Assembly: GCA_003223255.1 (NCBI GenBank)
Contig: QHYJ01000188.1
Location: forward strand, 1-46,020
From: Acidobacteriota bacterium
Lineage (GTDB): Bacteria; Acidobacteriota; Terriglobia; Acidiferrales; UBA7541
Direction: 5' to 3'
DNA: 46,020 nt
Made by a program: the position numbers and the translations under genes. Shown piece after piece: positions 1-46,020 of this stretch. The notes under the pieces are model-generated. The model did not search any database and had not been told where the DNA came from. It was given only the letters and a program-made list of their open reading frames with translations. Position 1 is the first letter of the stretch. The number at the start of each line of letters is the position of its first letter.

Positions 1-486
1 GAAGACCGCTGTTGTGAGCAGACGGTTGTCAATCGACGCTTCCTCCGGCCGCAACACTGCGGCTTCTAGGTCGTCGCTCAGCGCGGGCTCGAGGTCGCGC
101 GCGTCTTCGGCGCGCAGCGGCTCGGCCTTTAGCCCCAGGCCATGATGCAGCGCAATAATCGTGCTGAGCTCGGCCTTCGCGTCCTGCGAAAAGAGGGCCT
201 CCAGCGTTCCCTTGCGCCGGTAGCCCGTGCTCCGCCCGGAAAGTTCCTCCACCCGTGCCACAAACTCCGGGTACAGCGCCGCGCTCCGCTTGGCCAGCTC
301 CACGGTGGCGATCATCCCGGGATTTTCCGGCGCCGGCGAAATGATTCCCGCGCTGGCCCACGACGCTTCCTGCCCCGGCTTTTGCCGGTCGAACACCGCC
401 ACGCGCAAGCCGGCGCACGCCAGCTCCAGCGCGATCGCGCCGCCAATCACTCCACCGCCCGCAATCGCTACGTCGAATTTCTTCAT
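1..486 (-). CDS. thiO: FAD-dependent glycine/D-amino-acid oxidase, 5' part only
   Basis: The reading frame starts at ATG 486-484 and is open to the left edge, giving the first 162 residues. It begins MKKFDVAIAGGGVIGGAIA, a Rossmann GxGxxG dinucleotide-binding fold for FAD at residues 4-20, followed by an acidic strand end (VAVFDR) and an ASWASAGIISP segment. The last is typical of the DAO superfamily, especially glycine oxidase ThiO and related D-amino-acid oxidases. ThiO makes iminoglycine for thiamine thiazole synthesis, but no thi gene is visible here, so the substrate is inferred. The catalytic and C-terminal regions lie outside the window; related sarcosine or D-amino-acid oxidases remain possible. 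Confidence 0.8.
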   Translation of the reverse strand, partial: MKKFDVAIAGGGVIGGAIALELACAGLRVAVFDRQKPGQEASWASAGIISPAPENPGMIATVELAKRSAALYPEFVARVEELSGRSTGYRRKGTLEALFSQDAKAELSTIIALHHGLGLKAEPLRAEDARDLEPALSDDLEAAVLRPEEASIDNRLLTTAVF

Positions 487-532
487 GCCGCCATCTTAGC
501 GCATCCAGACATCCAACGTGCGCCCTCTGACG

Positions 533-1147
533 CTACACGGAGCGGACGAGTTCTTCGGAGAGGACTTGGGCTTTTTTGGCGAGGTTGCGGGCGCGGGCCC
601 AGTCGCCCGCTTGCGCGGCTTCGCGCGCATCTTTGAGGAAACCTTTAATCTTGGAAACCAAGTCCGTTTGCGATGCGTTCAAGCGTTTGCCGCGCGTGGC
701 CGCGAGGTTTTTCTCGGCGATGTCCAGGCTTTGATTCGTCTCCTGCCGCGCCGCGGCGAATTCTTCCTGGGAGAGTTGCGGAGCAATCGTTGGCGCTTCC
801 GGCTTTTCTTCCTCGGCGATGGGAGTGGTAGGAGCGGAGGAGGGCGCGGGAGTCACGTGCGGCCGGGGGGGCACGCTGCGCACCGGAACCAACAGTGCCG
901 CAAGCGGAGCGAGATCGAGGTTAATTTCTGGGGCGCCCAGGTCCGCCGTATCCCTCTCCGCAGTGTGTGCCTGGAGAGTCGGACGCACTTGCACGGCCGC
1001 GGCCCAAGGGATGGCCGGCCTTCTCCGGAAGAGGCAGCCGTTGAGAAAAAAGGCCGAAGAACAAAAGGTCAGAGAGACAAGCAGCGGCGCGCTTCGACGG
1101 AGAAGCGAGTGCCTGGACCGAACAACGTGCTGAGCTGGGCTAACCAT
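533..1147 (-). CDS. hypothetical lipoprotein with C-terminal helical domain
   Basis: A 204-residue protein I do not recognise. A basic N-terminus, a hydrophobic stretch (about 20-34) and a lipobox LNGC with the cysteine at residue 38 suggest export and lipidation. The middle (about 80-125) is proline- and alanine-rich and probably unstructured. The C-terminal 75 residues are charged and helical (QEEFAAARQETNQSLDIAEKNL), resembling a small helical-hairpin or TPR-like domain. It lies 14 bp downstream of the histidine kinase gene on the same strand and may be cotranscribed with it. Function unknown; the lipoprotein call rests on the lipobox alone. Confidence 0.6.
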   Translation of the reverse strand: MVSPAQHVVRSRHSLLRRSAPLLVSLTFCSSAFFLNGCLFRRRPAIPWAAAVQVRPTLQAHTAERDTADLGAPEINLDLAPLAALLVPVRSVPPRPHVTPAPSSAPTTPIAEEEKPEAPTIAPQLSQEEFAAARQETNQSLDIAEKNLAATRGKRLNASQTDLVSKIKGFLKDAREAAQAGDWARARNLAKKAQVLSEELVRSV

Positions 1148-1161
1148 GATTTTTGGCGATT

Positions 1162-3018
1162 TCAGGCCGCGAGTGGCAGTTCGATCCGGAACGTGGTTCC
1201 CCGGCCAACCTCCGACGTAAAGTTTATCGAACCGTTGTGCAGCTGCACAATTCGGAAGGTGCTGGCGAGTCCGATTCCGCTACCCCCCGGCCTGGTGGTG
1301 AAAAAGAGCTGAAAAATTTTTTGCTGGTTTTCCGGCGGGATGCCATTGCCGGTATCGCCGACGGTGATTTCCGCCATTTCGCCGCGCCGGCTGAGCACCA
1401 GGCGCAATTGTCCGCCGTTGGGCATGGCTTCGGCGGCGTTGAGGACCAAGTTGAGCACGGCCTGTTTGAGCAAAGCGCGATCGACGTAGGCTTCGGGAAC
1501 GTCGATGGGCAAAAGCTGCGCGAGCTGGATGTTGGACTTTTGCAATTGAGGTGTGGCAATTTCCAAAACCTCTTTGAGAAGGTCGGCGAGCTGAGTGGCT
1601 TCGAGGCGAACGTCCACGGGGCGCGTGAAATCGAGGAAGCGCTTCACGACTTGGTCGAGACGGTCGATTTCTTTGTCGAGCACTTGCACGGCTTGCTGCG
1701 AAGCGCCATCGCCATCGTAGGACAAGGATTCCTTGAGGTTTTCGAGCCAGAGGCGCATGGAGTTAAGGGGATTTTTTACTTCGTGCGCGACACCTGCGGT
1801 GATGCGGCCGAGCGCGGCGAGGCGTTCGCTGACTTTCAGTTGGGTATTGATGCTTTCGAGGGAATCGAGGTCGCGGAGGGTCACCAGCGCGCCGATGCGC
1901 TCGCCGGCTGCTTCCTGGATGGCTTGCACGCTGACGTTGACGCGCTTGGGACCATCGCAGCTGTCCAGATCGGCTTCCGCGGTGGTTTCACTGAGTTCGT
2001 CCCCCTCGATGTGCAGGGCGTCGTGCAACGGATGGCCTGGCGGAAAAATGTCCGTCACGCGGCGGCCCAGGAATTCGCCGGCGGGAGCGCCCAGAAACTT
2101 TTCCGCGGCGGGACTCACCATCACAGCGCGCGCGTCGCGGGTGAACAGCAGCAAGCCGTCTTCAAGTCCGGCCATGACGGAATTCATGTTCTCGCGCATG
2201 GTGCTGAAAATTTCGTGCACGCCGCGGAGTTGCTGGCCGACCTGGGAGATTTTGCGGCTGACAAGGCCGAGTTCGTCGCTGCTGGCCTCGAGAGTTTTTG
2301 CCTCCGCGGGAGGAGCATCGAATTGTCCCGCGGAGATGCGGTCGAGCTGCGCGGTAATATCGCGCAAAGGAGCCAGGGTGATGCCACTCACGATAGCCGC
2401 GAGCAAAGCGGAGACCACCAAGGCCACCGCCACAATCGTGGCCGAGGTGCGCAAGCTGGAAGAGATTTCGTTGAGCAGCAGCGCCGTTGAAATGATTACG
2501 TGAATCTGAAAGGGCTGGTCGCCGATGGTGAAAGGAAACAACTGATCATATTCCTTCGGAGAACGACGCAACACGTTTACCTGATGTAAAAAGCTGCGCT
2601 GCACTAATTGCGACAGCGGGTCGCGCCTCAGGATGTGTTTCCCCTCAGACGATTCATGGTTGGAAACCAGGATAAGGCCGTTCCCCGTGGTGACGGAGAC
2701 ATCAAAGATAATGGGACTTTGAGACGCGGCGGAAAGGTGAGCCCGTAACCCGTCACTGGATTGCAGTGCATAGCGCACATAGTCGGTCATGTCTTGGGCG
2801 GAGTTAGACTCCGGCCGCCATCCACGGTCCTTGGCCTCAGTGATCGCGCCTCGCACCTGTTGGAAGGTGTTTTGCGCCAAGTCTTGAGTTTGGGTATCTG
2901 TTTGATGGAGAACTTGCTCCAGCAATTGGCCAAGAAAAACGATAGACAACACGGCGACGACGAGCAGCACGAGGCTGGTCATCACCAAGGTGAATTTTGT
3001 GCGCAGCCGGAGCTGCAT
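1162..3018 (-). CDS. membrane sensor histidine kinase (NtrB-like)
   Basis: A 618-residue sensor kinase. Transmembrane segments at about 9-32 and 192-214 bracket an extracytoplasmic sensor region, followed by HAMP (about 215-265), a PAS domain (about 275-385), HisKA with phospho-acceptor His412 in AGVAHEVKNPLNS, and HATPase_c with N box LNLVLNAAEAMP (about 521-533), G1 DTGNGI (555-560) and G2 GGSGIGL (578-584). The gene for a sigma-54-type response regulator lies just upstream on the same strand (3286-4710), so the two form a two-component pair. By analogy with NtrBC and ZraSR it autophosphorylates on sensing an envelope signal and phosphorylates Asp69 of the regulator. The signal is unknown. 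Confidence 0.93.
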   Translation of the reverse strand: MQLRLRTKFTLVMTSLVLLVVAVLSIVFLGQLLEQVLHQTDTQTQDLAQNTFQQVRGAITEAKDRGWRPESNSAQDMTDYVRYALQSSDGLRAHLSAASQSPIIFDVSVTTGNGLILVSNHESSEGKHILRRDPLSQLVQRSFLHQVNVLRRSPKEYDQLFPFTIGDQPFQIHVIISTALLLNEISSSLRTSATIVAVALVVSALLAAIVSGITLAPLRDITAQLDRISAGQFDAPPAEAKTLEASSDELGLVSRKISQVGQQLRGVHEIFSTMRENMNSVMAGLEDGLLLFTRDARAVMVSPAAEKFLGAPAGEFLGRRVTDIFPPGHPLHDALHIEGDELSETTAEADLDSCDGPKRVNVSVQAIQEAAGERIGALVTLRDLDSLESINTQLKVSERLAALGRITAGVAHEVKNPLNSMRLWLENLKESLSYDGDGASQQAVQVLDKEIDRLDQVVKRFLDFTRPVDVRLEATQLADLLKEVLEIATPQLQKSNIQLAQLLPIDVPEAYVDRALLKQAVLNLVLNAAEAMPNGGQLRLVLSRRGEMAEITVGDTGNGIPPENQQKIFQLFFTTRPGGSGIGLASTFRIVQLHNGSINFTSEVGRGTTFRIELPLAA

Positions 3019-3251
3019 TGCTGGACGCTACTCCGTTTCGGCGCGATGGCCGCGGTGTTCGTTCCTATTTTACAGGGAACAGTCGACAGTTGACAGTTCA
3101 CATTCAAGATGGAAACAAAAACGTAACACCGAGAGCAGCGAGGCGGGAGCACAGCGTTCACCGAGGTCAAGCAGTGGGCCCGTGGTGAGAATCACCCGGG
3201 GTGAACGAGTGGCGAGAGGCGAGTGGGAAGAGGGCGGGCTCCCGACAGGGT

Positions 3252-3268
3252 CCCCGAGAAGCTCGGGG
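3252..3268 (-). repeat. perfect 7-bp inverted repeat between regulator and kinase genes
   Basis: CCCCGAG and CTCGGGG arms are separated by 3 bases, in the 267-bp gap between the response regulator stop (3286) and the kinase start (3018). On the transcribed minus strand this could fold as a GC hairpin but has no U-tract, so it is more likely an attenuating or processing hairpin, or a dispersed-repeat remnant, than a terminator. Nothing else in the gap (3019-3285) looks like a gene. Confidence 0.4.
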
Positions 3269-3285
3269 CAGGCGGGGGAGCGTGC

Positions 3286-4710
<1,425 letters not shown>

Positions 4711-4928
4711 GGGTCCCAGCCTCTCTTAGGCTTTCTCTCGGTGAAATTGCTCTTCGGGTGTTTTTGCTGGACCCTTCGAATGTAGCAAGCCCGTGAGGAG
4801 TTGCCAAGGCAGGCATTTCCCCGAGGTTGCATCCTGAATACGAAACGGCCGGAGCAACCCCGGGATACTCCGGCGGTGTTTGCCAAGGATGTAGTCAGGC
4901 TTCTGGCCTGTATTTCAAACCAAGCGAC

Positions 4929-5666
4929 TCACTCCTTAACCAGGTAAAGCGCGCGCTCGAGTTCGAGCTCGAGTTTGGCGCCTTTGGGGAGGTTCAATTC
5001 GTGGCCGCGGCCGGATTCCATGAGATAGGCGGTGATGGCGCCGAGCGCCGCGCCTTCGGCGGCTTCCTTCTTGTCCTTGTCTTTCACGCCTTTTGCCGCG
5101 CCGATGGCGGCGCCTGCCGCAGCGGCTGCAGCTGCGTTCTCCTGCGTGCTGGTGCGGCCTTGAATCAAACCCTCCTGGTTGGGCACGGGTTTTACGCTGT
5201 GATCACCAGGGACGCTCACGACTTCCGCGACGATGGGCAAGTCGCCAAACCTGGTGTGAATTTCGTCAAAAGTGAGCCAGAGCTTGGCGCGCCCGGCCAC
5301 TCCCGCGGGCTCGACGCGGCTGATATGACCCTGGATCTCGGCTCCGGAGGGCAAGTAAAAGCCGCTGCCGGCTTCGAGCGGCTCCAGGGTTTTCACTGTG
5401 AACGTGGAATTTTCCTGCGTGCCTTTCGTGCTCAATTCCTCTTGTAGACTCACTAAGAACTTGGTGCCGGGAGTGACGGCAAAAGTTTCCAGGGGCAGAC
5501 CATGCCGGTCGCCGTCGGCGCGGTGACGGGTCTGCTCCGGTGTCTGCACACCTGCTGGTTTGTCTGGCTGCTGTGCAGGTTCCTGCGCACGCGATGCGGC
5601 TGTTCCCAGGAGAACGGCAAGAATTGCAGTGGAAATAAGGAACACACGGACTTTCCGATAGCTCAT
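4929..5666 (-). CDS. exported hypothetical protein with C-terminal glycine zipper
   Basis: A 245-residue protein of unknown function. I chose ATG 5666 rather than an upstream ATG at 5765 because GGAGG sits 5-9 bases before it and a clean signal peptide (MSYRKVRVFLISTAILAVLL, cleavage near SRAQ) follows at once. The mature protein has a beta-rich domain (about 65-165; FYLPSGAEIQGHISRVEP) recalling beta-barrel parts of conjugation or TrbI-like proteins, but I cannot assign it. An Ala/Gly-rich segment (about 180-215; AAAAAAAGAAIGAAKG) looks like a glycine zipper that could insert into membrane. It lies upstream of the two-component genes on the same strand, with a 218-bp gap. Confidence 0.65.
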   Translation of the reverse strand: MSYRKVRVFLISTAILAVLLGTAASRAQEPAQQPDKPAGVQTPEQTRHRADGDRHGLPLETFAVTPGTKFLVSLQEELSTKGTQENSTFTVKTLEPLEAGSGFYLPSGAEIQGHISRVEPAGVAGRAKLWLTFDEIHTRFGDLPIVAEVVSVPGDHSVKPVPNQEGLIQGRTSTQENAAAAAAAGAAIGAAKGVKDKDKKEAAEGAALGAITAYLMESGRGHELNLPKGAKLELELERALYLVKE

Positions 5667-6048
5667 GTTTCGCCTCCGAAGCGATGCTTCGCCCGTTGCC
5701 TGATGCACCAGGTGGGCCAACCGCCTGTTCCTTGAGGGGGCTGCAAGAGAATGAAATGCAGGCACTTAGGGGAGCTTTTATTAGCGGCGGTGGGACGGTC
5801 TTGGCTGATTGTCGGGAATTCCCATCAGCAGGCCGTAAGGCGCTGCCGACAGCCGGCGGTTAGGCTTAGATTCCAAATCCAAAAGCAGGTCCCTCCGCCA
5901 GGAGGCCGCGGAAGACCGCGCGCTGAAGGTCGCGACGACAGGGGGCCCTCGATGCCGGATAAGCTCGGCTAACACACGGCTAACACGACTTACACGGCAA
6001 GGCAGTCTCGAATCCTTTCGAATCCAGGGTTAGTGGAGATGAAAGGTG
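5667..6048. other. 382-bp intergenic region with no supported gene
   Basis: This gap separates the 3' end of the uracil-DNA glycosylase gene from the 5' end of the exported-protein gene, so it must contain the latter's promoter on the minus strand. I see short AT-poor stretches and a tandem-like TAACAC/TTACAC motif near 5970-5997, but no convincing promoter, RNA gene or hairpin. Small ORFs here have no recognisable content. Confidence 0.4.
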
Positions 6049-6765
6049 CTAGTTTTCGAGGAAGCGGCGGATGTTGGCGAGGACTTTGGCATACATAGCG
6101 GGAGTGACGCGGCCGGTTTGCGTGTTTTGCTGGCTGGGATGATAGACGCCGAATAAGCGCGGAGTGCCGGGCGCGACTTCGGCTTCTGCGCCGTGGGCGA
6201 ATTTATAAAGCGCGCGCGAGGTGATGATGCCGCGCTGCTTGAGGATTTCGAGGTAAGCGTCCCAGGCGATTTTGCCGAGGGCCAGGATTGCTTTGGGCTG
6301 CAAAATTTCCAGTTCGCGTTCGAGATAGCCGCGGCAATTGGAAACTTCTCGCGGCAGGGGTTTGTTGTCGGGTGGAGCGCAGCGGCAAGTCGCGGCGATA
6401 TAGGCGTGATGGAGTTGCAGTCCGTCGTCGCGGTGCGGGGCCGTGGGTTGATTTGCAAAGCCCGCTTTGTGAAGTGCCGCGTAAAGAAAATCGCCGGAAC
6501 GGTCGCCGGTGAACATGCGCCCAGTGCGATTGGCGCCGTGCGCTGCGGGCGCCAGGCCGAGAATTAGCAGTTGTGCTTGCGCGTCACCGAACCCGGGAAC
6601 GGGTTTGCCCCAATATTCCCATTCACGATAGGCACGGCGTTTCACGCGAGCGACCTTTTCGCGATATTTCACCAGGCGCGGGCACCTGCGGCAGGCGACA
6701 ATCTCATCGTTCAAGACACGAAGTTGGGCGAGGTTTTCCGCCATGCGGCTTAATATACGCTGCAT
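6049..6765 (-). CDS. uracil-DNA glycosylase, family 5 (UdgB-like)
   Basis: A 238-residue DNA repair enzyme that removes uracil and possibly other deaminated bases. Motif I reads GLAPAAHGANRTGR (70-83): alanine replaces the usual catalytic Asp/Asn, the hallmark of family 5 (UDGb). Motif III HPSQQN lies near 206-211. Cys25, Cys28, Cys127 or Cys129, and Cys144 are candidate [4Fe-4S] ligands. I placed the start at ATG 6765 because the 40 codons upstream come from a dispersed repeat; ATG 6744 is the alternative. The gene stands alone. The family assignment is strong; substrate range is inferred from characterised UDGb proteins. Confidence 0.9.
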   Translation of the reverse strand: MQRILSRMAENLAQLRVLNDEIVACRRCPRLVKYREKVARVKRRAYREWEYWGKPVPGFGDAQAQLLILGLAPAAHGANRTGRMFTGDRSGDFLYAALHKAGFANQPTAPHRDDGLQLHHAYIAATCRCAPPDNKPLPREVSNCRGYLERELEILQPKAILALGKIAWDAYLEILKQRGIITSRALYKFAHGAEAEVAPGTPRLFGVYHPSQQNTQTGRVTPAMYAKVLANIRRFLEN

Positions 6766-6829
6766 CCCCAATATGCTGGCGAGCGTGTAGCTAGAAGAAG
6801 CGGCAGCACATTCGCTTCGCTGGAGTGCA

Positions 6830-6866
6830 AGCAAGGCTGCCCTTCGGCTACGCTCAGGGTAAACCG
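6830..6866. repeat. dispersed repeat-like sequence (CCTTCGGCTACGCTCAGG type)
   Basis: The run CCCTTCGGCTACGCTCAGGG sits in the gap between the family-5 UDG and the PEP-mutase-family gene. Read in reverse it encodes the YPERSRR peptide often seen as a spurious N-terminal extension in annotations of many bacterial genomes, a sign of an intergenic dispersed repeat. Here it creates a false extension of the glycosylase ORF up to 6885. Only this copy is clear in the window. Confidence 0.5.
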
Positions 6867-6903
6867 CACTCCAAATTGCTTCCACGCAATTCGTTGCGTG
6901 GGC

Positions 6904-7764
6904 TCAGGCATTAGCCTCATTGGCGCGGCGCGGCATCATGCGATTGAGATCGACGTAAGGCGTGGCGCCGACGAACATGGTGTCGAAAGAACGCTTCTCG
7001 AGAATCTCTTTCGCAACGCGCTGCACGGTGCCCATGGCGGCGCGCATGAGGCCGGAGCCGGCGCTGACGCGCGCCACGCCGATTCTTTCCAATTCGGCGA
7101 TGGGAGGGCACGCGGGATTCGCCAGGATGTTGAGCGGGGCTTCGGCGGCTTTCAACAGTTTGGCGATGGTATCGCGGTCGTAAACTCCCGGAGCGAAAAG
7201 GCAAGAGGCGCCCGCGTCGCGGTAAGCGCGCAGGCGCTCGACGGTGCGTTCGAACCGCGTGGCTTCCGGGCCGATGGGCATCAGATAAACGTCCGTGCGC
7301 GCGTTGAGGACAAAGGGAACGCCTAGCGATTTTGCGGTTTCGACGATGGCGCGAATTTTTTCCACTTGCAGAGAGATCGGGACCTGGGAGCTCTCGTCAT
7401 CTCCGGTTACGTCCTCCAGATTCATTCCGATGATTCCTGCGGCGATGGCGGCTTTCACCGTGTCGAGCATGTCTTTGACGGTGCTGCCGTAGCCCGCTTC
7501 GAGATCGGCGGTCACGGGGATGTTCACGGCGCGGGCGATTCGGCCGCACACCTCAAGCATTTCGTCGCGGGAAATGCGCTGGCCATCCGGGTAGCCGAGG
7601 GAAAAGGCCACCGCGGCGCTGCTGGTGGCGATGGCGGGATGGCCGCATTCTTCGAGGATGCGGGCGCTGGCCACGTCCCAAGCGTTGGGAAGCAAGAGCG
7701 TGCGCGGGCCATGATGCAGCTTTCGGAATTGTTCGGCTTTTTGGGCTTGGTTTCGGATGTCCAA
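6904..7764 (-). CDS. isocitrate lyase/PEP mutase family enzyme
   Basis: A 286-residue TIM-barrel enzyme of the PEP mutase/2-methylisocitrate lyase superfamily. Visible signatures are LLPNAWDVASAR (24-35), metal-binding Asp87 and Glu89 in TADLEAGYG, Glu117 in NLEDV, and LNARTD near 153-158. The KKCGH loop of true isocitrate lyases is absent, so it is not AceA; short family members of this type are usually annotated as carboxyvinyl-carboxyphosphonate phosphorylmutase or oxaloacetate-decarboxylase-like. The start is TTG 7764, supported by GAGGAGG seven bases upstream. The exact C-C or P-C bond reaction cannot be told from sequence. Confidence 0.85.
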   Translation of the reverse strand: MDIRNQAQKAEQFRKLHHGPRTLLLPNAWDVASARILEECGHPAIATSSAAVAFSLGYPDGQRISRDEMLEVCGRIARAVNIPVTADLEAGYGSTVKDMLDTVKAAIAAGIIGMNLEDVTGDDESSQVPISLQVEKIRAIVETAKSLGVPFVLNARTDVYLMPIGPEATRFERTVERLRAYRDAGASCLFAPGVYDRDTIAKLLKAAEAPLNILANPACPPIAELERIGVARVSAGSGLMRAAMGTVQRVAKEILEKRSFDTMFVGATPYVDLNRMMPRRANEANA

Positions 7765-7896
7765 TGGAAAACCTCCTCAAGAAGGCCGCAACTCGTTCGG
7801 GGACGTGAGTCTAAGCAATGTTTCGGGCGGGCGAAACAGCCAAATTGGAGAGCGGTTTCAGAAGGCTCGAAAGAACAAGCTGCCAGCCGGTTGAGA

Positions 7897-7919
7897 ACCT
7901 GCGCTTCGCCGAGGATGAC
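7897..7919 (-). repeat. divergent dispersed repeat (GTCATCCT...GCGAAGCG type)
   Basis: On the minus strand the sequence reads GTCATCCTCGGCGAAGCGC, resembling the widespread intergenic element GTCATCCTGAGCGAAGCG. It lies in the 208-bp gap between the DUF488 and PEP-mutase-family genes, which holds nothing else I can support. It shares the GCGAAGCG core with the repeats at 22971 and 25383. Confidence 0.4.
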
Positions 7920-7972
7920 ACTCACGGAACTGTTTGCCGAGTATCACTGGTCCGATCAGTTCGGAATGCGCG

Positions 7973-8320
7973 TCAATCCTTCTTTAGGGCTTGCGCGATG
8001 ATGACGGCCTGGTTGTGCTCCGGGTCACGGGCGCCAAACAGGAGTGTCAGGGTGCCGTGCTCCTTCTCCAGCTTTTTCAATTCCGTAAGATGCTGCTTTT
8101 TGTCTTTCAGTTCTGCTTGATACTTCTTTTCAAAGGTGGGCCACTTCATCGCGTCATGGTGAAAAGACTTGCGCAGAGCATCGCTGGGAGCGACGTCCTT
8201 CATCCACAGGTCAATTTTGGCCGCTTCTTTCTTCATGCCCCGCGGCCATAAGCGGTCGACCAAAACGCGAAAGCCATCATCTTTTTTGGGTTCGTCATAA
8301 ACGCGTTTGATGCGCACCAT
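7973..8320 (-). CDS. DUF488 family protein (YeaO-like)
   Basis: A 115-residue protein with the family hallmark VLVDRLWPRGMKKEAAKIDLW (about 19-39), FHHDAMKWPTFEKKY and a C-terminal LTLLFGARDPEHNQAVII. The length is normal for the family. DUF488 proteins are small cytosolic proteins of unknown biochemical role. The gene begins 9 bp downstream of the inositol-monophosphatase-family gene on the same strand, so the two are probably cotranscribed. The family assignment is confident; no function can be given. Confidence 0.9.
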   Translation of the reverse strand: MVRIKRVYDEPKKDDGFRVLVDRLWPRGMKKEAAKIDLWMKDVAPSDALRKSFHHDAMKWPTFEKKYQAELKDKKQHLTELKKLEKEHGTLTLLFGARDPEHNQAVIIAQALKKD

Positions 8321-8329
8321 TTTGTTACC

Positions 8330-9130
8330 TCACTGCAAAAGCTGGAGAACCTGGTCATGAATTCTGCCGTTCGTGCTGATGAGCTGCCCGGTGTAAATGG
8401 TCCTTTCGCCGCGCGCGTTGGTCGAGCGGCCGCCTGCTTCTTCGACGATGATGCCCAGGGGCGCAAGGTCCCAGGGTTTCGAGGTCCAATCGAGTGCTGC
8501 TTCGATCGCGCCTTCGGCGACGAGCATGTGTTGCCAGAATCCCCCGAACGAGCGGCTGGATCGTGACGCGTCCAGAAGCCTGCGGATTCTCGCCTGGTCC
8601 GAGGCGTTTTTGCTCGGGCCGGTGCCGGTGGTGAACACCATGGCGTTGCTGAGCTTGTCGACGTTCGAGACGTGCAGCCTTTTTCCGTCGCGGTAGGCGC
8701 CTTCGCCGCGATAGGCCCACCAGCGGGAATGCAAGGCTGGAGCGCTGACCATCGCCGCCACGATTTCGTGGCCTTGCTCGATAGCCATTAGTGTTCCAAA
8801 GACGAGAATGCCACGCGAAAACTCTTCCGTGCCATCAATGGGATCGATAATCATGCGGGCGCGGTCATCCTTGCTCGCAGACTTCGCGTTGGCTCCGCCC
8901 ATTTCTTCGCCCAGCACGTCCAGAGGCAACCCGCTTTTTGCGACTTTGCTCCGCGCCATTTCTTCGACGGCGCGGTCCGCCGGTGTGACGGCGGTGCCGT
9001 CCGGTTTCTTCTCCACGTGCAGCTCGTTCGAGCGGAAATAGCGCATGGCAATCCCGTCCGCTTCCTCGGCGATTTCCTTCAGCAGTATGCTATAGGTCTC
9101 GACATATCCTGCTCCTGCTATCCTGCTCAT
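8330..9130 (-). CDS. inositol-monophosphatase family phosphatase (HisN/CysQ-like)
   Basis: A 266-residue Mg-dependent phosphatase. It has the metal-binding GEEMG (about 74-78), DPIDGTEEF (96-104, Asp96 and Asp99 as metal ligands) and a C-terminal KPWDLAPLGIIVEEAGG that supplies the last ligand. Substrates in this family include inositol phosphates, histidinol phosphate and 3'-phosphoadenosine phosphates; sequence alone does not choose. I chose ATG 9130 (preceded by GAGGAG) over ATG 9226, because the extra 32 residues look non-conserved and family members are about 260 residues long. It is divergent from trpC with a 106-bp shared promoter region, and followed by DUF488. Confidence 0.88.
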   Translation of the reverse strand: MSRIAGAGYVETYSILLKEIAEEADGIAMRYFRSNELHVEKKPDGTAVTPADRAVEEMARSKVAKSGLPLDVLGEEMGGANAKSASKDDRARMIIDPIDGTEEFSRGILVFGTLMAIEQGHEIVAAMVSAPALHSRWWAYRGEGAYRDGKRLHVSNVDKLSNAMVFTTGTGPSKNASDQARIRRLLDASRSSRSFGGFWQHMLVAEGAIEAALDWTSKPWDLAPLGIIVEEAGGRSTNARGERTIYTGQLISTNGRIHDQVLQLLQ

Positions 9131-9193
9131 GAACTCCTCTTGCAGCTCCGCCAAACTCAGAAAGATGCCAGCCTGAAGGCGGGCGCTACGGAT

Positions 9194-9222
9194 TTGACTC
9201 TCTTCCTCTGCCTCTCTAGCAT
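9194..9222 (+). promoter_or_regulatory. candidate sigma-70 promoter of the trp cluster
   Basis: TTGACT at 9194-9199 and TAGCAT at 9217-9222 are separated by exactly 17 bases. The predicted transcription start is near 9229, only about 8 bases before the trpC ATG at 9237. No Shine-Dalgarno sequence is visible there, so the mRNA may be nearly leaderless. This is a by-eye match, not a scored prediction. Confidence 0.45.
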
Positions 9223-9236
9223 ACAAAAGTACCCCG

Positions 9237-10049
9237 ATGTGTGCTCAAGCCAACAGCGGAACTATCCTTGGCCGCATTCTGGAATCGCGGCGCGCCGAGG
9301 TCGAACACCGCAAGAAAGTCCTGCCGGAAACGGCGCTGAAGTACGGGGTTCAAGCGGCGGCTCCGCTGCGCGATTTCATGGGCGCTCTGTCGCGTCCCGG
9401 AATCAATATTATGGCGGAGCTCAAGCCCGCGTCGCCGAGCCGGGGCATGCTGCGCGAGCCGTTTGATCCCGTTGCGCTCGCCGAGTCGCTCGAGGCCGGC
9501 GGGGCCGCAGCGCTCTCGGTTCTGACGGAGCCGGAATTCTTTCGCGGCTCGCTCAAGAACCTTCGCGACGCGCGGAAAAGCGTGAAGCTTCCGGTTTTGC
9601 GCAAGGATTTTATTTTCGATCCGTGGCAAGTTTGGGAAGCGCGCGCGAATGACGCGGACAGTTTTTTACTGATTGTGGCGACGCTATCGGATGGGCAGTT
9701 GAAGGAGTTGCTGACACTCGGCAGGGAGCTGGGCATGGAGCCTTTGGTGGAAGTGCATACGCGAGAAGAGCTAGAGCGGGCGCTGGCCGCCGAGGCACGC
9801 ATTATTGGCGTGAACAACCGCAACCTTAAGACGCTGGAGGTGCGCACGGAAACCTCGTACGAGCTCGTTGACCACATTCCTGAAAACTGTATCGCCGTTA
9901 GTGAATCAGGCATCGGCACCAACGGCGAATTGGCCGGGCTTCGCGCGGCTGGATTTGATGCTTTCCTCATCGGCACGCGCCTCATGCTCTCTTCCGATCC
10001 CGCGGCCGTTTTGTCGGAACTTGTGGGCACTGCGGCTCAGGGGAAATAG
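9237..10049 (+). CDS. trpC: indole-3-glycerol phosphate synthase
   Basis: A 270-residue TIM barrel that closes the indole ring: it converts carboxyphenylamino-deoxyribulose phosphate to indole-3-glycerol phosphate in tryptophan synthesis. Family signatures are all present: IMAELKPASPSRG (about 58-70), the catalytic-lysine segment LPVLRKDFIFDPWQV (about 118-132), LVEVHTREEL, IGVNNRNLKTLEV and AVSESGI. It is the first gene of the plus-strand cluster trpC-trpF-trpB-x-trpA. The length is normal and the catalytic residues are intact. Confidence 0.97.
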   Translation: MCAQANSGTILGRILESRRAEVEHRKKVLPETALKYGVQAAAPLRDFMGALSRPGINIMAELKPASPSRGMLREPFDPVALAESLEAGGAAALSVLTEPEFFRGSLKNLRDARKSVKLPVLRKDFIFDPWQVWEARANDADSFLLIVATLSDGQLKELLTLGRELGMEPLVEVHTREELERALAAEARIIGVNNRNLKTLEVRTETSYELVDHIPENCIAVSESGIGTNGELAGLRAAGFDAFLIGTRLMLSSDPAAVLSELVGTAAQGK

Positions 10050-10054
10050 GCGCC

Positions 10055-10684
10055 ATGGTTCGCGTGAAGATTTGCGGTATCACCAACGCTAAAGACGCCC
10101 AGGCGGCGGTTGACGCGGGGGCCAATCTGCTGGGCTTCAATTTTTATGCGAAGAGCCCGCGGCACATTGCTGAAGAAACGGCCGCCGAAATCCGGTCGCA
10201 CCTGCCAAAACGCGTGAAAGCCGTAGGAATTTTCGTCAACCATTTACCCGCTGATGTGATCAGCTTGCGAAGTTCGCTCGGGCTTGATGCCGTGCAGCTT
10301 CATGGAGACGAGCCTCCCGAGGCGGTGGCGGAAATCGCTCCCGTTGTGCCGGTCATCAAAGCCTTCCGCGTGGAACCGGAATTTCCGCAGACCACTCTGG
10401 ATCAGTATTCGCATGCGTTTGCCTTTTTGTTTGACGCCGCGCACACCGACCAATATGGTGGTACGGGGTGCACTACCGATTGGGATGTGGCACGGCGAGC
10501 AGCGGCGAAGCACCGTATTATTTTGGCGGGCGGACTGAAAGTGGAAAACGTGGCGGCGGCCGTTCGCATCGTGCGGCCCTACGGGATTGACGTTGCCAGC
10601 GGTGTGGAATCAAGTCCAGGCAAAAAAGACCATGGGCGGCTGCGCGAGTTTATTCAGGAGGTGCGCCGGGCGGAGAGAAGATAA
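10055..10684 (+). CDS. trpF: phosphoribosylanthranilate isomerase
   Basis: A 209-residue TIM barrel catalysing the Amadori rearrangement of phosphoribosylanthranilate. It starts VKICGITNAKDA with the general-base Cys7, has VQLHGDEPPE in the middle and LFDAAHTDQYGGTG with the catalytic Asp near 128. The end ILAGGLKVENV...GIDVASGVESSPGKKD is the phosphate-binding part. It starts 5 bp after the trpC stop, so translation is likely coupled. Complete and normal in length. Confidence 0.97.
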   Translation: MVRVKICGITNAKDAQAAVDAGANLLGFNFYAKSPRHIAEETAAEIRSHLPKRVKAVGIFVNHLPADVISLRSSLGLDAVQLHGDEPPEAVAEIAPVVPVIKAFRVEPEFPQTTLDQYSHAFAFLFDAAHTDQYGGTGCTTDWDVARRAAAKHRIILAGGLKVENVAAAVRIVRPYGIDVASGVESSPGKKDHGRLREFIQEVRRAERR

Positions 10685-10714
10685 GTGTTCGGCGCGGAGG
10701 AAATTCGGAAATCC

Positions 10715-11926
10715 ATGAGCACCATTCTGCAGTCGCCGACAACAGCGCCGGGAAGGTTCGGTCCCTACGGTGGCCGGTACGTTCCGGAAACGCTGATGGT
10801 GCCGCTGTTCGAACTGGAGCGCGCCTACGAAACGGCGAAGGCGGATGCTTCTTTCCAGGCGCAATTCCAGAATTTGTTGGCGAATTTCGCAGGCCGGCCC
10901 ACGCCGCTACAATTTGCGGCGCGGCTGACCGAAAAGTTGGGCGGGCCGAGAATTTATCTCAAGCGCGAAGATCTGCTGCACACGGGCGCGCACAAAATCA
11001 ACAACGCCATTGGCCAAGGCTTGCTCGCGGTGAAGATGGGCAAGCCGCGCATTATTGCGGAAACCGGCGCGGGGCAGCATGGCGTGGCTTCGGCCACGGT
11101 CGCGGCGCATCTCGGGCTGGAGTGCGTTGTCCACATGGGCACGGAAGACATGGCACGGCAGGCGCTCAACGTCGCGCGCATGCGCATGCTCGGTGCGGAA
11201 GTTGTGGCTGTGGATTCCGGCAGCCGCACGCTCAAAGACGCCATCAACGAGGCTATGCGCGATTGGGTCACCAACGTGCGGACCACGCACTATCTTCTTG
11301 GTTCCGTTCTTGGCGCGCATCCCTATCCCACAATGGTGCGTGATTTTCAGGCGGTCATCGGCCGCGAAGCGCGCGAGCAAATCCTCGCTGCGGAAAAGCG
11401 TTTGCCCACGCATCTTTTCGCTTGTGTCGGAGGCGGGTCCAACTCCATCGGGCTGTTCCATCAGTTTTTGGGTGATCCTCAAGTGAAAATGATTGGGATC
11501 GAAGCGGGAGGGCGGGGGGGGCAACTTGGCGAGCATGCGGCTCGTTTGGCTGCTCATCAAGGGTTTGTGGGCGCGCGGCCAGGAGTCCTTCAGGGAACGT
11601 ACACTTACGTTTTGCAAAACGAAGATGGGCAAATCGCCACGACGCATTCCATTTCCGCGGGGCTCGACTATCCGGCTATCGGTCCCGAGCATGCATGGCT
11701 GGCGGACCAGCGCCGCGCGGAGTACTCTGCCGTTTCCGATCAGGCCGCCCTGGATGCCGCGCGGTTGCTTTCGCGCACGCAAGGGATTATTCCCGCGCTG
11801 GAATCGGCGCATGCCATTGCCGGTCTCGTGGAGCGCCTGCCGAAATTGACCAAAAACGACCTTGTCATCCTCAATCTCTCGGGCCGTGGCGACAAGGATA
11901 TGGACACTTACTCCCGCCTCCTCTAA
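10715..11926 (+). CDS. trpB: tryptophan synthase beta subunit
   Basis: A PLP enzyme of 403 residues that joins indole and serine to make tryptophan. Lys94 in [11 protein letters not shown] is the Schiff-base lysine, [11 protein letters not shown] follows, [10 protein letters not shown] binds the PLP phosphate, and the C-terminus has NLSGRGDKD. Aligned by eye to E. coli TrpB it is full length with no gaps of note. I used ATG 10715; a GTG at 10685, directly after the trpF stop, is an in-frame alternative adding ten residues. TrpA, its partner, is separated from it by a lipoprotein gene. Confidence 0.97.
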
Positions 11927-11988
11927 TCCGTTCGCGAAAATGCGGGAAAGCAGAATGATTGGTGTACTATTTTCAGACACAGAGTCCC

Positions 11989-12591
11989 ATGAAAATTGCC
12001 CTTGCCAGCGCACTTGTGGTGAGCATCCCTCTTTGCGGATGTAGTTCGCGCCAGAGAATCCAGAATCACATCCCGGCCAATGCGGGTGTTTATGACGACG
12101 GGGAAGGATATGCGGTGCTGTCGATGCTGCTGAACAACGCAGTTCCGGAAACACACGGGGCAATTATTCGAATTAACATGCTCACGCATGTGGAGTCCGT
12201 GAATGGAACTCATTCGCTGGAAGACTGCATGAAGATCCCCGAGGAATTCCGTGAAGCCGCAAATGACTATGAGCTAAGGGCAAAAACGGCGATGCTGCTG
12301 AGGAAGAAGTTCACTTTGAAGACGCCCTATGATCTTGCCGGTGAAACTCGCATCGTTGGATCGAAGGCTAAGCCTGCTTCCGCGACCGGCACGGATAGTG
12401 TAGCGAAGATTTCGAGCGGTGTTTTTTATCTTTCGCCGGTGGGATTCGACGCCAATCACACACACGCCATCACCTACGCGAATTACATATGCGGCAACCG
12501 CTGCGGGTGGGGCGGTTTTCATCTGTTGGTGAACAACGCTGGCCGGTGGGAAGAGGCCAAAGACGTCACCGCATGCACGTGGCACTATTGA
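11989..12591 (+). CDS. hypothetical lipoprotein inserted between trpB and trpA
   Basis: A 200-residue protein. The start ATG 11989 is followed by a signal sequence with lipobox LCGC (Cys18), so it should be a lipoprotein. The C-terminal half has VGFDANHTHAITYANYICGNRCGWGGFHLLV (about 148-178), a pattern seen in a loosely defined family of secreted bacterial proteins in which paired CG motifs precede a short beta hairpin and a final G-x-W. I can give no function. It sits between trpB and trpA on the same strand (62 bp after trpB, 41 bp before trpA), probably as a passenger in the operon. Confidence 0.65.
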   Translation: MKIALASALVVSIPLCGCSSRQRIQNHIPANAGVYDDGEGYAVLSMLLNNAVPETHGAIIRINMLTHVESVNGTHSLEDCMKIPEEFREAANDYELRAKTAMLLRKKFTLKTPYDLAGETRIVGSKAKPASATGTDSVAKISSGVFYLSPVGFDANHTHAITYANYICGNRCGWGGFHLLVNNAGRWEEAKDVTACTWHY

Positions 12592-12632
12592 TTGCTTGAA
12601 GCTGCAGTCAGCATTTTTACAGCAGGCTAATC

Positions 12633-13481
12633 TTGAAGACCAGGATCCACGAACGATTCACAGCGCTGCGCGAGGCCGGCGAGCTTGGCATCGTCGCGTA
12701 CATCACTGCCGGCGATCCCTCGCTGGATGCGACGCTGAAATTTGTCTTGGCTCTTGCCGAGGCCGGCGCGGACGTCATCGAACTGGGCGTGCCGTTCAGC
12801 GACCCCCTTGCGGACGGCCCTACGATTCAGCGGGCCTCCGAACGCGCGCTGAAGTCCGGCACCACGCTTGTTGGCGTTCTCGATCTTGTGAGGCGCATTC
12901 GCCAATCTTCACGAATTCCGCTGGTACTATTCGGCTATTACAATCCCATCCTGCAGATGGGTCTTGAAAAATTTGCCGGAACTGCAGAAGCCGTTGGAGC
13001 GGATGGGGTTCTCGCTACCGACTTGCCGCCGGAAGAATCGAACGATTACCGGCGAATTCTTGGGGCTCATCACCTCGACACCATTTTCCTTGGGGCTCCC
13101 ACTTCGACCAACGAGCGGCTTGCAAATATTGCGATGTGCTCCTCCGGCTTTCTTTACCTTATCTCCCGCACCGGTGTTACGGGTGCGAAGGACCATCTTC
13201 CCGACGATCTGCCGTCGCTGTTGCGGCGCGCCCGCGCGACTACCCAGCTTCCTTTGGCTGTTGGCTTTGGCATTTCATTGCCAGGTCACGTCTCCGTTCT
13301 TGGAGGCCTCGCGGAGGCCGCCGTCGTTGGTTCAGCGCTGGTTGCCCAGATCGAGAAAGCGACCAAGGCCGGGCCAACCGCCGGGGCCATCGATTCCGCC
13401 GCTGTGGCCCTGGCAGAAAAAGTTGGCGCATTGAAACAGGCAGCGCGCCATGGGCTTTCGCGCCGCGAGGTGGCGCCATGA
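12633..13481 (+). CDS. trpA: tryptophan synthase alpha subunit
   Basis: A 282-residue TIM barrel that cleaves indole-3-glycerol phosphate to indole, channelled to TrpB. The catalytic residues are Glu50 in VIELGVPFSDP and Asp61 in DPLADGP; also visible are YITAGDPS, ATDLPPEES, FLYLISRTGVTG and VGFGIS for phosphate binding. No ATG is available near the conserved N-terminus; the best start is TTG 12633 with only a weak AGG upstream. Its stop overlaps the start of the chorismate mutase gene by ATGA (13478-13481). Confidence 0.96.
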   Translation: MKTRIHERFTALREAGELGIVAYITAGDPSLDATLKFVLALAEAGADVIELGVPFSDPLADGPTIQRASERALKSGTTLVGVLDLVRRIRQSSRIPLVLFGYYNPILQMGLEKFAGTAEAVGADGVLATDLPPEESNDYRRILGAHHLDTIFLGAPTSTNERLANIAMCSSGFLYLISRTGVTGAKDHLPDDLPSLLRRARATTQLPLAVGFGISLPGHVSVLGGLAEAAVVGSALVAQIEKATKAGPTAGAIDSAAVALAEKVGALKQAARHGLSRREVAP

Positions 13482-13777
13482 ACCTCGCAGATTGGCGGCG
13501 CCGCATCGACGAAATCGACAAGAAACTGGTCGAGTTGCTCAACGAACGCTCCCGTTGCGCACTCGAGATCGGCAAGCTTAAGCAAGAAGCGCATATCCCG
13601 CTGTATCAGCCGGACCGCGAGAACGAGGTGCTGGCGAACGCCGAGAGCAACAATTCGGGGCCGCTGACCGACGCAGCCATTCGGCGCTTGTTCGAGCGCA
13701 TCATCGACGAAGCACGCGCGGCCGAACGCGATGCCATGCATTCCGATGACGGGCGAGGCAAGAATAGGAATGAATAA
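13478..13777 (+). CDS. chorismate mutase (AroQ class)
   Basis: A 99-residue all-helical protein that rearranges chorismate to prephenate, feeding phenylalanine and tyrosine synthesis. The N-terminus LADWRRRIDEIDKKLVELLNERSRCALEIGKLK (about 3-35) is the AroQ helix-1 pattern with the active-site Arg and Lys; YQPDRENEVL (about 44-53) and the C-terminal helix LFERIIDEAR follow. The ATG overlaps the trpA stop (ATGA), so translation is coupled. With DAHP synthase and TyrA downstream it ties the trp cluster to tyrosine synthesis. Confidence 0.92.
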   Translation: MNLADWRRRIDEIDKKLVELLNERSRCALEIGKLKQEAHIPLYQPDRENEVLANAESNNSGPLTDAAIRRLFERIIDEARAAERDAMHSDDGRGKNRNE

Positions 13778-13852
13778 ACGGCTTCTGCAGTCTGAGTTGG
13801 AAAGACTTTTGAATTCTGGCTTTTCCCGACAAGAGAGGAAACAGGACATCTT

Positions 13853-14212
13853 ATGGTCATTGTGATGCAGGAAGGGGCCACGGAGGCCCAAATCCAGCAC
13901 GTCATGGATCGCCTTATCGCCCACGGCTTCAACGTGCATCGCTCGACCGGTGAGTCGCACACGGTTCTTGGTGCCGTCGGTGTGCACCGCGATTTCGATC
14001 ATCGCGACTTCGAATTGCTCGACGGCGTGCGCGAAGTCATGCGAATCACGCAACCTTTCAAGCTGGCCAGCCGCGAGTTCCGCCCCGAGGGAACGATCGT
14101 GGATCTCGGACGTGGCGTCAAAATCGGCGGCCCGGAAGTGGTGGTTGCGGCCGGGCCTTGCTCCGTGGAATCCCGCGAACAGATCTTTTGTGTCGCGGAA
14201 CACGTCGCGTAA
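13853..14212 (+). pseudogene. aroF: DAHP synthase, N-terminal fragment (ends at in-frame TAA)
   Basis: A 119-residue fragment of a type I-beta (AroF/PheB-like) 3-deoxy-D-arabino-heptulosonate 7-phosphate synthase, the first shikimate pathway enzyme. The N-terminal ferredoxin-like regulatory domain (about 1-70; MVIVMQEGATEAQIQHVMDR) is followed by the start of the barrel, VVVAAGPCSVESREQI. Translation stops at TAA 14210-14212, but the same frame continues at once with [22 protein letters not shown], the next conserved block. One base change from GAA, AAA or CAA would explain the stop. TAA is not a selenocysteine codon, so this is a nonsense mutation or a sequence error. Confidence 0.9.
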
Positions 14213-14278
14213 GCCGGGGCCAAGATTCTTCGAGGCGGAGCCTTTAAGCCGCGTACTTCACCTTATGCTTTTCAGGGC

Positions 14279-14872
14279 ATGGGCGAGCCGGGCCTGAAGC
14301 TCATGCGCGAGGCCGCGGACAAAGTCCGCCTTTTCACCGTCAGTGAAGTCATGGACCCCTCGCAGATCCCCATGATGATGCAGTACGTGGACATGTTCCA
14401 GGTGGGCGCGCGCAACATGCAAAATTATCATTTGCTCCGCGCGCTGGGTGAAATCCGCAAGCCGGTGCTGCTCAAACGCGGGCTATCCGCAACCATGGAG
14501 GAGTTGTTGCTCAGCGCCGAGTACATACTTTCCGGCGGCAATTACAATGTTGTGCTTTGCGAGCGCGGCATCCGCACGTTTGAAACCTACACGCGCAACA
14601 CTTTCGATCTCGCCGCCATTCCGGTCATCAAGAAACTTTCACACCTCCCCATCGTTGGCGATCCTTCGCACGCTACAGGGCGCCGCGATAAAGTTCCGCC
14701 GATGGCTCGCGCGGCGGTGGCTGCCGGCGCGGACGGCTTGCTCATCGAAGTTCACAACGATCCCGACCGCGCGCTCTCGGATGGCGCGCAGTCGCTCGAA
14801 CCGTCCACTTTCAACCAATTGATGGCGGAGTTGCGCATCATTGCTCCCGCGATTGGCCGCCGCGTGGCCTGA
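14279..14872 (+). pseudogene. aroF: DAHP synthase, C-terminal fragment
   Basis: Continuation, in the same frame, of the DAHP synthase interrupted at 14210. Coding sequence resumes directly after the stop (14213); 14279 is the first ATG. It carries the rest of the barrel: [19 protein letters not shown], the Q-x-GARNMQNY block, [28 protein letters not shown], and [15 protein letters not shown] with a metal-binding His. All these active-site motifs are intact, so any damage is recent or an artefact. Alone this fragment lacks the first barrel strands and would not be active. Confidence 0.88.
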
Positions 14873-15066
14873 GGCTATTTTTCAGTCTTAAGTTGTGCGT
14901 TCCCCGTTTTCGGAGCCCGGAGGGAACCTGAAGGGACGGGGCTAGTGTGCCCAGGGCCGCTTGCCCTTTGCGAACCTTTGCGCCCTCTCGGTCTCTGCGC
15001 TAGCATTTGTCCTCTAATTTTTGTTTCTTGGAACTGAAAACGGGCACCGAGAACGGAACATTGCGA

Positions 15067-15939
15067 ATGTCGCCGCATATCATCAATCGCGTCACCATCC
15101 TCGGCACCGGGCTCATTGGCGGCTCCTTGGGGTTGGCCCTTCGCAAATACACCACGAACATTTGTATTTCTGGCTGGGACCGCTCTGAAGTTGTCCGAGA
15201 AGCGCAATCTCGCGGTGCCATCGACGAAGCGTTTTCCGGCGAACTCGCTCCTGCGCTGCAAAACGCCGACTTGATTTACATTGCGTTGCCCATTGCCGCA
15301 ACCATCGACCTTCTCCCCGAAATTTCGCGGCACGCTCCCGTACGGGCATTGGTCACCGACGCGTGCAGCACCAAGGTGCGCGTCACACAGGCTGCTGCGG
15401 CGCATTTTTCCAGCGAAAATGGCCCGTTGTTTCTCGGGGGCCATCCCATGGCCGGCCGGGAGCTCTCTGGCATCGCCCACGCCGATGCCGACCTTTTCCG
15501 TGGCGCTTCCTACGCGCTGATCGGCGGTTCGCCTGCGCCGGAAGAGCCTCGCATCTCCGCATTTGTGAAAATTCTGGAAAAAATCGGCGCCCGGGCGCTT
15601 TGGCTCGGCGCCCCGCAGCATGACTACGCTGTTGGCTTGGCTTCGCATCTTCCGCAGCTCGCCGCCGTCGCGCTCGCGGGATTTCTCTATGATCGCCTCG
15701 ACGAAAATGGTCTGCCAATTACCCTCGCCGGTCCCGGCCTCCGCGACTCGCTACGTCTCGCGGGCAGCTCTTACGCCACTTGGCGTGACATCGTACTCAC
15801 GAATCAGGAAGTGCTTGCTGCCGCCCTCGACCTCTTCGCCCGCCGCCTCGACGATCTCCGCGAACGCCTTGCCTCCCGCCAGCTCGAAGCCGACTTCGAC
15901 GCCGCCAACGAACTTTACAAACTCCTCCGGGGCCTTTGA
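15067..15939 (+). CDS. tyrA: prephenate dehydrogenase
   Basis: A 290-residue NAD(P)-dependent enzyme that converts prephenate to 4-hydroxyphenylpyruvate for tyrosine synthesis. The N-terminal Rossmann motif ILGTGLIGGSLG (about 11-22) binds the cofactor; GGHPMAGRELSG carries the conserved His near 127, and HDYAVGLASHLPQL and the helical dimerisation domain follow. ATG 15067 is chosen over a TTG at 15007 because it places the Rossmann fold at the expected distance. It lies 194 bp after the DAHP synthase on the same strand. A closely related arogenate dehydrogenase cannot be excluded. Confidence 0.93.
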   Translation: MSPHIINRVTILGTGLIGGSLGLALRKYTTNICISGWDRSEVVREAQSRGAIDEAFSGELAPALQNADLIYIALPIAATIDLLPEISRHAPVRALVTDACSTKVRVTQAAAAHFSSENGPLFLGGHPMAGRELSGIAHADADLFRGASYALIGGSPAPEEPRISAFVKILEKIGARALWLGAPQHDYAVGLASHLPQLAAVALAGFLYDRLDENGLPITLAGPGLRDSLRLAGSSYATWRDIVLTNQEVLAAALDLFARRLDDLRERLASRQLEADFDAANELYKLLRGL

Positions 15940-15957
15940 GCCGTGCAGCACGATGTT

Positions 15958-16002
15958 GCTATCGATACGACGCTTGACAAATACGATGGGGCTATCGATA
16001 CG
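15958..16002 (+). promoter_or_regulatory. promoter and paired TATCGATA operator-like repeats before the antitoxin gene
   Basis: The 12-mer GCTATCGATACG occurs twice (15958-15969 and 15991-16002), and each copy contains the 8-bp palindrome TATCGATA. Between them is a consensus -35 TTGACA (15974-15979); GATACG at 15997-16002 is placed as a -10 with 17-bp spacing, overlapping the second repeat. Palindromes flanking and overlapping the promoter are expected for an antitoxin that represses its own gene. The regulatory role is inference. Confidence 0.5.
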
Positions 16003-16013
16003 TAGGCGGGACT

Positions 16014-16316
16014 ATGGAAACGGTCAAGGTGTCTCCAAAATTTCAGGTGGTCATTCCGGAAAAAATCCGAGAGGAACTTCAGCTCAAGCCCGGCCAGGAA
16101 CTGCAAGTCTTTTTTCTCGGCGAAACCACCCGGTTGCGCCGCCCTCGGTCCATAAAGGAATTGCGTGGAATCGCGAAGGGAATGAAGTGGAAGGATGACT
16201 ACCGCGACCACCCGAACGGTTCTGAGGCGGTTCTAATAGAGTCGCGCAACGTTGACGCCGGCGCGGCGGCGTCGTTCCGCTGCATTCTTCTCATGCCTTA
16301 CAAAGGATCTCTATGA
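16014..16316 (+). CDS. AbrB/SpoVT-family antitoxin-like DNA-binding protein, orphan
   Basis: A 100-residue protein. Its N-terminal 45 residues (METVKVSPKFQVVIPEKIREELQLKPGQELQV) form a typical swapped-hairpin AbrB/MazE/VapB DNA-binding domain. The middle (SIKELRGIAKGMKWKDDYRDH) matches the VapB tail that neutralises a toxin. After about residue 68 the sequence looks unlike the family, which usually ends near there, so the last 30 residues may be read-through after a small indel. No PIN-domain or other toxin gene follows; the next gene overlaps by 4 bp and is an amidohydrolase. It is therefore an orphan antitoxin or regulator. Confidence 0.75.
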   Translation: METVKVSPKFQVVIPEKIREELQLKPGQELQVFFLGETTRLRRPRSIKELRGIAKGMKWKDDYRDHPNGSEAVLIESRNVDAGAAASFRCILLMPYKGSL

Positions 16317-16723
16317 ACCAAGGAACTTCACGCCGCGAATTCCTCGGCAAGCTCGCGGCGTTTTCGCTCTTACCGCTGGAACAGGAAAAGCCCGATCTGA
16401 TTCTTTGCAACGGAAACATCCTGACCATGAATGACCGGGAGCCGCGCGCGCAAGCCGTGGCCATTGCGCATGACCGATTTCTTGCCGTGGGCAGTGACGC
16501 TGACGTGTTGAATCGCGCATTCGCATCCCGCGGAGGCCGGACTGATGCATCTCCGCATGGTGGACTGCGACCTGCGCTCGATTTCTGCGATTCAAGCTGC
16601 GCTTCGCGAACGCGCCGCGAAAACGCCAGCGGGAGAATGGGTGCTCGGCTTCAAATACGACGACACGAAAACGGAAGAAGGCCGCTCGCTCAACGTTGCC
16701 GACTTGGACACCGCTGTCTCTGA
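16313..16723 (+). pseudogene. Tat-exported amidohydrolase (YtcJ-like), N-terminal fragment
   Basis: The first part of a YtcJ-type amidohydrolase. MNQGTSRREFLGKLAAFSLLP is a twin-arginine signal, followed by LILCNGNILTMNDREP and VAIAHDRFLAVGSDADVL (about 30-66), the usual beta-sandwich entry of this superfamily. Homology ends near 16511; the frame then runs on without meaning to a stop at 16723. The rest of the enzyme is in another frame (next entry). The segment that normally joins the two, with the strand leading into the metal-binding D-x-H-x-H motif, is missing. Confidence 0.8.
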
Positions 16724-17846
16724 CCATCCCGTACACATCGAACATCGCGGCGGCCACACGACCTATTCGAATTCGCTCGCGTTTCGAAAAGCCGGGATTG
16801 ACGAGAAGACTCCGGATCCGCCGGGAGGAAAAATCGATCGCCACCCTGCGACGGGGAAACCGACGGGCCGTGTTGCGGAAAGCGCCAACGCTCTCTTTGA
16901 AAAAGCCATTCCGCAAAGTTTTACCCGCGAGGATCATCGCGAGGGCGTGAAACTCATTTCCAAAATGCTGGCGCGCACGGGAATCACCTCTGCCACCGAA
17001 GCCCAGGGCACGCCGACAGACCTGCTTGCATATCAGGACGCCCACGAGTCGGGCGATTTGCTTTATCGCGCCTACTGCTTTATCAATTTCCATTTTCTCG
17101 ATGCCATGATCGCCGCGGGGAACCGCACCGGGCTGGGCGATGAATGGGTGCGCGTCGGCGCGGTCAAACTGGTTTGCGATGGCTCGATCTCTGAGCGCAC
17201 CGCGCGCCTGTCTTCACCTTATGAGGGCCGGCCGAACGACTACGGCATTCTGGTCATGACCGAGGAAGAACTCTACACCGTCGGCCGGAAAGCGCATCTA
17301 GCGGGCTGGCAAATTGGCACGCACGCCCCGCGGCGCGATCCGCGGTTCCGGCTCGAGCATTGCACCGTGGTCAACGACAATCTCATCGGGCGCATCAAGG
17401 CCCTGGGCGCGATTCCAACGCCGTTTTCGACCTACGTCTACTACCACGGCGAGAAGATGCGTTTTTACGGTGCCGAGCGTCTCAATCACATGTTTGCGCT
17501 GCGCAGTTTTATCGATGCCGGGATTCGCCCGACGCAAGCTTCCGACTATCCGCCGGGAGAATTCATTCCCATGATGGCACTACAATCGGAAGTTACGCGC
17601 ACAGATACCAACGGCAACGTTTGGGGACCGAAGCAGCGCATCACCGTGGAAGAAGCCGTTCGCGTGGGCACGCTAAACGGGGCCTATGCTTCGTACGAGG
17701 AAAACCTGAAGGGCTCGATAGAAGTGGGTAAGCTTGCGGACCTGGTGGTTCTTGGCCGCGATCCTTTGAAAGAGAATCCTTCAACCCTCGTCACCATTCC
17801 CGTCGAACGCACCATGGCCGGCGGCCGCTGGACGTTTGAATCGTAG
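16545..17846 (+). pseudogene. Amidohydrolase (YtcJ-like), catalytic and C-terminal part
   Basis: Metal-dependent hydrolase barrel in frame +3. Just before the ATG, the same frame reads AHSHPAEAGL (16515-16544), the H-x-H metal motif, after a TGA at 16509-16511, so the true junction is near 16511. From the ATG it has HLRMVDCDLRSI, GFKYDDTKT, VCDGSISERTARL, FRLEHCTVVN and QASDYPPGEF. The usual HANGD block and about 20 following residues appear to be missing in frame: the text runs GTHAPRRDPRFRLEHC. With a frameshift and two gaps the enzyme is probably inactive as read. The C-terminal QRITVEEAVRVGTLNGAYAS and DLVVLGRDP are intact. Confidence 0.85.
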
Positions 17847-17955
17847 CCTTGCGTGGGTTCCGTTAAACCGAGCCGAATTTTTCGCGCTTCACTTGTCTTG
17901 ACCTGAGTAAACAGCGCCGATAAGCTTGATGTTTCTCCTTTTGTGCCAAGGCGCC

Positions 17956-19911
17956 ATGGAGCAGATTCACATCACTTTGCCGGACGGCAGCGTCAAGGAT
18001 GTCCCCAAGGGCACCACCCCTGCGGACATCGCGCGGAGCATTTCGCCGCGCCTTGCGGACGCCGCGCTAGTGGCTCGCGTGGCCCAGCCTAATGACGGCG
18101 AGGGCGAACTGATTGATCTGCGCCGCCCGCTCGAAAGCGATGTGAAACTCCAGATCCTCACCGAGAAAGATCCGGACGCGCTCTTTGTGTTCCGCCATTC
18201 CGCGGCCCACCTGCTTGCCGCCGCGGTGATGGAGCTTTATCCGAACGTGAAGTTGGGTATCGGCCCGCCCATCGATACCGGCTTTTTTTATGAGTTTCTG
18301 CGCGACGAGCCTTTTACTCAGGAAGACCTCGCTAAAATTGAAAAAAAGATGCGCGAGCTGGCGGCGCAGGACTTGCCCAACGAGCGCAAACTCATTCCCA
18401 AGCCGGAAGCGCTCGAGCTGTACAAAAGGTCGAATCAGGTTTTCAAGTGCGAGCTGGTGGAAGAAAAAGCGGCCGAGCCGATGGTTTCTTTTTACACCAC
18501 CGGTAAGTTTATCGATTTTTGCCGGGGACCCCACATTCCCTCTACCAAGCGCATTCAGGCGTTCAAATTAATGAACGTTGCCGGCGCTTACTGGAAAGGC
18601 CGGGAAGGCAATCCGCAGCTCCAGCGCATTTATGCGGTGGCGTTTTTCACACAAAAAGAGCTGGACGAATACTTGCATCGCCTCGAAGAAGCCAAGCGCC
18701 GCGACCATCGCAAGCTCGGTGTTGAGCTGGATCTCTTCAGCATCGAGGAGGAAGCCGGTCCAGGCCTGATTTTCTGGCATCCTAAAGGTGGCCTCATTCG
18801 AAAAATCGTCGAGGACTGGCTGCGCGAGGAACTTCTCAAACGCGGCTACGATCTGGTCTATACGCCGCACATCATGCGCCGCGATCTGTGGAAGACCAGC
18901 GGCCACACCGGCTTTTACAAGGACAGCATGTTCGGGCCGATGGAAGTCGAAAAAGCCCACTACCAGCTCAAGCCCATGAACTGCCCGGGGCATATTCTGA
19001 TCTACAGGTCCAAGTTGCATAGCTACCGCGATCTTCCCGTGCGTCTCGCCGAACTTGGCACGGTTTACCGCTACGAACGCAGCGGTGTGCTCCACGGCTT
19101 GCTGCGTGTGCGCGGCTTTACGCAAGACGACGCGCACATCTTCTGCATGCCTTCGCAAATTGAGAGCGAGGTCGAGGCGTGCGTCGATTTTGCCTTCGCG
19201 GTGATGAAGAATTTCGGCTTCGACAAGTTTGAAGTTGAGCTCTCCGACTGGGACGCCGCGCATGCGGAAAATTACGCTGGCAAGGCGGAAGACTGGCATC
19301 GCGCGACCGCCGCGCTCGCCGCGACCATGAAGCGCATGAATATCCCGTACAAAACTATCGCGGGCGAGGCTGCGTTCTACGGCCCCAAGATTGACGTGAA
19401 GTTGATTGACGCCATCGGCCGTCCGTGGCAGCTCACCACGGTGCAATTCGATTTCAACTTGCCCGCGCGCTTCGGGCTTCAATATGTCGCCGAAGACGGC
19501 GCCAAACATCAGCCGCTCATGGTGCACCGCGCGCTGCTTGGTTCGGTTGAGCGTTTCTTCGGTATCCTCATCGAGCATTACGCCGGAGCATTTCCGCTCT
19601 GGCTCGCGCCTGTGCAGGTGGGAATCTGCCCGGTCAGCGAAAAAGTCGCGGATTACGCGAAGCACGTTCTGGAGATGCTTAAGGGGCACGGTCTGCGCGT
19701 GCATTTGGACGATCGCAACGAAAAGCTGCCCGCAAAAATCCGCGACGCGCAGCTGCAAAAAATTCCTTACATGCTGGTGGTCGGCGCCAAAGAAGCCGAA
19801 GCCGGAACTGTTTCCGTCCGGCAGCGCTCCAAAGGCGATCTCGGGCCCAAACCGCTCGCCGAAGTCGTCGCCACTCTTCAGCGCGAAGTCGAAACTCGGG
19901 CGATAAGCTGA
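17956..19911 (+). CDS. thrS: threonyl-tRNA synthetase
   Basis: A 651-residue class II synthetase that charges tRNA-Thr. Domains in order: TGS (about 1-62), the second additional domain used in editing (HSAAHLLAAAVMELYP near 80), the catalytic core with zinc ligand Cys343 in MNCPGH and motif 2 RYERSGVLHGLLRVRGFTQDDAHIF, then the HGTP anticodon-binding domain (DDRNEKLPAKIRDAQ). I chose ATG 17956 (MEQIHITLPDG), where the TGS domain begins; ATG 17929 and TTG 17926 are in-frame alternatives. It heads the thrS-infC-rpmI-rplT-pheST block. Confidence 0.97.
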   Translation: MEQIHITLPDGSVKDVPKGTTPADIARSISPRLADAALVARVAQPNDGEGELIDLRRPLESDVKLQILTEKDPDALFVFRHSAAHLLAAAVMELYPNVKLGIGPPIDTGFFYEFLRDEPFTQEDLAKIEKKMRELAAQDLPNERKLIPKPEALELYKRSNQVFKCELVEEKAAEPMVSFYTTGKFIDFCRGPHIPSTKRIQAFKLMNVAGAYWKGREGNPQLQRIYAVAFFTQKELDEYLHRLEEAKRRDHRKLGVELDLFSIEEEAGPGLIFWHPKGGLIRKIVEDWLREELLKRGYDLVYTPHIMRRDLWKTSGHTGFYKDSMFGPMEVEKAHYQLKPMNCPGHILIYRSKLHSYRDLPVRLAELGTVYRYERSGVLHGLLRVRGFTQDDAHIFCMPSQIESEVEACVDFAFAVMKNFGFDKFEVELSDWDAAHAENYAGKAEDWHRATAALAATMKRMNIPYKTIAGEAAFYGPKIDVKLIDAIGRPWQLTTVQFDFNLPARFGLQYVAEDGAKHQPLMVHRALLGSVERFFGILIEHYAGAFPLWLAPVQVGICPVSEKVADYAKHVLEMLKGHGLRVHLDDRNEKLPAKIRDAQLQKIPYMLVVGAKEAEAGTVSVRQRSKGDLGPKPLAEVVATLQREVETRAIS

Positions 19912-19941
19912 ATCGTCGTTGGATCGCGCTGTCTCCCGGCC

Positions 19942-20601
19942 ATGCCAAACTCCCAGACCACTCTGAATGAAGAACTCTTCTCTCAAAGTGTTCGTTTACT
20001 GACAGGCCGCGATGAACACTTGGCGGAAGTGGTGAAAGCCTACGGTCAGCCGCCGCTGTGGGTGCGCGAACCGGGCTTCCCCACGCTCGTTTACATCATC
20101 CTGGAGCAGCAAGTCTCGCTGGCTTCGGCAAGAGCGGCTTTTGAGCGCCTCAAAGCCGCGGTGAGGCCCTTGACTCCCAAGGGGTTCTTGAGGCTGAATG
20201 ACGCCGAGTTGCTGCGCATCGGCTTCAGCCGGCAGAAAACTCTTTACACCCGCTTGCTTGCCGAATCGCTCGCCCGCCGACACTTTAACCTGCGCTATCT
20301 CCACGGCCTCCCTGACGACTCCGCGCACAAAATGCTCATGGCCTTCAAGGGCATCGGCCGCTGGACGGCCGACATTTATTTGCTGAGCGCGCTTCGTCGG
20401 CCGGACATCTGGCCCACCGGCGACCTCGCGCTTGCCACCGCAGTTCAGGAGGTGAAGCGTCTTCGCAAGCGGCCTTCTCCCGAAAAACTCGAAGCGCTCG
20501 GCGCACCCTGGCGTCCGTGGCGCGCCGTTGCCGCCCGGCTTTTCTGGCACGCGTATCTCTGCAAGCGCGGTCTGAAGTCCTCCGCTCCAGTCGAAATCTG
20601 A
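19942..20601 (+). CDS. DNA-3-methyladenine glycosylase (AlkA-like, HhH-GPD)
   Basis: A 219-residue base-excision repair enzyme. The helix-hairpin-helix is LMAFKGIGRWTADIYLL (132-148) and the catalytic Asp161 lies in WPTGDLAL, as in AlkA. It lacks the N-terminal beta domain of E. coli AlkA (282 residues) and is closer to the short AlkA-like form. There are no FeS cysteines, so it is not an EndoIII or MutY type. It lies 31 bp after thrS on the same strand, the first of three genes placed between thrS and infC. Confidence 0.88.
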   Translation: MPNSQTTLNEELFSQSVRLLTGRDEHLAEVVKAYGQPPLWVREPGFPTLVYIILEQQVSLASARAAFERLKAAVRPLTPKGFLRLNDAELLRIGFSRQKTLYTRLLAESLARRHFNLRYLHGLPDDSAHKMLMAFKGIGRWTADIYLLSALRRPDIWPTGDLALATAVQEVKRLRKRPSPEKLEALGAPWRPWRAVAARLFWHAYLCKRGLKSSAPVEI

Positions 20602-20640
20602 CATAATCTCCACGCCTCAATAGGGCTTTCAAAGGTGACC

Positions 20641-21312
20641 ATGGATCCCCGGAAACTCTCGGACTATCAAACGAGCTACGACCGCATCGCCGAGGAATAC
20701 GCCGCTCGAATCGCGGGCGAACTCGAGCACAAGCCGCTGGACCGCATGCTTCTCGATGAGTTTGCAGGGCGCGTCAAAGCAGCGGGGCGTGTCTGCGAAC
20801 TCGGCTGCGGCCCGGGTCACGTGGCGCGCTACTTGCACGATCGCGGCGTTGACATTTTTGGGATCGATCTGTCTCCCGGCATGCTCGAACAGGCACGCAA
20901 ACTGAACCCCGCCATCGAATTTCAGCAGGGGAACATGTTGGCGCTCGACATCGAAGACGGCGATTTGGCCGCGATTGTGGCCTTTTATTCGATCGTGCAT
21001 ATTCCTAAGACCGATATCCTTCAAGCGTTTCGGGAAATGTTCCGGGCCCTGCGGCCCGGCGGCCTGCTCTTCCTGGCTTTTCACCTTGGCGTCGAAGTTC
21101 TGCACGAAGAAAACTGCTGGGGCCATCAAGTCTCGTTGGATCTTGTGCTGTTCGGCAGAAAAGAGGTCGAGCGCTACCTTGGTCTTGTGGGCTTCGCTAT
21201 CGAGGATTCTCTCGAGCGCGATCCCTATGCACCACAAGTCGAGTACCAAAGCCGCAGAGCATACATTCGCGCTTGCAAGCCAACACAGGCGTTAGTTGAG
21301 AAGAAGTTGTAG
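20641..21312 (+). CDS. class I SAM-dependent methyltransferase
   Basis: A 223-residue methyltransferase. Motif I VCELGCGPGHVARYL (about 51-65) binds SAM, IDLSPGML (about 75-82) is the acidic motif II region, and ALRPGGLLFLAFH (about 137-149) is the post-motif III strand. The substrate is unknown. ATG 20641 is preferred over GTG 20635 because AAAGGTG then acts as the ribosome-binding site. It lies 39 bp after the AlkA-like gene and 77 bp before the VOC gene, so it may belong to the same transcript. Confidence 0.87.
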   Translation: MDPRKLSDYQTSYDRIAEEYAARIAGELEHKPLDRMLLDEFAGRVKAAGRVCELGCGPGHVARYLHDRGVDIFGIDLSPGMLEQARKLNPAIEFQQGNMLALDIEDGDLAAIVAFYSIVHIPKTDILQAFREMFRALRPGGLLFLAFHLGVEVLHEENCWGHQVSLDLVLFGRKEVERYLGLVGFAIEDSLERDPYAPQVEYQSRRAYIRACKPTQALVEKKL

Positions 21313-21389
21313 CGGCAGTGGCGCTCTACAATTCCCGCTCAGGAGCGTAATCTTCGAAACGCGCGGCAAACCGAAAGGAGCAGGTGGAA

Positions 21390-22097
21390 ATGGACAACAT
21401 CTCGCGCCGGACCTTTCTCGCGATCGCCGCGGGCGTGGCCCTTGCGCCCTCCTTCTCTTGGGGAGCGGAGCAGGTGCCCTCATTGCTTGACCACATTCTT
21501 CTGGGATGCAGCGATCTCGAACGCGGCATCGCTTTCGTCGAGGAGCACTCCAGCTTCCGCGCGGCCTTCGGCGGCGTGCATCCGGGTCGCGGCACGCAAA
21601 ACGCCCTTCTTTCCCTTGGGGAACGGCGTTACCTGGAAATCATCGCGCCCGATCCCAAACAACCGAGCATAGAGCAATACTCAGTCGTTACGAAGCTCAA
21701 CGAACCACGGCTCATCGGCTGGGCCGCGCATCGCGACGATTTGGATGAATTTGCCAAACACCTCGACGAGCAAGGGGTTGCGTTTGAAGGTCCGCAATCC
21801 GGCTTGCGGCAGCGCCCGGATGGCAAAGTCCTCCGCTGGAGAGCGCTCCGGCTGAAAGACGATCACGGGGGCCTGCTTCCGTTCTTCATTGAATGGAGCA
21901 AGGACTCTGTTCATCCCTCGGTGGATGCTCCCAAGGGTTGCAGGCTAACGCGTTTCGAAGCGGCCAGCCCCGAGGCTGAAGACTTGCTACGCGCGATCTC
22001 TCGCGTCCAACTCGACCTGCACGTCCGAACGGCCATGAAACCCGCTTTACGAGCCACCGTCGCCGGCCCCAAAGGCCAATTCTTGGTCACAAGCTAA
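21390..22097 (+). CDS. Tat-exported VOC/glyoxalase-like protein
   Basis: A 235-residue protein beginning with a twin-arginine signal (NISRRTFLAIAAGVALAPSFSWG). The mature part starts LLDHILLGCSDLERGIAFVEEHSSFRAAFGGVHPGRGTQNALLSLG (about 33-77), typical of the Glyoxalase_3-like VOC fold, with RYLEIIAPDPKQP next. VOC proteins bind a metal with His/Glu residues and act on small organic substrates; which one is not evident. ATG 21390 is preferred over GTG 21384 because AAGGAG (21375-21380) is then 9 bases away. It is the last of the three genes between thrS and infC. Confidence 0.82.
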   Translation: MDNISRRTFLAIAAGVALAPSFSWGAEQVPSLLDHILLGCSDLERGIAFVEEHSSFRAAFGGVHPGRGTQNALLSLGERRYLEIIAPDPKQPSIEQYSVVTKLNEPRLIGWAAHRDDLDEFAKHLDEQGVAFEGPQSGLRQRPDGKVLRWRALRLKDDHGGLLPFFIEWSKDSVHPSVDAPKGCRLTRFEAASPEAEDLLRAISRVQLDLHVRTAMKPALRATVAGPKGQFLVTS

Positions 22098-22119
22098 CTG
22101 CTGCTGACCTATCTTCCTG

Positions 22120-22150
22120 TTGCCGAGCGATAGATCGGCCATGCTATACT
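22120..22150 (+). promoter_or_regulatory. candidate promoter upstream of infC
   Basis: TATACT at 22145-22150 is a good -10; the best -35 is TTGCCG at 22120-22125 with a long 19-bp spacer. It would start an infC transcript about 105 nt before the start codon, leaving a leader long enough for control by L20 or IF3. By-eye match only. Confidence 0.35.
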
Positions 22151-22262
22151 TTGAAACTCGTCCGAAGTGCCTTTTGTACCGTGGACCGGTGTTTGTGGAT
22201 TTGGGGGCCAGCTCCTGGTCGTTTCGGGGAAAGCAGGTGCCTAACGCTCTTGAGGGGGATTT

Positions 22263-22850
22263 ATCGCTGAACGCAACTTCCGGCCGATTGACCGCACGCG
22301 CGTGAATGAGCGCATCCGGGCGCGCGAGATCCGGGTGATTGACGAAGACGGTGCGCAACTCGGAGTCATGCAGCCTTTCGAGGCCATGAAACTGGCGCGG
22401 GAACGGGGGCTCGATCTGGTGGAAATTTCGCCCACGGCCGACCCGCCGGTCTGCAAAATCACCGACTACGGGAAATATCAGTACCAGCAGAACAAAAAGG
22501 CCCACGAACAGCGCAAGAGCAGCCGCGGTTCACAGTTGAAGGAAGTCAAGTTTCGGCCCAACACCGCGGAACACGATTATCAGGTTCGCAAGAATCAGAT
22601 CATCCGCTTCCTCGGCGACGGCCACAAAGTGCGCGCCATGATTTTTCATCGTGGCCGCGAAATGGCGCACCAGGAAGTGGGCCGCGCCAAGATGGACCGC
22701 CTGCTTCTCGATATTCGTGATCAAGCACAGATCGAGACCATGCCGCGCATGGAAGGCAATGTTCTCGTGGCCCTTGTGGCGCCCAAAAAAGGCGCTGGGG
22801 CTTCCCGGTCTGCGGGGCAAGCAGCCTCCGGCGCATCGCAGTCGCAGTAG
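22263..22850 (+). CDS. infC: translation initiation factor IF-3, probable ATC start
   Basis: IF-3 (195 residues) dissociates ribosomes and checks the start codon. The N domain (IAERNFRPIDRTRVNERIRAREIRVIDEDG), linker DYGKYQYQQNKKAHEQRK and C domain (LKEVKFRPNTAEHDYQVRKNQIIRFL...) are complete, with an Ala/Ser-rich tail. The first ATG-like start in frame is GTG 22302, but 13 conserved codons precede it, back to ATC 22263, which follows GAGGGGG (22252-22258) at proper Shine-Dalgarno spacing. Non-AUG starts such as AUU or AUC are classic for infC and give autoregulation, because IF-3 rejects them. Confidence 0.93.
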   Translation: MAERNFRPIDRTRVNERIRAREIRVIDEDGAQLGVMQPFEAMKLARERGLDLVEISPTADPPVCKITDYGKYQYQQNKKAHEQRKSSRGSQLKEVKFRPNTAEHDYQVRKNQIIRFLGDGHKVRAMIFHRGREMAHQEVGRAKMDRLLLDIRDQAQIETMPRMEGNVLVALVAPKKGAGASRSAGQAASGASQSQ

Positions 22851-22970
22851 GGTGCCGCTATACCGTGCGCACATTGGTTTTGTGGGGGCGCGGCAGGCTC
22901 GGCGCTTGTTGCTGCGAAGTCTGGCATCAGGGGTCTGACGCGGCGGACCATCCCCACTTGTGCTCACTTT

Positions 22971-23008
22971 GTCATTCCGAACGGAGCGAAGCGGAGTGAG
23001 GAATCGCT
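22971..23008. repeat. dispersed repeat copy 1 (CATTCC...GGAATC element)
   Basis: A 38-bp intergenic element between infC and rpmI. It is nearly identical to 25383-25420; both have the core GGAGCGAAGCGGAGTGAG. The ends ATTCC and GGAAT are complementary. In the other copy they are ATTTC and GAAAT, so both sides changed together, suggesting that the ends pair as RNA or single-stranded DNA. Confidence 0.8.
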
Positions 23009-23059
23009 CTGCGATTTTTACTTGATTAGGACCGGGGATGTGAAGGAAGGATTTTCGCA

Positions 23060-23281
23060 ATGCCAAGAAACGCTTCGAAACCGAAAATGAAATTGAAGAC
23101 GCATCGCGGCGCCCGCAAACGCTTTAAGATTACTGCCGGCGGCAAGATTCTGCGCGGGCATACCGCCAAGCGCCACTTTACGGGTCTCAAGGCATCCGGA
23201 CGCATGCGCAAGCTCAAGAAACTGACAACCGTCAGCGCGCAAGACGCGGCCACCATCAAGCAGATGCTGCCGTACGGCTGA
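23060..23281 (+). CDS. rpmI: 50S ribosomal protein L35
   Basis: A 73-residue, very basic protein. [32 protein letters not shown] (about 9-40) is the L35 signature; the N-terminus is some seven residues longer than in E. coli. AAGGAAGG upstream serves as ribosome-binding site. It follows infC after 209 bp and precedes rplT, the conserved order of the IF3-L35-L20 operon. Confidence 0.95.
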
Positions 23282-23649
23282 AATCGCTGTCGGGTCTGTC
23301 CCGTTTCGAGTTTCGCTTTTCGAATTTCGTAATTCGATTTTCGTGCCAGGCAGCGCTTCACGGGTGCCTGCCGGCCGAATCGCTCCGGCTTCGCCGGAAC
23401 AGCGTAGCGACAGCCTTCGCGCATTTTGCGTCCCGACAGTTTTTGCCGGGAAGGCCGTTACCGCGGAAACGCGGCGCTGCTCGTACCAACCGGAAACAAA
23501 CCCGTTGCGCGACGCGCTTCCCTGCGCGTCTCCGCAACTCGTATTGTTTCCTGATCCATGGACTCAATGGCTGCAGGCTCAAGAGATGCTTGCGGTTTGT
23601 AGTGGCGGGTCTTTTAGACCCGTGGTTTTCAAAACGAAGGAGCAAACCC
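23282..23649. repeat. 368-bp rpmI-rplT spacer with several hairpins
   Basis: No gene is supported here, although this spacer is usually short. It holds inverted repeats: CAGGCA/TGCCTG (23347-23370), TCCGGC-TTC-GCCGGA (23384-23398) and CGGGTCT-TTT-AGACCCG (23606-23622). The last is 15 bp before the rplT ribosome-binding site (AAGGAG, 23637-23642). They look like remnants of dispersed palindromic repeats; the last could affect rplT translation. Confidence 0.55.
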
Positions 23650-24024
23650 ATGGCACGCGTGAAACGCGGCACCAAGCGCCGGGCTCGGCGCAAGAAGTAT
23701 CTCAAGAGGACGAAGGGCTTTTTCCTCACCAAGAGCAAGCTCTATCAGTCCGCGCAGGAAGCGGCCAATCGCGCCGATCGCTACGCTTATCGCGACCGCC
23801 GCAACAAAAAGCGCCAGTATCGTCGCCTGTGGATTCAGCGCATCGGCGCGGCCGCGCGGCTCAACGGCCTGGCGTATGGTCAGTTGATTCACGGCCTCAA
23901 GGCCGCGGGTGTAACGCTCGACCGCAAAATCCTGGCGGATATTGCCGTCAAGGACGCGGCCGGCTTCGCGCAGCTCGCGGAAAAAGCCAAAGCCGCGGCT
24001 GGCGCCGCCGCGAGAAAACCTTAG
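23650..24024 (+). CDS. rplT: 50S ribosomal protein L20
   Basis: A 124-residue rRNA-binding protein needed for early 50S assembly; in several bacteria it also represses its own operon. The start ATG 23650 has AAGGAG 7 bases upstream and begins [25 protein letters not shown], the conserved L20 N-terminus. The globular part [27 protein letters not shown] is intact, with a short Ala/Lys-rich tail. A longer ORF from 23443 is only an upstream extension. Confidence 0.96.
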
Positions 24025-24113
24025 CGCTGCAGCGCAAGGCGGAGCTCTTCGGGTGTTCTCTTTGCATTTCGCTGCGTTGTCTCGATACTCTCATGGACGC
24101 GCTGCCCACTTTT

Positions 24114-24145
24114 CCGTAGGGGCACGATACCTCGTGCCTCTACGG
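24114..24145. repeat. 13-bp inverted repeat between rplT and pheS
   Basis: Arms CCGTAGGGGCACG (24114-24126) and CGTGCCTCTACGG (24133-24145) pair along 13 bp with one G-T, around a 6-base loop. It ends 19 bp before the pheS ATG and has no T-run, so it is not a standard terminator. The GTAGGGGCACG...CGTGCC type is a common dispersed palindrome in bacterial intergenic DNA. It may also act as an attenuating hairpin for pheS. Confidence 0.6.
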
Positions 24146-24164
24146 TGTTATCGAACTCTCGACC

Positions 24165-25298
24165 ATGCCGACCGATGACCTAGGTCTCGACAAAACGTTC
24201 GCCGCTCTCGGCGTGATTGAGGCGGCGCAAGTGGCTGCGCGCTTTGAGCAAGTGTTTGCGCATTTCGACGCCCAGCTCAAAACCGTTCACGAAGAATCCA
24301 CATGGAAGCAGTTTCGCGACGCATGGCTTGGCCGTAAGTCCGGTGTGCTTACACAAGTCACTGACAACTGGCTCAAGCCGGCTACTCCAGAATTGAAGCG
24401 CGTGGTTGGCCAAAAACTCAATGAGTTGCGGGCTTACGTTGAATTGCACATTGAAGCCCGTCGCGCTTCCATCGAATCCGGCACGGAACAAGCCGCGCTC
24501 GCGCGCGAGCGCGTGGACCTCTCTCTCCCCGGCGTCATCCATCCGATTGGCTCGCGCCATCTCATTCGCCAGGTCTTCCAAGAAGCCGAGGACATCTTTT
24601 TTTCTATTGGCTTCTCGATTGTTGAAGGCCCCGAAATCGAAACGCCTTATTACAACTTCGAGGCGCTGAACATTCCCGAATTCCATCCGGTGCGCGACGA
24701 CATGGACACGTTCTACATTGACTTGCCCAAGGGCGCGCCGACTCCGTTGCTGCTGCGCACGCACACTTCTCCTATGCAGATTCGAACCATGGAAAAGCAA
24801 GAGCCGCCCGTGCGCGTCATCGTTCCCGGGAAGGTCTATCGCCGCGACAATCCCGACGCCACGCATTCCTTCATGTTCCACCAAGTCGAAGGCCTTGCCG
24901 TGGACACGGACATCACCTTCTGCGATTTCACCGGCACTATCGAATATTTCGTGAAGCAGTTCTTTGGCCCCGGCGTGAAGACGCGGTTTCGGCCGAGCTA
25001 TTTCCCGTTCACCGAGCCATCCGTGGAATTCGACGTCTCCTGCATTTTTTGCGGCGGGAGCGGCGCTGCCGCGAGTGGCGGCGTCTGCTCCAAATGCAAA
25101 GGCGCGGGCTGGATCGAGCTCTTCGGCGCGGGCATGGTCGATCCCGCCGTCTACGGCTTCGTCAACTATGACGCCAAGAAAGTCAGCGGTTTCGCTTTCG
25201 GCATGGGCATCGACCGCCTCGCCATGCTGAAGTACGGCATCGACGACCTCCAGGTCTTTTTCCAAAACGATGTGCGCTTCCTGAAGCAGTTCCCATGA
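24165..25298 (+). CDS. pheS: phenylalanyl-tRNA synthetase alpha subunit
   Basis: A 377-residue class II catalytic subunit. An N-terminal coiled-coil (about 20-110) precedes the catalytic domain: HPIGSRHLIRQVFQEAEDIFFSIGF, GPEIETPYYNFEALNIPEFHPVRD, motif 2 PGKVYRRDNPDATHSFMFHQVEGL, and motif 3 SGFAFGMGIDRLAMLKYGIDDLQVFF. A CxxC pair (Cys293/Cys296 and Cys308/Cys311) forms a small zinc-ribbon-like insert before GAGMV, as in a subset of bacterial PheS. PheT, its obligatory partner, is 945 bp downstream, separated by a methyltransferase gene. Confidence 0.96.
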   Translation: MPTDDLGLDKTFAALGVIEAAQVAARFEQVFAHFDAQLKTVHEESTWKQFRDAWLGRKSGVLTQVTDNWLKPATPELKRVVGQKLNELRAYVELHIEARRASIESGTEQAALARERVDLSLPGVIHPIGSRHLIRQVFQEAEDIFFSIGFSIVEGPEIETPYYNFEALNIPEFHPVRDDMDTFYIDLPKGAPTPLLLRTHTSPMQIRTMEKQEPPVRVIVPGKVYRRDNPDATHSFMFHQVEGLAVDTDITFCDFTGTIEYFVKQFFGPGVKTRFRPSYFPFTEPSVEFDVSCIFCGGSGAAASGGVCSKCKGAGWIELFGAGMVDPAVYGFVNYDAKKVSGFAFGMGIDRLAMLKYGIDDLQVFFQNDVRFLKQFP

Positions 25299-25382
25299 AG
25301 CGCCGCGTGCCCGATGTGCTGTTTTTGTGGAGGGCCGGCTTTAGGCCTGTGGGTTGAGTTTGTCTTGCACTTGCCAGGGATG

Positions 25383-25420
25383 GTCATTTCGAACGGAGCG
25401 AAGCGGAGTGAGAAATCTCT
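25383..25420. repeat. dispersed repeat copy 2 (CATTTC...GAAATC element)
   Basis: Second copy of the element at 22971-23008, in the 165-bp gap between pheS and the following methyltransferase gene. It differs from copy 1 by a C-to-T in the left arm and the matching G-to-A in the right arm, preserving 5-bp complementarity of the ends. Read on the reverse strand, both give the artefactual peptide ERFLTPLRSVRND. Confidence 0.8.
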
Positions 25421-25463
25421 CTTCGATTGTTGGAACTGGGCAGCAACCCTTGTGGCGACATAA

Positions 25464-26240
25464 ATGACTTTCACAGACTCCAAACAACGCTTCTCCCATC
25501 GCGTGGCCGATTACGTCCGCTACCGCCCAAGCTACCCGAGCGAGGTGCTCACCATGTTGCGTACGGAGTGCGGCCTGCGTCCGGGCCACGTCATCGCGGA
25601 CATGGGTTCGGGCAGAGGTTTGCTCAGCGAGCTTTTTCTAAGGAATGGCAATCGCGTCTACGGCATCGAGCCCAACAAAGACATGCGCGCCGCAGGAGAA
25701 GGGTATCTTGCCGAATACGACGGCTTCTCCAGCATCGACGGCTCGGCAGAAACCACCACGCTAAGCGAGGCTAGCGTGGATTTCGTAACCGCGGGTCAGG
25801 CTTTCCACTGGTTTGAGCCTGCCGCCGCTCGCCGCGAGTTCTCGCGCATCCTGCGGTCGCCAGGCTGGGTGGTCGCCGTGTGGAATTTCCGCGATAAGGA
25901 GACGCCATTCGCCAGAGCCTACGGGGACGTCCTTGTAAAATACGGGACGGATTATACGCGCGTGCGCGAGTCTTATCCCGCAGGCCATGACATGCAAGGT
26001 TTTTTTCTTGGCGCCAAATTTTTCGAACGCGCCCTGCCGAATGGGCGGCTGTTGAACTGGGATGAGCTTGCCGGGGTCGTGCGCAGCGCCTCCTACATGC
26101 CGCAGGAGGGCCACCTGAATTTCGTTCCCATGATGAACGCGCTGCGCGAACTCTTTCTCAAACACGAGGAAAATGGCCGAGTGCCCATGAATTTCACAAC
26201 GCACATTTATTTCGGCCAGCTCCCTCGCAGCACAGGCTAG
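25464..26240 (+). CDS. class I SAM-dependent methyltransferase
   Basis: A 258-residue Methyltransf_11-like protein. It begins with the subgroup signature RFSHRVADYVRYRPSYP (about 9-25), then motif I VIADMGSGRGLLSELFL (about 43-59), IEPNKDM with the acidic ribose contact, and SVDFVTAGQAFHWFEP (about 104-118). The subgroup is often compared with ubiquinone/menaquinone-type or trans-aconitate methyltransferases, but the substrate is unknown. It ends 3 bp before pheT, so the two are surely translated from one message, an unusual position between pheS and pheT. Confidence 0.87.
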   Translation: MTFTDSKQRFSHRVADYVRYRPSYPSEVLTMLRTECGLRPGHVIADMGSGRGLLSELFLRNGNRVYGIEPNKDMRAAGEGYLAEYDGFSSIDGSAETTTLSEASVDFVTAGQAFHWFEPAAARREFSRILRSPGWVVAVWNFRDKETPFARAYGDVLVKYGTDYTRVRESYPAGHDMQGFFLGAKFFERALPNGRLLNWDELAGVVRSASYMPQEGHLNFVPMMNALRELFLKHEENGRVPMNFTTHIYFGQLPRSTG

Positions 26241-26243
26241 CGT

Positions 26244-28400
26244 ATGAAAGTTGTCTATAACTGGCTCAAGGACTTCGTCGGCGTCACCGCGCCGCCCCAG
26301 GAGCTTGCCTCGCGCCTCGCGCTTTCCGGCACAAACATCGCGGGCGTCGAGAACGGCGCGCACGGCGCGGTGCTTGACGCCGAAGTCGGTTCCAATCGCC
26401 CCGACTGCCTCGGTCATTACGGGATCGCGCGGGAAGTGGGCGCCATTTACAAGCTGCCGCTGAAGCACGTCTCACCAAAGCCACCGGAGAGCGCCGCCAA
26501 GGCCAGTGATGCCATCAAGGTCGAAATTCAGGCTCCAGAGCTTTGCGGCCGCTTTACCGCGCGCGTGGTTCGCGACGTCAAAATTGAGCCCTCCCCGAAA
26601 TGGCTGAAGGACCGCCTCGAAGCTTCCGGGGTGGCCAGCATCAGTAATGTTGTGGACATTTCCAACTACGTCATGCTCGAGCTGGGCCACGCGATCCACG
26701 CTTTCGATTACGACAAAGTGCGCGATCATAAGATTGTTGTCCGCCAGTCGAAACCCAAGGAACAAATCCGCACTCTCGACGGTGTTGAGCGCCAGCTCGA
26801 TCCAGGCATTTGTATGATTTGCGATGGTGACGGCTCGCGCGCCATCGGCATCGGCGGAATTATGGGCGGCGCGGAAACAGAAATCTCCTTCTCGACAAAA
26901 AACGTTTTGATCGAGTGCGCCTGGTTCGAACCTGTGCCCATTCGGCGCGCGGCCCGCTTTCTGAAATTGCACACGGAGGCTTCCACGCGCTTCGGCCGCG
27001 GCGCCGACCTGGAAATGGCCGAGCTGGCTTCGCGGCGTTGCGCGGAGCTGATTCTCGAGCTTGCCGGCGGAGAATTGCTTGCCGGCGTCGCAGATGTCTA
27101 CCCCGGCAAGCGCGCGCCAAAGAAGATCCAGCTCACTCGCAAAGAACTGCTTCGCGTCATGGGGGCGGACGTTCCCGACAAGCAAATCGAAGCCAGCCTT
27201 ACCGCCCTGGGCTTCGCCTCCGTTCGCATCGACCACAATCGTGGCGCGGAAGGCTCGCTGCTCGCCACGTGGGAGTGCACGCAGCCTTCCTGGCGCGGCG
27301 AAGTCGAGCGCGAAATCGACTTGATCGAGGAGGTCGCGCGCATTTACGGCCTCGACAAATTTCCTCCCCGCCTGCCCGCCGCACGCCAGGGGGCGGCGCG
27401 CCTGCCGCATCACGAAGCAGAAACGCGTTTGCGCGAACGCCTCGTCGGCTTGGGCTACCGCGAAATCGTCACCACTCCGCACGTTGCGGAGGAGCGCGAC
27501 GCGCTGTTTCGTCCCGCGGGAGTTTCGCCTGCTCGCCTCGCGAATCCGCTTTCCGAAGAAGCTGGTGTGCTGAAGTCCACCGGAATTGTCACCATGGCTG
27601 CCGCTCTGGAATGGAACCTCAACCACGGCCAGCGCAACGCGCGCCTGTTCGAAATCGGCCGGCATTATCGGCTCGAAGGAAATCAGTCTATCGAAACAAG
27701 CGTGCTTACTATCGGCGGGACCGGCGAAGCCCGCGAAAAGGGCCTTTACGACTCCGGGCGTGAATTTTCCTTCGCCGACCTTAAAGGCGATCTTGATGCT
27801 GTCGGTGAACTTGCTGGTGGTCTTTGCTGGAGCGCTGACTCGAGCAGAGATGGAGCCCATGCCGCCCCGACCTGGCTCCATGCCGCGCGCCGCGCCCAAG
27901 TTTCTCTTGACCTCGCCCCAACCGGAGGGCAGGACTCCTTTTTTGATAGGCAAGGAGGTGCAGCCTTCCTTGGCGAAGCTGGCGAACTCGCGCGGCGTGT
28001 CGCTGACCGGCTCAAGCTTCGCCAAGCGATCTTTCTCGCCGAGTTGGGACTGGACCCGCTATATGCCGCGATCGAGGCCCTGAAAAACTCCCGCCGCTAT
28101 CAGCCGCTTCCGCGCTTCCCGGCCGTGGAGCGCGATTTCTCGTTGCTGCTCGCCGACGGAATCACGTTCGCGCAGATTTCCGAATCGATTCGCTCGCTCG
28201 GCATCCCAGAAATCGGTGCCATCGAAGCCGTCGACCTTTTCCGTGGGAAGAATGTTCCGGCAGGAAAATACTCCCTGCTCATTCGGGTAACCTTCCAGAG
28301 CCGCGAAGCCACGCTGATGGACGCGCAGGTCAATCACTTCGCTGGAAAGATCATTTCCATCCTGGAGCACCGCCATGGAGCCCAGCTCCGCGCCAGCTGA
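26244..28400 (+). CDS. pheT: phenylalanyl-tRNA synthetase beta subunit (short form)
   Basis: A 718-residue subunit that completes the alpha2-beta2 enzyme. After the N-terminal MKVVYNWLKDFVGV it goes straight to VLDAEVGSNRPDCLGHYGIAREVGAIY, so the EMAP/tRNA-binding OB domain found at about 40-150 in E. coli is absent. The B3/B4 editing domain (SISNVVDISNYVMLELGHAIHAFDYDK, IGIGGIMGG), B5 domain (IQLTRKELLRVMGADV), catalytic-like core and C-terminal FDX-ACB anticodon domain (LPRFPAVERDFSLLL) are intact. Editing of misactivated tyrosine is expected. Confidence 0.95.
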   Translation: MKVVYNWLKDFVGVTAPPQELASRLALSGTNIAGVENGAHGAVLDAEVGSNRPDCLGHYGIAREVGAIYKLPLKHVSPKPPESAAKASDAIKVEIQAPELCGRFTARVVRDVKIEPSPKWLKDRLEASGVASISNVVDISNYVMLELGHAIHAFDYDKVRDHKIVVRQSKPKEQIRTLDGVERQLDPGICMICDGDGSRAIGIGGIMGGAETEISFSTKNVLIECAWFEPVPIRRAARFLKLHTEASTRFGRGADLEMAELASRRCAELILELAGGELLAGVADVYPGKRAPKKIQLTRKELLRVMGADVPDKQIEASLTALGFASVRIDHNRGAEGSLLATWECTQPSWRGEVEREIDLIEEVARIYGLDKFPPRLPAARQGAARLPHHEAETRLRERLVGLGYREIVTTPHVAEERDALFRPAGVSPARLANPLSEEAGVLKSTGIVTMAAALEWNLNHGQRNARLFEIGRHYRLEGNQSIETSVLTIGGTGEAREKGLYDSGREFSFADLKGDLDAVGELAGGLCWSADSSRDGAHAAPTWLHAARRAQVSLDLAPTGGQDSFFDRQGGAAFLGEAGELARRVADRLKLRQAIFLAELGLDPLYAAIEALKNSRRYQPLPRFPAVERDFSLLLADGITFAQISESIRSLGIPEIGAIEAVDLFRGKNVPAGKYSLLIRVTFQSREATLMDAQVNHFAGKIISILEHRHGAQLRAS

Positions 28401-28425
28401 ATGCGCATTTCGCAAAGCACGCCCT

Positions 28426-28464
28426 TGATTCTCACGCCTGGCGAAGCGAGGAATCAGCTTTTTT
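28426..28464 (+). terminator. candidate Rho-independent terminator after pheT
   Basis: TGATTCTC (28426-28433) pairs with GAGGAATCA (28448-28456) with one bulge, followed within 2 bases by a run of six T (28459-28464). It is 26 bp after the pheT stop and before zapA. The loop contains GGCGAAGCG, the same core as the dispersed repeats, so the terminator may be built from such an element. Confidence 0.5.
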
Positions 28465-28527
28465 CCCGTCCGGCAAACACAGGATATTGACGCTGCAAGA
28501 AAACCTCCAAGCGGCGTCTGCGTGAGT

Positions 28528-28533
28528 TACAAT
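28528..28533 (+). promoter_or_regulatory. candidate -10 element of zapA
   Basis: TACAAT lies 8 bases before the zapA ATG, so a transcript would start within a few bases of the start codon and be leaderless. I see no good -35 at proper spacing, hence low confidence. Confidence 0.3.
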
Positions 28534-28541
28534 TCCGCACC

Positions 28542-28832
28542 ATGAGCGCTCCGGTCAAAGTCCAAATCTTTGGGCAGATTTACTCCATCCGCGGAGAACT
28601 GGAAGAAAAGTACGTCCAGAAGCTCGCTAAGTTCGTGGATGAAAAAATGCACGCCATCGCGGAAGCCACTGGAATTGTCGAAACCCAGAAACTTGCCGTG
28701 CTCGCGGCGCTGGCCATTGCGGACGAGCTTCACAGCCTGAAAACCGAGATCACCGACGAGGAAGAATTGCTCCGCGAGCAGGCCGAGCGCTGCCTCACCC
28801 TCGTCGAACGCGCCCTCAAGCAAACCGCCTAA
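28542..28832 (+). CDS. zapA: cell division protein ZapA
   Basis: A 96-residue protein that bundles FtsZ filaments at mid-cell. VKVQIFGQIYSIRGELEEKYVQKLAKFVDEKMHAIAEATGIVETQKLAVLAALAIADEL is the ZapA domain: a short beta hairpin, then a long helix ending in a coiled coil (ELHSLKTEITDEEELL). The length is normal. Its place next to pheT is common in bacteria. A 6S RNA often follows zapA, but the 81-bp gap here is too short. Confidence 0.9.
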   Translation: MSAPVKVQIFGQIYSIRGELEEKYVQKLAKFVDEKMHAIAEATGIVETQKLAVLAALAIADELHSLKTEITDEEELLREQAERCLTLVERALKQTA

Positions 28833-28863
28833 AATTATCTTCATTTTGGGCCGCTCGCCCCGC

Positions 28864-28886
28864 ACGCACGTGCGTCCAAGTATAAT
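28864..28886 (+). promoter_or_regulatory. 12-bp palindrome and -10 box before the aldo/keto reductase
   Basis: A perfect palindrome ACGCACGTGCGT (28864-28875) ends 5 bases before a consensus -10 TATAAT (28881-28886). GGGAG (28901-28905) provides the ribosome-binding site. The palindrome fills the -10/-35 spacer, where a repressor dimer would block transcription. No -35 is recognisable, as for an activator-dependent or extended promoter. The operator role is inference. Confidence 0.45.
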
Positions 28887-28913
28887 GTCCGTTCGACCTC
28901 GGGAGACTGCATC

Positions 28914-29909
28914 ATGCGCTACCGCCGCTTCGGGCGCACCGGATGGAACGTCAGCGAGATTGGCTATGGCATGTGGGGCATGGCTGGCTGGACCGGCTCC
29001 GACGATAAAGAATCGCTCGATTCGCTGCAGCGCGCCATCGATCTCGGCTGCAATTTCTTCGATACCGCCTGGGCCTATGGTGATGGCCGCAGTGAAGAAC
29101 TGCTGGGCAAAACTCTTCATGCTAACAAGCATAACTCCGCGGCAGGCGGGCCCGATAAGAAGCTCTACGTCGCTACGAAAGTTCCGCCGAAGAACCGCCG
29201 CTGGCCTGCGCGCCCTGATTTTTCTCTCGACGACAGCTATCCGCCCGACTACATCTTCGAGTATGTCGACAAGAGCCTCAAAAACCTCGGGGTCGAAACT
29301 CTCGACCTCATTCAGCTTCATACCTGGGAAGATGTCTGGCTCGACGATGAGCGCATTTCGCACGCGCTCGAAAAGTTGCGCAACAGCGGCAAGGTGCGCG
29401 CCGTCGGCCTCAGCCTCAATCGCTGGGAACCCGCCAACGGCATCCGTGCCGTCCACACCGGCCGTATCGACGCAGTTCAGGTTATCTACAACATCTTCGA
29501 CCAGAATCCCGAAGACGAGCTCTTTCCTGCGTGCCGCGAAAAAGATGTCGCGGTCATCGCCCGCGTTCCTTTCGACGAAGGCTCCCTCACGGGTACGCTC
29601 ACGCTCAATAGCACCTGGCCCAAAAGCGACTGGCGCAGCACCTACTTCGTCCCAGAGAATCTCAAAGCCAGCGTCGAGCGCGCGGACGCTCTCAAGCCGC
29701 TTCTACCTGAGGGCATGGCCATGCCCGAAATGGCGCTGCGCTTCATCCTGAATAACTCCGACGTGCACACCACCATCCCCGGGATGCGCAAACGCAAAAA
29801 CGTTGAATCCAACCTCGCTGCCAGTGACAAAGGCCCCCTGCCTGCTGACCTTCACGCGCAGCTCCGTCCCCACCGCTGGGTTCGCACTCCGACCAAGTGG
29901 AGCCAGTGA
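28914..29909 (+). CDS. aldo/keto reductase
   Basis: A 331-residue NADPH-dependent (beta/alpha)8 oxidoreductase. MRYRRFGRTGWNVSEIGYGMWGM is the standard N-terminus; Asp50 and Tyr55 in FFDTAWAYGDGRSEELLGKTL and the Lys in LYVATKVPP are catalytic; DLIQLHTWEDVW carries the His. The C-terminal SDVHTTIPGMRKRKNVESNLAA binds NADPH phosphate. It belongs to the YajO/Tas-like AKR groups with no cysteine cluster. The substrate is unknown. It is the first gene after the translation block, with its own promoter. Confidence 0.92.
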   Translation: MRYRRFGRTGWNVSEIGYGMWGMAGWTGSDDKESLDSLQRAIDLGCNFFDTAWAYGDGRSEELLGKTLHANKHNSAAGGPDKKLYVATKVPPKNRRWPARPDFSLDDSYPPDYIFEYVDKSLKNLGVETLDLIQLHTWEDVWLDDERISHALEKLRNSGKVRAVGLSLNRWEPANGIRAVHTGRIDAVQVIYNIFDQNPEDELFPACREKDVAVIARVPFDEGSLTGTLTLNSTWPKSDWRSTYFVPENLKASVERADALKPLLPEGMAMPEMALRFILNNSDVHTTIPGMRKRKNVESNLAASDKGPLPADLHAQLRPHRWVRTPTKWSQ

Positions 29910-29921
29910 AAAAACGAAGCT

Positions 29922-30596
29922 ATGCGTAAACGACTCGAGGACAACAGGCGGAAAGCGGCTAACGCGATGACTGCGAAAATGAACAAAAAAAGTTTGTGGT
30001 TGATCTTTTTGGCCGGCGCCGCGGCAGCGATCTTTGCGTCGCAGGCAAGGGGGAACGCTGCCGAGGAGATCAAGCGGCTTGCCGCGCTGATGCAATGGAA
30101 GCCAGGCATGGTTGTAGCGGACATCGGAGCGGGAGACGGGAGCTATTCGTTTGCGGCGGTGGAACACGTGGGGGCCGCCGGCAAAGTGTATGCCACGGAG
30201 ATTGACGCGAAGAAACTGGAAGACCTTCGGGCCGAGGTGTCGAAGCGCAAGCTCCAAAACGTGGTCGTGGTGGAAAGCAAAGAGGCCGACACGAATTTGC
30301 CCACTGCTTGCTGCGACGCGATTTTTCTGCGCCGCGTGTACCATCATCTGACGAAACCAGCAGAATTCGATGCGAACATTGTGCGGTCGCTGAAGCCAGG
30401 CGGTTGGCTGGCGATTATTGATTTTCCCCCGCGCTCCGGCCTGGAGCCGGTCGAAGGCGTCCCTAGCAACCGCGGCGGGCACGGCGTCCCGCAAAAGATC
30501 ATGATCGAGGAGCTGACCGCGGCGGGCCTGCAAATGAGAAAAACTGTGAACGACTGGCCCGACGACGATTACTGCGTATTTTTCGTCAAGAAGTGA
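29922..30596 (+). CDS. exported or membrane-anchored SAM-dependent methyltransferase
   Basis: A 224-residue protein with an N-terminal hydrophobic signal or anchor (SLWLIFLAGAAAAIFASQARG, about 24-44) and a methyltransferase domain: motif I VVADIGAGDGSYSFAAVEHVG (about 64-84), VYATEID, then FLRRVYHHLTKPAEF (about 134-148) and LKPGGWLAIIDFPPRSG. Acidobacterial genomes often carry such periplasm-directed methyltransferase-like proteins; the substrate is unknown. ATGs at 29967 or 29979 would give a better signal peptide (MNKKSLW...), so the start is uncertain. It follows the aldo/keto reductase by 12 bp. Confidence 0.8.
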   Translation: MRKRLEDNRRKAANAMTAKMNKKSLWLIFLAGAAAAIFASQARGNAAEEIKRLAALMQWKPGMVVADIGAGDGSYSFAAVEHVGAAGKVYATEIDAKKLEDLRAEVSKRKLQNVVVVESKEADTNLPTACCDAIFLRRVYHHLTKPAEFDANIVRSLKPGGWLAIIDFPPRSGLEPVEGVPSNRGGHGVPQKIMIEELTAAGLQMRKTVNDWPDDDYCVFFVKK

Positions 30597-30663
30597 GAAG
30601 CCAATCTCACGCGCCGCATGCCCACTCCAGCGTTACACACATTAGGCGACGCGACCCTGAGTA

Positions 30664-31524
30664 TCAACGCGCAGCGCCGGCTTTGCGGATGTAGATGCCA
30701 CCGTTGAAATTGGTGAACTGATATTCGGGGCCGCCGCCGTTGATGGTGCCGTGGACGGCTTTGTCAATCTGAACGCGATATTTGCCTCCATGCCCGCGGT
30801 CATCTTCAACGATTTGCTGCGCCTGCGCGCTCTGCATTTGAACGTCGAAATCGGTGAGAATCTCGCCGCGATCCGACTTCAGGCTGAGGTTGGCCTTCAA
30901 GTCGGCAGGAAAAGTGACGTCGATGTCGCCGTTCAAAGAGCTGAAGGCCATGGGCTTCTGATTGACATGCGTGAAGGTGGCCAAAAGACGGCCGTTCAGG
31001 GCATGCGCGACGGCGCTCCCGGAAACGTTGTTGAGGGTGACGGAGCCGTTGACGTCGTTGACGTCTAATTCACCGTCCACACCGGTCACCACGATGTTCC
31101 CATCGTTCACGGCGCTCAGCTTCAGAGACGTGTGCACAGGAACGGAAATCGTGAGGTCGATGGGCCGCGCAAAGGAATCAGTGCTGATGTGCACTTCGTT
31201 GTTTTCCGCCTCGACGGAAAGACCGGTGGACGAAACGGTTATACGCCTCATATTGGATTCCGAGCGCGCGGATTCGCGCTCATGGTTGCGGGCACGCGCC
31301 TCAACGATGACTTCCTTGCCGTCGTAGGCCTTGACGGTGATGCCCCCGTTGATCAGGCTGGCTTTCACCAACGCTGGCCGTGAGGGATCGGTAAGAGTGA
31401 CGGCGACCCGGTCTGGGCCCGATGACTCCTGTGCCTGCGCGCGTGCGGGGACGGCGACGAGGGCAACACTAGAAATGAAAGCAGCTACAACGAGGGTTGG
31501 GAACCGCTGAGTCTGGTTATTCAT
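30664..31524 (-). CDS. exported DUF4097-type beta-repeat protein
   Basis: A 286-residue exported protein. A signal peptide (about 5-30, cleavage after ARAQA) precedes a DUF4097 (putative adhesin-like) domain made of short beta-strands that repeat a pattern: VNDGNIVVTGVDGELDVNDVNGSVTLNNVSGSAVAHALNG, consistent with a beta-helix or solenoid. The end is GGPEYQFTNFNGGIYIRK. I chose ATG 31524, which overlaps the preceding stop (ATGAATAA), so translation is coupled. It is the last gene of the sigma/anti-sigma operon and a paralogue of the gene before it. DUF4097 function is unknown. Confidence 0.82.
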   Translation of the reverse strand: MNNQTQRFPTLVVAAFISSVALVAVPARAQAQESSGPDRVAVTLTDPSRPALVKASLINGGITVKAYDGKEVIVEARARNHERESARSESNMRRITVSSTGLSVEAENNEVHISTDSFARPIDLTISVPVHTSLKLSAVNDGNIVVTGVDGELDVNDVNGSVTLNNVSGSAVAHALNGRLLATFTHVNQKPMAFSSLNGDIDVTFPADLKANLSLKSDRGEILTDFDVQMQSAQAQQIVEDDRGHGGKYRVQIDKAVHGTINGGGPEYQFTNFNGGIYIRKAGAAR

Positions 31525-32506
31525 GGTTTTCGAGAATACGAATGTCTCCATTTAGATTTTCTACCTGGATCTCCGGCCCGCCGGAATTGACGCGCACGCC
31601 GGTATAGCGAGCCGCGCGAAAGATGACTTTCGCGCCATGATGCTCTTCCAGAAGAGCGTGCACGGGCAAAGCCGTGACAGGAAAATCGCTGTAGATGCCG
31701 CCGTTGAACGTCTTGAAGCGGAAATCGGCGGCAAGACCTTGCACGAAACGCAACTCCACGGCGCCATTGACGGTGCGGAATTCGGAGTTCTCACGGGGAT
31801 TCTGGCGGAAGGAAACTTTGACGGGACCGTTGACCGTGTGCGCGGACCCGGAGCCGGCAACGTTGTCCATTTCGACGTCGCCATTGACGTTGCGGACAAG
31901 AAAAGTCCCGTGGATATCGCGCACGACGACGCGACCTTCGTTGACGGTCTTCACTTTGATATCGATGTCGCGGGGAACGCGGAGTTGGAAGTCCATCTTG
32001 ACGACGTAGCCTTCGAATTCGCGGTGGCCGCACCCATCGTCGCAATGGCAGCGAAACGGACCATTGACGTAAAGCTTCAGAGAGCCTTGTTGCTCGGTGA
32101 TATCGAGCGTAACTTCTTTGCGGGCCTGCTCCAGCTTGTCTTTGGATTCCGCGCGAATGGATTTGTTGACCGTGAGTTGCGCTTGGTCGGAATTTGTGCC
32201 CACGACCTCAATGGAACCCCAGACGTTGTCGACTTCCAAAGAGCGATGCTGGACGCCGGCCATGGAAAACGATTTCTGAATGGTCTCTTGCTCCTGCACC
32301 GGCAGGTGGCCATCGGATTCGTCAAGAGAAATTGGGAATACAGATGGAAGATGAAGCTCCAGAGGAAGAGGTCCAGAGAAATTCATTATCGGTCGCGGGA
32401 TCGGCACCGGTTGCGGGACGGGCACAGCGGTTATGTACTGAGCGGGCAAAGAAACCGGAAGCAGACTGCAGAGTATTCCCATCATTAAAAGGCGCTTCCT
32501 TCGCAT
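31517..32506 (-). CDS. exported DUF4097-type beta-repeat protein
   Basis: A 329-residue exported protein with a signal peptide (MRRKRLLMMGILCSLLPVSLPAQ) and a proline-rich segment (VPVPQPVPIPRP), then a DUF4097-like solenoid with repeats such as VVRDIHGTFLVRNVNGDVEMDNVAGSGSAHTVNG and FNGGIYSDF. It has an extra CHCDDGCGH insert with cysteines and histidines near 155-165 that could bind metal or form disulfides. ATG 32506 is preceded by AAGGAGG. It lies 12 bp after the anti-sigma gene and overlaps the next paralogue by 8 bp. Confidence 0.82.
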   Translation of the reverse strand: MRRKRLLMMGILCSLLPVSLPAQYITAVPVPQPVPIPRPIMNFSGPLPLELHLPSVFPISLDESDGHLPVQEQETIQKSFSMAGVQHRSLEVDNVWGSIEVVGTNSDQAQLTVNKSIRAESKDKLEQARKEVTLDITEQQGSLKLYVNGPFRCHCDDGCGHREFEGYVVKMDFQLRVPRDIDIKVKTVNEGRVVVRDIHGTFLVRNVNGDVEMDNVAGSGSAHTVNGPVKVSFRQNPRENSEFRTVNGAVELRFVQGLAADFRFKTFNGGIYSDFPVTALPVHALLEEHHGAKVIFRAARYTGVRVNSGGPEIQVENLNGDIRILENHE

Positions 32507-32517
32507 GGTTTCCTCCT

Positions 32518-33324
32518 TCAATTCAGTTTGCTGATGGCCCGATCGGCGCGCTGGCGCACGGCGGGATTGAGATTCGGGGATTGGCGAAGTTTTTCCAGAT
32601 GCGGCCTGGCGTCGCGATCGTGCCATTCCACCAGCTGATCGATCAGCGCCACTTGCACCAGTGGGGATTGCTGCTCCTGCAAGGCGCTCACCACGCTGCT
32701 GCGCACTTGCGGTTGCGCGGAGTGGCGGCTGAGAGCATCGAGCGCGGCCAGGCGCACGTCCACGCTTGGGTCGTAGCGCAGCGTGTGAAGAAGAGCCGAA
32801 AGCACTCTGGGATCGAGCTGCTGGTCGCGAGTGCTCCAGGTCACGCCTTCGAGTCGCGCACTGGCGGATTGCTGCTGCAACATGGATAGCACGACCAATT
32901 GCTTCATGTTTGCGAGCTCGGATTGCATCGCAGCCAAGTCCGGGGAAGGGGGCTTAGGACCAGCCAGGCGAAGGCCGGCGAAAATGCCGATGGCGAGCAG
33001 CGCAGCGCTCCACGCCGCAGCGCCGAGCGGCGAACGCAACCAATGGAACACGTTCCAGGAAGAAAAGCGTTTTCTCCATTGCGAGTTGTGCGCAGGCTGA
33101 TTCGAGCGACCCGCTTGATATGCCTGCAGCACGGCTTCAAAACGCGCGCGAGACGCAGGACCCGGCTGCTCGACGGGAAGAAGCGAAAGCTTCTGCCAGA
33201 TGGCTACTTCTTCGGAGCAGTCCGCGCACTGTTCCAGGTGCGTTTCGACGGTGCGCCGTTGGTCGGGGCTCAAGCTCCCTTGCAGATAGTCTGGCAAGAG
33301 TTCGGAGATTTGTTCACACTTCAT
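32518..33324 (-). CDS. anti-sigma factor with zinc-finger and HEAT-like repeats
   Basis: A 268-residue membrane protein. The N-terminal zf-HC2 anti-sigma domain has His29, Cys33 and Cys36 (HLEQCADC) plus Cys3 and should bind the partner sigma factor in the cytoplasm. One transmembrane helix lies at about 101-120. The extracytoplasmic part (about 170-268) carries HEAT-like repeats (RYDPSVDVRLAALDALSRHS, SPLVQVALIDQLVEW), an unusual sensor that suggests a protein or polymer ligand. It overlaps the sigma gene by 4 bp, the usual coupling of an ECF sigma with its inhibitor. Confidence 0.9.
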   Translation of the reverse strand: MKCEQISELLPDYLQGSLSPDQRRTVETHLEQCADCSEEVAIWQKLSLLPVEQPGPASRARFEAVLQAYQAGRSNQPAHNSQWRKRFSSWNVFHWLRSPLGAAAWSAALLAIGIFAGLRLAGPKPPSPDLAAMQSELANMKQLVVLSMLQQQSASARLEGVTWSTRDQQLDPRVLSALLHTLRYDPSVDVRLAALDALSRHSAQPQVRSSVVSALQEQQSPLVQVALIDQLVEWHDRDARPHLEKLRQSPNLNPAVRQRADRAISKLN

Positions 33325-33866
33325 GAGGCCGTGCCCTTGGTGAGCTGGTGAAAAGATTTGCGAAGCTCCTGCAAGGCGCGATGGATGCGCGTTCTGACGG
33401 TGTTGAGTTCGCAGCCGAGAAGCGCGGCAATTTCTTCGTACTTTAATTCCTGAAAGCGGCAGAGAAGCAGAATCTCTCTTTTGTCTTCCGGCAACATTCT
33501 GAGCGCGCGTCGCAAGAGCTCTACTTCCTGCTGTTCCTGCGCGGAGTCGGAAGGAACAACCGGCGGAAGCATCTCCGGCTCGAGAGCGGTCTGGCGCGGA
33601 AACTTGCGAAAGTGGTCCACACGGGCGTTACGCGCGATCTGATAAATCCAGGCGCGGAAAGGCGTTCCCGGGCGGTAGCTCTGGCGGTATTTCAGGATGC
33701 GGAGGAACACCTCCTGGACCAGGTCCTCGCTGAGCGTGCGGTCGCCGGTCAGCTTCGAATAAAAGTTGAAAAGAGGCGTTTGGTAGCGATCGAACAACAC
33801 GCCCAGCATTTCACCCGCGCCATCGCGCACTTGGAGCATCAGATCCTCGTCGGGAGCCAAAGTCAT
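33321..33866 (-). CDS. ECF-type RNA polymerase sigma factor
   Basis: A 181-residue RpoE-like sigma factor. Region 2 (LFDRYQTPLFNFYSKLTGDRTLSEDLVQEVFLRILKY, then FRAWIYQIARNARVDHFRK) binds the -10 and core polymerase. Region 4 (LRMLPEDKREILLLCRFQELKYEEIAALLGCELNTVRTRIHRALQELRK) reads the -35. A linker of about 30 residues joins them; there is no extra C-terminal domain. It is the first gene of the operon sigma/anti-sigma/DUF4097/DUF4097 and should drive that operon and perhaps the divergent genes. Confidence 0.94.
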   Translation of the reverse strand: MTLAPDEDLMLQVRDGAGEMLGVLFDRYQTPLFNFYSKLTGDRTLSEDLVQEVFLRILKYRQSYRPGTPFRAWIYQIARNARVDHFRKFPRQTALEPEMLPPVVPSDSAQEQQEVELLRRALRMLPEDKREILLLCRFQELKYEEIAALLGCELNTVRTRIHRALQELRKSFHQLTKGTAS

Positions 33867-34188
33867 TGCCGAATTATGGTCCTAAACGGCTGAACTTGCC
33901 CTTGCAAAGATAAATACCGAGGTTTGGGGAAAAGGTTCCATGGGGATCGGAGCAACCCGGGCTGGGGAGTGTGCAAGAAACGGCCGCGTCCTCGTTCTAA
34001 CCACGACGTAGCAGCCGAGAAAGCCGGACTCTTCGGCGAGACTTTTTCAATAGAGAAGCGGATTATGAAACGAGGACAACCTTCTTCGGCGAGAGCGTCA
34101 TCTCAACCAACAATCACGACACTTCGTCCCCCGGGTCGCCAGAAAAACCTATGGGCTCGCTATTCTCCAAGAGAAGAGGGCTAGGTGT
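33867..34188. promoter_or_regulatory. divergent promoter region with ECF-type site on the minus strand
   Basis: This 322-bp region separates the sigma operon from the divergent surface-protein genes. On the minus strand GGAACC (plus 33934-33939) is followed 16 bases later by GTAT (33914-33917), the layout of an ECF promoter, with a start about 42 nt before the sigma ATG. That would fit autoregulation. I found no equal match on the plus strand. Short ORFs inside have no recognisable content. Confidence 0.45.
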
Positions 34189-35184
34189 ATGCAAACGCTG
34201 GCAACGCAAAATGAAATCGCTCGTAGATCAAAAAGTAGGCCTATTTTGCTGCCTTTATGCGGCTTGTCGCTCGCTGCGCTTACGATTTTTGCGCCCATTT
34301 CTTCGACGCAGACCGTGGAGCGTTCGCCGGGATGGGTGGTTTTGCCGGTGGAGGAATACCGAACGCTGCACGAGCGAGCGTATCCGGTGGAGCGCGAGCC
34401 GGAGCCCCCGCCCCTGGAGGCGACGCTTACACGCGTGGACTACGACCTGAGGATTGACGGAGGAACCGCTTCGGGCGGAGAGCTCGCTTCGGGGCGGGCT
34501 ACGCTGACCATAGACGTTCTGAAGGATGGTTGGGTGCGCGTGCCGATTCCCGCAGGCTTGCTGGTGCGGGAAGCACGGCTAGATGGCAAGCTAGTGTCAC
34601 TTGTCTCCGGGGGCAGCGGCAAGGGCGGCGGCCAGCTATCGGCGCTGCTGTCCCATGCCGGGCGCGCAGTGCTGCTGCTCGATATAGCCTTGTCGGTGTC
34701 CTCCTCCGCGGGCGAAGAGACACTCGCGCTTCCTTCGGCCGCCTCCGGTGTGACGCGAGCTTCGGTTCAGTTACCAAGGCTGGGCGTGGACATCCGGCTT
34801 AGCGGGGGATTGCTTTCTGAGAAAACCGAATCCGGAACGCAAAGCAAATGGGTCGCCTATGGCCGGGGCAACGAGGCGCTGGCGTTTACGTGGCGAAGGA
34901 AGACAGAGGATCACCGCGCCACGCAGCCATTGCGGCTGCGCGGATCGCTGACCGAGCTTCTGGGGCTCGGGGAAGACACGACTACGATCAACGCGGAAGA
35001 GAACCTGGAGGTGATGCAGGGAGCGGCGGGCAAAGTGAAGATTCAGATTCCCGAAAAAGTCACCATCAACCAGGTCCTGGGCGCGATGGTGGCGGACTGG
35101 GAAGTGAAAGGAGGCGAACTCACCGTCACTTTCCTGGAACCAGTGGAGCGGACTTTTACTCCGCCTCCTGAACGTGGAACGTGA
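34189..35184 (+). CDS. secreted beta-rich protein, N-terminal part (probably frameshifted from next ORF)
   Basis: A 331-residue protein of unknown function with an N-terminal signal or anchor (LLPLCGLSLAALTIFAPISS, about 20-39). It continues VVLPVEEYRTLHERA, then TRVDYDLRI...GRATLTIDVLKDGWVRVPIPAGLLVREARLDGK, which aligns by eye with the start of the 738-residue protein at 36160 (LPLDAYNRLLELA, QGEILHKGMTKVPLTTGMAILDARQEGK). The tail TFTPPPERGT after 35158 looks out of frame; the next ORF in frame +2 carries LRLLNVERETGGVAVEV, the expected continuation. So this and the next ORF were probably one gene. Confidence 0.7.
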   Translation: MQTLATQNEIARRSKSRPILLPLCGLSLAALTIFAPISSTQTVERSPGWVVLPVEEYRTLHERAYPVEREPEPPPLEATLTRVDYDLRIDGGTASGGELASGRATLTIDVLKDGWVRVPIPAGLLVREARLDGKLVSLVSGGSGKGGGQLSALLSHAGRAVLLLDIALSVSSSAGEETLALPSAASGVTRASVQLPRLGVDIRLSGGLLSEKTESGTQSKWVAYGRGNEALAFTWRRKTEDHRATQPLRLRGSLTELLGLGEDTTTINAEENLEVMQGAAGKVKIQIPEKVTINQVLGAMVADWEVKGGELTVTFLEPVERTFTPPPERGT

Positions 35185-36163
35185 AACGGGAGGGGTGGCC
35201 GTCGAGGTGCTTGGCGCGGGAGAAATCAAAGACCTGAAGACGGAAGGCCTGGAGAGTGCAGATGCCACAGACCTCGGCGAAATGGTGGCAAACCGACAGT
35301 CGCCGTCGCTGGCCGCGTTTCGGTTTCGGTCTGGCGAAGGAAACAGCAGGCGCTCGCTGATTGTCAGTATCGCCAGGTACACGCCACAAGCGGTGCTGAT
35401 GGCCAACGTCGAAGAGGCGCGCTACCAAGTTCTGGTATCGAGTGAAGGAAAGACGTTCGTGCAGGCGCGCTATGCGGTGCGCAACAACCAGCGCAACTTC
35501 CTGAAAATCACTTTGCCGCCAGGCGCGACGCTTTGGAGTGCTTCGTTGTCGGGAAGACCAGAGAGGCCGGGGCAGGCGCCGGATGGGAGCGCCTTGCTTC
35601 CGCTCGACAAAGCGCGAGCGGGCGAGGAGGCGCCGCCGCTCGCGGTCGAGGTGGTTTACCTGGTGCGCGGAAGCGCCTGGAGTGACAAGGGCCAGTTTGC
35701 TTTGGCATTGCCGGCGCTCGATTTGCCGGTATCGCGCACGGGACTGCTGGTTTACCATCCGCCGCTTTTTAAAGTGACGGCGGAGCCCAGTGCCTTCCGT
35801 TCGGCGCCTTACGAGAATCCGGTTTCGACTGCTCTGGCCGCAGCGCGGGATGACTCACGGAGCGTGGCCGGCGTAGCCGGAGGAATCGCCGACAGGGCGA
35901 CCGCTCAACCCCCGCCTCCTCCCCCCGATTCCGATGTGAAAGACGAATCGAAATTGAAGCGCCCGCAGAGCGAGACTCTTGCGCTTCTCGACAAATTCAA
36001 AGCCGACTCTTTGTCGGGGAAACGCGCGGGGATTCTTCCGATTCGCGTTTCGTTCCCGGCTTTCGGGCCCTCCCTGTTCCTGGTTTCCGAACTGACGGCG
36101 GAGAACCAGGCGCCGTCCGCAGTGCTCAGTTTTCAGCGCGAGAAAAAAGCAGGTGGCAAATGA
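35174..36163 (+). CDS. secreted beta-rich protein, C-terminal part
   Basis: A 329-residue product with no signal peptide of its own, overlapping the preceding ORF by 11 bp. It aligns by eye with the C-terminal half of the 738-residue neighbour: YAVRNNQRNFLKITLPPGATLWSASLSG corresponds to LTVKNQAQPFLKVALPAGASILSAEVAG there, and SGKRAGILPIRVSFP to VSGVLPVRVDVP. A proline-rich linker (TAQPPPPPPDSD, about 238-249) stands where the neighbour has a carboxypeptidase-regulatory-like domain. GTG 35174 is a formal start only; the real start is probably that of 34189. It overlaps the next gene by ATGA. Confidence 0.7.
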   Translation: MERETGGVAVEVLGAGEIKDLKTEGLESADATDLGEMVANRQSPSLAAFRFRSGEGNSRRSLIVSIARYTPQAVLMANVEEARYQVLVSSEGKTFVQARYAVRNNQRNFLKITLPPGATLWSASLSGRPERPGQAPDGSALLPLDKARAGEEAPPLAVEVVYLVRGSAWSDKGQFALALPALDLPVSRTGLLVYHPPLFKVTAEPSAFRSAPYENPVSTALAAARDDSRSVAGVAGGIADRATAQPPPPPPDSDVKDESKLKRPQSETLALLDKFKADSLSGKRAGILPIRVSFPAFGPSLFLVSELTAENQAPSAVLSFQREKKAGGK

Positions 36164-38376
36164 AGAAGATTCTTAGCACATTGCTGACGGCGTGTTTGCT
36201 CTTTCCCGAGTTTCTTTTTGCTGGAGACAAGTCAGTTGCAGTTCCGCCCGTGCCCTCGAGCGGCAACGTCACGCTTCCGCTGGATGCGTACAACCGATTG
36301 CTCGAACTTGCCGATAAGCCTGCACGAAAGCCCGAGACACCGCCTGTTCCGTACACGCTGAAGCGCGCGGACTTGAAGTTTCACGTGGCGAGCGAATCAG
36401 TCCAGGGAACGGTGCAGTTGCAAGGAGAAATCCTGCACAAGGGCATGACCAAGGTGCCGCTGACGACGGGCATGGCCATCCTCGATGCACGGCAAGAAGG
36501 CAAAAGCCTGCCACTGGAGCTGGAAGGCGGAACGCATGCGGCTGTACTCGGGGGACCGGCAGACTTCGCCGTCACGCTGGATGCCGGACTGCCTTTGAGC
36601 ATTGAGGCCGGGCGGGCGTCGTTTACTCTTCCGGTTCCATCTGCGGGTAGCGCTCGCCTGATTCTGAGTCTTCCCGGTGACCACACGAATGTGCGTATCA
36701 GTCCAGGACTGATCACCTCGGGAGCTTCCGAAAAGGGCCAAACCACAGTCGAGGCGATTCTCGTGCCGGGGCAGAATGCGAGCATTTGGTGGACAACGCG
36801 GGAAATCGTTGCGCCCACTGCGCCAAAGGAAGTGCGCTTCCTTTCCGACGTGAAGACGCTTATTACCGTGAGCGAAGCAGGCCTTCGCATTACGGCACTG
36901 GCGGACATTTCCGTGGTGCAGGGGGAGCCAGAGGAATTTCATTTGCCGGTTCCCGCCGGATACGAAATCACGGGAGCCACGGGCGCATCGCTGGAGTCCG
37001 CGGAAGTGGAATCCAACGTTTTGGTTTTGAAAGTGCGGACGCCTGCGCAAAAGAGTCACCAATTTCTCATTGCCATGGAGAAATCGATTGGCGACACGAA
37101 AGCGGACGCGCCGTTCCTTAGTTTCCAGAACGCGCAGCGGGAAACCGGGGAGGTGCTGGTGGAAGGCGCGGGAACGATTGATTTGAGCTCCACGGAGGCA
37201 GGAGGGTTGAAGCGTATGGATTTCAAGGAGACGAATCCCTACTTGCGTTCGCTCGCGCGGTTTCCGCTGCAGGCGGCGTTTCGTTACCACAAGCAGCCGA
37301 ATGAACAGCCCAGCCTGGCGCTCGCGTGGACGCGGTTTCCGGACAGCAGCGTACTGGCGGCAGTGGTGGAACGCGCCGTCGTCACGACACTGGTGACGAA
37401 TGAGGGGCGTTCGCTCACGGAAGTGAAGCTCACGGTGAAGAATCAGGCGCAGCCGTTTCTGAAAGTGGCGCTGCCCGCCGGCGCAAGCATCCTCTCGGCG
37501 GAAGTGGCCGGGGAAAAAGTGAAGCCGGTGGAAGGAGCGGACGGCAACCGCGTGCCATTGCTACGTGCGGGCTTCCGGGCAAGCGACGCCTACAACGTCT
37601 CATTTGTGTTCATGCACGCGGGCGCGCCATTCGCCAAGAAAGGAGGCTCGGACATTTCGCTGCCGAAGATGGACGTGCCCATCGATCTATTGCAATGGGA
37701 AGTGTTCCTGCCCGCGCAATACAAAGTGAAGGACTTTGGCGGGGACGCCATTGCCGCAAACTTGCTTCCGCCCCCTTCGGAGGATGTCTCGGGCTCAGAA
37801 AACTACGACGGGGATCTTGGAAGAGCGATTTCGGTGAGCGACGCGGAAATGACCCTGCTGCCCGGGCAATTAGGAGGCCTTGTGGTGGACTCAACGGGAG
37901 CGATCGTGCCCGGCGCGAAAGTCACGGTAAGGCAGACGGAAACGGGAGCGATGCGCGACGTGATGACGGATAATTCGGGCCGCTGGATTGCATCCAACAT
38001 GCCTTCAGGCGATATCGAAGTCAGAGTTTCGAAGTCGGGTTTTCAAAGCAACGTGCGGAGGTTTTCCTACGATGGAAGCAGGCCCACGCCTTTTGGGACG
38101 GCCTTGAACGTGGGAAGTCTCGCGCAAACTGTGACTATAGAAGTCAGCAGCGGAGCGCCAAGCGTCAGCGAATATCAGCGCGTCGAGCGTGACGCCAAAA
38201 AGCAAGCCGCCGAGCAGCTTGCCGCGTCCGCCAATGTGTATAGCTTGCAGCAGCGCGTTTCCGGTGTGCTGCCGGTACGCGTGGATGTTCCTCGAGCAGG
38301 GAACTCGTACCACTTCGTCAGGCCCTTAGTCCTCGATGAAGAAACTCGGGTAACGTTCACATACAAGTTGAAATAG
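36160..38376 (+). CDS. large secreted protein with carboxypeptidase-regulatory-like domain
   Basis: A 738-residue protein with a signal peptide (MKKILSTLLTACLLFPEFLFA). Most of it is predicted beta-sandwich repeats with no family I can name. At about 568-640 it has a carboxypeptidase-regulatory-like (transthyretin-fold) domain: GGLVVDSTGAIVPGAKVTVRQTETG...TDNSGRWIASNMPSGDIEVRVSKSGFQ. Such domains are common in acidobacterial outer-membrane and surface proteins. It starts in an ATGA overlap with the preceding ORF, whose paralogue it is. It probably acts at the cell surface; its role is unknown. Confidence 0.78.
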   Translation: MKKILSTLLTACLLFPEFLFAGDKSVAVPPVPSSGNVTLPLDAYNRLLELADKPARKPETPPVPYTLKRADLKFHVASESVQGTVQLQGEILHKGMTKVPLTTGMAILDARQEGKSLPLELEGGTHAAVLGGPADFAVTLDAGLPLSIEAGRASFTLPVPSAGSARLILSLPGDHTNVRISPGLITSGASEKGQTTVEAILVPGQNASIWWTTREIVAPTAPKEVRFLSDVKTLITVSEAGLRITALADISVVQGEPEEFHLPVPAGYEITGATGASLESAEVESNVLVLKVRTPAQKSHQFLIAMEKSIGDTKADAPFLSFQNAQRETGEVLVEGAGTIDLSSTEAGGLKRMDFKETNPYLRSLARFPLQAAFRYHKQPNEQPSLALAWTRFPDSSVLAAVVERAVVTTLVTNEGRSLTEVKLTVKNQAQPFLKVALPAGASILSAEVAGEKVKPVEGADGNRVPLLRAGFRASDAYNVSFVFMHAGAPFAKKGGSDISLPKMDVPIDLLQWEVFLPAQYKVKDFGGDAIAANLLPPPSEDVSGSENYDGDLGRAISVSDAEMTLLPGQLGGLVVDSTGAIVPGAKVTVRQTETGAMRDVMTDNSGRWIASNMPSGDIEVRVSKSGFQSNVRRFSYDGSRPTPFGTALNVGSLAQTVTIEVSSGAPSVSEYQRVERDAKKQAAEQLAASANVYSLQQRVSGVLPVRVDVPRAGNSYHFVRPLVLDEETRVTFTYKLK

Positions 38377-38385
38377 ATTACGGTG

Positions 38386-38850
38386 TTAGTTGCCGGACCA
38401 CGGAGGCACGACGCCGGTCATGCGCGCGTAGGCAACGAGTTGGCCCATGTGTTCGTTGGCATGCACGATGATGCGCAGGTACATGCCGTCAATAGTGGCG
38501 TCGCGATCCATGATGTGAACCTTGCGCTCGAGGTCCTTCGGCGTGACGGCCAAGTGCGCTTGCTTGACGGCTTCGAGCGAACGCTTGAGCCAACTAATCA
38601 CCTCGGCTTTCGACCTGACGGACTTATCCATTCCCTCTTTCAGGTCGGCGGGCATTTTAGGTCCAGTAACGGGCGCAGGACGCCAGGCAAACTTTTCTTC
38701 GGGCGTGGCTTCGGCGAGCGCGATCAATTGGCTCGAAACGTGGCGCCACTCTCCGTCGTAGCCCTGCCAGAGTCCTTCGGGAGCTGATTGCGTGTGTAAC
38801 GGGCGCACGCTCAATACGAACAAAAGCAATACGAAAAGGGCTTTTCTCAT
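38386..38850 (-). CDS. exported DinB-like protein, probably with an internal deletion
   Basis: A 154-residue protein with a signal peptide (MRKALFVLLLFVLSVRPLHTQS). It matches the acidobacterial DinB-like family: QLIALAEATPEEKFAWRPAP near 44-63, KAEVISWLKRSLEAVKQAH, DRDATIDGMYLRIIVHANEHMGQLVAYARMTGVVPPW at the end. DinB proteins are four-helix bundles with a metal site of three His. The helix normally following WRPAP (a GVRSxxEVxxHIA block with the first His) is absent: WRPAP runs straight into VTGPKMPADL. About 20-25 residues are thus missing in frame. GGAGAAGAG precedes ATG 38850. Convergent with the surface-protein gene. Confidence 0.78.
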   Translation of the reverse strand: MRKALFVLLLFVLSVRPLHTQSAPEGLWQGYDGEWRHVSSQLIALAEATPEEKFAWRPAPVTGPKMPADLKEGMDKSVRSKAEVISWLKRSLEAVKQAHLAVTPKDLERKVHIMDRDATIDGMYLRIIVHANEHMGQLVAYARMTGVVPPWSGN

Positions 38851-38950
38851 GTCTCTTCTCCAGACCCGTGGCTGAGACCGGGAAAAGCGGCATTTTATTC
38901 CTTTTGTGGTGTCAAGGAAGCAGTTTCGCGGACGATACGGACGATACTTG

Positions 38951-39781
38951 CTAAGTGCCCAGGAGGTTGGGCTGCAGCCGCAAATAGCCTTGTTCAGTTG
39001 CCCAAAGTGTGTGCGGAATGGCGGCAAGATCGTCGACGAGCGGAATGGCGTTCCCATCCTTCGTAAGATCGATCGTCCGCAGGTAAAACTTGCAGGTGTC
39101 GCAAGCCTCCACCCGCACGTGCGGAGAATCCTCGGCGATATAGACCGGCAATTTGTCTTCGGTTTCTTCGCCACAGGACGGGCAAAGGATGCGCCGGAAC
39201 TCCCACTCTTGCAGGCAGAACGAACACTGCAGGAAACGCTTGCCGCCGTCGCCCTCAGGCCGCAGCACGCCGAGAAGTGGTCGCGATCCGCACAGCGGAC
39301 ACAGCCTCGGGGTTGTCACCTGCGGCGCGCGCGGCAGCGATCCGGCGCGAAACTCCACGTACGGTTGCAGGAACGCTCTGGGAAGGAATTGCGCGAACGC
39401 GCCAACCTGCTGCTCGTAAATCCCCGCATGCTGCCAGTAGGCCTCTAGGCTCGCAATCCAGGAATCGGAGCCCAGCAGCGCCATTTGCCGCGCCGACTCG
39501 GCAAGGGCAGGAGGAGCGTGATTCTCGATGACGGAGAGATAGCCGCGAAAGTGAGGAAGAACCACTGCGAAGTCGATGTCTGCGCGCAGTTCGCTTGACA
39601 CGTCGCTGCTCGGCTTCACCTGATGCGCCGCGGCGATATTGGCATGAAGAAGCTTCTGAAACGAGACAACATGTACGTAAAACTGGAGAAACTCCGTGGC
39701 CGAAGAATGCGGCGAACTCAAGCTCTCGGCACGTCGGATCCGCGCGCCGTATTCGGCTGCGCCGGTTTTTTCCGGCATCAC
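38951..39781 (-). CDS. fdhE: formate dehydrogenase accessory protein FdhE
   Basis: A 276-residue cytosolic protein needed for maturation of membrane formate dehydrogenase; E. coli FdhE has iron bound by CxxC motifs. Here the C-terminal half has LCPLCGSRP, CSFCLQEWEFRRILCPSCG and ACDTCKFYLRTID, four CxxC pairs in all as in the family, after a helical N-terminal half. It overlaps the cytochrome b gene by 4 bp (39778-39781) and closes the operon fdhA-fdhB-fdhC-fdhE. Confidence 0.92.
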   Translation of the reverse strand: MMPEKTGAAEYGARIRRAESLSSPHSSATEFLQFYVHVVSFQKLLHANIAAAHQVKPSSDVSSELRADIDFAVVLPHFRGYLSVIENHAPPALAESARQMALLGSDSWIASLEAYWQHAGIYEQQVGAFAQFLPRAFLQPYVEFRAGSLPRAPQVTTPRLCPLCGSRPLLGVLRPEGDGGKRFLQCSFCLQEWEFRRILCPSCGEETEDKLPVYIAEDSPHVRVEACDTCKFYLRTIDLTKDGNAIPLVDDLAAIPHTLWATEQGYLRLQPNLLGT

Positions 39782-40440
39782 TTGCGCGGCGAGGAAGACT
39801 CGCCCACGATCTCTTTATACCAAGTCGGGTGGTAGCGCTTGGCGAAGGCGATCGAAACGTCGCCGCGGATGACAGAGCCAAAGGCGCCGCGCTCTGCAAA
39901 AATTCCCATGTACAGATGAATCATGAAGAGGCCGATCGTGAACAGCGCTGCTGACGCATGGACAAGTACGGCGATGCGCATGGCAAGGAGAGAATGCCAC
40001 GCAAAGTACTGCGGAGCCCACAGGAAGACGCCGCTCAGGAGTAACAGCAGGCTACACCAGAAAAATCCCCAAAAGAGGAATTTCTGTCCCGCGTTGTATC
40101 GTCCTGCGGGCGGCATTTTTTCATCTTGATTCGTGCTGTAGTATTTCAGGGCTTTCCACCACCTACGGTCGTCGTCGGTGTGCTTCATCTGTGGCGCCCA
40201 CATCACGTACATGTACCACACGGCCCCGACAAAAATGAGTCCGGCCCAGGAGTGCAGCGTCCTCGATACCTGCGCGCCTCCGAGAGCTGCTGCCAGCCAG
40301 AAGAGCCAGGGCGACCAGAACGCGAGTCCGGTACCCAGCAAATACACGTACGACACGCCGGCAATCCAATGGACGAGCCGCTCGCGCAGGGTGTAGCGGA
40401 GGACGTGCCCGTGAGGGATGATTTGTTGAGGATGGCTCAC
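39778..40440 (-). CDS. fdhC: formate dehydrogenase cytochrome b subunit
   Basis: A 220-residue integral membrane protein that takes electrons from the FeS subunit through two haems b to quinone. Four transmembrane helices with the family's haem histidines: RERLVHWIAGVSYVYLLGTGLAF, TLHSWAGLIFVGAVWYMYVMW, FFWCSLLLLLSGVFLW, and AVLVHASAALFTIGLFMIHLYMGIF. The best start is GTG 40440 in a GTGA overlap with the fdhB stop and preceded by GGAGGAAG; an upstream ORF extension to 40578 would run through fdhB. Confidence 0.92.
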   Translation of the reverse strand: MSHPQQIIPHGHVLRYTLRERLVHWIAGVSYVYLLGTGLAFWSPWLFWLAAALGGAQVSRTLHSWAGLIFVGAVWYMYVMWAPQMKHTDDDRRWWKALKYYSTNQDEKMPPAGRYNAGQKFLFWGFFWCSLLLLLSGVFLWAPQYFAWHSLLAMRIAVLVHASAALFTIGLFMIHLYMGIFAERGAFGSVIRGDVSIAFAKRYHPTWYKEIVGESSSPRK

Positions 40441-41336
40441 GTTCTTCCTCCTCCCGGCTTGATGGCCAAGTCTTCTTCTTCGCGTGCCTTCGGCCCATAA
40501 CGCAAATAGTGCACGAACAATCCGACCAATCCACCGATCATGGCCACGTTGCCGAGCCATTTCAGCGGACCTTTCCACAGTTTCACGCTCCAGGGAACGT
40601 GCGGATTTTTCGGCAGACCGCCGTAAATCTCAGGATTGGAAGCGTCATGCAAAACGTAAATCACGCCCGTGCCGCCCACTCCAGGAGGATCGTAAACCCC
40701 CGCATTCGGGAAATTCGAATGGTCACGGAGTTGCTTCGCGCGACTTTCCGCTAATTCCTTCATGTCGTCCTTGGTGCCAAAGTGCAGGCAGCCGGTCGGA
40801 CACGACTTGATGCAGGCTGGCTCGAGTCCTTCGCTCACGCGGTCGGTGCACAGGGTGCACTTGAACACGCGGTGCGTCTTCGGATTCATCTTCGGAATAT
40901 CGAACGGGCAGCCGGTGATGCAGTAGCCGCAGCCAATGCAATTGGCTTGCTGGAAATCGACAATGCCGTTGGTGTACTGCACGATGGCGCCATCGGCGGG
41001 ACACGCGGCCAGGCAGCCCGGCTCCGCGCAGTGCATGCACTGGTTCTTGCGCATCAGCCACAGCAGCGAGCCATCTTCGCGCTCGTGCTCGTTGAAGAGG
41101 ATCAGGTTCCAGTAATTCCAGCGTGTCTCCGGCATGGTCTGGTACGTGTTGTCGAAAACGGTTTCGCTGAAAGGCAGGTCGTTCCATTCCACACAGGCCA
41201 CCTCGCAGGCCTTGCAGCCGATACAAGTGGTGGTGTCAATGAATTTGCAAACGGTATATTCACGCTGGGTGTCTTGCCCCGGTATGCTTCCGGCATGTCC
41301 TGAGATCTTTTGAACGCGTAGTGTGGCTTGGCTCAT
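40437..41336 (-). CDS. fdhB: formate dehydrogenase iron-sulfur subunit
   Basis: A 299-residue electron-transfer subunit. Four cysteine clusters for [4Fe-4S] are visible: CIGCKACEVAC, CMHCAEPGCLAACP, CIGCGYCITGCP and CTLCTDRVSEGLEPACIKSCP. A C-terminal transmembrane helix (WLGNVAMIGGLVGLFVHYL, about 262-280) anchors it as in FdnH/FdoH. It overlaps the fdhA stop by 4 bp and the cytochrome gene start by 4 bp, so the operon is tightly coupled. Confidence 0.95.
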   Translation of the reverse strand: MSQATLRVQKISGHAGSIPGQDTQREYTVCKFIDTTTCIGCKACEVACVEWNDLPFSETVFDNTYQTMPETRWNYWNLILFNEHEREDGSLLWLMRKNQCMHCAEPGCLAACPADGAIVQYTNGIVDFQQANCIGCGYCITGCPFDIPKMNPKTHRVFKCTLCTDRVSEGLEPACIKSCPTGCLHFGTKDDMKELAESRAKQLRDHSNFPNAGVYDPPGVGGTGVIYVLHDASNPEIYGGLPKNPHVPWSVKLWKGPLKWLGNVAMIGGLVGLFVHYLRYGPKAREEEDLAIKPGGGRT

Positions 41337-44300
41337 GGCTCAGCTCCTACGCTTTTCTCGACTTTCACGAGGAAGCCTTTGAACTCCGGCGTCCACGCGT
41401 TCGGGTCGATAACGGTCGGCGACAGCAGATTTGCCATGGTCTTTGCGGTCTTACCTTCGTCTTCGGTAATTCCGCGATAGCCCCAGTGGAAGGGAACGCC
41501 GATCTGGTAGGTCTTTTTTCCGTCGATCATCATCGACTTGATGCGTCTGGTGACCATGGCTTTCGCGACATAGTCGCCCCTCGCACTGGTCACTTTGACC
41601 TTTTCGCCGCCGCGCAGGCCCATTTCGTTTGCAAGCTCCGCAGGAATCTCCACGAACGGTTCCGGGACGAGCTGCACGTTCATCGGATTGTTCTTGGTCC
41701 AATAGTGGTAATGCTCAGTCAAGCGATAAGTAGTGCAGACGATGTTGTAATCCTTGGGCGTGCCATACTTGTCAGCATCGGTCTTGAATTTTTTCACGAT
41801 GGGATTGTTGGACTGCTGCGGGTGCAGTGGATTCTCGACCGGACTCTCGATCGGCTCGTAATGTTCCGGGAACGGGCCGTCGGCTACCGTCCCAATGGGC
41901 ACGAACAAACGTCCCACGCCCTCCGGATTCATGATGAACGGCCCCATGTGGTCTTTGGGCTTCGAGTCCGCCTTGAAGTCGGGTACATCGTTGCCGACCC
42001 ATTTCTGTGTCGCTTCGTTCCACCAAACCTGCTTCCGCGCAGGATCCCAGGGCTTTCCGTCGAGGTCGCACGACGCGCGGTTGTACAGCACACGGCGGTT
42101 AGCCGGCCAGGAAAACGCCCAATTTGGATAGATGCCGAGGCCGGAGGGATCTTCCGTGCCACGGCGGGCCATCATGTTGCCGGCTTCGGTGAAGGAGCCT
42201 GAATACAGCCAGTTCCCGCAGGCCGTGGTGCCGTCATCTTTCAGCCAGGCATAACCGGGAAGCTGCTGTCCCGCTTTGACCTGCTGCTTGGTAACAGGAT
42301 CTTCCAAGTCCGCCAGCGCTTTGCCGTTGATTTCCTTTGCCACTTCGGCGAGCGCGGGATTCTGCGGATTCGTGTAGCTCCAGGTGGCGTGCAGAATCGC
42401 GTCGGAGAACTTCCCGCCTTCCTTCTGGTACAGTTCACGAACTCTCAGGAAGATGCGCGCGAGGACTTCTTGATCCGGTTTTGCGTCTCCCGGAGGAGGC
42501 AGAGCGGCGTTCTTCCACTGCAGCCAGCGCGCGGAGTTGACGAACGCCCCGTCCTTTTCTGCGAATCCAGCGCAAGGCAGCCGGTACACCGTGGTCTGGA
42601 TTTTCTTCATTTCGTCTTGCGTAATTCCGGGAGACTTCCAGAATTCGCTCGTCTCGTCCGGGTAGATTTCTCCAACCACCAGCCAATCAGCTTTCTTCAA
42701 GGCTTCGATGTTTTTGTTCGAATCGGGACCGATGGCCACGCCGTTCATGCCAAAAGCGAACAGACCCTTGACGTTGCCGCGGTACATGTCATCCCAGATG
42801 TAGGTCCAGGAATAGTTGCGGTCGACCTTGGGCAAGTAATGGAAGGCCCAGTCGTTTTGTTTCGTGGCGGTGTCGCCGTACATGGCTTTCATAAAGCTGA
42901 CGGCGAATTTCGGTGTGTTGGACCAATAGTTCCACGAATCCCAGATATGCGGTTTTGACGATTTCGGAGTGATGCGCTCCAAATAAGTTTTGAAATCAGT
43001 GTCAGCAGGCACGGGAACTTTAAGATAGCCGGGCAGGATTTCGAAGATTCCCGCCATGTCGGTGGCGCCCTGAATATTCGAATGGCCACGCAGGGCGTTC
43101 ACGCCGCCTCCGGAGCGACCGACGTTGCCAAGCAAGAGTTGCAGCATCGCGGCGGTTCGAATGGTCTGGGTACCCGCCGTATGCTGCGTCCAGCCTACGG
43201 CGTAGATAATTGTGGCGACTTTCTTCATGTCGCCGTCTTTGCGCACGGAAGTGAAAAGGTCCGCGACTTTCTCAAACTGGGCTTTTGGAATTCCCGTGAT
43301 GCGCTCGACCATCTCCGGCGTATAACGCGAATATTGCTTGCGCAGCAGTTGAAAGACGCAGTTGGGATGTTGCAGAGTCAGGTCGTAGGCCACGTTCTCC
43401 GGGAGATGCGGTGGCGGCGTAGGTTTGCCGGCGGCCGCTGCTTTGTTTTCTTTAGGCGGTGGGTCCCCTTTGGCCCTTGCGGGTTTGCCGCTCAGGTCGC
43501 CGCCTTCCTGGTAGTTCCAAGAGGTATTATCGTAGGTTTGTGTCTCGGCATCGAAGCCGGAATAGAGCCCGTCCTCAGGCAGCTTGAATCCTTCCTTGAT
43601 GACAAATGCAGCGTTGGTGTAGTTGAGCAGGTAGTCTTTGGCGATGCGATGGTTTTCGATGGCGTAGTGAATGAGGCCGCCGAGGAACGCAATATCCGAA
43701 CCTGCGCGAATCTGGCAGAACAAGTCGGCAACCGAGGCCGTGCGCGTGAAACGCGGGTCTACCACGATCAGTTTGGCGTTGCGTGTGCGTTTTGCCTCGA
43801 CGGGCCACTTGAAGCCGCAGGGATGGTTCTCCGCAGGATTCCCACCCATGATCAACATCATGTCAGTGTTCTTGATGTCGATCCATCCATTGGTCATAGC
43901 GCCCCGGCCGAACGTTGGTCCCAAACTTGAGACCGTGGGGCCGTGTCAAACCCTGGCCTGGTTTTCTAAGTGCACCACCCCCAGGGAGCGCATGGTTTTG
44001 ACGACCAGGTAGTTGAACTCGTTGGTGTCGGTGCACCCGCCGCTCCAAGCAATGGATTCAAGGCGATTCACAGTGTGACCGGCAGCGTCCTTCTCAATAA
44101 ACGTGTCATCCCGCGTTTTTTTGACTTTCTGTGCGATCTCGCTGATGGCATCGTCCCAGGAAATATCTTCCCACTCGGTTCCGCCGGGGCGCCGTACCTG
44201 AGGCTTCAGCAGACGCCTTTCGTTGAGAATGTCCTGTTCGAGCGAGGCTCCCTTGGGGCAGAGCGTGCCGCGATTGATGGGGTGGTCCGGATCGCCCTCG

Positions 44301-44527
44301 ACGTGCACGACCTGCGGAGTAACATTCTTGGCGCGGTCGCCGATGGTGTAGATGATGACGCCACAACTCACCGAGCAATACGGACAGGTCGAGCGCGTCT
44401 CGTTGGCGCGCGCAATCTTTAGCGTGCGCAACTGCGCGTAAGCGGGCTTCAAATCAAAGCCAAACAGTGTAGCTGCAGCTCCGCCAATGGTCGTAAGCTT
44501 GAGAAAATCACGGCGGGTAGGGCTCAT
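41333..44527 (-). CDS. fdhA: formate dehydrogenase catalytic subunit, selenoprotein (UGA = Sec194)
   Basis: A 1064-residue molybdopterin enzyme that oxidises formate to CO2. It has a Tat signal (MSPTRRDFLKLTTIGGAAATLFG), a [4Fe-4S] motif CPYCSVSCG...LCPKG (about 57-100), the bis-MGD domains and a C-terminal dinucleotide-binding domain. An in-frame TGA at 43946-43948 lies in NQARV-U-HGPTVSSLGPTFGRGAMTN, exactly where FdnG and FdoG of E. coli have selenocysteine. A SECIS-like hairpin follows at once. Without this reading the gene splits into ORFs ending at 43946 and starting at 43924. ATG 44527 is chosen to fit the Tat signal. The host must have selABC, not seen here. Confidence 0.95.
43901..43941 (-). 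promoter_or_regulatory. bacterial SECIS-like hairpin for Sec194 of fdhA
   Basis: On the coding strand the apical stem GGTCTC/GGGACC (43929-43934 with 43917-43922) encloses the loop AAGTTT and starts 11 bases after the UGA. An outer GCCCC/GGGGC pair (43937-43941 with 43901-43905) can extend it. Position, stem and loop are close to those of the E. coli fdnG element, whose loop is AAGUCU. It should recruit SelB with Sec-tRNA. Confidence 0.8.
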
Positions 44528-44707
44528 CTCAGACCCCCATCCGCGAGGTGTGGAAGTAGGGTAGGGAAGACCCCGCGGAACCCTCTTCATAGAACACGGG
44601 CGTCTCAACTGTCAAGCATTCATTTTTTGTCGCGCAGGCGCAACTCTCAGGAGGAAGTTTGGCGATACTTGCGTCGTCTCAGAACCTGCAAGGATGCGTC
44701 GGCGGTC

Positions 44708-44745
44708 GGGAGGGTGGCACATTGACCCTCAGGGTGCCCCCTCCC
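44708..44745. terminator. 12-bp bulged hairpin between phosphoesterase and fdhA
   Basis: GGGAGGG-T-GGCAC pairs with GTGCC-CCCTCCC along 12 bp with one bulged T, around a 13-base loop holding a nested CCC-TCA-GGG. It lies 25 bp after the phosphoesterase stop on the transcribed minus strand and 181 bp before fdhA. No U-run follows, so it is at best a Rho-type or processing hairpin. Nothing else in the 242-bp gap (44528-44769) is convincing. Confidence 0.4.
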
Positions 44746-44769
44746 TCCGCGCCGGCAGGTTAGAACAGG

Positions 44770-45495
44770 CTAGAAGAAGTCCGCCATGGGCACGCGTGAA
44801 GCGGCTCCGCCCAGGCCGGAGAAGTTCGTCAGTCCAAGCGCCTCACCGATGGTGCGCAGGATGCTGGCGTGATCGTAGGTATTGTTGTAGTTAGCGGGGT
44901 CGCCGCCCGTGGACTTGTAGGCCAGCCTGCCGACCGGACTGATCATCACGGTTTCGACTTGACCGCCGCAGCCTTGCCCAACCGTCGTGGTAGAGCAGTT
45001 GGGGCTGCCCGACTTGTCGTTCTCATCCCAAGTGATGATCAGCAAGCCATCGCCTCCCGGTTGAAAATAGCTGCTGGCCAGGAGCGGGCCGATTTCGGTC
45101 TTTAGCCAGTTGTCGAACGTGCCGACCGAGCAGTCGTGCGCGTCATCGCAGCCGTTCGGCGACAGCCAGGAAAGGTTCGGCAGCGCCTTGTTGGCCAGGT
45201 CCGTAGCGAATTGGCTGAAGCAAACAAAATTGGCCTTTTCGGTGTTGATGTTCGTAAAGTATTGCAGCGGGTCGTGGCGTACAATGTAGTTCCCGCTGTG
45301 CACGGCGCTGCAGCCCATACCCGTCTCCACGTAGTCTTTCCAGGTCTTGCCGGCCTTCTGCACCTCGAAGGCAATGTTGTCGCCGGAGAGGGGCATACTG
45401 GAGGGCGTGGCGCTGTCGTTGTTGGTAAAGATTTGTCCCGCCGTCATGACCTCATTCGGCCCAATACTTGGTGGACAGCCCGTACTGATTCGCAA
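44770..45495 (-). pseudogene. phosphoesterase family (acid-phosphatase-like), C-terminal fragment
   Basis: About 240 residues of a secreted phosphoesterase (PF04185-type). From PSIG onward it has PNEVMTAGQIFTNND, SGNYIVRHDPLQYFTNI, FDNWLKTEIGPLL, LLIITWDENDKSG (metal-binding D/N pattern) and TYDHASILRTIGEALGL with the conserved His. The N-terminal catalytic segment is in another frame (next entry). The formal start is TTG 45495, but homology begins only near 45475. The end MADFF with TAG at 44770 matches the usual C-terminus. Confidence 0.8.
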
Positions 45496-46020
45496 GCGAG
45501 GTCAAGTACGGCATATTGCTGCTGTTATAGGTGCTGCTATAGGCGCTGTTTTCTCCGATAACGATGAAGACGTGCCCGAACTTCGCCATCGTGCCCGCCG
45601 CGTTCACCGTAAGCGTGGCGGCATTGCTGGTTACGTTCCCCGCGACGTTGCTGACCACCACTCGGAACTGTGCGCCATTGTCCGCGGAGGTGGTCGCGGG
45701 CGTAGTGTAGCTGGCCGAAGTCGCTCCGCTGATGGCCGTGCTGTTCTTCTGCCATTGATAGCTCAACGGCGCGGCGCCGGCAGCCACTACTTTGAATGTG
45801 GCCGTCTGTCCCACCGTCACTGTTTGGTTGGCCGGCTGCGTAGTGATCGATGGCGCGACTGCTGCCGCATTCACGGTGAGCGTGGCTGCATTGCTGGTTA
45901 CGCTTCCCGCGGAGTCGCTGACCACTACGACGAACTTAGCGCCGTTATCCGAAGAAGTAGTCGCAGGGGTAGTGTAGCTGGCCGAAGTCGCTCCGCTGAT
46001 GGCCGTGCTGTTCTTCTGCC
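45452..46020 (-). pseudogene. phosphoesterase family, Ig-like repeats and N-terminal catalytic fragment (partial)
   Basis: Open from the right edge, so the 5' end is outside. It encodes parts of two tandem Ig-like domains (PSITTQPANQTVTVGQTATFKVVAAGAAPLSYQWQKN...; 89 residues per repeat) and then the start of the phosphoesterase, MAKFGHVFIVIGENSAYSSTY...SLANQYGLSTKYWA. It stops at TGA 45452; coding sense resumes in another frame with PSIGPNEVMTAGQI. A few residues (the usual NTHPSIG-like stretch) are lost at the junction. Probably a surface or secreted enzyme. Confidence 0.78.
45704..46020. repeat. 267-bp tandem repeat encoding Ig-like domains
   Basis: The stretch at 45704-45753 recurs at 45971-46020 without a difference that I can see, at a period of 267 bp (89 codons). 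The sequence in between also repeats with drift. Such near-identical repeats, one at the window edge, often break assemblies. Confidence 0.75.

Follow-up and report, generated by a model that had tools for sequence, protein, structure and literature searches.

Gene organisation at the locus

The window, i.e. the whole stretch of 46,020 nucleotides that was analysed (contig QHYJ01000188.1 of the Acidobacteriota assembly GCA_003223255.1), carries on its reverse strand an fdnG-like gene for a formate dehydrogenase-N alpha subunit (41333..44527 (-)). The frame runs from an ATG at 44527 to a terminal TGA at 41335-41333. It is interrupted by exactly one internal stop, a TGA at 43946..43948 (-) flanked by NQARV and HGPTVSS, as the first-pass annotation had described. 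Frame reading, alignments and conservation mark this TGA as the putative selenocysteine (Sec) codon for residue 194 of a product of 1,064 residues. Ordinary ORF calling returns the frame in two pieces (43946..44608 and 41333..43924), which had been anticipated as well. Against TIGR01553 the read-through product scored 1358.3 bits (cut-off 814.2), which places it in the formate dehydrogenase-N alpha subunit family.

The best solved relative of the product was chain A of PDB 1kqf, the major subunit of a nitrate-inducible formate dehydrogenase. Opposite the UGA, this chain has a residue that is printed as X (NQARVXHGPTV) and that we take to be selenocysteine, the chain itself presumably being from E. 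coli. As a control we used the annotated E. coli fdnG. Its in-frame TGA at residue 196, located between NQARV and HGPTVASLAPTFG, aligns with the UGA of the window, and 45 of 60 bases counted from the codon preceding the UGA are identical in the two genes. Both alignments support the earlier claim that the UGA occupies the Sec position of E. coli FdnG. In both, U194-HGP fits the motif U-H-x-P at the metal-ligand position, the motif being written as UHxP in the available part of PMC13188914. The likeness to E. coli FdnG (1kqf; TIGR01553) thus comprises the Sec position and this motif, and extends to a Tat signal and to FdnH-like and FdnI-like partners. A Pro/Ala-rich segment of the window's protein (residues 342-380) differs from E. 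coli FdnG and lies between two aligned stretches.

The twin-arginine export signal covers residues 4-22 (44462..44518 (-); TIGR01409, 23 bits, cut-off 16.7). Downstream of the fdnG-like gene and on the same strand follow genes for an fdnH-like iron-sulfur (beta) subunit (40437..41336 (-); TIGR01582, 372.6 bits, cut-off 334.7), an fdnI-like cytochrome b (gamma) subunit (39778..40578 (-); TIGR01583, 156.7 bits, cut-off 115.85) and an FdhE-like accessory protein (38951..39781 (-); TIGR01562, 76.5 bits, below the cut-off of 187.65). The export signal and the adjacent beta and gamma genes all score above their cut-offs. Since the TIGR01583 match spans residues 59-258, the true start of the fdnI-like gene is probably later than annotated.

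Pfam annotation of the window covered 10 of its 140 ORFs. Just upstream of fdnG lies a phosphoesterase-family frame (PF04185, 44770-45495 (-)). Near-identical repeats, Ig-like as judged by eye, are found in another frame within 44770-45925 (-) and run off the contig end. Between 17926 and 28400 (+) Pfam identified a threonyl-tRNA synthetase (17926-19911) as well as the alpha (24165-25298) and beta (26244-28400) subunits of phenylalanyl-tRNA synthetase.

Conservation of the UGA codon

The split of the gene by standard ORF calling is what one would see if the TGA were a true stop, be it in a pseudogene or due to a sequencing or assembly error, with a downstream frame that is dead or a separate gene. 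We consider this reading together with the conservation of the codon in 110 loci: 30 came from the host genome and 100 relatives (own locus included), and 80 were the best 80 of 215 relatives on named contigs. These named contigs belong mostly to Acidobacteria/Terriglobia MAGs, with the six best matches labelled gp2 and one labelled Betaproteobacteria. The codon was TGA in all 110 loci, and the protein was conserved on both sides of it.

After removal of 16 loci that share an identical 600-base stretch, 94 distinct loci remained. From their codon alignment we obtained the synonymous diversity relative to the expectation from codon usage for the same amino acids. Columns were used in which one residue made up at least 90%, Met and Trp being excluded, and were evaluated in overlapping 14-codon windows with at least 8 usable columns. 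For codons 189-202, around the TGA, the ratio was 0.31, the lowest of 531 such windows, compared to 0.84 for the entire gene. The next separate stretch of low diversity begins at codon 214 (0.39). Conservation of the TGA together with this low synonymous diversity makes a true stop very unlikely, its probability being close to negligible, and the SECIS match and the complete set of sel genes described below speak against it as well.

Codons 188-193 preceding the UGA (43949-43966 (-)) are also under strong synonymous constraint, with the exception of Arg192. The Val193 codon, for instance, ends in T in 93 of the 94 loci; the Rfam SECIS_3 model begins just 3 bases ahead of the UGA.

The predicted SECIS element

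An apical hairpin, GGTCTC-AAGTTT-GGGACC (43917..43934 (-)), follows the TGA after a spacer of 11 bases (43945-43935). Its 6-bp stem, its loop AAGTTT and its distance from the UGA are those given in the first-pass annotation. In the minimum-energy fold a seventh pair is added, such that the loop AGUU remains. With numbering from the U of the UGA, the hairpin holds U17, G23 and U24. In E. coli fdnG likewise 11 bases separate the UGA from the apical stem, whereas the sequence of the apical hairpin differs and U17 is predicted to be paired in the window.

The resemblance to a bacterial SECIS that had been noted before was recovered by a covariance model: Rfam RF01989 SECIS_3 matched over its full length (model positions 1-59, 43893..43951 (-)) with 60.3 bits and an E value of 1.2e-13, U17, G23 and U24 being present. 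The score is, however, slightly (2.7 bits) below the gathering score of 63. In the window, several of the model's pairs are flagged as non-standard, and the free fold uses another register of the apical stem. Compared to shuffled sequences, the fold energy of the 51-nt stretch was unremarkable (z -0.88; 38 of 200 shuffles folded at least equally well). As this value is not significant, fold energy was dropped as support for the SECIS. Both the missing 2.7 bits and a fold energy no better than that of shuffles were counted against the Sec reading.

In the available part of PMC13188914 the bacterial SECIS consensus comprises an apical loop of 3–9 nt with a G in the first two positions, an upper stem of 4–16 bp, a UGA-to-loop distance of 16–37 nt and a minimum free energy of -7.5 kcal/mol or lower. 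The window agrees with this description, having the loop AGUU (G second), 7 bp and 18 nt, and a 23-nt fragment that includes the apical hairpin folds with -10.0 kcal/mol, within the energy limit. For the E. coli type of SECIS, the accessible text of PMC8659212 describes an apical loop containing G23 and U24 and a bulged U17, with the bulge being needed for SelB binding; according to this review, read-through is lost when U17 or G23 is altered. While the window has all three bases, folding of the 44 bases following the UGA predicts a paired U17: in the 63 loci that share the window's form, its probability of being unpaired averages 0.004. This predicted pairing, set against the bulge that PMC8659212 places there in the text at hand, was also counted against the Sec reading. 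Together, the covariance-model match, the TGA in 110 of 110 loci and the synonymous constraint put the predicted SECIS beyond chance.

Decoding machinery and further selenoprotein candidates

The host genome (6.66 Mb in 428 contigs, 97.32% complete, contamination 2.1) contains a tRNA-Sec with anticodon TCA (64.9 bits, cut-off 47; contig C109), SelB (359.9 bits, cut-off 242.25; C361), SelA (566 bits, cut-off 267.9; C335) and SelD (350.1 bits, cut-off 125; C2). The first-pass annotation had expected selA, selB, selC and selD in the host and had named a lack of selB or tRNA-Sec in a complete genome as one outcome that would refute its reading; all four are present and exceed curated cut-offs. They lie on four contigs, none of which is that of the window (C130). 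A binning error for these genes is unlikely, since SelB and tRNA-Sec occur in most of the 101 genomes considered below.

The decoding genes also bear on the question whether the UGA is read as another amino acid, by Trp reassignment or near-cognate suppression, given that an open frame alone cannot separate Sec from other read-through. The presence of tRNA-Sec (TCA), SelA, SelB and SelD, the alignment of the residue with the Sec position of FdnG and the SECIS that follows argue for Sec instead, and UGA is not simply reassigned in this organism, because the fdnG frame itself terminates in TGA. We regard another amino acid at this position as highly improbable. A pseudogene, a sequencing error and UGA reassignment were all rejected, on the grounds of conservation, SECIS, sel genes and the frame ending in TGA.

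SelD (L021:1498-2562, C2) is likely a selenoprotein itself, as judged from its sequence: an in-frame TGA (L021 1531-1533, KAAGUAAKLSP) aligns with the Cys of GAGCGCKISP in PDB 3u0o, a selenide, water dikinase. Sec would be residue 12 if the GTG at 1498 is the start. This TGA was counted in favour of Sec decoding at fdnG. Downstream of this TGA we found no Rfam SECIS match up to E 5, and the fold energy of the stretch past it was not significant compared to shuffles (z -1.00). A second FdhA-type frame (L164:1934-3850, C191) has one in-frame TGA at 2201 (CNRTUHAPSV) and scored 645.5 bits against TIGR01591, below the cut-off of 666.25. As the match begins at profile position 51, this frame seemingly is without the usual N-terminal iron-sulfur domain. 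No Rfam SECIS was found at this locus up to E 1. The genome likely holds three selenoprotein genes, i.e. fdnG, selD and the second FdhA. The second FdhA frame is followed by a stretch that looks NuoE-like by eye.

Bacterial tRNA-Sec is described with an 8/5 fold in the available text of PMC5330540. Among 31 tRNA-Sec genes (those of the host and of the 30 best-scoring relatives, L134-L163, which do not form a random sample) the eighth acceptor-stem pair (8:66) is mismatched in 24; in the host (L001:1501-1599, C109) it is A-A.

Co-occurrence among relatives

Across the host genome and 100 relatives, 101 genomes in all, 88 have a SelB that exceeds its cut-off and 82 a tRNA-Sec, the latter under stricter filters; the host is among both counts. 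The patchy use of selenocysteine that the first-pass annotation had assumed was thus not seen in this neighbourhood. A TGA-bearing match at E <= 1e-60 was present in at least 48 genomes, own included (hand count among the matches listed). Of these 48, SelB was found in 46, tRNA-Sec in 42 and at least one of the two in all; the position of the TGA was verified in 30 genomes, with the other 18 resting on the stop count of the search rows. Eight genomes, six of them at least 95% complete, lack both SelB (E <= 1e-60) and tRNA-Sec. For six of the eight, fdnG-search matches are listed, none of which bears a TGA; G074 and G099, also without SelB and tRNA-Sec, have no row among the matches listed. This distribution, too, was counted as support for reading the UGA as Sec.

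Two coupled sequence forms of the hairpin

The apical hairpin occurs in two forms among the 94 distinct loci. The form of the window (A/A), GGTCTC-AAGTTT-GGGACC, is found in 62 loci, plus one with the loop AGGTCT. The second form (C/G), GGTCTC-CAGTTT-GGGGCC, is found in 26, and five further loci belong to it with GGGGGC (four) or GGGGTC (one). The third bases of Ser200 and Gly203 are coupled in all 94 loci: A goes along with A in 63, and C with G in 31. The normalised mutual information of this pair is 1.0, while the next best of 689 pairs (variable synonymous sites at most 6 codons apart whose second most frequent base occurs in 20 loci or more) reaches 0.38. The hairpin class is less closely tied to neighbouring sites (0.08 for Pro197, 0.12 for Thr205), an argument against transfer of the stretch as a whole, the value of 0.46 for Pro204 adjoining the hairpin notwithstanding. 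In a FastTree phylogeny built from the remainder of the gene, each coupled site requires 6 changes. In an independent-pairs test 4 of 4 supported pairs changed in the same direction, which alone is not significant (sign test, p 0.125). The stronger support for the coupling comes from the comparison with other site pairs.

In the folds of the 44 bases following the UGA, U17 is predicted to be unpaired more often in the C/G class (mean 0.72 over 31 loci, range 0.02–0.996). For the bare apical hairpin of this form the unpaired probability is only 0.27, and it drops to 0.0 for the variant with GGGGGC, present in 4 of the 31 C/G loci, where U17 pairs in yet another, third register. The corresponding value for E. 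coli fdnG is 1.0, U17 being folded as a bulge. The two intermediates with a single change fold with -9.4 and -8.4 kcal/mol, compared to -10.0 and -7.8 kcal/mol for the real forms. As the intermediates fold about equally well, their absence is not accounted for by stability as such; SelB recognition might be behind it. An exact-pattern scan of 396 genomes across the phylum found the window's form in 4 (own included) and the second form and both intermediates in 0 each. Since the second common form is absent there too, this sample is uninformative about intermediates.

These predicted folds tentatively suggest that the acidobacterial fdnG SECIS comes in two variants, with U17 able to bulge like that of E. 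coli fdnG in 31 of the 94 loci and the bulge closed by a U17-A pair in the other 63. Several switches between them would then have occurred in different lineages, each by joint synonymous changes in codons 200 and 203; none of the 94 loci shows an intermediate. We consider this rather doubtful, and take two forms with predicted U17-A pairing as a lead and not as a result. If true, SelB in these organisms has to work with a hairpin that lacks the bulged U said to be required in E. coli. The coupled hairpin sites provide a natural experiment on which SECIS features SelB needs.

Discussion

The frame, its codon, the SECIS match, the Tat signal, the neighbouring genes, the complete decoding set and the evolutionary constraint form the sequence basis for a conventional bacterial selenoprotein gene, in which UGA 194 is almost certainly decoded as Sec. 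During translation the ribosome would arrive at the UGA of codon 194, where SelB on the SECIS hairpin just downstream would deliver Sec-tRNA-Sec, made by SelA with selenophosphate supplied by SelD. After insertion of Sec, translation would continue to the TGA at 41335-41333, giving the catalytic subunit of an FdnGHI-type formate dehydrogenase. By analogy with known families, read-through should occur and Sec would ligate molybdenum or tungsten. On the same basis, the enzyme would be exported and membrane-anchored, oxidising formate and passing electrons to quinone.

The finding is a correct yet ordinary one, since gene, RNA signal and decoding machinery are all present as in many bacteria. Reports of acidobacterial selenoproteins date back to 2006: Table 2 of PMC1794560 (2006), in the part available, gives 3 families and 4 selenoproteins for Acidobacteria, and the accessible text of PMC12013277 (2025) gives 3 known selenoprotein genes for Occallatibacter riparius. 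In the available part of the review on odd tRNAs, PMC7609411, Acidobacteria are mentioned just for allo-tRNAs, a separate matter.

Gene callers that know UGA only as a stop cut the enzyme in two, and the number of such genomes counted as oxidising formate or depending on selenium may therefore be too low. As the decoding trait is common nearby (see the SelB counts above), formate oxidation may depend on selenium in many such bacteria.
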